Assembly (NCBI GenBank): GCA_947561715.1
Contig: OX387204.1
Location: forward strand, 2,919,001 to 2,983,000
Origin: Ascidia mentula
Taxonomy: Eukaryota > Chordata > Ascidiacea > Phlebobranchia > Ascidiidae
Length of the DNA: 64,000 nt
Direction: 5' to 3'
Positions 1-64,000 of this stretch are shown here, piece after piece. The translations under genes were made by a program, and so were the position numbers. Each line of letters begins with the position of its first letter. Positions within the stretch are counted from its first letter, which is position 1. Below the pieces are notes generated by a model, which did not search any database, was not told the DNA's origin, and worked only from the letters and a program-made list of their open reading frames with translations.

Positions 1-3000
1 CCTTCTGGACAAACTGACAAATTCGATTTACGAAAGAGTGGAATAGTTCAAACAGAAACGGCATGCTGGCGTGAAAGACAAACACAAGGACAATTTTTTC
101 CAAGCACCGATCCACGTAATGTGGGCCAATATAGGACATATATAATGGCCAAAACGAAAATAGGCAACACGTTTAAGAGCACACTTGCAGAGAAAATAAT
201 AGACAAACACCAGATGGCCTTGGGTTTTTTTGTCCTTATATCCTTGCGTAATGGCTTTTGTGGTCTGAAAGTCTAACACCAGCTGTATTTCACCCTCGTG
301 GTTGGTTTTGTGGCTACCGGTCTGTGACGTCACAGTGTTCTGGTAAAATCGGGCCCTTTATAGTTTGAAGTCCAAACGCTAGACCAAGGAATATCCTACA
401 ATGGTTTGGGTGTCAATTTCGCAATGTGTGCGATCTTAATCCATACAACAACAGTCATTTGTTCGACGTGTCCCGGAAAGGCCGAATATAACTTTGTTTT
501 ATACACCGCAATCAAATCACAAATACGTCATAGGAATACGCCGAGGCCTTCAACGTACAAAGACCTATACGGCTAGGGGCGTGTTCGGTTGAGGCCCAGC
601 TACCGGGCGAAGCGAACTGGGACGCAGAGGGAGCGCGCGATTTTAGGCACGTCACGTGACCCATGAATAATTAATTGCGATCGAAATAAATTTAAGCCCC
701 GCTCGCGTGTTCCCTATGTCGTCATAATCGCAATGAAGAAGGGCCACGTTCCGGGATCTTCGCCAGGAGCGGCTTTCGCTTTGGGGTGAAGGCATTAAAA
801 TGGCGACAAAGGCGAGAAATTTGAACAGACGCAAACTGTATTGTGACGTTTTCCTGTTTGCTACCGACTTCCATTGTCCCTATAATGACATGTTACAATT
901 TTTTTTGAGATACGTGAAACTGTTTACCGTGTTTCGAAATGAAGCAAAGACGAATCTTCCAATTCAGCACAAGTCGCTAATTCAGTTAGACTGCTTCAAA
1001 AGTTGCTTTGCGATCTTTGCAAAATTTCCGTAGAATATTTTTTAACTTGCACTACATGTTAACACTAAACACCATTGTTTGTTCCGCCAAGTTTATAATT
1101 TGTCGCAATAAAGAAATACATTTTGTCCAGATGCCAAGAAGCCACCGGCAGGTCATATAAAAGCCCTCACAATATTCATGCATTCGTGGACTGTAAGCAA
1201 GTACCCAAAACCGATGTATTTTCGTCGCCCAGCGAATATTTGTAAACAAATTGACGCCTTTCAGAGGGAATATCAAAGCGGTTTAAGGGGGTGTGAGTAA
1301 AATTAAATATTTAATGAATGAAGGCATCAAATATTAAAGCACTCTCACGGTTGTTCATATTTAATGAACCAGGGCCGTTGAGGCTGCGGCCGGGTCTCTG
1401 TGCCGTAACGTGGGGTTCCACCTTAACGTAGCCTACTTGCGGGCTCTGTAACAAGTGGTAACGGTCAAGTTCGGCATTTAACTCATTCCACTAGCAGGAG
1501 CGACGCGAAACTTTATCCCATCTATAATGTAGGGAGTTTAATCGAAAATAGGTAAATTTATCCAATGTTTATTGCTGATAAAATATTTTGAAAATTAATG
1601 AATTGAATTTTTCGTTGTTTTTTAAAATGCTGTGTACAAAAATTCCTTTTTAGCAGAAAATTTGAAACTATATTACAAAAATATAGTAAAAACTATATTT
1701 AACAAAAATATATTCAGAAAAAAATAAACAAACGAATTGTTTTCTATAAACTTTAGCAATGTACTTTGTTAACACCTAGTCCAAGTTTTTTGCCTTTAAA
1801 AGTCCTCATCGTGTGCAAAATTCCCAACCCGTTGTTTTTGAAAGTGGGGGGATTACATCTTAATATACAAAACATTTCCTTCCCACGCGTCGCCGTCGAC
1901 GTTGTTCGCGGATTACGTCACCGTAATCTTGTCACGTCATCATATCGCGCGTGAAGTCGCGATGCAGGGATAACAAAACGCATCTGTGGCCTAGCGTCTC
2001 GGGTGGCCAAAAGTCGGCGGGATCGATTTTTTATTACGCGCGTGCACCCATTAAAGGGCCTTCTTTCTGTAATTAGCCGCGCGATGTATGTGCACAATTT
2101 TTCGCGGTCCGGACATCTGCCACATTTTGCTGCAATGTCGCGGGCCTGTCCCGCCAACGGAAAGATGAATATGAGGCGCCCTGGGACCGCAGGCGACTGA
2201 TCTGCTTTAAGGCTAAGCGAGGATCGAACTATCGGTACCGATGGGTTTGTGTTGTTGTTGTTGGCGCTTCCAGGTACATAGAGCGGTTTTCTGTCATAGT
2301 CGGGATAGTGCGAAATTAAATCACTCGCTGGCGACCATGTTCACGACTGGAATAATTTTGTAAGAAAAGTATAAGTGGTTCCAAACAGGTGAGTAGCGAA
2401 CCGCGTTTACGTTGGAAGATTGGGACTACTTCCGTCTGCCTTTCCAACATCCGATTTGCACGGGGTGAAACCCACGAAAAACGGACAGCTGCCTAATTAT
2501 ATAAACACTAGAAAACGTGTAAATCTCTTCCTGCGGACTAGAACTAGCCCTTCCGGTATTTCGTCCAAGTATAGCGGCTGCAAAGCAGCGATGCAACCGC
2601 CGGGATGTTCTATGCCAGCAATACCACCTGTCATCCCCCAAGTCACGTGATCGCCGGCAGTGACGTACGTTGGCACAAAAGGCAGAGAGAAAAAGGGTGG
2701 TGCATTCAGTCGCTGTGGCGCGTTCGGTCTGAGGGGCAAGAAAGGATCATTTTAGGCAAGGTAGCGGTGTGGCGTGTGGAGCCTTTCAGTATCGGGGTGA
2801 ATAATTTATTAATCGCTGGGCTCCGCTGAGAATTTGCAGATTTTATAAAATATTCATAGTTAAAAAAGTGCGAATGATGAGTTTTTATTTGTCGAGCCAA
2901 TCTTTAATTTGTTTTCATCGCTTAATAAACACGACAGAGACACGCGAGGGCAAAAAGTTGTGCTCGGGGCGGAGAAATTCAACAACCTTTCTGCCGCTAG

Positions 3001-3251
3001 AAATTGGTTCACATGGCAGAAAAAAATATAAACAGTTTATTTTATTGAGGAAGATTTTTGCTTTCATATTATTTTGCCGCGAGATAATGAAAATTAATAT
3101 TCAACCTTATTTTAGAAACAATGCCTGAATAAACTACACAGTAGATGTAGACAGAATGAATCGCAGTCCGGTTTTTAAACAAAATACAGCAGTTTTGTTT
3201 TTAAATTCTGTTAATTTTCTTAACAAAGATTATTTCATGTTTTCATTTCAG
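1..3251. other. Upstream region of POU4, no coding gene recognised
   Basis: I find no convincing coding exon here. The open frames present (the longest about 100 codons, minus strand, 28-333) have no recognisable motif, and several overlap on opposite strands as expected by chance in CpG-rich DNA. The stretch lies directly 5' of the POU4 coding region and holds AT-rich homeodomain/POU-like motifs, notably ATGAATAATTAATT at 663-676, a related TGAATAATTTATTAAT at 2798-2813, and repeated TTTAATGAA motifs at about 1309-1367. It ends at a pyrimidine-rich AG (3250-3251) that could be a cis- or trans-splice acceptor for the POU4 first coding exon. Regulatory function is inferred from position only. 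Confidence 0.6.
663..676 (+). promoter_or_regulatory. Candidate POU class IV binding site
   Basis: The motif ATGAATAATTAATT closely matches the AT-rich site preferred by Brn3/POU4 proteins (core ATAATTAAT preceded by a POU-specific half site). It lies about 2.7 kb upstream of the POU4 start codon. Autoregulation by POU4 factors is known in other animals. That this site is used here is an inference; AT-rich matches also occur by chance. Confidence 0.35.
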
Positions 3252-3327
3252 AACCGAACAAGTCGTAGCCGATTTGACTTGCTTTCATTCTTCTCTCTAA
3301 GTGGATTTATCAAACCTCCAACTCATC

Positions 3328-6300
3328 ATGTTCACAAACATGCTCGCACCCCACCATCATCGTCCACCCTCGCCGGTCAACACCGTTACCACGCTCAACA
3401 CCAATAACTACTCCAGCGAACAGAAGTACACCCCCCTTCACAACGCGGCTGATGCGATGAGACGTCATTGCATGACGTCACCAGTCGCATATTCCGTAAG
3501 TTGGCAGCGATAATTAAGATTCAGTAACGTTTTCTATTAAGTTTTGTTCTCACTGTTCAGAGGCGTTTCGCAAAATGTTATGATAACTAATCCATTCAAT
3601 ATGGACACAATGTTGTTCATTCAAAAACTTATAAAACAGTCGTTGCTGTCTTAGTCGTTTTACATTAAAATTGCAAGACAACCTCATTAAAAGTATATAA
3701 GGATGGGCAAAACTTTCACGGAATGTTATATAGAACTGGCACCTTTGATGCCAAAAATGCGAGAAAAACAATTTTTACGCGACCAACGCATTAAGGCTTC
3801 CGAAACTTTATGCAATTTCGAGTGGACAAACTGAAGCAAATGTATCAAATCTATCCGGTATCGATCGCCCATCACGCAGCAGTGAAAGGCAACTTTCATA
3901 TATCAAATAGGAGACGGACTGGTGTCGCTGCCCATCGTAATTACGTGAAGCTGTCGGGAACGCTCGTTAATTTTCCGCCGACATCTGCAGATTTCATGCC
4001 TAACAAAATGGCGCCCTTACTCATAATCCATAGCGCGACTATTCGCATTGCCGGCAACGGAATCGGGGTCAAACTGTACAGCAAACAAGACACTCTCACG
4101 GAACAACTTGCATAGAGCATGTGTCAGCGCCATATTAAACTACTTTCAAACAGATAGGAGTGTAAACAAAAGTATTTGGGTTGTTAAACACACGTTAGAC
4201 TTTACCAGACCAAACATTGACTTGTGCCTAGGGGCATTTAAAATGTGTGATGGTGTTATCAGGACCAATTTGGCGGCTTGCATTTGAATAACATTTACGT
4301 TTGTGTGCAGGGCAATCTATTTGCTGGCTTCGACGAATCCTTCCTAGCTAGAGCTGAGGCTCTGGCAGCTGTGGATTACACCGGAAAGAACCAGTTCAAA
4401 CCGGAGCCGAGCAACCACTCCTATTACGCCCCATCGGCCACACATTATGTGACCCAACAACACACAGCCCCCCCTATGCCTCCACCAGGTAAAGGAACAA
4501 GATCATTTGTGCTTTTCGTTGTGTTGAATTAACACAAAACGTTTGATCTGTTATTTTTTTACACAAAAGCAATTACTTCGCGTTACATTTATTACATTTA
4601 TAATTGATTTGGGTGAACCTTTAACAATTTTTCTTAAACTCATTTTTTTGTTATCACAGTATACAGTTCAATGCACCCCCCACCGGCATTTCATCACACG
4701 GCGGCGCTACAATCCACCCTCGATACCAGCGACGTCATCGATCAGCTGGGATCTTCCCACGGGTAAATTCCCCTCTCTGCCGCAGTTGTTTATTTAAGTA
4801 CTTTGCAGCAAATAACGTTACTTGTATGCACAGGGCCTTTCCACCCTACCAGCACCCAACCTTCAACACGTCATCAGTGATGATGTCATCCGCCGATCCG
4901 GTGGCGCAACCTCATTACATAAGCCACACAGCCCCACCGTACAACCCAACCAGTCATTTCCATCCTGTGTCGTCATCAATTCATTCCTCTATTCCTCCCA
5001 CCCCAAGTTTGACGACCACAGCCACAAATCAACCAGGTACATTTACTTTTGTGTCATTCACGAAGTTTGTATTTTTCATTATCGCAGATGAACGTCCGAT
5101 ACGGGCAATGCTTTTAGTTGTACAGTGGTGCAAAAGGCGGTGCATCTTCGTTTTGCCTCAGTCGCTCTTGTAGTTGATAGCTAATTACTCACAATGATCT
5201 TTAACTTGAACGTCCAATAAGTAAGGGATATTTTCGTCCTCTAATGATCATTTTTTTGCTGTAGGTTCGCCGAACACAATTGTGGCAAACTTTCCAGCCA
5301 GCGAGTACGATGCGGACCCCCGGGAATTAGAAGCATTCGCCGAAAGGTTTGTCCCTGGTTTTTGCCCAAACGCATCACATGCAAGTTTGTTTATCATTCC
5401 GCCTTATTTCAGATTTAAACAGCGACGAATTAAACTGGGTGTGACTCAAAATGACGTTGGAAGAGCTCTTGCGAATCTCAAATTGCCAGGAGTTGGATCT
5501 TTGAGCCAAAGCACCATTTGTCGGTAAGACACTTGTTTTCTTTTCAGTAACTTAACGTGTGCTGGACAACGCTGTATTTTGCACACACCCATAACTTGTA
5601 TGATTACATTACACGCTTGTGGTGTTGTTTCAAATCAATGAAATGTGTATTTTGCGCAAAAAACAACTACGTACATGAACAATACACAAAAGAAATATAA
5701 TGGCATGGGCACCGAAAAAAACGAAAAGGTTATCGAGTCAGGCGCCCATAAAGTGCTTGACGAGAAAAACTCACGTTTAAACAAATTGACCTTTTTGTGC
5801 GGACATTTTGCTTAACTGATGTTTGTAACATGTTTCAGGTTCGAATCGCTTACTTTGAGTCATAACAACATGGTGGCTCTTAAACCGATCCTCATCGCCT
5901 GGCTGGAGAAGGCCGAAGAGGAACACAGAAGAAAAATGGAAAACGCGGGATTGGGGGATAAAAAACGTAAAAGGACTTCAATTGCAGCCCCTGAGAAACG
6001 ATCCCTGGAAGCCTATTTCGCTGTACAGGTGAGGATTGTATGTTGCCTTAAGAAATATTTTTGCATATTTTCGTTATACAAGCTTTAACGCGGTAATTTA
6101 TCATCAAATACCCGCTGCATACAAGTGTATGGCATGATACATTACTACTGCGTTGCAGCTTGTATTACGAAATGTGTGTATAAACAAATGTGTAATTCAA
6201 CTTTTATGTGATTTGGTTCCTGGGTTTGCCTCCTTAACTGTTATAATACTTGTATGGTTCTATAACGTTGGTTTGCTTTTCTACAGCCACGACCTTCCTC

Positions 6301-6541
6301 AGAGAAAATAGCCGCCATTGCGGAAAAGCTCGACCTCAAGAAAAACGTGGTTCGCGTTTGGTTTTGTAATCAAAGACAAAAACAAAAGCGAATGAAGTTC
6401 TCAGCTTTTAACGCGGTAAGTTTGCCATCACAGTATTTCACACAAATTTCCTTGCTCGCTTGTAGTGCAATGGAAGGAATAAACACGTGCTACAACACAA
6501 GATTAAAAATTTAAATTATTTTTCAGGAAGGAATGATGTAG
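3328..6541 (+). CDS. POU4: POU class IV homeodomain transcription factor (Brn3/POU4)
   Basis: Nuclear DNA-binding regulator of sensory neuron differentiation. Coding exons: 3328-3495, 4311-4488, 4660-4762, 4834-5036, 5265-5346, 5413-5523, 5839-6028, 6287-6415, 6527-6541, all GT-AG with matching phases, giving 392 residues. The POU-IV box ([11 protein letters not shown], about residues 67-77) is diagnostic of class IV. A His/Pro/Ser/Thr-rich linker follows, then the POU-specific domain at about 233-307 ([31 protein letters not shown]) and the POU homeodomain at about 323-383 with recognition helix [15 protein letters not shown]. The start is MFTNMLAP, 77 nt after a pyrimidine-rich AG that may be a trans-splice acceptor. 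The last coding exon is only 15 nt (EGMM, stop); reading through the exon 8 donor would instead add about 33 unrelated residues. The family and class assignment is secure; the C-terminus is less certain. Confidence 0.95.
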
Positions 6542-9500
6542 CTTGAAAACAACGGGATGAAGCCACAAAATGCACTGTGTACCCTTTTTCAAAGCATCAG
6601 CCTCGGGCCTCGCAGAGGTGTCTCGTGTCTCAGTCGATTCGCGAAGCAACGTTAACTGTGATGCGAACGAGCAAGCGCTCTCTTCACCGACTGACTTCAA
6701 TCTGCTTCGAACTGAAACGCGCTAATGGCGCTGAACCATTGCTCTGTGAAACATTTTGCACCGACTTTATTGATTCTTCAATCTCCGCTACCGCAAGGGA
6801 TTAATGCGCACACTGATGCACCGGATGCGGATTTAAAAGTTTCTCTTTTTCGCCGTTTTTAGTTGCGGGCTCTTTTCTTTTCTTGCTTTTTTTTCCATAA
6901 GTTTTCAGTTCCCCTCGCTGCATGTTGCAATACATCGCTTGTAAAATACAAGTTTGTGTCAGCACTGTACGTTGTTGATTACGGGGCGGGGCAATGAGTG
7001 TTAGAAAATTTATCAGTTCGAATAATCGCCAGTAAGGTGATCACAATATTCACAGCAGATCAAAAAAAACAATCAACAGATGTAAATCTCTTATTTGTAA
7101 CAGCAGTAAAAATCCCACCCTATAAACTGTTTATTAACAAACTATTTGCAAGTCAATGTAAACAACCAACAGGGAGTGTTTGTTTTAATGTCAGATTTAT
7201 CGGACGTGGATTAAAACTTAGGGATTAGAACCTGCAAGACCGCCGAGTTGCCATCAGCAGCAGATGCTTGTCAATTGTTACGCGTTTTCCTCCGTCCCTC
7301 GAGATCAGTTTTCAGGTAGATGATATGACTGAAACCACCCATTGCGCGCGGGATGCCAGACGCCATTTATATGGACGGGGCATATTTGGCCCGCGGCAGT
7401 TTTGTCATGACAGCTGTTTGCCTTGGCACGTGGCTCCACTTTGAGCCTGAAACGCACAAACACACGTTTTATATGCTACCGGGTAAAGTTCGGTTGTTCG
7501 TATTATGTAATTATTTGAATACCCGGAGATTTCGCGTCTGTTTTAAATTTCTGAAAAGCCCAAGAAGTCAAAACAGTTTGGGTGCACGATTGCCATGGAA
7601 TTAATGAGAATAATTAGGTTTCAATTAACGTTTTGGGGACAATTTAAAAAATCGCAGAATATATTTTAAAAACATATTTTTTGAAACAACAAAATACTTT
7701 ACGGATGTCATCCATAAAGATGTTGGAGAAAACACTCAAAAGACATAATATGTGCATTATTTCCTCGCAAGGGGTTTGGGCATTTGTGATAAAACTTGAG
7801 GGGGAATAACACATTTTTTTAAGCAACTTTGATTGATTGAAGGGTGCAAACACCTTGAAAGGGAAGGTAAACGACAAGCTTAGTTCACCGGCGAAATTTA
7901 GCCGCGGGCTAATAAAATATTAAAACGAGCAATTGACTAAAGTAGTTCATTAATATTCAGACATAGGCAAATTATCGCCACTTGCACTGGTTGAATTATT
8001 CATTGAAGGATAAAATATTCAGGAGTGAGCCTTTCTCGCTACTCATTACTAATTTATTTCCCAACGCCAGCCGGAAGGTTGACATCGGTGAAACGCAAAC
8101 TCGACAGCCGCGATTCGGCATCGCTTCGCCCGCGAACGGATTACCTTTGTTTTTACAACAGAGCCTCAATATCGGGACATTCGCTTGCGAAGGCAAATTC
8201 ACGTTTTCGGGAATGTTAAATTGAGGTAAAGCGACATCTCGGAAGGTTAAAGTGAATTTTGCCTACGTAATTGCGGAAGGAACAGGACAATATTTTACCC
8301 AAACCTACGGACGAACAGACCCTGTACGGGGTAAGGGCGAGGCAAGAACAATCCACGTCACCGAAAATTGACAGGCAAAACATATGCTTCATTTTTGTGA
8401 AGCCGAAAAATCTGTCATTTGGAACGGCCAAAATCGATTAGCGTCATCGTATTAGTACCGATCCAAACCATTACGGGGCTTGCTATGCATTAGGTCGGTC
8501 CCGCAGGCGACGCAGCGGGAATTTTAGTTATTGGTCATTGCTGGCGCGTGCGCTGTCGAGGCTGTGGAACACATTGGCAAGCCATTCCGCACAAACATAC
8601 GTTAGTTGTTATTTTTGTTTTTGTTTATTGATTTTAGCACGTGGAGATGCGTTTTGCAGAACCGGAATTTCAACGTATACAAACACCGTTGAAAAAGACG
8701 CAATGTCTATTTGTAGAGTAAATAAAATAAAATTGAAATAAAAATTAATTTAATGAAAGTTTTGTATTCACCTGGGTATTTACGACACACAGACGCTCGA
8801 TCGTAAAGTAACAACTTCGGCACGCGTTTCAGAACGCCTCATTATTATTTGTTAAAGCGCACTGACATCGCGGCGCAGGTGAATTGCTCCTCGGATTTTG
8901 ATTCCATAGGTGCGCCAGCAATTTTCTTGTAATTTCATTTGTCGCCGACAAATTGCGTTGTTTTGTATTGGCGCTGGGGGAAAGGTTCCTCACCGGGCAA
9001 TTTTGCTTGTTCCAACTGCCCCGTTCCTTTGTGTTCGGCCAATAATTGTTACTTTAAAAGCGCGTGGGTCACAAATGTAACCCCTGCCACAGGTGATTAC
9101 GTTTTCGTGTGGCCATTGATCAAATAGCGTGGGCCGCCCTCTTCAAGTCGATGTCGCCCGCAGAGCATTAACTGGGATTTGATGCTTATGACTGGTCGTG
9201 TTTTCGCCTCGGTTCTGCAAAGGGTGATGAGTTGTAATAGGTTGTAAACTGATGGCGCTCACAATAGAATGACTGCTTTTAAGTTACAACACTGGAGACG
9301 CCGGGACTACTAAATACACGCTTTTGGTTGCTCATTTCGCCACCCACGAAACAGTCAGGACCATTAACAGAGGTAACCTAAGAAAAATAAACTAAGAAAA
9401 AATGTACACTCTATGCATTGGCAAAAACAGATGTCGGCGTTGCCATGGAAGCAGTTAAAATGTAGCTGGGGCGTAACAGAAATGGCAGCAATCGTCCTGA

Positions 9501-12500
9501 AATTATGGTATCTCTATGGGCGGTTAACAGGTGCTATGGTTGTATAGGACAGCATGTGCGCCCGGGCATGGGCGATTTAAACCGACCTGCGACTCGGGGG
9601 TGTCTGTCGTGCGCCATGCACCCCCGGGGCATGCACAGCAGACGGTACACGTGCAGGTCACGTGACTCGCCAGCGTACGAACGCCCCGCGGATCGTTTCG
9701 CATTGTTGTCTACACTTCCGCCTTGCGCGCCAAATCGTAACTCGTCACTTACCAACTCTTAGCGTTCAGCCTTCCTGCTTGAAATAAAACTACGTCCAGA
9801 TTAGGTAATTCCCCTACGGTGAGACATAATATCCGGTTGAGTATACGATCCAAGTAGTCCGAGGTCCGATGTAATCCCTCGTTCGCTCGATCGCGGAGAC
9901 GGCGGCGCAAACACCTCGAGCAGTTTGATATCAGCTGAAACTTCACAGAAGTGATGACCGCATCACTTGCCAGTGGTAAAGCAGAAATGATGGCGAAAAA
10001 TGCGAGTTGCTTTCGCGTCCTTTCAATATTTTATCAAGCGAATGTTTTATAAAATATTCAGGCCTTCATTGCGAATGCATGACCAAGTTTAATAAATATT
10101 AAATGCTCATTGGACTTTTTAAATTTGTGACTTTTGTCGCTCGATTGAATGTAATCAATTAGCGGCACCGACGTAGCCGGAAATCAAACCCAGTCGCGCC
10201 GTGTCCAGTGTCAGTCGAGCAGCTTTCTGGACATATTGGGCATCACAGGTTGATGGGAAAGCTAATATTGTGTAGTCGAACAACACAAAATCGCGTGTCC
10301 TAACTTTGACATCTTGACGTCACAAAAGCAAAAAAAAAATACACCAACTGTAATTCAAAATATCAAAAAAATAATAATAATATGGATAGGGAATTATTGA
10401 CGCAGGTGTGCAGCTCCTTGATTGTCATGGGAAACATTTTAAACGCAAGCAAAAATAATATTATGTCCAGATCGAGAAAGTTGGAAGATGACGAAACACT
10501 TTTAACCATACAAGTACACAGGATGTAAATCAATTCACAAACCACAAAACTATCAATGCATTTTTCACCGTTCGTTGTTTTGGTTTTTACAGTTTAGCAA
10601 TATGGACCCAATAATTCGAATTATGAGAACAATCTATTAGGTCTCATCAATGCAACATTTGTCCGCCCATAGCGTTTTCACTTCGCTTTCTTCTTGTTTG
10701 GTGCTCAAACGAATGACAGTGATTGTGTAATCACCACAAGCGGAAATCTTTCTCTGACTGTTTGGCCGGCTAGATTGTCTTGCCAAGAGTCACAACATGC
10801 TGCACCGATGGGGCCTGAGTAGATCGAAACAATGGCTCACATATTTTACCGATAATGTCAAAAAAACTCAAGGTTCGTACAGGTAGTTTAAATTTGCACA
10901 AAAGCTGCATTACCACCGTATATAGACCATAATTACTATTGCGTTTAGTGGTGTTATATAGTCAGCAGGCATTTTTTGATGGGGGGGGGGACCACTGTTC
11001 ATCCTATTGGGGGACAAATAACTACGGTTTTTAGCGGGAAAAAGTTCATGGTTTTGAACTTTACAAGTCTCTCGGGCGCCTCTCTGGCCGCGCCTACGTT
11101 TGTTTTAAATGTCGACGCAACATGCGGATTTGGCCCAGTCTTTGTTTGGGTCATTTTTGGTTGCGTAACGTTTGTTGAGGGAAAAAGGTTAAGCCTGTCA
11201 GGTTTCTTAAATTTTGATGACATAACGACATGCAGACTTCAATTACAATTGACCGAATCAATTAACCACTGCAGGCCAACAAAGCGTAAGGACTTCCTAT
11301 TAAAAAAAAAACAGTAGCAAATAGCACGTCAAGTGGAGCGGACCTTAACAACAACTGGCACACACATGATTTTTAATCATTTTTAGGGGACGCCAGACGC
11401 CAACAGTGGACGAGCGAAACAAAAACCAAGGCGGTAAATTAGAAAAAACACAGTCCACTGTGAGGCAGCGAAAATTTCATTTTATTTTCAACACGTGATG
11501 TAACATGTTTTGTTCAGTGTGTTTAGCTATTCCTCGTAGTTCTGCACCGTTGCAGAGGCCAGTGATCCGCTCCGCGTCGCCGTCATTAATTATTGAGGAT
11601 AATCGATCCTACAGTCCCATGCAACTGGAACGTGTTCGAACGCCATCCGCTCCACGACCAGCCCGCTGTTGAACATGACACTGCGAGCTGACGGGATAAA
11701 CAGCGCGCGAGCAACAAGGGGGGAGGGGTGTGGGGGTGCCTGCTTTTCGGCGCCGACTGTTTGAGGGGCGATGAATTTTTGATGCAGCGAACAGGTGCAA
11801 GGCCTGAGACCACCGTTCGAATATGAAATATTTATATTTTAGCCCGATTACACCGTGAAAATGAACTCACCCAACACCAGATCTTGATGACGCTTCACCG
11901 TTCGTTTTACCATTGTGATATAGGAAGTGAGTTTGCGGTGAATGGAGTCCTGGCGTTTGGCCATATGCAATTGCTTCACTTTAAATAGCTTCTGTCAATT
12001 GACGGCACTAGAACATTTACGAGAAAGGGGTTTTACTGTAACCAATTTTCAATTCTTTGTGATGTTCATTGTGTGGTTTTCCTTTCAGTTGAACCAAACT
12101 TTAATCAATACGTAGCGTGGTGGGTTCCACCTAGTGGTAAAAATTACCATCACAGCGGATAGTTTACTACACAATGTAAGTGGTTAACGGACTGATTTAA
12201 TCAACAGCCCTTCACGAAATACCAATTGCCGCTTTTCCTTGACTGGATTCGAATGCAAGTCCTTTTTGGTCCAATCACATCTTAGGATTGTACGACTGAC
12301 ACAAGCGATATTGTCAGTAAGCCGTCCAACATTAGTTACACAATAGAAGTTTGTGACACCGTTAGTTTTTGGCTTTCTATGAAAGCAAGAAAATGGTGAC
12401 ATGGAACATTCAAACTTCTTCAAAACTGTGCGAGCTGCAGACAGATGGAAAATTCTTTATGGTTCAAGCAAATTTCCATTAATATTTTTACTTTTGCATC

Positions 12501-12898
12501 TTTCAAGCTCCTGAACCCATCCGTTGACGCCCGGCTACGATGATTAGCCGATCAACGCCTTTACTAACACTGGTACAAGTTGACGTATTAAGGTTTTCGA
12601 ACAGTGTCCGCCATCGGGAAAAAAAACATTTTTATGAAAAACATCCCCTTTAATGATTATATGATAGAGAGCTTATGCGTCAAAAACAAACAACGCAGAA
12701 ATATTGGGGAATGTAAATGAAAGTGGAAAGCTTCGAAGTAAGAAAAATTCCGACCGCACTACCTACAATACAAGCTCCGTTTCGCCAGCTAGCGGTCAAA
12801 AACTTAAACGAAAAAGAAGTTTGTATGATTTTGTGCCATTTCCCCTTTTGATCAGAACAACGAGAATTTCAAACGCTAAAACAAGCGGAACCGATGGA
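6542..12898. other. Intergenic, no gene recognised
   Basis: About 6.4 kb between the 3' ends of POU4 (+) and TTC29 (-), which converge. It should hold both 3' UTRs. An AATAAA lies at about 7910, and a reverse-strand ATTAAA at about 12652 lies some 250 nt past the TTC29 stop; either could be a poly(A) signal. Open frames such as 10976-11317 (+) show no domain, have opposite-strand twins and begin beside an 11-G run at about 10980. A near-palindrome built on CCCCCGGGG lies at about 9617-9633. Nothing else was supportable. Confidence 0.5.
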
Positions 12899-15800
12899 TT
12901 ATGTCTGCATCATCATCTCCTCAACCTCCCGGAATGGTTCCGTTGGATCTGGAATCTTCTCCGGAGTCTTGGGAGGCGTTACATGTTCTGAAGAAATAGA
13001 GGGAGCCAGCATTGAAACGAAGGCTTTAAAATAAAACACTGCATAAGGTACTAACTTTTTTGACTGAACAATATCAGAATACTAATGGCAGTAGGTATAT
13101 TGGATGATTTGGTGTAGTGGGCTACACCTAGTTCCACATATCAGTTTACACAACGTCGTTTAAAAGATCCCAAATCACGTAAAGTTGTCAGTGGGGCCAG
13201 TGTGTATGTAAAAGACAATTAGCTCGTTTTCCCTACAACAGAAGTATTTTTCTAGCGTCGCTATTATCAAAGGTCTTGTCACTATTGTCACGATTTTAAC
13301 TAGGGATGCACCGAAAGTTCGGTTTGCCGAATTTATTCTGCCGAAACCAAGGTTTTTATAATTATTCGGTTTCGGCCGAATTTTGCAAAAATATTGAAAC
13401 CGAAACTTTTTTACTGCATGCAAAACTGGTACGCAAAGTTTAGTATAGTTTAGAATCATAGTTCAAACTGAACTAGTGTGTTTTATTTGTTAATTGTCAT
13501 CGAAATCAACTTTAAGCAGTTGGTACAGCATTCTTTAAGAGCTAATAAAAGGTTGTATGATAGGATCAGATGCATTCCAAAAATTTTGTTTCGGTGCATC
13601 AGTAATTTTAACACTGCCGCACATGAGAAGGTGGTACAGTGAAAAACGTACATAAACCGCCACTTACTTGTTGGTAATGGTTTGCCGAATTCACTTGTAC
13701 GTTCATCCTTCCAAACCGAAATGCGCTCGAGCATGAAGCGTGACGGCAACTCCATGTTCTGCTTGAACGTGTTCAGCATCTGGTTGCCCCTGGCGATACC
13801 AAGTTGCACCCCAGACTCCTCTACGTTCTCTTGTAGACCGGTAGCTACTTGGTATGCGGAGTCGAAATGGGACACTGACTTATCGTAATGGCCCTGTCAA
13901 ATGGCACAAAGCGTTTAACGACGGCACTTGTACTGGCCCTGTAATATATTTGAGTATACGCGGTTTGGGTAAATTGAAATATTGGAAATATACCAGCAGT
14001 CAAGTATGCTTTTTATTAAACTACAAAGACGTCATCATTTCTTAAGCACAACACGGCATTTTCAACTAATTTAATGGTGTACTGTAATGCTGGTCTGAAA
14101 TAAGATTTTTAGCACATGGAGAACAGCCGCTAGAGGACGCCGTAGGATCGAGAGGTATTTTTCGCCACAGATAGCCTTGCAGCATAACTACAAAAAAGTG
14201 CCGTATTTTTTCTCATGAAGAAAAAAGGACCATTGTCACATTTTTGCTTGAACCTGTCTTTGTCAATTTCACATGGTGTCGTTATTGCCTGTTTATTGCT
14301 ATCAATTTAACATCACACAACAACTCCGCAACTACCACATTATAATGTTGGAATGAAACAATGTTGTAATGACTCAGAAAACCCAGGAATATTTCGGTCA
14401 CGAGTAATCTTCGTTGCCAGGGGATTTCACGGCCCATCACGTGACATGGTGATGAAATCGACAAACAAGTCTGTTTTTCGCTTCGCTTTTACAAAAATCT
14501 TTAAAATGCTGCTGATTGTTGCAAAAACACGAGACTGGATGCCACCAAAACAACAAAAGCATCACGAACCCGTCGAAAAAAAACACCCCCGACTCACCAA
14601 CGTGTTGTAGATCACCCCAAGGCAGTTGCAGGCGTCGACAAGCTTTTGCTTGTGGTCGTTGCTTCTAGAAGTTTCCGCGAATAGTTCCAGGTATTCCACC
14701 GAGCGAGTCACATTCCCCTGCGTCTGATGGGACCGGGCAAGGGCCTCGCACGCTTCCCCAATCATCTGACTGTCACCGAGATCTTGAGCTGCGTCCAGGC
14801 AACGTCCAAGATGCTAAAAAATATGAGGAAAATGCTTGAAAATTTTGTGAAGCGATTCTTGCATCTGTTCGTCCAAAATCTGTTTAAAATTATTTGCAAT
14901 GAAATATTTTGGAGTCGCGTGATTCATTCTTGCCTGCTCCAACTGCTTTTGCATTTCATTTTAACTCAAATTCGCAGATGAATTTAAATTACGGTCGGTT
15001 TCGTCCATTGTCATTTAACGCCTGCGCTTTGCACATTACCAATTTTTATTAGCCCTTGAAAATTTGAATGCAAGCCCAACTGTTAGTGACCGCACTGATC
15101 TAGGTAAATTCGTGTCAAACTTTGGCTTTTATGCTTCACCTAGAATTGTTTCAAAATACCGGTTCCCTTGGCGAGGGTCCCAGCTCCTGCCTGGCTACAG
15201 CTGTAATTGCCTACAAGAGGAAGATTAAGTAATTTGGCGCCGTCTGACGTAAAGATGATCGACTGTAATTGCGCAAAATATGGAGTACGGGGTCGAAGGG
15301 TCTTTGTAGTTGATTTTGTCTATGATTGGGGGTTAGCCGCAGTCGTAACATTGCGAAGTCAGCCTGTTTTGAGTTTCCACCGATGGAATGTGCGCGTGGC
15401 TCGAAAGATTAATGATGCCAATGTTGAGAAATATAGAAGACTTTTGTGTAACGCAGGGTGTGCTGTGAAGCGGATTCACGTTTGCCGCGAGAAAATTTAT
15501 TTAAAATGTCATAGACTTCCACTGCAACTGTCGGTTTCCTTGATATACACTAATTAAAAATAAACAACGTTGGGAACGAAAAGCAGCGCCGAATCAAAGC
15601 AATTTGCTCAACCAACCAGGACCACCTGTTGTTTCCTTTTAAATCTTGAACTGACTTAATGATCTGAGTGTACCGCGAGCCTAAAGGAGTTGAAAACCCC
15701 TGGCGTAACGTGTTGCATGCAACGTAAAGCGATAAACCGTCAGTACATATAGTGTTTGTTGTTGCCTGTGTTATATATATGTTTTTTCTTTTTTTGGCCC

Positions 15801-18800
15801 CACAGGATTCGAACACAGGTTATCCTGGCCACACATTTGTTTCGGCGTCAAATGGGCAAAAATTTGATTATTTTAGGATCAGTTGTTTACACTGACTTTG
15901 GAGAAAACGCTGTTTGACGTGGAAGGTTTGAATCGCATTTACTATCACCTGTTCGTGTTTCCCATGTAAACCTGCCACCAAATACACGAAGCTGCAAAAA
16001 CAATAGTTCCCGATCAATTCCAAATTTGTACATTAGATAAACTTTGACTGATATTGGCTGATCGCTGTCACCGATCAAAGGGAATTCAAGAAGCGGCGAG
16101 CGGTTTTTCAAAACCCGAACGCCGTCGCATTCACATTCCCACGGCCAGCAATCTCGATACCAGATCACCATCCTTATGCCTGTGACAAATTGCTACAAAA
16201 GTTGCGGCCGGAAAATCAAAGTCAAGCTCAAATGACTCAGCGCGGGTAAGTTACAATAATGACGCTTATCTTCACATCTAGTGAGGCACGTGGTAAGTTT
16301 TCTATCTCGGCCGTCGATCAAAGGAAACTTTGCGCGCTGATCCAGGCGACATTTTGCACACCACATCACAAGGCTTCCAATACACGCCAGTCACCGGTGG
16401 GCTATTATAGGAATGCACTTGGCCGCCCGTTGCCGTATATAGTCTGCGAACTGTAAATCTGGCAACAACGACTCTACAGCCTTTGATTCCAGGGATTTGG
16501 CAATTCGTTTTTTTTCGAATTTTGGGGTTTGCATGGAATAAGGGTATTTTGAAACAGGGAGAATTTCCGGATTTTGCAGTTGTTCTGATACTTATTGCCG
16601 CGTAACGTGAGTTAGTAAAACAATGTGTGTTTTACGGAAACCAAGCCTGTATGCAAATTCGTGGGTATATTTGCGCCTCTAGGCGCTTTGTTGATTTTGA
16701 AAAATCCGCGTTCACGAGTCAACCCTTGCGTCAATTTATATCACGTAATTAGTTTAACTTCACAACACTTTAAATAAAACCGACCATATATGAATTTCAG
16801 CGCAATTGAATTTCGAAGGAAAACGCCACATGTTCCTAACATAGGCATTTTATACCTCTATGGCTGTTTCCGAATCTTTGGCAAGCTCGTAATTCCGTCC
16901 TAGCTTTAAAGCAGCCCTTGCCTCCTGCAGTTGGTCTTCGCCTTCCTTCGACATGTCGTAAGAACGATGGAGCATTTTTTGGGCGTCTATGACGTTCGTC
17001 GATCGCTCAGCAAGGGTTGTGTAAATTCTACAAAGCACGTAATATTACAATGGGATTAAATTTTCAACCTAAGTACGTTGTATCGGCTCAGATGCAACAT
17101 GACGCAAGTTCACTGTTAAAACGCACCTAAGAGCAGGGTAGAGGTTACTCCAAGGCCCTTGAGAGAGAAAAAATATGCAGGTGCGAGGATTTTTTGTAAT
17201 TTAGATCACTTGACATTGTCGGCGAAACCCAGCCTTTTACGATAGAAATCCTTTAATTCATAGGCCCTCATTTACTGGTCACGGCCCCCTCGTGGGTTCT
17301 GGGTTAGACTCGCATGCTGAGGCAGCAGGTGGTTTCACCTAACGCAAACAAAATTACGATTGGAAGCCAACTGTTTTTTTTTTTCACTAAAAAATTTCTG
17401 TCAAATGACCGAAATGCCAGCAAAAATTTAGGACATTTTCAATTTATTTTGGTCATTTACGTTATAATACTTTCGTTCGCAAAAATGTAAGCAACTTGAA
17501 TAATCTACCAGCCAATTTCCTTTGGGACATTGTGTCCGAAATGGCTTTTATTTTTTGTGATTTATTTCTAAAAAAATTGGGTCAATGACAGACAAATGAC
17601 ACAAAAAAAATCCAGGAGCCAACACTTTATCAGCTAAGCATGCGCTATGTCGGTAACTTGATAAGCGTTAAGTTATTGACACAGCGAAAATGTTTGAAAA
17701 ATACATGTGTATAAAAAACAATTTAGGCTTAATTCGCGCCAAGACGGGGATGCGTTGTTTGCCTTCGTGAGGAAGGCCGTGGGAAAATAAAGTTTGTTTG
17801 ATGACGAAATACGCTGTTCGACTGTCGGGAGTCACTTTCTTCCACTAAAACCGTTCTTTGAAATGCTTTTAGGGTTTAATGGCTGGACGTAACCTTTGAT
17901 CGGCCCCAGTCCCAACCTGCGTCAGTGAGGGTTGGGCTGTTAGTCACCACACCGAGCAAACGACTCAATATAGCTTGCGTTTGATAAAACTACAGGAGAA
18001 CTCGGCGGAAACACGCCTAGTTCCGCCTGAATCGAAACAAAACCAACGGATATGACGTCATGCAAGCACGATTAATTTCGAATTTATTAAACTGGGTGCG
18101 TTTCTCATCAACGCCACAGGGTGTGTGACACGTCGGGACTTTCCCAGATTCGTGTATATTGGGGTGCGGGGTTGTACTTATCATGTTTCGTCGGAGCAGT
18201 GTTTGCCGTCAGATAAATTACTAGAAACGCACGCGATGTGTGTGCATTACATAATGCTGAGGGAAACAATGAACACTTCTTGTGCTCTGTGCTGTTTTCG
18301 AAATTGCGCACAATCAACTGTTCGCCCGAAGCAGCGACTCAAAGTGGGTTCTATAAAAATTATCAAGGGTTCCGTGAGTTATAGTTTAACGCAAAATCTG
18401 CTTAGTACATGCGACGCTATGGGCAAAAATCGTTTATGTTTACTTGACATTTCTGCATTTTTAGGGGGTTCCAAGTCAACATTACCAACGTTGCAGGGTT
18501 CGTCAGACAAAAAAAGTTTGAGAAACACTGCCATAAAGGTGTAAGTTTAAATATGATTCGCTATACTTCGCCATTGTTCTATGTGAGGTTTGAAGCCACA
18601 ACAAGAGTAATTGCGCATACAATGATTACAATCCTCACACTCTCGTACTGTAGTGTAAGGTGACCGTTTTCTGCAAAAAATCGTTTCCGAATTCGAACTG
18701 ACCTTGACAAGTGGCGACACACGACCTTGTGGAGCGTCAACGAAGCGTCCGCCATCCACATACGACCCAAGCTGAGTTGATGAGATTGTTCCATTTCGTC

Positions 18801-21800
18801 TGCGGCCGCCTTTAGGTCACCTGCGCACAATGCATGTTGTCAACATTGCTGCGTTTTCAATAATTGAGATTGCGAGTTGAAACCTACAAACGTTTGAAAC
18901 CCAAACCTTTTCGCTCCCAGCCATTTTCAATTTATAAAAATTTTTCGTGTTTGACATGGGTATTTATTCAACAGCAATTTTAATAAAACGTCTAAAAAAC
19001 TTCACGGACATATGTACTGACCCCCCGCATGCTAGAGGCGTAGTCTGCAGACTCACATGTGAAAATGTTACAGTTAAATGTTGTATTTTGTGGGGCATCG
19101 GTTTACAAACACTCGATCCATAAGATTCGTCGTGCGACTCCCAACACTTTAATTATTAAGAGTGAAATTCAATCAATATAAATCCGTGTGCTTATTCCTG
19201 TTTTATAATTAAATAAATATAACTGCATGAATTGGGAAGAATCATGTGAACATAAAACCATTGATAGCGAATTGTACAGCGCCGACTTCTATGCGCTCAA
19301 TGGAAAGTTTCTACCGCGGAGAAGAGTTCATTTCCGCCAAACCTGAGATAGTTACATGTTTGTTTACCCCTAAAACCCCTGAAAAACTTGAAACCAATTG
19401 GTTGGAAAACATTTTCCCACCGGGTTACCCGGAGGAATCCAGGGGGCCGACCGACCCCGGATGAAATGGGTTTGAGATCACTCCTTTTACGCCCGTTAAA
19501 ACCACCGCGACACACCCTCAATAACAGGCGAGCGGCAACCGCGACACGGCGCTTTGATTTCTACGGAAAGACACGAAAGCGAAGTTTGACCCCGCGGTTG
19601 ACCTTGCGATTGTGTGTCTGATGTTTTCTTTGTCCCACACAATCCGCTTTTGATTTCAAACGCTGTCCCCTCTTAAAAGCGATACACCTTTAGTGCGCAT
19701 TGCGCAACAGTCTAGCTTTCGATGGACTAGCCAGATTTTAGTATCTGGTAATAAATGTGATCAATGAAAAAAACTTTTATTGAACAATTAAGACACAGAA
19801 ATGGAGTATCCCGGTTAAAGTCGATTGCGTTGTGACGTTCAAGGCAAAGATCGCATCCGAACCACAGCGGACGTGAGCAGAATTCTAAAATAAGCAATAT
19901 GACGGCAAACAAGGCAGCACTGACGTACGCAACTATGCTGCAGTTTGCGTTAATGGGAATATCGGCATACGTCGTCACGCATATATGGGTTTTTACAAAC
20001 AATAGCCAATTATGCTGTTTCCCGAATGTTCACATCATCTTGTACAGACGGCGGCCCGCAGCCAAAATAAATTCCAAAACACATTTAGAGTTTACCGCAA
20101 GCAAAGTTCGGAGGAACATATCTCCCTGGTGGAACGTAATACAAACCTTGCACCACGATTAAACGTAACGCGGTTTGTTGCAACAACCAGTATTAATTGA
20201 GTAAGCTCGGCGCGGGTGTAATACGTTGTGTGCGATACCCACAAGGCGCATATTTGCATACACGTGCGTCGTTCACACGATCTTGTGCAGATAAAGGCCA
20301 CCTTTGATTAAATGCGTCACCGTGAAATTGACCCTTCGATGACTGGGTCGGAATTTATTGTCACGACACTAAATGACTGATTATTGGATAGTTTGCTAAA
20401 CTTACGCTGTCTATATGTCCTGTTGCTTTTTTTCGACAACGGCAGATTTTGTTGATTGAAACAAGTCAATCAAAATGGGTTCGGCGAACTTATATTTTCA
20501 TCATCGATGGTCTAATGGAATTGCACGTTTGACTAAATCTAAATTGATGTTTTGGTTTCGCTTGCAAAGAAGAAAGAATAAACTTTAGTTTTTGCGAAGA
20601 CATATTCCGCTTTTCTCCACAGCTGGTGTTGGTGCAACGAAAATGGGATTTCCTTTGCCTGCCGGAATTGTTGTTATGGAAGCAGTAATTTGTTGCGGTA
20701 AAAGGGATTTTGTGAATCACTGTGGAAGGCGGATACAGTTACCCCTTCTAGGAGGCAAGATTACCCCTATACCAACAACTCGCAAGGTAAAACTGCAACA
20801 CAAGATCCCATTGTTTGTCCAAGAAAGTTTTTGCTGTAGAACATAATCCGAATGGTGTTTACTTAAAAATATTACAACATTCCATGAATGTTCATCGACG
20901 TTACTAATAAGCTGTGACATCGAGAATTACGCTTTTGTGAATTGTTTTGGGAAATGTACTGAAGATGGGTCGCACCCGTTAAGGTAAGGTATCAAAACGA
21001 AAGCGGACCTTTGAAAGTTGAGCTGTTGTGACGGGCTTTGAGTAAACAACGCAAATAAATAGGAACGCAAGGAAATGAAAGGCATATTTTCGACCGGCGG
21101 GCCATAAAGAGAGAGGTTTCCGCGGGCCTGGATGCGGTTTGGCCCGAGCGCTGCCTTAATCGGCTGCGGGGATATGGAGCTCAGCCGAAAAGCGAGTCAA
21201 TATTTACACTGGGAAGGTGCTTCTAATCCTTGGCAACAACGTTGGCAGACTTTCCCGGCGGAGCGATTGCTAGCCAACAGGATGAAGCGGGACAAAACAG
21301 AGAAGTCCGAACGACATCAAAGTCCTTCGTGCGCCCGGCTGTGACCGGCAATGAATCGCGAAGGCTTACGCATTGTGTTCGCCCCATTTAACCCTCGGCA
21401 TTTGCGCAAATTGTTACACTTTTACCCGCTTGGGTGTCCAGGCTACGGTGACGACGTTTAAAAGGCCATGAAGTCGAAAGTGCTGGAGGAGTGATGGAAC
21501 GACGCAATCTGAGGGATAATTGTGCTTCACCGAATGTTTAGGGCAATCAATAAACTAAAGAAGGCGGTTTTAGGGGACTGAGAGTAGTTAGCAGGCGGTT
21601 GGAGCCCCGAAAGGCTTCGCCGTTTGCTTGAATGCACCACTGCACACACCCATTCTGTCAGTCATTTTACATTTTTGGCAGAGTAACGCTTGTTACCAAA
21701 CCAATAACGCTGTAGTGCAATCAGGTAGTTTCCAAAATATTTTAGGTTGTGGGAGGCAATAACCATTTCGTCCAAGATACTTGACTGGTAATATGCAAAA

Positions 21801-23286
21801 TAATGCATTCAAACAGACATTACTAATGGTAGGAACAAAAATCACCGAATTTGCTGTAAACCTTGCTAAATTATATGCAATATTAAAGAATTTGTGCATG
21901 TTTGTGCATGTTTAACTACTTAGGGGTTCATTCAATGTTCATAATAAAGGTAAGAGCATGAACCTTGCAAACAAATAAACATTTCTGTCTCAATGATTTA
22001 AAAAAATACCATTTCTCTCATGTGATAATCCCATATTACACCGCCCCTCTGCCTCCCTCCTGTGTCCATCAAGTCGAATGTTTGAACTTGTCTCAAGAGC
22101 GGTCTTGTAAAAGTGATCGGAAAGCCAACCATCACCACATCCAAGAAAATATTCTGCCAGCTTGTGCCGACAAATATAAACTTCCTCCCATTTGCCTAAA
22201 AACAAAACATTACTCACCAAAAAGTGTCTGGACTAAACCTGAGTCATCACCCAATGACACAATCTTAAGCATGGCCAGTCATCGCATTAATCAGATATAA
22301 AGTTAAAAAAATTATAATCTATCTAAAAATACAGCAAAAGTCAGCAGAGCCAAACTTAAAATGTATCAAGTTAATGCATTTGTAAAGATATGATGTTCAG
22401 GTGATAAGTCCTGATTTAATCTGTGATCAAAGATCAGTCTAGACATACCAAGACAACTCTACATATCAGCAAAAGGGTACCAAGATCTTCTGTAGCATAT
22501 CGTTCAGTCGTATGTAAAAGGTTTATAAATCCAAAAAGGGAAATACGCATTCTTTTATTCTGCACATTACAGATGGTATTTAGAGCCGATACCTTCAAGC
22601 TGATATTAGCTTTCACAACAGACTGTCAGTAGTTAACAAATGCAGCATTCATGTTTACCAGCACGAAGGGAAGACTCAGCCTTAGTCAAGTAGAGCCAGA
22701 TTTGATCAAGTTTTTCTTCTTGTTCTTCGAGTGATTTTTCCTTCAAATAGGCAGTGTTAATTTAAACGTGAACTCTGCAGTAATTTTTTGCTTTGAAAAA
22801 TAGAAAAATCCACCTGCCATAACACAGAGTCAGGGCCACTTTCATCACGTTGTGCTTTCCTGATTTCGATTAAACTGAACAACTCGTCGAATGATTTGTG
22901 AAACCCGTCTTTCAGCATTGCCACGCAAAGGTTGTGCTTGTATGAGTTTCGGTAACTGTGTAAAGATGTCCAGTATTCATAATTTATAATGTCCAGAAAC
23001 TATATTATATATACAAACCACTATCAAAACTTGAAATAACAATTTGATTTGTGATGACACTTAACCACATCATTGCATTTTAGTTTGCATCGTAGAAAAA
23101 AATAAATTACAAAAATCCAAAAAAGTAGAGGTTAAGCTTGCTACACCTTCATGTATTTACAAAGAACCTACGTTGCTGTTTCCACTTTGGTCATGATTGG
23201 TCTTTCATCACGAATAGTTTGTTGTTTGAGTAATTCTCTGTCTCTCCATGTCATGAACCTCATGTTTTTTCTGCTTGATGAAGCTG
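12899..23286 (-). CDS. TTC29: Tetratricopeptide repeat protein 29 (TTC29), ciliary/axonemal
   Basis: TPR protein of motile cilia and sperm flagella, linked in mammals to axonemal dynein assembly or transport. Coding exons in transcript order: 23286-23172, 22955-22814, 22740-22659, 22195-22010, 18820-18703, 17027-16856, 14813-14598, 13893-13668, 12987-12899. Phases agree at every junction from the first of these onward. Segments matching vertebrate TTC29 include YRNSYKHNLCVAMLKDGFHK, EEQEEKLDQIWLYLTKAE, HRREAEGRCNMGLSHERNG, RSYDMSKEGEDQLQEA, GIARGNQMLNTFKQN and the C-terminal IPDPTEPFREVEEM before the stop. Length is about 430-450 residues against 475 in human. The likely start is an ATG at about 23260 in the first exon, whose preceding AG (23287-23288) could be a trans-splice acceptor; the exact N-terminus is uncertain. 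An RFX X-box lies about 620 bp upstream. Introns are large (up to 3.2 kb), unlike the compact genes to the right. Confidence 0.88.
13301..13604. mobile_element. Non-autonomous hAT-type DNA transposon (MITE), 304 bp
   Basis: The ends are imperfect inverted repeats: TAGGGATGCACCGAAA at the left, and TACTGATGCACCGAAA when the right end is read on the minus strand. They are flanked by a perfect 8-bp target duplication ATTTTAAC (13293-13300 and 13605-13612), the size typical of hAT elements. The inside is AT-rich with further TTCGGTTTCGGCCGAA-like palindromic sequence and no transposase. It sits in the last intron of TTC29. The intact duplication suggests a fairly recent insertion. Confidence 0.88.
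18821..22009. other. Large TTC29 intron, no separate gene seen
   Basis: A 3.2 kb intron between the fourth and fifth TTC29 coding exons. Short open frames on both strands show no recognisable motif. The neighbouring introns (14814-16855 and 17028-18702) are likewise without recognised content; the longer + strand frame at 18125-18544 (139 codons) is unrecognised and likely fortuitous. Confidence 0.5.
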
Positions 23287-23455
23287 CTATAAAAATAAAT
23301 TTGGCTTAAGTCAAAATTGCCCTTATAATTTGCTATATAAGTGTTTAATGAATGAATACTGGATCAATTTAAAACCAAAAGTCCCTGGCAGGCTGTCGAT
23401 CGCTCACCGTACCAATATAATATATGTTCATGAGAAAAAATATTTGAATAAGTTA

Positions 23456-23496
23456 GAGAAACTGATGATGCCTTTTTAGGCGAAATATATTTTCTC
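23456..23496 (+). repeat. GATGAT/CGAAAY hairpin repeat, copy 1
   Basis: A fold-back sequence inside a TTC29 intron. The inner arms GAGAAA and TTTCTC enclose CTGATGAT, a GCC/GGC stem with a T-rich loop, then GAAAT. A longer outer pairing (about 16 bp with one mismatch) is possible between 23430-23445 and 23483-23498. It has the same plan as copies at 31721, 57187 and 63038. Confidence 0.5.
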
Positions 23497-23902
23497 ATAA
23501 AAAAAAACCATCTGAGCTGTGCACAGATTGCTTTGTGAAATTTAAAATGTAACTATAAGTGTGGTAGAATAATTTTACTTTCTATAATCTCACATGATAT
23601 GGGCAAAACATTACGAACAATTTTTAATATAAAACCTACTTCTATCTTTATTTGACCCTGGAGTCCCTTTCCGTTTTATGGCAGGTAAGGTTGTCATTCT
23701 GATGCTTGTGTAAACGGCCAACAAAATGTAAATCCTAAATCTTTGTTAAGCAGAACTAAAAAAACAAAGTTTAAACCAACAGAATTGCTAGAAATTAACT
23801 TCCCATTAATTTTACCACTCAGCGTACGGAGCTACCAATAATTGCGTACATGCTGTTAATTCCGCAAATGCAGCAATCGTCCATTTTCAACTTTCCGGTT
23901 TG

Positions 23903-23916
23903 GTTGTCATAACAAC
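23903..23916. promoter_or_regulatory. RFX X-box (GTTGTCATAACAAC)
   Basis: The 14-mer fits the X-box consensus GTHNYYATRRNAAC at every position and is near-palindromic. RFX factors acting through X-boxes drive ciliary genes in animals. It lies about 620 bp upstream of the first secure TTC29 coding exon, and TTC29 is a ciliary gene, so a promoter role is a reasonable inference. Confidence 0.6.
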
Positions 23917-24591
23917 CAGCGTGGCCACTGTCAGCGGTATAGACCCAAGTTTTCAAATAAATCGGGAAAAATATGTAAGAAGGCACCTGAAGACACGTTA
24001 CTAATACCCGTATATAATTAATTAAAAATGCTATAGAAACGTGAATGAACGAATTGAACCCCGCTATTGTAGGCAGTTTCAATCGACGTGACGAAAGAAC
24101 GAAGGCAACCAATATTAGGTAAAGGTCTCGGGAGGAACGGGACTACGTGTTTTGTTGCATAGCGCATAGCAGCACAACTTCGGGAAAAAGAGATGCCTCC
24201 CATTACCATGGCGCATAAGCCGAAGTCGCGCAATAATACGACGTGCACAAACAGGCTGCGCGAAGATCGTTTTACAAAACAGTGACAGAGATTTATTAAA
24301 AGAGCGAAATATCACATAAGGCTTGGATGGCAGCCTAGAGGAATGTGTAATATTCCAGGTACCGCTGCCTATCGTTTAAGTGCCGCGAGGTCTCGACGGA
24401 TTCTAAGAAAGCTTAGTTCATGCAGGGTAGAGCTGTATATGGCCATGCGGTGACATAGACGTGTATAGGGTGTGTGTTTATGTCCACTACTTTGTTCAGT
24501 TGCGAGGATGAAAGACCAGGCAGAAATTTTTCTTTCTGTTTATTAGAAAATTAAACTTGAGGTTGAATAAAGAACAGACTAAACTTCTTAC

Positions 24592-24700
24592 GTCATTTTC
24601 TTTTTGATGTCTGGTGGTTTGTGGGCAAGATATTTTTTTGCCATCTGTATCTTTTCGGACTCTGTTTGAATTCTTTGTGGTCGTGCTTCTCTATGTTGCT
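24592..24700 (-). other. Orphan candidate exon upstream of TTC29
   Basis: A single open frame is bounded by an acceptor-like TATGCGCAG and a donor-like GTAAGA. It would encode a charged peptide containing REARPQRIQTESEKIQMAKK and ending PPDIKKKM. Splicing to the first secure TTC29 exon does not preserve that exon's frame unless an internal AAG acceptor is used, and the X-box lies between the two. It could be an alternative 5' exon of TTC29, an exon of another gene, or chance. Confidence 0.3.
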
Positions 24701-27700
24701 CTGCGCATAGAACATGATAAAAATGAATGTTGCTGACACAATTTCAAATTTATGTTAAAAACAGATATTTTTAAACCAACACCTATGAGAGCCTAAATGC
24801 TAATAGTGCGTTTAGCGTTCTTTTCGTGTTAAAGAATCGTTTAGGCCTTGTTTGGGATGACTCAGTGCTGTTAAAGCGACAAAATCGGGTTGCACGCACC
24901 GTAAAGCCTCAATAAGTGCATGTAACAATCCCGCAAAAGACGTGGCTTTGTAATGCGAGCGGGAACGGTTTCCTTTCGTCAGTTGAGGCATTAGCGCGCA
25001 CAATGACAAGCCGAAGGGGAGGTCTATGCAGTACCTCGATAAGATCCTTGTGCAATCTTGTAGTCGTGAAAAACACGCTTGCATTCTCGCAGGTTGACCG
25101 CTTTAATTGGAAAGCCAGTGGATTAACGTCGCAGGCCGTAACAAGTCGACCTGCGGCCGATAGTAATCTATAGCCCAGGGTTTTAAGCTCCTTTAAGCCT
25201 CTTTAGTCTGTTGATCGTGTAGATACGTGTACAAATGCACTGTTTTAACTATGGCGACGAACTCGCCTGCCGCATCGGTAACACAATAACGCGTTAACAT
25301 TTTTAAATCGTGGTTTCAGTGTGTATGTAAACAGTGCCCAAAGGAAAAGGTCAATGCAGGGCCAAGGCGAATTTTACGCATAGCGGCTCGGCAGAGGCCC
25401 GTATCCGGTTTCCATGATTGGACTGGCCAAGTTTTCGAGGCAAGCAAATTTCTTACTTGCGGGTAGAACCGATTCCTGAGTTTATGAAGGGTGGCTGAAC
25501 CCAGGTGCGTAGAGCCGAATTTTTAGCGCAGCAAATGTTTCCAGAAACTTGCATGAACCAATGGCGGGAGTTTGATGATTTAACCGGCCGCAGGCTCCCA
25601 TTTTCCAGCCTAACCACGCTAAACAAGGCGCTTCGGCTACAAGCGAAAGCACGAGGGACCTTTCAAAACTATGTTAAATAGACGTGCAAGCAATGCGGTG
25701 CGCCTCATATAGTTCGCAACAGTCGATGGCCCAGCGCAATGAACTGCGATTGATGGACACCTGCTACAGATTCAATAAGATGGGCCTGCGGCGGCGGGCA
25801 ACAAAGCGCGCGCGGTTCAAATCGAATCGTGTTACTCCGTAAATACACAATCGTGCGAGCGCCGTCGTCAAACAAGCTCGGGAACATCAATCCAAATGAA
25901 ATACCTTTCCTCGGCGCAACAGCGCTTACGAAAATACTCGCGATGGGAAGGCACTGAGGAGAACAGCCACCGGAGGTTTGACGCGTGGTGAGCTATTTTA
26001 TCATCGCCCGCTCCTAAAAAAGCGTCTTCGGGCCGTCGATTTCGTTCAAATGCATACCTGGGGTTTTAATGCGCTTGACCGTGACGCTTGCGGCCTGTTG
26101 TAGAGGCGCGTTACAACTCTCAGGCACGTAGATAAGAGATGAAGAGAATGCTTCGCCCAAAGGTTTAAACAGCATCTGCGCTCGTTCATAAACGAAGTTT
26201 TGCCAGGATAGTTACCGCCATTTCGCCTCGACGTGCGGCTGTAGACACAATATACAGAGCTGAGCCAAAGATGAACGCAGGTGGTTTAGGCGGGCGCGTG
26301 CGGCTCAAATGAGACAAAGTGATTTTAAAGCGTCAACTCCACTTGACAACTTTGGGGAAAGCCGTAAAGCCCAATTTAATTATTCATGTAAGGAAATTTG
26401 CGCCCGGGCACAAACGCTGACAGCTACTTGGAAAATGATGGATGTACAGGGAACGCGAAAACTGGGTCTGTGTGAAGCTAAAGGATGAACAGAGAGCGAA
26501 GAAAGAACTCCCAGTTTCCGACCGCTAGTTGAAATTTGCAAGACGGGTACCACAAAATAGGCGCCAGTTCAATGTGGGCAGCCCATGTCGGTGTATGCTC
26601 AAGTTTAAAGGAAATTAGGCTATGTTGTCGTTGGCTCGACTCCGCAGCCTAGGAATTCAGCTTCCTCTTAGTGCAATGCTCCGTCTTGTCGTAAAACGTG
26701 ACCTCTACTGGCGTCATATTCTCTAGTGCGCCCACAGACAGGGCAATTGATTGAGGCTAACGCATGCCATGGAACGCAAAAAATCGTCACGCCGCGTTTT
26801 CTTGCTGGGGCCTTTTTCACTATTTGCTTTGACGAGGCACGACAGCGTAATAAAGCCAACAGGCAGCGAGGAACATCTAATCGCGGCCGTCGAAGCCTTG
26901 TCGTGCCGCGCTTCCGTGACGAACGGGACGAGCTGCAGTGAGGTTGAGACAGAGTTTGAGTTCGCGCAAGCCTCGAGCGCGCTTCTTTGGTGCAAATTCG
27001 ACCGTGTTGCCTTAACCGTCAGCGCCAGGAAGTGAGGGGTGTCTATATACAGCCACGAGGAGAGCAGCCTGAGGAATAAGTGGCACTTTGTTGTAGACTT
27101 CTGTTTATTCAAGAAGGCCAGGATCAAACAAGAGGTGTTGCTGTTGGGATTTCGGGTCTTTTGTCGTCGTGCCGACTTTCGTGACAAGTGCTCGTACGTC
27201 GGCTCGAGCAAGCAAGCTATAAGAAAGCAGCTGGTTTGCGGGGGGTAAGGCAGTACACAATGGCATAATGATCAAACTGCTAAAAAGGGCAAATGTGTAA
27301 TTTCAAGTACAGGAGGTCTCCCAAATTTTGCGTTTTATCATTTCAAAATGAAGCTAACCGATCCTAGGTGGTCAGGTTGCTGCTTTCACAAGTTCGTGTA
27401 CCTTTCAGAGTGGTGCGCCAGCGTCTGCCACACTCCTGCCGTAAATTCAAGCACACGTTCGCGTTGTTGGCAATGACGAACGTTGCCATAACTCAACGAT
27501 ACGTTTAATTTGAGCTGGGCCCGTGGAGTTTGTCTTTTTCGCCAAACAAGGCCCAAGACAGGGCAACGAGGCCCAATCCATCCTCGCCGCACCCCCTGGC
27601 ACTGTTTGCCAAGGGTACATACACTTGTCAATACTCGAAGTCGAACATTTAGCTAAGGGAGGAATTAAATGTACCAACACGGACCTTTGTTGTCCAAACC

Positions 27701-28800
27701 GCGTCTGGACAAACCTTTGCTTAGCGATGACGTATCAGACATTGTTACAGCTTCAACGAAATGGTTGGAGCTTGCTAAATCGTTTGTCATGTGTCAGGCT
27801 CTCTATAAGGAGAACTTTCATATGGTTCCGTTCTCGGGTAATCAAACAACTTGAGTTTCACTTCAAGGTTTTCAACAGTTAAAATGTGTAATGAACAGAT
27901 GGGAGGGTATATTACCATTAGGCGTTTATTTTAACTGTTTCTATTTTTTATTGCTTTTGGTTTGGCATCCTTACATTCCTACGTGCCAAGAACATTAATA
28001 GAAAAGACCCGCGACACTCTGACCCCATATTGCCTCATTGCGCACGAATAAACTTTCGCGCCAATCCAATTAACGCTTTGGCACGCTCCAGAACCACGTA
28101 TGGCATCCATTTTTACGGCTCGTAACAGTTTGTACAATCGCGTCTTTGTCGTAGAATAACCACAATGAATAAGTGCTGAGTACAAATAGTTGGAATTTTA
28201 TTGCCGTTGTGAGGGATTGCCAGCTGGTTTAGGATGGTTTCCTGGCAAAGGTTGCGACATTTGGTATTATTTAACCGTCAGATACGGAAATATTGATTAG
28301 TTTGTTGAGTAAGCAGTGTTTTCGTTGGTCCTTGATTGGCAGTTCTTCTAATTGCATTCGCAAGAGCACAAAGTTAAATACATCCAGTAAGGTCAAAAAC
28401 ATCAACAAGTTGACAGAAACAATCGTTTTTTTCTGCAACGAATCATCTTTTGTTGACGCTTGTAATCTTGCTTCTACTAATTCACGCTAAACGCACCCGA
28501 GCCTAGCCCAGCACTAATGAATCATTTTCAGGAATTTTTGTACAAGGTTCATGATGCCGCTTTCCACAAAACCGACTTCATTATTTCTTGTGTTTGCATC
28601 CAAACAGGTGGTTAGTGTTTTTGAAATGTGTAGGCCGTCGACCTTTCGGTTATCGATGGAAGGCTAACTGTCTGCCTGCATTTTCCTTGCAAGCAATTAA
28701 GCGCAATCTGCCCCGAAGGCTTAAGAATGATCGTGATTAAATCTGGTGAAAATGTTTACTTGGTAACATGTTCCACTCACCCTGGTCGTCGGCGATTGCT
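24701..28800. other. Intergenic, CpG-rich, no secure gene
   Basis: Several long open frames overlap on opposite strands here (for example 26723-27211 on - with + strand twins), as expected where GC content is raised and stops are rare. None carries a recognisable domain. One stretch on -, about 27404-27500, has an exon-like peptide (GNVRHCQQRERVLEFTAGVW) ending at a GT donor, but no partner exon was found. The stretch should contain the promoters of the divergent TTC29 and R-spondin genes. Confidence 0.45.
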
Positions 28801-31800
28801 ATGCTGGTAATCGTCATCAAACGCGGATACCTGTGTTACATCATAAGCCTTTGTTACGTCATCATCGCGCTCATGGCCGCGTTTTGCTTGGACTGCAATC
28901 GAGTCGTGCACACCCGCAACCGCAGAGGTGAGTGACCAAACCACGCCAGATAAACCCATGGTTAAAGAAGATTGATAGTGGAGTCTTGCGTACGACTGGA
29001 CCCCGCAGAAAATAGGCGACCGAACTGGCTGGGTTCATTGGCCCGTAAACCCAAAGGCCGGGTTTTGGCAGAGAGCCGAGGGTAGACATAGTTTTCTTTC
29101 GGCTAAATCTCCACGCACCATTATATCGCTTTGCTAATACACGGTAAACATAAAGCAGGCGCGAAACTTGAATTGTTGTTTGTTGCTAAAATCGAGCTAA
29201 TAAGTTGACCGTTTTTCGTGCGGTTTTAGCTAATGGTGTGTCGCAAATCCCCACGTTCACCCCGAAGCGCTTTTCAGCGATTCCACCTAAATGGTGGAAC
29301 GACGGTGCGGGCGCAGTTAAAATGCCTGTTCGCCGGTAAAACGAGAGTCACTGCGTGCAGTATCTTGACGCCCGGGAAGGACGAGAGCCAGAATCCCGCA
29401 TAATGGATTGTGTGAAAACGTACAAGGCAACTCTGCGTGTGTGTTGTGACTCGCAAATTACCGTGACAAGCCTTTACATGGTGTAAGGTTGCACTGCGTG
29501 GTTCGCGTTAACCGACCGGGCCAAGGGGAGGCAATGGACCCGGCGCCCTGGCGAAACCTGGAGGAACATTATACACGACCTGTTCAAGTGCGGTCTCTTA
29601 ATTCTCGCCGGCAAGTTCAAGTAGGCGTAGGTTTGTTTGTTGCACGGGTCATATGTTTTACATCCAACCGCCCTTTGTACTTTTCACTATCGGTTTTCAA
29701 TCGTCCGGGCCGCGCCGGCGATTACGCTTCCAGAAGGATCGCGGCGAAAACATGACACGTGCTCGGGCACTCCAGCTATCAATGCAAGGCATTGTGGCTC
29801 CTTCTTGGGTCGTCAGATGTCGTTGCACGCGAGGTCAGACCATACCGAAAGCATCCATTGTTGAAGCATAACAACATTTTTTAAAAAAAATTCAAAAAGT
29901 AATATATCTTATATTTTGTTGCTCGATCGGCTTCACAAAGTATTGCAAAGATTTCGCGTTAATTTCCACCACGCGAGGAATCTCGTGACGTCGTCGTTCC
30001 GTGCCGAACTACAGGCCCATTTCCCGATCCGGGGCCCAAGAAGATGAAAGTTGTTTTCTCCAAACAAGGTCGTGACCCTAAGTGGATGCGACAGTCCCCT
30101 AAAAAGCGATGTGCCGCGCTTGGAGGACGTAATTGCGTCGCTTTCGAAAGCGCCCACGTTGGAATGCTGGTCGTTTGATCGGGGGCAGGTGACAGCACTC
30201 TAACATATGCAAGCACCGTGTGACATACCCAAGGCTCGGTGGCGTTGAAACGAAAGTAAAACAACCGGATACCGGGCTTTCTTCTGCCGAAAAACTCGCT
30301 CGAAACGCTACATTTTTTGTGCCAGACTCAAGCACCGCCACAAGAAACCAACAGCGCCCCCAAAATCAGGGACGTGCTCGTATCAGTGCGGACAACACGT
30401 ATTGGTTGGACGCGTGTTGAAAAGCCAACTCCCAAAACCATACCTGACACACGTTTATGTGGGCTGGCACTATCTCCCGCGTTGAAAATAACACGTAAAG
30501 GATCCTTTTTTGTCGGGATTTTGGCGTCAGGGATTTGTTATTACTAGATGGTCCCCCTTGCTTCGGCGGCTTTTAACGATCTCGGCCCAGACTTGAAAGT
30601 TCTTTGGGTTGACCGCAGCCATTAATCCAGAGACAGGCTTGGGAATATGGTGGTAACTGTTACAATTTCTGTTAAACGGTAACTGTACAAAGCAACGTGA
30701 AGTGGCGAATTCAGTGCGTTCTTCAACAAAACGCGTTTCGACGATGTATTGAAAGCGGTAGCAAGTATCGCATATATTTACCGCAGCTTCTGCAGAAAGG
30801 AAAGGAACCCGCGATCGTCAGAACGCAAATAATTGATTTGACGCATCAATGAAGCATGAGCGGCAGTAGGTGATCCTCGACAATGGGGATTATGCGTGCG
30901 CGCGATTACTGAAAGAGGCGCGGTGACCAGATCAAGCATCGTTCGAAACAGGGAGACGACGCGAGGCCCAATTTCCCATGACCGCGCGAGCCGTCGGCGG
31001 AAATTCTGGCACCGGAAAACTTTTCTTCGTGTCCCCCGCGCGCGATAATTACGTCAGCAGACAATTGGATTTTAGGCAATGAGTGCAAGGAGAAAGACCG
31101 TGAATTAGGGCGAAACAACTGGGCCGGAGCAAACTTTGGCCCCGCGCCGTCGACTTCGATTAATGGTATTTCGACAGTTTCCGCTTGTCTGTCGGTATCG
31201 CGTGTTCGTTCGCGCGTTGCGACGGAACTGCCACGGCCTTCCGATGTTAATTCAATAAGGAACCGCGCGGCGATATGCATTATTCATCAGGCGTATTGAT
31301 TCGAATGCGAAAATTGGCGCAATTACCAGCTCTTTGCGGCGCTAATGCTGCCGCCGTCTGTAATTTCATCTCATAATTGAGAGCGACTAAAAACGACCAG
31401 GTTTGTTCGGGAATGCAGCGCGACCGACCTTGTCAATTTGGCGACCGCGGTTCGGGGGCGTTTGCAATTTTGCTGTTGCTCGCGTAAAAGCGAACCGGAT
31501 AGCGGGAACCGGGCGGGGACGCGGGAATAAGACGAGTGACAACGACGGACGGGTAAAACAATGTCACGGTCGGTCTAAATTAAGGCGGGCGTGACAAAGT
31601 TAAATCGATCCAAATTTATTTTCATTGTGGCCAATTTTACATTTGTGTTGGGGCACTTTGTAAATGTCACAAAAAACTATCGGAAGAAGTGAGCGTTATT
31701 CACGTTATTCAAACATCAAGTTGTCTATGATGGCATAAGTATTTGCCGAAACAGACAATATGTTAATAACAGTATGGGCCAGTCTTTTTATTCTCAGAGT

Positions 31801-34800
31801 TTTTCTATGTTTTGGTACACTGCATGTTCAAACAATGTCCTATATATCAGGAACATTTTTGCGGACAGCTTTAAATGCAAATGGTGCGGGGACGAAAAGT
31901 CGCATCAACTTCAAGTAAAGTAGACAAGAACGCTGTCACGCCCATTAGGAGTACATGCATTTTTCGTTTTACAACGATGACCTTAGCTGTTTCGGCGGAA
32001 GACAGCGACATCATTAGTATCGCTACTTCGGCTTGAAAAAGTCTCCGATCCATTTGGTCCCGAGCCGAAAACAGTTGTCTGCCGTCGATTTGATGCGCTA
32101 TGTGCCGTAAAGGCGCCCGTTTTTCCCCCAAAATCCCCTTGCGCAGACGCACGTGCAGAGATTGCAGCCAGATAGAGACAAACAAAGGATAAGACGCCAT
32201 CCCCAATTCACAGGGACTGGTAAAATACCCGGGACGTTGCTCAGCGGTCCAGTCTTATCATAAAAGCCTCGATGCCGAATCGCACACCGATAACCTAATG
32301 GAATGGCCCCAAAGGCAGCGACAGAATTCGACAGTTAAATGTTCGCTTTTAAAGTTGTTTAAAGCCATCCCCTTGACGGCATCGTTCTGCTACCCTCTTT
32401 ACTGTCTTATCAGGCAGCCGCCGATAAGTTTTTGCCACGGCAAGTTAGGAAATATATCGTGGCGTGATGACATATGGCGAGGTACCGATGGCGTATCGCC
32501 TTATAGTGGAGCTCATCACGTTGCTGGGACTCCTCGTGCTCAGCTACGGACGACATTACGCTCTCAGGCGTATTCCAAGATCCGGACCGACCCTAATTAC
32601 GAGGCGTGTGCTGATACATCAAGGTATGCATCGCAGATAAACGTCAGGTTACACAGTGGTCTGGGTGTTTGTGTTCAGGGGCCTGTCGGGAGACGCAGGT
32701 GTGAATGCGACACAACTCGTCTGACCCCGTCAACTATGCAGTCGCCTAGAGCCGTTGCAGGTGCGGCGAGAACATAAACAGGTCCCAGGTTTCCTCGAAT
32801 GTCTATCATGTATCCACCGAACGCATTTCTTCACTTTCAAATAAGCGACTGTTCTGGTGTTTATTTCGCCGTGGCGTGCCCCGCATGCCGTCGCTGCACG
32901 AGATCTTTGCGCGCTGTTGTTTCACTGGCTGGTTGACCTCGACTTTTGAGGTAAAACTTAAACAGTTTGTTGCAGCATCACAATGCTGATCGCTTCTGTT
33001 GACGCTGCGGTTTCTTGTAGCGCGAAATATATATTGACCAAGCAGCTGCACTTCACCATTGTTTTCTGTAAATCGTCGCCGTCAAGGCGTTGGGGTGATA
33101 TGGAGTCAGGCATCCTGGGCAAGTTTAATTACCTGACCTTTGAGTTTGTGCTGTACATTTAGATTTAATGGTTCGCAAACTCTTTGCAACCTCTATTACC
33201 GCCAGACACAATTATTTTCCAGTATATTTGGTTTCATCGGTCCCCACGCGACATATTCATTTTCGTATTTGTTGATCAGTTACGTGGTATACCGTTATAC
33301 ATGATTTAAATGATTTGATTTGTTCATTCACTGCCGGTGCGTGAGATCGGGGTTAATTTCGCAATGTACACATTTGATGGCGAGGTTATGCCATCCAGAA
33401 TTTTCCACAGAATGTTCTTACTTCAAACTATCTACAACTGATTTTACAAATGCAAACATTCCGCCTTCTGTGGCAAATCACTGATTGTAGATAGTGGTTA
33501 ATGCTTAATCTTCCTAAAACCTTGATGCAGTGATATACGCCAGCATAAATCCAAATCATAGGCAACAGCGTATTAAATTTGTACGTATTCATGTCTTAAG
33601 TATAAGCGTTACATGCTACTGTATGAACGGGGCATGATGGTCCCGTTGCATACAGTGCTCAAGCCCTTTTTTCCCAGCTCTCGTATTTTGATCATAAGGT
33701 TCACAGGCATACCTTGGTTGCGGTGCCAGTAAAAACTATTTTACACTTTGACATTTCAACCCTTGATCCCAATGTCTTACACACAACTAAACGTTACCCT
33801 ATTGTTCTCAGGGACATCGGATTTGCCATTCGTGTGCGGCAGTTTATGCGTAGACTGCACTACGCTCCACAACGGCTGCCCGAATTGCAAGGGGATTCAA
33901 CAGACGAAGTTTTTATTCGTTGACCCGAATACCCAACGCTCGTTTTGTCTTCACCGCTGTCCCCCCGGTTACTACGACCATCGGTCGAAAAAAGTGGGAT
34001 TTTCATGTAAAAGTAAGTCACAGGATACTTGTTCTGTTTGTTTGAGTGTTTTTCGGAACGCATGTTTCGGAGACGCCGAAAAATGTAGATGTACATCATG
34101 TAAACAGCCGATATTCGGCGAATTTTAATCTAATGATGCTATGGTGGGTGATTAGGCAAGTTTCGGCAGGTTATCCTCAGCCGTATTGATGTATATGGGC
34201 AATAAAATTACAAGCTGCGCACATTAACAATACGGTACTCATCGCTCATTCCGTTTTCAAAATATCGTTTACAAAATTGTTTCCTGGTACAGTATCTTTA
34301 TTTAAAAGAATGCCATGAGTTCATTTGCGGCATTTGCTCTTACAGACACCCCCTGTCACCCAAATTAAACATTATCCACTATGTTACAATTCTATACAAT
34401 ATGCCTAAGATTTTGAGTAGAGATTACGCTTCCCGCAATCGCCGCATTTAAAGTGGGAAAGTTTTACGCGTAGTGACGGGACACCGTGACGCCAATTTTA
34501 TTCACACGGTGACTAAATATAGGCATTCGCATCCAAACTTAGCTCTGGCTTTGATGGAACTACAAGCAACGCTATTATTTTTTCGCCTGAATGCAGTTCA
34601 TCCACATGGCAAGCTTTGATATTTTGTAATCACAGCTGCCTCTCGCAGTATCGCATATGCGGCGCAGAGCTCGAAGCCGTGCGGCGTTTACTGTGCTTTT
34701 AGTATTATCAATGTCGTTATCTCAGGTCGGCGTTTATGCCAAGGATAAATGCTGGCAACCGCGCATTCGCAAATATGCAACAACGCGTTTTCTGTTTAAA

Positions 34801-37245
34801 ACCTCCAAACTGTGGTCGTCTGGCAGGGAAGCGCGCACGCAGCAACAGTTCACCAATTTTCCGTTGTTGTTTACTTGTGGTTCTAAGTTTGGAAACAAGG
34901 CTCAGAATATTGCCACGTCACTGCTCAATTCGAACCATTTAAAATAAAGAAGAACCTATGGTTACTGTTAAACGTATGTGACTGTTTTAAAAAAGTTTTG
35001 TAATTAACTTACAACTATGCTCGGAGTTATGTTTAAGTGTGACGATCTATGCGGAGAGACAATAATTCATCCCTTTAACTTCGCCTTGTGGATGGTGAAA
35101 TTACTAAGGCGCTGAATTAAAATTACTTTTGTACATTTCTGCTGGTGCTTCCGATACTAAAACAACGAAACAAAAAAACACGCGTGATGTCATCGTGTAG
35201 TGCTGGAAAAGTCATTGCGCAAACAAGGCACGTGGCTTGGACTGGCCAAAAATCCAGGCCACCTGAATAACTGTGTGAAGTAAGTTCAGGTTTAAAGTGG
35301 TCGAACGATTAACAACGTATTCTTCGCAACGAAAATAAACTCCTCCACAACCTTTAATTAAAATTTCGATTGTTTAATGTTTTATTCTCATTCTTGATGA
35401 GCGCAACATATATGTATTTCCATGCCACAATTTGCCATGGGGCCAACAGAGCCTAAATCCATAACTGGTGTCGATCTTATAGGAACCATAGCTCGTTGCT
35501 TAACCCCAAAATTTCCGCGAAATAGAATTTTCAAAGGAAAGAAATTCTGCAATGAGCGACAGAGATTAAAAGTACGTTGAGTGCATTTCGTTTTTTTATA
35601 GCGTGATTCGCTTCAGTTTTCATTTCCGAAGTGATAAACATTTTTTTGCAAGACTGTGTGCGTTTGCTTTCAAATCTGGTTATAGCGGATAAAATATCTA
35701 CAAACTATAGTTCAGTTAGGTTGAACCCATCATGCTCCCGAACTACGAGGCTGTGAGACGGAGACCGCTAGACCGAGCGGCATCTTTTAATTTACGACCT
35801 CGTCCAGACAAATATTTGTTTGGTGGCACAATTACGAATGCTTTTACGTCATTCGGAGTGTATCGCAACAAGTCACGGGTTTTGATTCCAGTTGAATTGG
35901 ACTTGGTCGAGCACGGCACCAACGAAAATTTTGCCGTGAAATTGAAAGTGTGGAATTGAAACGATGTCCAAACTTGTTTCGTTTCATTTGCCCGCGGAAT
36001 GTTTTGGGGAGCACAGAGAGCTACAGATACTTTCCAGCACAGAGCAATTTAACATTTTCTACACTCTCGCTGTGCTGTGTGGATTTTTGGTCGCTACAGT
36101 CCGCGGGGTGTTCTTGCGTTTTATCACTCATTCGTGTAGGAATGAATAACCGCTTTATTGTCTGTTGAGACACTAACGCACAGACACAAGTTTGATAGAA
36201 GGTACGTTCTATTGCTTTTGCCTTATCACAAGCAAAAACTGGACTATCGTGAATAACAAAGCAAATTCTCGTCCTAACTGTCACTGAAGCAGAATACGTC
36301 ACTGTTCAATTACAAAATTAAAAACATTATAGTACATGCAATGTGCATTAAAACACTGCTCACTGTTTAACTTGCAGGATGCAGTCAAGGCTGTTCATCG
36401 TGCGACCACCAGTCCAAGTGCAACCAATGCTTGGATAATTTCTATCTACACGATTCTTCGTGCGTTTCCCAATGTCCCAGGAATATGATTCCCAGCAATG
36501 ACACGTGTATAGTGCGGGAGCCTAAAAGAAAAGGTAATGGTTTCTGTGGAAATGGTTACAACAACTTATACTACTGCTAAATCCATTTAATGCTCTATTC
36601 AACGGTGTCCACAAGCTTTTTGTAGAACGCTATCTAGTATTAACTTGTTATATAGTTAACAACAGGTTAAACGGCCAAACCAACGGGATCCCAAATTCCA
36701 ATATCTATAATGCATTATTTGAATCGTTTGTAGATGAAAAACTTTAATTTTTTTCGAAAATGTTGTTTTATGTTTTGTGACTGACAGGGATAATGCTTCC
36801 CACTGCTCCGCGTCCCCTAGTACAAAAGCTGAGCTCCACAAATTAACCAATACGCGTAATTTGCCCTTGCAGGGACATCTCACACCAAACTCCGAACTTC
36901 AAAGATAAACAAATGTCGCACAATTTTTAAAAGATGCAAGAAGCGAAAAAGTAAAAGGAAAAAAAACTGCAAACGAAGACACACTGCCTGCAGAAGAAGA
37001 ATAAAGTGCAGTAAGAGCTCCTTGTTTGTTTACGTGTTTAATTCGGGTCCTTTATTTGGGCGAAAAGGAAACAAAACGTAATCTTGTCATAATAATTATC
37101 GTCTCATTATTGGCCGCTGGTTTCAAGCTCACAGAGATATGTTTTCACAGACCGCATCACGCGTCCAAGGTTCTGCAACAACCGACCACGTGGTCAGTCG
37201 TCCAAACAGCCCAACAATTCTAATCGAATCAACGGGCACAAATAA
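28801..37245 (+). CDS. R-spondin-like secreted protein lacking a TSP1 domain
   Basis: R-spondins are secreted enhancers of Wnt signalling. Proposed coding exons 28801-28927, 33812-34012, 36378-36533, 36873-37010, 37151-37245 are all in phase 1 and give 238 residues. Exon 1 gives a signal-peptide-like hydrophobic start (YLCYIISLCYVIIALMAAF) and a basic HTRNRR. Exon 2 is furin-like repeat 1 (about residues 51-108: CGSLCVDC, GCPNC, CLHRCPPGYYDHR). Exon 3 is repeat 2 (about 111-152: CSQGCSSC, KCNQCLDNFYLH, CVSQCPRN). Vertebrate R-spondins then have a TSP1 domain; here exon 4 goes straight to a tail rich in Lys, Arg and spaced Cys (KRCKKRKSKRKKNCKRRH), and exon 5 ends RPRFCNNRPRG with its stop. 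Exons 2-3 are secure. Exon 1 rests on signal peptide, donor and phase across a 4.9 kb intron. The 3' end is uncertain: exon 4 read through its donor would stop about 25 codons later. TSP1 could be truly lost or lie in an unseen alternative exon. Confidence 0.75.
31721..31758 (+). repeat. GATGAT/CGAAAY hairpin repeat, copy 2
   Basis: The arms TTGTCT and AGACAA pair perfectly over 6 bp. They enclose ATGATG, a short GC stem with an AT-rich loop, and CGAAAC. The copy at 57187 (read on -) shares CATAAGTWTTTGCCGAAAC. Four bases downstream starts a 36-bp segment that recurs at 57310-57345, which suggests both belong to a dispersed element. Confidence 0.55.
31762..31797 (+). repeat. 36-bp dispersed repeat segment, copy 1
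   Basis: This segment matches 57310-57345 with one mismatch by eye; it contains ACAGTATGGGCCAGTC and ends TTCTCAG. A 36-bp near-identity is not expected by chance in 64 kb. It is probably the remnant end of a dispersed element, family unknown. Confidence 0.6.
34013..36377. other. R-spondin intron between furin-like repeats, with unexplained open frames
   Basis: A 2.4 kb intron. It contains a + strand frame at 34657-34947 (96 codons) that begins like a signal peptide: basic n-region, hydrophobic FTVLLVLSMSL, small residues before YAKDK; its stop overlaps an AATAAA. A second frame at 35732-35959 (75 codons) is also unrecognised. Neither joins the R-spondin exons in phase. They may be small nested genes or chance frames. 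Confidence 0.35.
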
Positions 37246-40200
37246 ACGCGACAGCCCCACTACACATACTGCCAGGGGGAACCCCAATGATGACGAACTC
37301 GGCAGTCCGCCCGACCATACGTGGGAGACACGGTCAAGCGCAAAGGAATAACGTGGAAGTGCGCAAACCATAAACGCTTATGAGTATGAACGGATTATCA
37401 CCAACGGCGGAACTCAGTGGCAAAACTCGCCGTTTCCCACACTGCTCCACCGCGTGGCTGTCAAGGTGACTTTGCTTTGGTCGTTAACTCGTCTCTCTCT
37501 GTTTCTTGTGTTTCTTCGTGTGCTTTTTGTGAAATGCGCTATTTATTTATGATTCTCATGAAATGAAGGCGATCCCCTTTTTACTGTATAGATATATACG
37601 CAGATATATATATGTATACACACCTTACAGCGCCGCTGTTTTGCGGTTCCAATTTTAAATCGCACGCTTCACAACTTTTCTGTATCTCACAATATTTTCC
37701 AACCTACAAGAAATCCACATATCACCACATCATCTTTGACTTGCCACGGTAAAATGATTATAAACTATCCATTGAGCACCATGCACTGATATAGGTAGGA
37801 CGCACGTGTCAAAAAAGGAATCAGCTACGAACTCGGACGTTATTGTAAAAACATACAGCTCTTTTCATATAAAGGTTGTTCTTGCATGAAATAATTCTGA
37901 CCAATTTTTTTTCGGAAAAAAACACAAGGCTCTCGTGAAAAATGCAACGAGAATGCTCGTTTTCTATCCAATAACGACGGCCATTAACGAAACGCGAACA
38001 AAGCCGAAGGACCACCGGCTGATTACGTGAGCGTCGTTTCGATTTGCACAACCGACACAGAAACGCCCTGATGTGATCGAGTGACAAACAACACCAACCG
38101 CGTGCCGTTCTTTCGTGCAGCTCGAGTTGAAAAGCGAGCCGCCTTTTTGATGTCCTCGTAACAAAGTCGCGGCTAGCGCAAAAGGTGGGTGTTGCGGGAT
38201 TCCCTCCGTGAATACGAGGTTGGGTTCAATGGGAGGGGAAGGACGAATCGCGTGCGGGGGCTCGAGGGGGAAAGTGTCACGTTTTAAAACATGCACAGGA
38301 AGCGGCCTCGCGTCGTAAGCAAAACAGAAACGCGAAAATAGACCTTACGCCATTCGTGGCCTGCGAGGCCCTTGACAAAGCCGAGTTGTAGGCAATGACA
38401 AGGACGTAGGTACACAATGAGAGTGGCACCGGCCCAAACGGAGCGCTCATCAGGAAAAACAATCCCTAAAGCGGCGCGGGAGTTGCCAGAAATCGTGGCA
38501 CCCGACGCTGGTGGCTCCGAGGTCAAAGGGATTAAAAACGGCTCTAGTGTTTTGAATGTTTCGGGGCTCACTCGACTGCGGTAGGCCTAGGAATCACACG
38601 ACTGAGGGCTCCACACAACAGCGGGTGAAGCTGCTGCACTGCGGTCTTCGGCCTTAGTCCGCTTACGGCATGGTCCGTAATCGGCTTAAAAGCGTCAGTT
38701 ATACTTGGGCGTGGGAAGGGGATGCGAATACAATTTCCTGACGCAAGGTGGTCCTTCGAATGTCTCAGCAGCGAAACGTGGGCTGTCATCAGGACGTGCC
38801 ACTGGACCAAACACCCACAAAATATTGGAAAAGTAAGGGGTCCGGGGCCTTTCGCCCACTCGAATCCCCACCTTGTTCACTCGGTGGCTCAATTAATTCC
38901 CCTCAGACCCCAAATGGCGGAGACATCGTTGAAAGACGTCTCCAGAGTGGTGATGCTTCGCCGCGAGAATTCGATCGATGTGCACGATATGATAACCGAG
39001 GCGATAAGGGCTTGGTATCGTCGCTTCGTCTTGTTGTTTTGCTGGTTGGATCTTAAGCGCGATTCTTTGGCCGAATTCGTCTCGCGTTCTCGTCACTTGA
39101 TACCGTTCCGTACTCTTTTTGTTATTGTTGTTGCCCTGAGAAAAATGCAATTTCGTCGCTCACCAGCATAAAAATAAACGATTCTCGTCGCGTCCCTTAC
39201 CGCCTTTCCATGCATTTTTTGTATTTGTTTCATGTCTGTCTTTTCGGCGTTTTCCCTTTGTTATTTCCCATTTTCAGTGCAAGTTTTATTTTTGTTCAAG
39301 AATCATCAAGTCTTTTACATTTGTTCGTGTTTGTTTAAATTTAAAGGAAGTCAGAATCAACTCCGCATGTGTGCAAAATTTTCCCCTGTGGGCTCCAAAA
39401 TACGCCAGTGAATTTATGCTTACACGGGCAAGCGCTATTTTTCTTCTAAAAACAATGATAAAAGAGCAGTATATATGGTTTGAAAAAAATACAATGCTCA
39501 AAGCGGTATATATAATGTGTGCTAAAAATTAAACCACAAAAATCCATAACCTCAACCAACTTTGTTGATTTCGTCACCAGCAGAGCAGAGAAGGCCCGAG
39601 CACGTGGGTAGGTCGCATAATTTCCCAGATGCGTCAGACGCAGTGTTGACGGGTCACCTCTGTGTTTACTCCGAGTGGCTTCACCTGTAGCGTCATAGGG
39701 ACTTCCAAGAAATCGTTGGCACGCTGCTTTTGGTTAAGTGTTGAAAAGACAGAACCAGTGACGTATGTTTTGTTACAGAGCATTTGACCTTTGGGTTCAT
39801 TTCAATACTTTGGTGGTCGTCGGCCAAATCCAGCGGAAAATGTATGTCGATGATAAATTTGAACAAAAGTTTTGTTTTGTAATTGTAACGCCATAACAAC
39901 TGTGAAAAATCAATTGTACACAAATAAAAGGGGTAAATTTTAAAGCTTAACATATAATTTTGAACCTTTTATCACAGATGCCAAGTCGGCCAAACAGATG
40001 CCGTCTATAAATTTTCCAACCGAAAAACATAAAAATGTTCACAAGGCCAAAACTACTTTGATATAATTACCGCACCACTGTTGGCAACTGGTGAAACATT
40101 ATTCCGTTGACTGGGATTACCCTTATAGATGCCTACAACTAGCAGAAGCTGCAAACACTGCATAAAGGACGCGATCTCGAACGAGATACTGCAGCAACAG

Positions 40201-43200
40201 GAGCATTGTTTTAAAGGTTGTTTGCCTTTCTGCTTACCAAGCCATGCCACTGCCTCTTCGGAATGCGACCTCGTGGGTTCAGTCGGGTTTTCGCGTCCTC
40301 GCCTGATTGTGATTGCGGCCGCGATTAAAGCAGCAAAGCGTCGCGTTTTGGCAATTAACAAACACGAAGCGGGGCGCTTTGCTGAATGTTTGCAGCCCAA
40401 AGGTCCTCGGATGCCCGCATGAAAATAACTGTGACGCGTCATGACGCTATATTAATTCCTTATATTGAGATCGGATTTCGTAATGCCGAATTTATATTAA
40501 TCCTCAAAAACACGGACTACTGCGTTTTGTACAGGAATTATGTTTCAGAATTTCCCGGCAGCTCCTGCCATGCAGCATTTCGGACAGTTTAATAAAATTG
40601 TTTGCCTTCAGATGCATAATTTATATATCTTCTGTGGCCGGAAGGCTCTTCTTGTCATTAAAAATAATTTGCTGCACGGGCATTCGCCGGAGCAAAACCC
40701 CCTTCCTAATTTGGACTCAGCACGGTGATGACGTCACATAAGCGAGCTGCATTATCGGGTAGGGTTTCTCAAATGCTCCGGCATATTTTATGCGGTATTG
40801 TTACATTGTTAGCGCGGTATATCAGAGTTGCGGTCGCGATGTGCCTATGAAGCTCTCATTTGTACAAGGGTGTAGTGCCGGAACATTAAGTGAATGATTG
40901 CCAATTAGTAAGTACACAGGACGCGCCTTCTACATTAATACAATTAATACAACAATTTGTGTTTTTCATGCCGTAGCGGTCAGGCTACCACAACATCCTT
41001 GCATTTATATCAGACATACAGATGCGTGTTGTCGAGCAAAATGTTGTTTTTACAGCCTTGATTACGTAAACTATGGACGCGTTCACGAAGTTATTAAAAA
41101 CACAATTCGATGTCTAAAACTGTGTTTGTTTAGAAACGGTTTCAATAAAACTTCATGCGACAACACGTGTAAAGCAAATATTATAGCAAATAATAATGTC
41201 TTCGCTTTTAAATACGTCCAACACAAGGAATTTAAAATACTCATAAGTGCAGTCAGAACAGTTTGATTTCATCAAAGAAATCCTGATTATTGTAAAGCAA
41301 ATATTTTGGATGCTTTTGGACCGAATACAGACATTTCTCAGGGCAAAATTAGCCGCGATATTTAGAAAGATAGACGGGGCTCGAAGAGCAAGTAGCGGGA
41401 AGGTATTTGTTTCCCGAAATGGGTTCCAACCTTTCGCGGTTTACCGACAAATTACAGCAATTGTACGCAAGGTTAAAGGTCCCGCCACGCCGAAAGCACT
41501 TTGGCAAAACCCCCCAGCGCATTCCTAGAAAACGTAATGGATCCCTTAAGCAATCGAGAGTTTCGAAGTTTGTTGCATAATACGCAACGGTCACCTACGG
41601 GCATTTTTAAAACCATTTTCGTCCTTGCAAGGCCTGTCAACGTTGTTTTGGCCAAATAACATCGCTTTAGCGTTGACGTTTTTTCTAAGAATTGTCATCT
41701 GCAAATTGCGTTTGTTGCTCAGGAACCTGAAACCGTCAAGTTGGAGTAGATTTAAAGGGGCGTGAATGTTGCTGAAAACCGCCATCACTTTCCCAGTGGC
41801 AATTAAAGAGTGATAGATCGAGATGGGTCACGAAATTCTTCTCGCCTTACCACAGCACAGAACCACGTCACACACACGTCATACTGTGACTTTTTATCTC
41901 TCAAAAAGGAAAGGAACAACTTCTTGCCGTATGTATGGTTCGTGTCGATATTTCGTAGGCTGATATGCCGTAAACTGCGACTTCCGTTCGCGCACAATGC
42001 CTGGAGCCGTGCTGCACAAAAATGCGAGTATAGCACCTTGGTACGCTTGTGGAGAAAGCGCTAATCGCATCATCTTTTCACGGGGGATTCTGCGCAAAAG
42101 CGAGTGTGTTGCATTGATTATTGGCGGACGTGATACGGTTGACAGTTGGGTAACGTTTGCTTGCTCTTATGCTGTTGTGGTTTTCACGCTAACCCGCTGA
42201 AGGGAGGAAGGTTGTCTTGTTCCAAGCGATGTTGTTTACCACAACGGCAAAAGAATAGATAGCGAAAAGTTTTGGCGCCGTTTTTTGTCCTTTATCACCT
42301 AACATGGAGTTATAATTATATGTGGATGCAGCAACAAGATATACGCATGTCATTTGAGTAAATACTGGCTAACTGTCGGCGTATATACGTTGCGTGATTA
42401 ACTATCTCGATTTAGCAGCAAATCCGTAACCACAACCACTACGAAAATACATCATAAACAGACGTACAACCCAAAATATCACAGTGGTCGCGGAATTAAC
42501 TTGACCTTGCGCGTGATCAATAAACACACACATAGCACCGTATGTTGATACGCTTGCGTGCAACAAGGACAAACCTGTCAAAAGAGTGCGACGTCAATCT
42601 AGCAAAATACTCAAGAAGGTGACATTTACATTCAATTGACTTTTCCGGCGTTGAGTGGTTTACTGACAAACATGTATTTCTGCCTCCTGGTGCATTGGAG
42701 CGTTGTAGCCAGGATTCCACAAGATGACATTTTTGCGCATGGTCGCTGAATGCTGTGTGCGTTTACAAATTTTGACTAAACGGAGGCATTTTTCGTTTCG
42801 CAATTTGAAGCTCTGAGAGTTTAACCGGGGTTAAGATCAACGGTTTATAGATAGTGTTGATATGGACGATACACAAAAGACAAAGCCGACGCTGAAAGAC
42901 CTGATTTAAACGTGAGGAAATTTTGTTGGTTCGTCCATGGCATTTCATGCATTATGTGTTGTATCGGTGGTGGTCCAGTTTTTAAACTAGCCTATAACAA
43001 TATACTTAGGATTCTTAGAAAGTCGTGGTTCCCTTGCGTTACTACAAATTAAACAGATACCGCAACCTCCTGACATTTCTTGAAGAGAATATCTATGTAC
43101 AGACCGAGAATCTTTGACCGCGTTACAACTGTCTGTAACCTCATTGCCTATTTTCTTTAAACTATAAAGGGGGAGAACGGTGCATTTACAGTCTCTTGTA

Positions 43201-43883
43201 GGAGTGATGCCCTTATATAGTAACTTTAGTGAAGATCGTCGTGTAAGTAAGATCGTGTCGAAGATTTGCTTCTTGTGAAAAGCGTGCTGTGTGGTTTCTC
43301 ACCTTGCGAATGTGCTTTTCTTTAACACAACCGCAAGCTTGTAATTTCCCTATTACACTTTTCTCAATTGCTATCATAGGAACCGCATTGAAGAAAAGTG
43401 ATCCCTGGCTGTAGGAGTAACCATTCGGCTACCTAAAAGCCGATCTATACTGGTTTAAAAAAACACGAGGAAAAATTATCGCCACCTTCGTTCACGACGA
43501 ACCATTTACCATTTTCTTGCTTTCTAAGATCTATAGCGACACCTAGATGAGATGACAAAATTAAATACAAAGTAGGAATGTATTAATACAGAAAATAATC
43601 AAATGGCTTAAAAATGCCTTCTTTATCAAAATACCTAAATATATTGTCAGCCAATTTTGTGAAATAAGGCCGCAGAGAATACCTGTTCTATGGTTCTTTT
43701 GTTATTTTCGTGAAGTGGCGTCATGCATGACATAATATGTAGGACAGCTTTTTGTTATTGTTTTATTTGGCTTGTGCTTAACCGCTTACGCTTGTTCGTT
43801 TAGTTGTTTTAAATGTAGGTATACAGGCCAGCACAAATACAAAACGTATTAAAAAGAAGCATTTTTGTGGCCTCAATTTAGCA
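37246..43883. other. Intergenic, no gene recognised
   Basis: About 6.6 kb between the R-spondin-like gene and the TMEM144 pair. It starts with the likely R-spondin 3' UTR and a short TA-rich microsatellite at about 37588-37620. Open frames at 38722-39171, 40129-40422 and 40898-41266 (+) are unrecognised; the last is Cys-containing but has no domain I know. CpG content falls towards the right end, from about 43 kb. No RNA gene or mobile element was seen. Confidence 0.5.
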
Positions 43884-47340
<3,457 letters not shown>

Positions 47341-48118
47341 TTTACTTTTTCAAATCACTGTTATTTGTGCATTATTATTGAAAACTCATTGTGTGCAATA
47401 CCCCTATACCAAGGTCTATTGCACAAGGTGGTCATCACTTAAAACTACTGCAATTAAAGATATGTATTACCTGTTGTAGCAGCTACTTTTTACAAGTCTT
47501 TTCTCTGTTACCATTTCAATTGAACAAGTGATTCTAAATTTAATTTTGTATGATATGCTTTTGCACTATGCAAATTAATTGTGTTCACCATGACACGCAA
47601 GCAAGTATTACATTTGAATTGGCCACTTGTTTTCGCTCATTTTAATACATATTTTCAACATTTACTAAACTTTTCACATGCATGAAATTTTACCATTTTC
47701 TGCCTCCGATTTAGCATAATGTTTGCAACTATTACTCGTAATAAACGATTTTTTCGAAACTTTCGCATGTTTCTAAAAGAGTTTGCATACATTTATGCTC
47801 AGAATAACCAGGCTTGAATCTGGTGCGGCCAAAAAACAGCCTATCCAACCGGGTTTGTTCGTAGAAAGTCTGTTTTGTTTCTAAATTAAAAAAGGAGCAC
47901 AAAACGTCAATAAGGCATGTTGCAGCGCAGAATAAATGCCAAAGAGCAGACACAATCTTATATATTATTTGAGCATGATTTGAGGGTTGCGGGAAGTTCA
48001 AGATTTCGTCACGCTTGAGTAAGTTCTGCAAACAAGGAATGCTGCAACACCGGCAGTCTCGTGCCATCTTAAACCAACAAGTCGGAAAGTCGCTTTGCTG
48101 GAGTAGATGTTTGGCAAA

Positions 48119-50835
<2,717 letters not shown>

Positions 50836-51595
50836 GGAGTGTTCATTTATTTTGATTCTAGTGTGCAATGTTTCAGTGATAATTATTCATTTTACATGCA
50901 AGATGTTTTTTTTTTGTTTGTTACATTTCATTTTAAACATATGCAACTCATCAGCCAATGTACAACTATGTGGAGTCTTGCTGCCACTGTTGTTCTCCTG
51001 TGTTGCAGTCGTTTGACCCTTTATTGGCAATCAAGTTTGTAGAAATATACCTTTGCTGTGATACCTCATCAAAGACAGTGATATTGGTAAAAGTTTACGA
51101 TCAGCATTTATTTAACTTTTAAAGGAAATAGGCAGTTTATTATTAAGGCAACAAATCACAGGCACTTAATACAATGATGTGTGATTAATTAAAAGCAACT
51201 AAAGCCACATTGAACTAACAACTACGACCTATTGGGCAGCACTTCACACTTTATTTCAACAAAATACTGCTAATACAAATATGTGTATCAATTTTTATGG
51301 CTGCATGTTTGGCAATGTATGACAAATATAGGCATAACAGTGTGTTTATATGAAATCATGATTGTGTAAAGTTTGGGCATGTACAATGTAAAAACTAACA
51401 AGTGCACCACTGAAAATTGCTACTGCTGTGTAAGAGAATGACTGAAATTAGTAGAAAATGTTGCTGAATACTTCCAAAAGTGCAAAAACTAAAAACTACA
51501 CATAATACTTTAAAATCGGCACAGATCATTTGCGAAGCATTATTAATACAATGGTCAATCCGTCGTTGTATTGGCTTGACAAGGGTAATGCACAG
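50836..51595. other. Convergent 3' intergenic region
   Basis: 760 bp between the stop codons of TMEM144 paralogue B (+) and the kinesin (-), so it mainly holds their 3' UTRs. Reverse-strand AATAAA signals (TTTATT on +) at about 51106, 51138 and 51250 could end the kinesin transcript. No other feature was seen. Confidence 0.6.
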
Positions 51596-54500
51596 TCACT
51601 TCGTTTTCTTTGTTGCCTGACCCAACTCAACAGTTCTCACGCGCTGTGCAAATTGCAATGAACAAATGGTTTCACTCACATTTTTGTCCACCGGTGAAAC
51701 CTGCACTACCATCAATGTCTTGCTTTCTTTACCTAAAATAATTGTGTCAAGTACCGTTATTATGTTGAGTACAGGTTGAAAAATTGGTGGTAGTTTAAGC
51801 ATATGCAGTTAGTCTTGACAAGGCAGCCAATTTTATCGTGTTCAGACCCTCAGTTTATCCCTAAATCACATTTCCGCAATAAGATTCAATATTATTTTTC
51901 TTTCAATTTGCACAATTCAAAACATGGAAACACTGTTCTTAAACGTGTGCCTAATTCGACGATAACTGTAAAATTATATGTGCCCATGCCATTTTACTGC
52001 TGGATAACCAACACCCTTCACTTACTCAACGAATCTTGCAACAGGTAGGTAAGTTTGGAGTTGCGGAAAGGCACGTGCGATTGCTTGTTACGTAATGCAT
52101 GGATGACGTCACCGAGTGACGAAAGACTTTTGTTAATGTTCTGGGCCTCCTTGAGTCGATCACCAGAAGCGCCACTTTTCGATACTCGTTCAGAACCCGC
52201 CAAATCTATCAGGTTCAACTTTCCTGCGCACAAGAGAGGTCAAAGGTTACTCGAGGTCAATCGTAAAATGTGCCACCTGGGGGTTTAGAGCAAAATGCAA
52301 CGCGCTTAGCACTGCAAGTTTAATAAATATGCAATTTGGTCACTGCGACAACAAACAGTTTTTAAGATATGCTGGGTAGAAACTCCTGAAGGAAATCAGT
52401 AGCTGTCCCAATAAATCACAATAGTTAATATACGGTTTGTGGGAAATTAAATATTTTAAGCCGCTCGTTTCCAGAAATTGACCGCGTTGCGAGGCGAAGT
52501 TAACAATAAGTTGAAATTTACTGTAGTCTATGAGGTACAACAGCTAAACACCGAAACATATTTGGTCAGGTCTTACCGAAGGACTCGTTTCCAGTTGTTT
52601 TGTTCATTCCACTCACTGTTATGACAAGAACGGCGTGGGATCTCGAGCTGTGTTCGTTCATGTTGGTGGAGGCAGTAGCGCGATTCGCCTTGCCCGTCTG
52701 GAAAACCTGTTGGCAGAGTTTCCACGCTTAACAATTTTGTGACATTCAAGTTTTAAATATGTTTTTTTGCTGTTGTGGCGAATAGGGACGAATGTAAATT
52801 TTAATTTTTTGGCATTCTTTTAATTATTTAACAAAAACGTAACACGCCACGTTTCTTTTATTTCACTTTATCATAATTTGGTCCATAATCTTCATAATTA
52901 ACGCGACTCACTTTGTTAACTTCGTTGATATTGTGAACTTCCCGACTGGTCAAGCCCTGAACGAACAAACTTCCATCCACGTTCATCTTAATGTCGAGCT
53001 TTTGTTGTGAGGAAGATGACAGCAAATCCCTGAAGCAAGTTCATGTCTTTTATAAGTGACATGTACATTTTAACTACTATCGTAACTTGCAAACACCATA
53101 AAACAACCATCATAACTTGCAAACACCATAAAACAACCATCATAACTTGCTAACACCATAAAACAACCATCATAACTTGCAAACACCATAAAACAACCAT
53201 CATAACTTGCTAACACCATGAAACAACCATCATAACTTGTAAACACCATAAAACAACCATCATAACTTGCTAACACCATAAAACAACCATCACAACTTGC
53301 AAACACCATAAAACAACCATCATAACTTGCAAACACCATAAAACAACCATCATAACTTGCAAACACCATAAAACAACCATCATAACCTGCAAACACCATA
53401 AAACAACCATCACAACTTGCAAACACCATAAAACAACCATCATAACTTGCAAACACCATAAAACAACCATCATAACATGCAAACACCATAAAACAACCAT
53501 CATAACTTGCAAACACCATAAAATTACCCTTTTTTCATCTATATGAAATGGAAATCTACATCGGGTAAATGTTTACACTTTGGTTGATAAAATGCCTAGT
53601 TTTTAACTCAATTCGGTTCAGTCTTATAATGTTTTCAACCATAGTCCAGTATAATTAATCGTACCTGAGAACTTCGTTGTAAATTTCCACAAGCGAAACA
53701 GACACAGTGTAAGTCCAGTCATCGGAACGTTCTTCAATCGTGGCAAAAAGATCGGACAAAGCTCGTTGGTTGATTCCAGGACTTGCCGGGATGCCCTAAG
53801 ATGGGAAAACCCCCAAAATGAAAGGAATGTTTTAAAAAACGCTAATGTTCTAAAATATACAATTACACATTCTGTTGTTTACAGTTACCAAGGCAACGCA
53901 CCTCCATGGTGAAGGTCTTCCCGGAACCGGTTTGGCCGTACGCGAATATACACACGTGATATCCGTCCATACAGGAAATCACTAGAGCTTGAACCTCCTT
54001 GTAAACCTGTCGCATTATTTTTCATTAAACATCTTACTCAAAAAAAGCAATTTTTTCAAGGTCCATAGCAATTTTTTCAAGGTCAATATTATGTTGCTAC
54101 CATGTATATTTAATTAATCTGTTCTTCTGGCACAATTAAATGTATACCGGTAGTGCCGACGTTAAAATTACGTTATTTTACAAATAAACGCTATTATTAA
54201 AATAAAAAGAATTCTCTACGCAAAAAATCGAAAATCCTTCGAAATTTTTTTCAAGACCTCTTCCTGTGAGGAATCGTGGTTGAAAACCCGGTCGAGTTCG
54301 AAACTTTGCTGGCGCCCTCTCTGCGGGTTGTTCACCGTCACGATTGCGTCATCGTTTACGTCATAGGTCAACATCATTTTCGCCGCCGGGCCGTCTTCGC
54401 CGATCTTTGGACGCGCCCGAACGAAGACGCGGATATTTCCTGGTGGCAAAACATTGTGAAGATAGTTGGTTTTGTATTGAGGTTAGATGGGTTTTCTACC

Positions 54501-57500
54501 TCTCAGTTCCACCAGTTCGTTGTGGTATTTCTTCCTCAATTTCATCTCTTTACGGTATTTTCGCACCAGGTCTTTGCTGTTTTCATTGATCTCCGTCACA
54601 GCTTCGGATATCTGTAAACAGTAATGTTGTTTTTGAGAAATTAGACCGCCATTGTTTTTCCCACCAACAACATTACCCAGTTAATATTGTTTAAAAAAGG
54701 ATTTAAAAATTAAAAACGATGATCAAACACAATATTTTGTAGGCAATGTTGCAGTTTTAATATTAATAAAGTTAAGTATATTAACATCTAAGAGTATATG
54801 CATATAATAGCCTATTACATAAATCTTTCCATATTCTGCATAATCATACTTGTTTGCCAGCAAGTTTAACAGCTTGTTTGATCAGTTCAGGGAATTTGAG
54901 AGCTTCTCTTTTCAAGAGCGAGTTTTCATGGGACATCTGCTTCAACGCACTCGTAACCATTCTAGAATACGAGAAACAATCTTAAACAAAGGTATTGATC
55001 AAGGTTGTGGCATAATTGTTTCTTTTAAATCAATGCTGTGTCAAATTATATGAATTATGTCATGTTGTAAAGGGCGTGGAATCAGAAAACCTTTTACAGG
55101 TTATTGCGATAGGAAAACAAGGCAGTAATAAGGTAAAATGGATTTTACCTCACTGATTTTTCAAGTGTGGTAGTTTTGTCCCTTAGTTCCTGGCTGGTGA
55201 TGGCAGTTGCAGCTTTGAACTTGAGAACTTCATGCTTGTGAGATTCCCTGGTTGCTTCCATGGATTTTTCATGGGCTGTGAGTGACCCTGCTAACTCTAC
55301 TTCCAACTGTGAAATCTACAAAGCAAAATTGTTTAGGTGATAAATACTGCCTTTCACTACTTTATGAATGTCACACAGGAAGTTTGACGGTGTTTTGCAT
55401 GACCTTGACAAATGGGTTTTTAAAAAAAGTTTACGAATCTAAACACTTATTTTTACAGGCATGAGACAATGGTAAATTAACTCCAATCTAAAGCCAAATC
55501 AATTCAACTTGGTACAGATGGTAGCATATTTAAACATGTTTTATGCATATGTAGATTAGTGTTTAGATTGTCAACTTAATTGTTGATATTTGACTGTTAA
55601 AAACCCAATGCTTCTTTATCAAAACTCATTTTCATGCGAAATGTTTTGGAACAGAAAGCTTATTCTTTACAACACAACCAAAATTTTCCCCATTTAAAGT
55701 ATATAATATATGTTAATAAAGAGTCACACAAAAGTCTATATTTTAACTGGCATCCCCACAAATGTCCTGAGGGGTCGAAAATTATATTATATCCTTGTGT
55801 AATGGTTTTAAGTGTAGGCTATTACAGGTTGCACACCTTTGATTGCAGATTCTCATTCTTAGTTTTGAGTTCAACAAGTTTTCTGGTTTCAGCTTGCAAT
55901 GCATGTTGTGCAGAGTTTAATTGAACTCTCAATTCACCACTTTCCTTTTCCTTTTCAGCCAAAGCACTTGTTGATTTGCCGCTAAGAAGAGCCAACTAAA
56001 AACAGAAACATTCGTTGGAAGTTTCAACATCACAAATACAAATTGTCTGAGCGGTCGTGAAACCTGCAAAAACACCAACTGGAAATTATACCAGCAACAA
56101 GTATAGTTTCAGTGTTAATGCGTCTTGCATTGTTTCTGTTCTTTTTATACAAGATGAAAGCAGTTTTGATGAAAAAAATGCGTTTAACTTCAGGCAATAT
56201 TGTTTGCATTTTAAATGTAGTCACATGTGTATGTTTCCTATTGCTGCGGAAATGTGATAAAAAAGTACCTGTCTTTCGTAATTTTCCTTTTCCACTTTGA
56301 TTCTGTCAAGTTGGTCATTCAAATTTGCGGCTAGTGTTTCTTCCTTGGCAAGTTTCGATTTAGTTTCCTCCAACCTTTCATTAGTTGTCTCAAGTTGTTG
56401 CGAGAACCTACCCACTGACTCTGTCAATTTTTCACACTAAAAACAAACAGAATCAGATTCATTATCACTATATATTGCACTTTTTTCATTACCTGAGATT
56501 CCTTTTCTGAGGTTTTGGAATTTAGGGTGGAGATTTGGTCTTTGAGCATCTTGGATTTCTCATTTGACTTGCTCAGCTTGTCATCGAGTCTAAAAATGAT
56601 GTTTATTTGGAACAAAAATATCAATAAATGAAGGACTACTTTTGTATGTTACAGTACAGTGTATATACTCTATGTGTTTTAAAAGTTACATAACAAACCG
56701 CTTAATGTCATCCATCGATTTTTTCTCCTGCTTCTTCAAACTTTGTTCTGCTTCCAAAAGATCCTTTTTAAAGCCTTCCTCATTTTTCTTCATTGTCAAT
56801 TTTAAGTCTTCGAAATTTTCATGAGCCTCAACCCTTTGCTGATGAAGTGAAGTCCTTGATTCCTCGAGATCTTGTTCGATCTCTTCAATTTTCCTCTGTG
56901 ATGTTGTTTTTTGCTTCTCAAGATTATTTTCAAGCTTTCTGACATTCTCAAGAAGCTCGTCATTTCTGTTTGTCAGTTTTTTGCACTCATTCTCGTAATC
57001 CTGTAATCTCTCGACTTGCCCAGTAAGAGAAACTGTTTCTCGATTCAATCTGAAAAAAGGATTGTTTCAACATTTGAGTTGTTGAAACCAGTATATACCA
57101 CAAACTTAGGAACACAACTCATGGATTTGCTCATAATTCTGAGAATAAAAAGACTGGCCCAGACTGTAGTTTACTTTGTCATTTTTGAAAAACGTTTCGG
57201 CAAAAACTTATGCGATCATCAGTTTGGATGACGCGGTTGGTGTAGCTCCATCATTATATGGAGCTGACCTGACACAGATAAGGCTCATGCCTTTTTCAAA
57301 CATGACGATGTTAACAACAGTATGGGCCAGTCTTTTTATTCTCAGTATATATCAACTATTTAACTTTAGTGTCTTGTGCAACTGTTTGAAAAAATTTAGT
57401 CTTGGCAGTCTGCCAATGGCAGACAAACAACATGACTTAATTTAGGTCAAACATATGTAAAAGTTGGTTTCATACATATATATAATATAGTGAACTACAT

Positions 57501-60500
57501 GTTATCGTTACACACATTTCTATCTGTTGCGACAAATTCTGATTCTCCACAGTCAGTTTTGCGGACATCTGATTGTTCGAGAGCTCCTGATTGGAGAGTT
57601 TTGACAACATTTGTTCCTCTGTTTTTTCTTTTGCCATTTTCAACTGTAACAAAATGCATGATCGCTATTTCACACAAAATGTCCAACGACTTCTATCAGA
57701 GATGTAACATGACAAAAAAAGCTCCAATCCTACCCTTTTTTTTTCTTGGGCAAGCAGCTTCAATTCTTCCTTTTGTTTTTTTAACATGTATGACAGTTCT
57801 TTTTCCTTGGCATTATAAGTTCTATGCCAAACACGCCTTGGTAAATATGGGGATAATGTGGGATAAACACAAACTCACTGTTTGCAGCTTCGAAGTTCTT
57901 CTTGCAAGTCAAGAATTTTCTGCTGAAGTTTTTGATCTGAGCTCTTGTATCTTTCCTGCACAGTAATTAAACGTTAAAACAAATTTCATTTTTAGAGAAA
58001 GAAATTTGTCATGAAATAACAAGACAATAGAAAAGTCAAATAACAAGGAACTGAGCATGCACAAACTGAATGATAAAAGACATTTATTGTGGACGAGCAC
58101 TTCAATATGACAATTTGCTTTGTTTTTGCGAAATCTTTGCAAAACGAATGAATAGCTTACATAATCATATTTGATCCTCGTCAGTTCCAGCTCTTTGTCT
58201 TTTAAAGACCTTTCCGAGTTCTGTGTTTCCTCCAAATGTTTTCTGTAAAAATCAAAATATTTTTTTCCGGTTTCCAAATTTATACTGCATGACTCTGCAC
58301 AAGTTAATGATGTACAACCTTTCCTTTTGGTCCATAACTTCTTTAAGAGAGTTGTATTCATCGAGAAGAGATTGCATTTCCTGCAAATAAAAAAAAATGG
58401 AAAAACAATACTTTTTAACATCAACTAAAATACTATCTCAATCTAACAGCAAATACAGCTTTATTCGCATGGGCTTTTGTTCAAGCTAAAAGTTTATCAA
58501 ACCAGCTGCACTGATGAGACCTTTTAGGTTGAAACAGTGGCCACCTGTCTGTAGCTTACACATTAGTTATCTGTCTCTACCAATATTATCTAAATATAAT
58601 TGAGAAACATTGTGGATTCTTCGTTATTACTGCCTATGATTCAAATTTAAATACAGTGGTCTTACCACAGAATTGGTGGAAGTTTGGTTTGGGCTTCTAT
58701 TTTCCTGCATCTGGTCTTCCATCTGGTGTCAAGAAATTTAATTGTTAAATTTGGTTTGTGGTAGCAATGAAAAGGTATTTGGGCTGTAGCACTTACATCA
58801 TTCAGCTTATCCTCATAATTCTCTTGCATTTTAATCAACTTGTTTTGTAACTCTGCCTTTTCATCGTGCAGTCGTTCGATGCTGGAGACAAATTTCAGAC
58901 TGCTAGTGTCTCCTCCTTCCTCTATTAAATCCTACATGAAAATACAGAAGAACACAAGAATATTTACCTCGGATGATATATTTTATGACTAAAACATTTT
59001 CAAAATTATCACAAATAAGCTACCTGCAAATCCAATATTAGGTTGTGTTTGTCTCTCAGTGCATCCTTATGTGCTTTTTGCATTATTTTGGTCCTCGTTC
59101 TTTTTGATGTTTCTTCCCTTTTCAACTTTGTTTTGCATTGTTGCAGTTCTCTTTGTAGCTCCTTCACAAAAAGATTTTTATAATTTTTTTCTTAAAAAAA
59201 CAAAGTATATACTGGAAAAAGAATTGTTGCTAATTTTAAACAATTACCAGTTTTTTTAGTTTGAGATCATCTCTTTGCTGGGAACATGAAGTTAACTCTT
59301 TTTGTAAAATCCTAAATTCAATTTCACTAGGCTGGGTAGGGTCTGATTCTGAATCTGTGTCACTCGGAGTTGAAATATCTGAAAAGGAAAATGTAGACTG
59401 CATCAAAAACCATTCTATTACTACGAAAAAACAAAATTAGGAATTTTACACAAACAAAAAATTACTAAGCTATTCAGTTCTGTTTCTTGCAGAATTGACT
59501 AAGATTTAAAAAATGGGCAGCTTTTGTCACTTAGTTTTAACTTTACATTTCGCACCAGCGGTTAGTACTGTTTGACCAATTTCATTGTTTTATCATTTTA
59601 GCATTTAACTATGTCTTTTCTGTTTATTTTGTTTGTACAGAACTGATAATACTGTATTCTAAAAATAGAAGCATTTGACACAAAGTTATTATAGTAATAT
59701 TTGAAATTGACATTGAAGTTTCACTTATGTCATGCCAAAGAAGTGTTGCTGGTCAGGTTTTAATTTCTTAAAGTTAAAACATTTTCATTATGGCACATGT
59801 AATACCATACATCATAGGCGTCAGGTGTTAGAAACACGCAAAAAACATTTCGTCAGTCATATCGCCCTAAACGTAGGGAAACGACGCAAATTCTGTTTTG
59901 TGTAACTTTGTTTTTACACCGAACCATGTTGTTGTAGCACTAAAACACTTTAATTATGGACCCCCTTAATGAAAGCGGCACATTTTTGTTTCACTCAGTC
60001 TATTGCAGATTAAGTAATTATGAAATAACAAAGATCTCTATTACACAACAATGCCTATTCTTACAATTATGCTACAACAATTGCTGCGCTGCGTAACAAT
60101 CCACGAGACACTTGAGTTTGTCAAGATTGTGACGGAGATAATACAGGTGGTTTGAAACTTGCTTAGTGGATAGTATAATGTATGTGCTTTTTTGGCAACA
60201 ATTTTTAATTCAAACGAAATCCTGGGGTGACAATACACACGTTGTCACCCCTGTTTGTTTGTGAGGGGTGACATGTCACCCCAGTCACCCGTAAATCGAC
60301 GCCTATGCCATACATACCAGCCAATGTGTCATCATCATCCAGACCAAGGTCTCTCATAAAAATTTCACTCTTTAATGGTGATGGTTTTGGTCGTTGTGGT
60401 GAAAATTGGCTTCCATCTCTCAATGGCCTTGGAGTTTTAAACTAAACGTATATAGGGTAGATGAAGTAAAATATTTAAACAAAAAAATCGGGTCACATTT

Positions 60501-60580
60501 CAACTTCGCCTGCTTCACGACAAAAAGTGTACAAAGTTTTGAAAGTTTAAACAGAAACTTACCACAGGATAAGACGACAT
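51596..60580 (-). CDS. KIFC3: Kinesin-14 C-terminal motor protein, KIFC3-like
   Basis: Minus-end-directed microtubule motor with an N-terminal stalk and C-terminal motor. Twenty-five coding exons in transcript order: 60580-60563, 60441-60318, 59378-59248, 59161-59024, 58931-58797, 58722-58666, 58380-58319, 58242-58161, 57955-57879, 57821-57734, 57643-57516, 57049-56699, 56589-56493, 56436-56269, 55995-55837, 55315-55149, 54961-54850, 54611-54500, 54439-54258, 54006-53902, 53795-53665, 53029-52912, 52706-52577, 52223-52026, 51732-51596. All phases agree; the product is 1068 residues, longer than human KIFC3. Residues 1 to about 715 are a low-complexity head then long heptad-like coiled coil. 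The kinesin-14 neck ([20 protein letters not shown]) precedes the motor (about 736-1056): [12 protein letters not shown]-loop GQTGSGKT, switch I NEHSSRSH, switch [10 protein letters not shown], and the KIFC3-type ending [14 protein letters not shown]. Exon 1 codes only MSSYPV. An AG at 60597-60598 may be a trans-splice acceptor, leaving a 16-nt leader with an out-of-frame upstream ATG. Confidence 0.93.
53077..53523. repeat. 30-bp minisatellite, about 15 units
   Basis: A head-to-tail array in the kinesin intron between coding exons 21 and 22. Each unit reads approximately AAACAACCATCATAACTTGC followed by AAACACCATA. Units differ at a few positions, chiefly GCAAAC versus GCTAAC and CATAAC versus CACAAC. 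Because 30 is a multiple of three and the unit lacks stops on the minus strand, it creates a fortuitous 149-codon frame repeating a ten-residue [10 protein letters not shown]-like unit. The array is intronic and very likely non-coding. Confidence 0.95.
54046..54087. repeat. 21-bp tandem duplication
   Basis: Two adjacent copies of a unit beginning AGCAATTTTTTCAAGGTC differ at one base. They lie in the kinesin intron between coding exons 19 and 20. Probably a simple replication slippage product. Confidence 0.85.
57187..57227 (-). repeat. GATGAT/CGAAAY hairpin repeat, copy 3
   Basis: Read on -, the arms CAAAC and GTTT enclose TGATGAT, a CGC/GC stem with an AT-rich loop, and CGAAAC. It shares CATAAGTTTTTGCCGAAAC with copy 2 at 31721 apart from one base. 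It lies in the kinesin intron between coding exons 11 and 12, near the 36-bp repeat at 57310-57345 but in the opposite orientation relative to it when compared with copy 2. Confidence 0.55.
57310..57345 (+). repeat. 36-bp dispersed repeat segment, copy 2
   Basis: Near-identical to 31762-31797 (one mismatch by eye), containing ACAGTATGGGCCAGTC. It sits in the kinesin intron between coding exons 11 and 12, within about 160 bp of unfamiliar sequence that includes hairpin copy 3. The whole block, about 57180-57350, may be one insertion. Confidence 0.6.
59813..60307. mobile_element. Non-autonomous hAT-type DNA transposon, 495 bp
   Basis: Perfect 10-bp inverted ends CATAGGCGTC / GACGCCTATG are flanked by a perfect 8-bp duplication CCATACAT (59805-59812 and 60308-60315). 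The size of the duplication and the end sequence fit the hAT superfamily. The interior has no transposase and carries nested GGGGTGACA / TGTCACCCC inverted repeats near the right end. It lies in the kinesin intron between coding exons 2 and 3; the right-hand duplication occupies intron positions +3 to +10 of the exon 2 donor. Perfect ends and duplication suggest a recent insertion. Confidence 0.92.
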
Positions 60581-60596
60581 TATGGGCTACTGACAT

Positions 60597-61185
60597 CTAC
60601 AAAATTAGGAAAAGACACCTGCCAAAAGAATTAAATTCACATTATTTTACGTTTTGAGGGAACGTTTGTTTTCATTGACTACATTTTAAAACTAAAACGT
60701 CTCCAAACGCGGGACAAAGTGAATATTTGTACTGATAAATAATATGTTTAATTTTCAAGTTTTTTCCAGGCAAAATATTTCAAAAAATAAAGTATGTTTT
60801 ATTGATGTAAGCAACTCTTGCTTTCCTAGGCAATTTAAATTCAAATGTTAAATTGTGAGATCAGACAAATATTTTTCGTTCAAATGTTTTTGCATTTATT
60901 GAACTTTTGAGTTTTTTGAGAAAATATTTTTTTGAGAAAATATTTTATTTTGCAATTATTTTGCATTATTGAAACAAATAATGTCAAGGTTTTGTCCAAA
61001 ATTTATTCACATATTGAAACAAAATGTTAAATAAAAAAAAACATGGCAAAAAAACACGTTTTATCCGATGAACGTGTGTTGACTTTCGGATAAGCGCACG
61101 GTTGTTGCCTAGAATTGCATAAGCTGTGTCACAAAAGTTTGATGGGTTTACCCCGTTTTTGGAATAGGAAGCTTATTACATCCAA
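60597..61185. promoter_or_regulatory. Putative shared promoter region of kinesin and PAM16
   Basis: About 590 bp between two divergently transcribed genes, kinesin (-) and PAM16 (+), so both promoters must lie here or within 5' introns. It is AT-rich, with a short near-tandem duplication of TTTTTTGAGAAAATAT at about 60911-60946. No TATA box or CpG-rich core can be assigned with confidence. Confidence 0.5.
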
Positions 61186-62152
61186 ATGGTTAGTAATTTT
61201 CCTCGTTTTGTTCTGTCAATAAATTTTGTGTATATTTATCTTTAACTCGATAGCCAGTTGTTTTCAAACCACCTTACACGTGTTTTTTAGGCCAACAATC
61301 TGATCAAAGTTATTCTAGCGGGTGCACAAGTTGTTGGTCGTGCATTTACAAGAGCTGTACGCAAGGAATTTGCAGGTATTTGTCAAACCTAGATGACAAA
61401 ACATACGACTTTCTGTGCTATATGTGGTTGTGTGATGTGTCTTGGTGATAAAGTTTTTGTTTGCTTTGCTTAGCACTGCTCTTATGTTGTTAGTTTTAAC
61501 CGAAACATTTTTTAACATTAAAGCAAGCCAGCATGCAGCAGAGAAAGCTGGGGGTGGTGAAAAAGGAGCAAAATCTGCCGCTTCCTCTAGTTTATTTGGA
61601 ATGACTTTAGATGAAGCCAAACAAATTTTGAATGTATCCAACCCTACTGATGTGGAGCAAGTTGTGAAGGTAACTACTACCTAAAACAATAACCTTTGCA
61701 TGAAATATAAAAGCCAAAGCTAACATGCTAACATGCTAATCATTACCAGCAAACATTTTGAACACTGCTGTGCTCATCATCAGTGCTGTGAACTAACTGA
61801 ATGAGTTGGCAACATTATTGAAAACCCACTTTAAATTATAGTGTAGTGTTGGAATGCCATAATGAATTGTGTATTGTATGTGAAAGCTAAAAGTTCATAC
61901 ATTGAAGCTTCTGGTGTTCAGAATTTCCCTTTTTGCAGAATTATGAACACCTAATGAAAGTCAATGAAAAAGCACAAGGAGGATCATTTTATATCCAGTC
62001 AAAGGTAATAAGTCACAGATAACACATATAAGTGCAATGATGCTAATCGGTTTGTGTTGCAGGTATACCGTGCAAAAGAAAGAATAGACGTTGAAACGGG
62101 AATAAATAAACAAAGCAATATGGAAAGTAAAGAAACAAAACCAGAAACGTGA
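61186..62152 (+). CDS. PAM16: PAM16/TIM16 (Magmas), mitochondrial import motor subunit
   Basis: J-like protein of the TIM23 presequence translocase motor; in other eukaryotes it pairs with PAM18 on the matrix side of the inner membrane and restrains its stimulation of mtHsp70. Coding exons 61186-61188, 61291-61375, 61524-61669, 61939-62004, 62063-62152 give 129 residues, close to the usual length of about 125. Exon 1 codes only the start methionine. The hydrophobic N-terminus ([20 protein letters not shown]) matches the family's membrane-associating or targeting segment. The J-like region has [20 protein letters not shown] then [20 protein letters not shown] and [11 protein letters not shown]; it lacks the HPD motif of true J-domains, as expected for PAM16. 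Phases agree throughout. The gene is divergent from the kinesin and tail-to-tail with FUT8 362 bp away. Confidence 0.95.
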
Positions 62153-62513
62153 CAGAAAATCATTTTAGCATTTTTTTTCCGCAATGAAATACGCTCCGAG
62201 AGTCAGGAGATACACAGTGACCTACAAGTGCCTTGGTTCTTGTACGCACAAAATATATTTATGGTTCTCCGCAAAGTCTTGCAACGCTGTGGTTTGTTTT
62301 TCATTTCTTTTAATACAAACCTCATCTGAAATTCTGTGGTCATCAAAATTCGCCTTCTCATATGTGGGCAACTTGTTTTTTAGATTAGTGTCCAGATCAA
62401 AAATGACACAGTGTATAGTAATACAAAAGTTGTCAGAATGCAGTATACAAGCGAAATGCTTTGGCATATTTAAACAATTAGGTTCAACCAAATGTGGCAA
62501 AATGTCCTAGGTT
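62153..62513. other. Convergent 3' intergenic region
   Basis: 361 bp between the stop codons of PAM16 (+) and FUT8 (-), holding both 3' UTRs. A reverse-strand ATTAAA at about 62308 is a possible FUT8 poly(A) signal. Open frames on both strands here mirror each other and have no motif. Confidence 0.6.
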
Positions 62514-64000
62514 TTACACCTGAATCCTGTTTTTTTGTTTTTTTACCACATTTAACACTGCACTAGCCTTGTAAGAAGGAAAAAGCCCCGTTTCGCCAGT
62601 TCTCATGTTTTGTCCAAGCGAATATCCGTCCCAGTGGTTGCCCTTCACGCCTATGACGTCACCAACTTTTATATTGAGCTCTTTAGCGCCATCTTTACGG
62701 TGGTTGCGCTCTGCTCTGACATAGCGAGCTGCAGAAAACTGGTAAATATCGTCTAGAGAGTGAATCCTCCGATGAGCACCCGCTTTAACGGTCACCATAA
62801 GTTCATACACAACTCTGCAAACCTGCAGAGGTGGTCGTATATTTACAACTTGGTGGAAACTTCGAAACGTCACGGGTAAAGTTAGTATGGTTTAGCATGG
62901 GGAGTACGAATTAAACAATCCAATTAAGCAGAAGTTTTGTTTATTTTGAATCGCATGCTGTCTCTATGGCCTACGGAGATTCATTAACAGATTATAAATA
63001 ATCCTGAGTCGTCTGTTTAACGTTTTTCAGTATATTTATACATTTCGCCTGTATTTGCAGGCATCATCTGTATCGCTTATTTTTGAACAAACAATTCTTT
63101 AAGCACTGATCCTGAAAAAACGAAAAACGTCACTTACGTTTGACGAGAAAGTGCACACGACGTAATCACACTTGGATAATGCAAAAATATCGGTCAAAAT
63201 TGCAATTAAGCCATCCTTGTTTCTTAAGTTGTTTCTTGAACCTTCTATAACATCGTAACCAGGATATCTGACAATAAAAAAACGAAAGTTTCAGCCCAAA
63301 ACATTAATAAATCAACTCGTTATAACACATTTTTTTTACTTGCTCTTGGCTTCAGCAAACACTTGTATTTCGTCGCTGGCAATATAGACCTTTTTGGTAA
63401 TTTCCACGTCATTGCCTGACGTCATCATGCCCCGCACGTCATACCAAGCATCCGCGTGTTCCATGTATTCTTCCAGATTGTGCATTGATGCTTCGCTGTA
63501 GATTTTGTCTGTTCTTCGAATGTGGAGGCTAATAATTGTAAATGCTCATGTAATTGCACGCATTTGAAAACGCTTGTTAACAAGGAAGCACAAAAACGTT
63601 AATTTATGTTCGATGAAACAATTATTATGACCCTGGCAAATATTTTGAAAACAGAACTTTTACAACATGCGCTGGTTTTTGTAAAAAAATGTAATTATCG
63701 CAAATCGGTCAAATTTGAAATCACCTCATTTATGCTCATTGCTGAATTTCGAGAGTATATTCGTTATTCATTATTCTCACCCGACAACCGGTTTTGAAAA
63801 ATCCACTCGTGCCAGCGACGTCTCAACACGCATTTTCACGTCCTCGCGCATGCGCAGTGCATATCGCACAAAACATCCTGTCCACCAAACGTCCGCCTCA
63901 TCAAATACTTCCTCGGCTTCCTCCGCGAGATCCTCCGGAATGCTTGGAGGAGCGAAGGGTCCGGGAACGTAATATGCGGCATCATGATCGAAACTCACTA
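62514..64000 (-). CDS. FUT8: Alpha-1,6-fucosyltransferase FUT8, C-terminal part (5' end beyond window)
   Basis: Golgi type II membrane enzyme that transfers fucose from GDP-fucose to the innermost GlcNAc of N-glycans (core fucosylation). Visible exons in transcript order: 64000-63781 (open at the window edge), 63528-63340, 63267-63138, 62822-62514, about 280 C-terminal residues with matching phases. Family marks are SIPEDLAEEAEE and VWWTGCFVRYAL, the donor-binding LHIRRTDK (HVRRTDK in human), KYPGYDV, the CDYVVCTFSSNVCRVVYELM segment close to human FUT8, HSLDDIYQF, and the C-terminal SH3 domain with KVGDVIGVKGNHWDGYS and GLFPSYK. The N-terminal anchor and coiled coil lie outside the window. 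The gene ends tail-to-tail with PAM16. Confidence 0.95.
63038..63073 (-). repeat. GATGAT/CGAAAY hairpin repeat, copy 4
   Basis: Read on -, the arms ATAC and GTAT enclose AGATGATG, a CCTG/CAGG stem with loop CAAATA, and CGAAAT. It lies in the last FUT8 intron. It has the same plan as the copies at 23456, 31721 and 57187. Confidence 0.5.

What the first reader, a model, noticed from the sequence alone, without database searches (positions are those of the whole stretch)
36873..37245. R-spondin without a TSP1 domain, ending in a Cys- and Arg/Lys-rich tail
Vertebrate R-spondins run signal peptide, two furin-like repeats, TSP1, basic tail. Here the in-phase exon after furin repeat 2 goes directly into a basic tail, and no WSxWxxC-type exon is visible between 36378 and 37245. 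The tail also holds about six spaced cysteines, unlike a plain heparin-binding basic tail, so it may form a new disulfide fold in place of TSP1. TSP1 and the tail normally bind proteoglycans, so matrix binding could have been remodelled in this lineage.
Basis: partly seen in the sequence, partly recalled or inferred. Interest (0 to 1): 0.7.

Follow-up and report, generated by a model that had tools for sequence, protein, structure and literature searches.

The report
R-spondin without its TSP1 domain
A sea-squirt-like animal carries an R-spondin (a secreted Wnt-signal booster) in which the usual thrombospondin domain is not found and a basic, cysteine-bearing tail sits in its place, and in which key receptor-contact residues also differ, hinting that this growth-signal system was rewired.

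Summary
Five exons (28801-28927, 33812-34012, 36378-36533, 36873-37010, 37151-37245), GT-AG with four phase-1 introns, join into one 238-aa frame: signal peptide, two furin repeats with 16 cysteines, then a basic tail with six cysteines, no acidic residue and no Trp. TSP1 models find nothing in six frames of the window (best 8.6 bits; left-out human RSPO TSP1s 34-54). The tail is the most basic 45-residue frame of the window. No transcript could be checked.

TSP1 is not found. A new fold is possible: the tail exon alone is predicted as a helical hairpin (pLDDT 87, no control fold), with cysteines as C-x6-C-x10-C-x6-C. Because the exon sits in TSP1's slot, it could also descend from it. Its charge suggests proteoglycan binding is kept.

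New here: R66, Q71, F106 and F110, reported as near-universal receptor contacts, align with P, S, D, K. The genome has a divergent LGR4/5/6-like gene whose residue at the Phe-clamp target (LGR5 A190) is Tyr, and ZNRF3/RNF43 ectodomain exons. Best reading: a remodelled R-spondin acting mainly through heparan sulphate and ZNRF3/RNF43, without the classic LGR clamp. New variant of a known kind.

The parts
28801..28927 (+). exon 1: signal peptide and R-N-R-R basic site, ends in phase 1
   Evidence: donor GTGAGT. Signal peptide judged by eye. Start codon uncertain: another in-frame Met lies upstream. Phase 1 agrees with human RSPO4 c.79+1 (PMC12226482, passages)
33812..34012 (+). exon 2: furin-like repeat 1 (ZNRF3/RNF43-binding repeat in vertebrates); R66 and Q71 positions read P and S
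36378..36533 (+). exon 3: furin-like repeat 2 (LGR-binding repeat in vertebrates); F106 and F110 positions read D and K
36534..36872 (+). intron 3, 339 nt, where a TSP1 exon would be expected; no TSP1-like frame
36873..37010 (+). exon 4: basic five-cysteine exon (46 aa, 22 K+R), symmetric phase 1-1, in the slot of the TSP1 exon; predicted helical hairpin
37151..37245 (+). exon 5: end of the tail with the sixth cysteine, stop codon 37243-37245

Best explanation
This is an R-spondin-derived gene, the only one found, in the genome of a tunicate-like animal. It keeps the signal peptide and the two furin repeats with 16 cysteines, has no recognisable TSP1 domain, and carries a strongly basic cysteine-bearing tail in that exon's slot. 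Most likely mechanism: the tail holds the protein on heparan sulphate chains of cell-surface proteoglycans, furin repeat 1 engages the animal's ZNRF3/RNF43 ectodomain through a reshaped hairpin, and the complex is cleared, which raises Wnt receptor levels. The classic Phe clamp on LGR4/5/6 is missing on the ligand side and its target residue is changed in the LGR relative, so LGR binding is lost or rebuilt. Shown: gene anatomy, no TSP1 found, residue changes, presence of ZNRF3/RNF43-like and LGR4/5/6-like genes. Inferred: splicing, secretion, tail fold, heparan sulphate binding, signalling route.
For: One 238-aa frame over five exons, all introns phase 1; Furin-like_2 and R-spondin-2 matches; 16 cysteines in this furin segment and in human RSPO1's, 14 in the same columns and two shifted by one residue; no TSP1 in the window, with controls; tail exon beats simulation and is the most basic frame; 30 K+R and no acidic residue in 77 aa; F106/F110 to D/K and R66/Q71 to P/S, residues that PMC12111769 calls near-universal in more than 400 species. 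RSPO3 F106E/F110E was little affected in cells without LGRs, where TSP/BR is required (PMC5800842); TSP/BR can be swapped for an unrelated heparan-sulphate binder (PMC7239654); deleting TSP or BR alone had minor effects in normal cells. ZNRF3 ectodomain exons present; LGR4/5/6-like gene with A190 aligned to Tyr.
Against: R67A/Q72A RSPO3 cannot signal without LGRs, so the R66/Q71 changes seen here speak against a plain LGR-independent route unless the ligase adapted, which was not tested. An LGR4/5/6-like receptor exists, and one known contact may persist (RSPO1 D85 with LGR5 R144 reads D with K). The tail has no XBBXBX or XBBBXXBX site by the strict pattern used. PMC7239654 says, citing another paper, that TSP/BR is conserved in vertebrates, primitive chordates and hemichordates; whether tunicates were included is not known. 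No transcript, no related species, no complex model.
Confidence: 0.5

Rival explanations
1. Origin of the tail (not exclusive with the mechanism above): exon 36873-37010 is the old TSP1 exon eroded in place, with Trp layers and first cysteine lost and the surface turned basic.
For: Fourth of five exons, symmetric phase 1; human RSPO4 has five exons with the furin repeats in exons 2 and 3 (PMC12226482, passages); in Xenopus rspo2 TSP1 is a distinct exon (PMC7642414, passages). First cysteine pair is C-x6-C, as is C2-C3 of RSPO TSP1; random placement of six Cys gives the post-hoc pattern in 0.06% (strict) or 0.5% (loose) of draws.
Against: No sequence similarity beyond composition: negative bit scores with three TSP1 models, matched or beaten by 783, 956 and 1772 of 2000 shuffles; pairwise alignments to four recalled human TSP1s matched or beaten by 1192-1940 of 2000 shuffles. 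The predicted fold is helical, whereas TSP1 is a three-stranded fold. The spacing x6-x10-x6 is explained as well by a symmetric hairpin. Confidence lowered from 0.4 to 0.3.
Confidence: 0.3
2. Ligand and receptor co-evolved and the protein still works through LGR4/5/6, with the hydrophobic Phe clamp replaced by charged contacts.
For: Two LGR-like exons align without gap with LGR5 144-215 (32 of 72 identical); A190, pinched by the Rspo2 Phe clamp (PMC4533229, passages), is Tyr; Q189 is Asp; H166 K, W168 H, V213 E. The R144-D85 salt bridge of the LGR5-RSPO1 complex could persist as K with D.
Against: Only A190, Q189 and R144 are contacts confirmed by the passages read; H166, W168 and V213 are recalled. 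No complex was modelled. The receptor is divergent (22% to LGR5 in the 7TM part), so changes at a few sites are weak evidence. Confidence raised from 0.3 to 0.35 for the D-K pair found on re-check.
Confidence: 0.35
3. A TSP1-coding exon exists and was missed: it is split, lies outside the window, or is used in another isoform.
For: Genomic sequence cannot show isoforms; pieces under 15 aa were not scanned; TSP1 exons are abundant elsewhere in the genome.
Against: Intron 3 is 339 nt with no candidate frame; no TSP1 frame in the window; a stop ends the tail at 37245; of the 150 scored places in each (the strongest of about 1600 candidates) none lies in the window.
Confidence: 0.08
4. The tail exons are not part of the gene, or the gene is decaying.
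For: Purine-rich stretches stay open by chance more often than a first-order model assumes; four contact residues are changed.
Against: Splice signals and phase fit exactly; 0 of 1000 simulated regions hold a comparable basic exon; furin cysteines kept and no frameshift.
Confidence: 0.1

Closest known systems
Vertebrate R-spondins RSPO1-4
   Same: Two furin-like repeats with 16 cysteines, R-x-R-R-like basic site before repeat 1 (recalled for the human proteins), basic C-terminal tail, five exons with phase-1 first intron (human RSPO4)
   Different: No recognisable TSP1; six cysteines in the tail where the four recalled human tails have none; R66, Q71, F106 and F110 positions replaced
Engineered RSPO3: TSP/BR swapped for a heparan-sulphate-binding scFv (PMC7239654) and F106E/F110E (PMC5800842)
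   Same: Clamp residues replaced by charged ones; no TSP1 but a presumed heparan-sulphate-binding C-terminus
   Different: Natural, with FU1 contact residues also changed; heparan sulphate binding not tested
Teleost RSPO3 with a third furin repeat (PMC12111769)
   Same: Lineage-specific change of R-spondin domain make-up
   Different: Gain of a furin repeat instead of TSP1 loss
Twin Cx9C (CHCH) and alpha-hairpinin helical hairpins (recalled)
   Same: Two helices with symmetric cysteine pairs; here C-x6-C-x10-C-x6-C with predicted helices 3-21 and 27-43
   Different: Different spacing, extreme basicity, extracellular; no sequence match, disulphides untested, fold matches generic

Membership tests
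R-spondin family (RSPO) | Two adjacent furin-like repeats (Pfam Furin-like_2) with conserved cysteines | tested here: met
   44.8 bits, cut-off 28; 16 cysteines in both segments, 14 in the same columns as human RSPO1 and two shifted by one residue
R-spondin family (RSPO) | TSP1 domain, called the motif that distinguishes the family in PMC12111769 | tested here: not met
   None found in six frames of the window, with left-one-out controls; transcripts not seen
R-spondin family (RSPO) | Basic C-terminal region | tested here: met
   30 K+R of 77, no acidic residue
R-spondin family (RSPO) | R66 and Q71 (ZNRF3/RNF43 contact) and F106 and F110 (LGR contact) | tested here: not met
   P, S, D, K in two MAFFT alignments; the furin-2 pair is unambiguous, the furin-1 pair lies beside a two-residue gap
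R-spondin family (RSPO) | Five exons, furin repeats in exons 2 and 3, first intron in phase 1 (human RSPO4) | tested here: met
   Predicted exons against PMC12226482 passages; splicing itself not observed
R-spondin family (RSPO) | Potentiates Wnt signalling through ZNRF3/RNF43 | not testable with these tools
   Needs protein and cells; ZNRF3 ectodomain exons are present in the genome
TSP1 domain, for the tail exon | Trp layer and six cysteines recognisable by profile | tested here: not met
   Negative bit scores, no better than shuffles; no Trp
Disulphide-laced helical hairpin (twin CxnC type), for the tail exon | Two antiparallel helices joined by two disulphides | tested here: inconclusive

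The most novel reading that the evidence does not exclude
In this tunicate lineage the whole R-spondin contact set was rebuilt: TSP1 replaced by a new basic helical hairpin laced by twin C-x6-C disulphides that binds heparan sulphate, the ZNRF3/RNF43 hairpin reshaped, and the LGR Phe clamp replaced by charged contacts matched by changes in the receptor (A190 to Tyr and neighbours). It would be a natural experiment in how a conserved ligand, receptor and ligase set switches its chemistry while keeping its scaffold.
Probability: 0.2. Interest if true: 0.75.

Novelty: new variant of a known kind. Interest (0 to 1): 0.5.

Why it matters
A review passage says all R-spondins reported so far have TSP1 (PMC9848353), and a survey calls the four contact residues near-universal in more than 400 species (PMC12111769; a search of its main text for four tunicate words found none). 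A natural chordate R-spondin lacking both tells which parts are dispensable, and would test outside engineered cells whether heparan sulphate can stand in for LGRs. Loss of TSP1 also predicts loss of the BMPR1A-blocking role shown for RSPO2 and RSPO3 (PMC7642414).

Tried and rejected
Rejected: 'LGR4/5/6 was lost here'. The human LGR5 7TM query gave only weak hits (77 at E up to 0.001, best 6.1e-9), but C2:about 10,175.6-10,199.2 kb (minus strand) holds an LGR4/5/6-like gene: LRR cap, LRR exons, a C-C hinge and a 7TM frame whose eight best PDB matches are LGR4 (E 1.5e-15; thyrotropin receptor 6.3e-11). By the 7TM part alone it is nearly a tie: LGR4 53.5, FSHR 52.4, LGR5 48.9 bits. My note gives its place wrongly by about 0.7 kb.

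Rejected: the C52 hit as a second R-spondin (31% identity, E 0.003); it is a run of many furin-like repeats. A very divergent second copy cannot be excluded: human RSPO2 finds the window's own furin exons at only 18.6 and 18.7 bits.

Unproven: sequence homology of the tail to TSP1 or to a PDB chain (best E 8.3, Myosin-VI). The one loose CSVTCG-like hit (31186, intron 1) is not TSP1-like by the HMM scan. Rfam found nothing.

Flawed steps: one search used minus-strand loci unturned and is superseded (only its count of N is used). The profile shuffle test returned no scores and was redone. The Furin-like_2 genome search found nothing even here, because the domain is split by an intron. Two slightly different recalled versions of the RSPO4 TSP1 were used.

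Literature: in the listings (several capped) and the passages opened I saw no description of a tunicate R-spondin's domains. Styela RSPO2 and Ciona Rspo3 appear as gene labels. A figure legend of PMC5786327 lists C. intestinalis in trees of four families that include R-spondin, so a Ciona sequence may be in print; the figure was not seen. Of the 10 papers I opened passages of four. PMC12111769 was read as abstract, passages and part 1 of 2 of its Results; the other papers as passages only.

Not obtained: a Foldseek search and a control fold of another basic frame of the window.

Full report
What is there. Splicing 28801-28927, 33812-34012, 36378-36533, 36873-37010 and 37151-37245 gives one 238-aa frame; every junction is GT-AG and every intron is phase 1. 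The furin repeats match Pfam Furin-like_2 at 44.8 bits and R-spondin-2 chains in PDB at E 2.8e-14. The segment has 16 cysteines, as in human RSPO1; 14 fall in the same alignment columns and two are shifted by one residue. Searching the 195.8-Mb genome with the protein finds this locus and one weak hit (E 0.003) in a run of furin-like repeats. Human RSPO2 as query finds no further furin-repeat place, but it finds even this gene at only 18.6-18.7 bits, so 'the only R-spondin found' is as far as this goes.

What kind of animal. The genome holds two matches to glycosyl hydrolase family 6 above the curated cut-off of 27 (32.0 bits, and 27.8 bits with one stop inside). In animals I recall this family only from tunicates, tied to cellulose.

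TSP1 is not found. Models from seven TSP1 domains of this genome, from four recalled human RSPO TSP1s, and from both, were run on 2847 open pieces of at least 15 aa from six frames of the window; best scores 8.3, 8.6 and 7.4 bits. Human RSPO TSP1s left out one at a time scored 45.6, 46.2, 54.3 and 34.0 bits. The genome-only model is a weak detector of them (23.3, 17.2, 15.7 and 6.9 bits), so the claim rests on the models that include RSPO sequences. TSP1 is abundant elsewhere: 150 of about 1600 candidates were scored in each and all 150 matched, none in the window. The 339-nt intron 3, where the exon should lie, has no fitting frame, and the window holds no N.

The tail exon passes every sequence test available. 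In 36534-38500 it is the only symmetric phase-1 open stretch of at least 40 codons between good sites; 28 of 1000 simulated regions have any and 0 of 1000 one with K+R of 35% or more (criteria chosen after seeing the exon). It is the most basic of 16144 overlapping 45-aa open stretches of the window. It has 22 K+R in 46 residues; with the last exon 30 in 77, six cysteines spaced x6, x10, x6, x5, x8, and no acidic residue. The recalled human tails hold no cysteine. No Pfam family or PDB chain resembles it.

Origin of the tail. Human RSPO4 has five exons with the furin repeats in exons 2 and 3, and a variant named c.79+1 puts its first intron in phase 1 (PMC12226482, passages); in Xenopus rspo2 TSP1 is a distinct exon (PMC7642414, passages). 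So the 46-aa exon sits where TSP1 should. It may be that exon, eroded, or a basic exon split by a new intron after TSP1 was lost. Cysteine spacing favours the first weakly (post hoc); sequence scores and the predicted helical fold do not. I lowered this rival from 0.4 to 0.3.

Receptor contacts. A survey calls R66 and Q71 (ZNRF3/RNF43) and F106 and F110 (LGR) near-universal in more than 400 species (PMC12111769, passages and part of Results). Here the aligned residues are P, S, D and K. The furin-2 pair is unambiguous because the cysteine frame is identical; the furin-1 pair lies next to a two-residue gap. R67A/Q72A and F106E/F110E in RSPO3 weaken ZNRF3/RNF43 and LGR binding respectively (PMC5800842, passages).

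Receptors. The genome has exons of a ZNRF3/RNF43 ectodomain (46.7, 34.7 and 29.7 bits) and an LGR4/5/6-like gene on C2. Two of its exons align without gap to LGR5 144-215, 32 of 72 identical, best register 155 against 119. LGR5 A190, pinched by F105 and F109 of Rspo2 in the crystal structure (PMC4533229, passages), is Tyr; Q189 is Asp. So the Phe clamp is missing on both sides. Against a full loss of LGR binding, the D85-R144 salt bridge of the RSPO1-LGR5 complex could persist as D with K; I raised that rival from 0.3 to 0.35.

How it most likely works. With the clamp gone and a strongly basic tail, the closest working model is the LGR-independent route: ZNRF3/RNF43 through furin repeat 1 and heparan sulphate through the C-terminus, in which TSP/BR can be replaced by an unrelated heparan-sulphate binder (PMC7239654, passages). 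The weak point is the changed furin-1 hairpin: in human RSPO3 such changes abolish LGR-independent signalling, so the ligase must have adapted or the route is different. The same source as for the binder says TSP/BR is conserved in 'primitive chordates', which makes the loss look derived; whether tunicates were among them is not known. TSP1 loss predicts no BMPR1A binding.

Verdict. An intact, R-spondin-derived gene. By the family's own definition it fails on TSP1 and on the contact residues, so it is filed as a non-canonical variant, related by descent. It is more than a missing domain but cannot be taken further without transcripts and related species, which the collections used here do not offer.

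Noticed in passing
G000 C71:8.77-9.74 Mb (L042 and rows): Dense array of TSP1-domain frames, some over 2000 aa long, apparently a local expansion.
   Followed up: no
G000 C69:0.13-0.91 Mb and other places (L026-L035): Many 7TM frames, often in open frames above 1000 aa; 10 of the 12 fetched loci are closest to relaxin receptor RXFP1 among four recalled references: a possible expansion of RXFP-like receptors.
   Followed up: partly
L025 (G000 C52:14951518-14951946): Glycoprotein-hormone-receptor-like (type A) LGR: 121 bits to FSHR against 65.5 to LGR4 and 55.5 to LGR5.
   Followed up: partly
window 44506-45242 (+): Two exons of a TMEM144-family transporter (28.2 and 60.9 bits, cut-off 26.2), the only clear neighbour among ten frames scanned.
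   Followed up: partly
window 53072-53523: 30-base tandem repeat, 15.1 copies, 95% matches, inside a 154-aa open frame on the minus strand.
   Followed up: no
window 56689-57066 (-): 126-aa frame with a weak match to LRRFIP (18.7 bits, below the cut-off 28.2).
   Followed up: no
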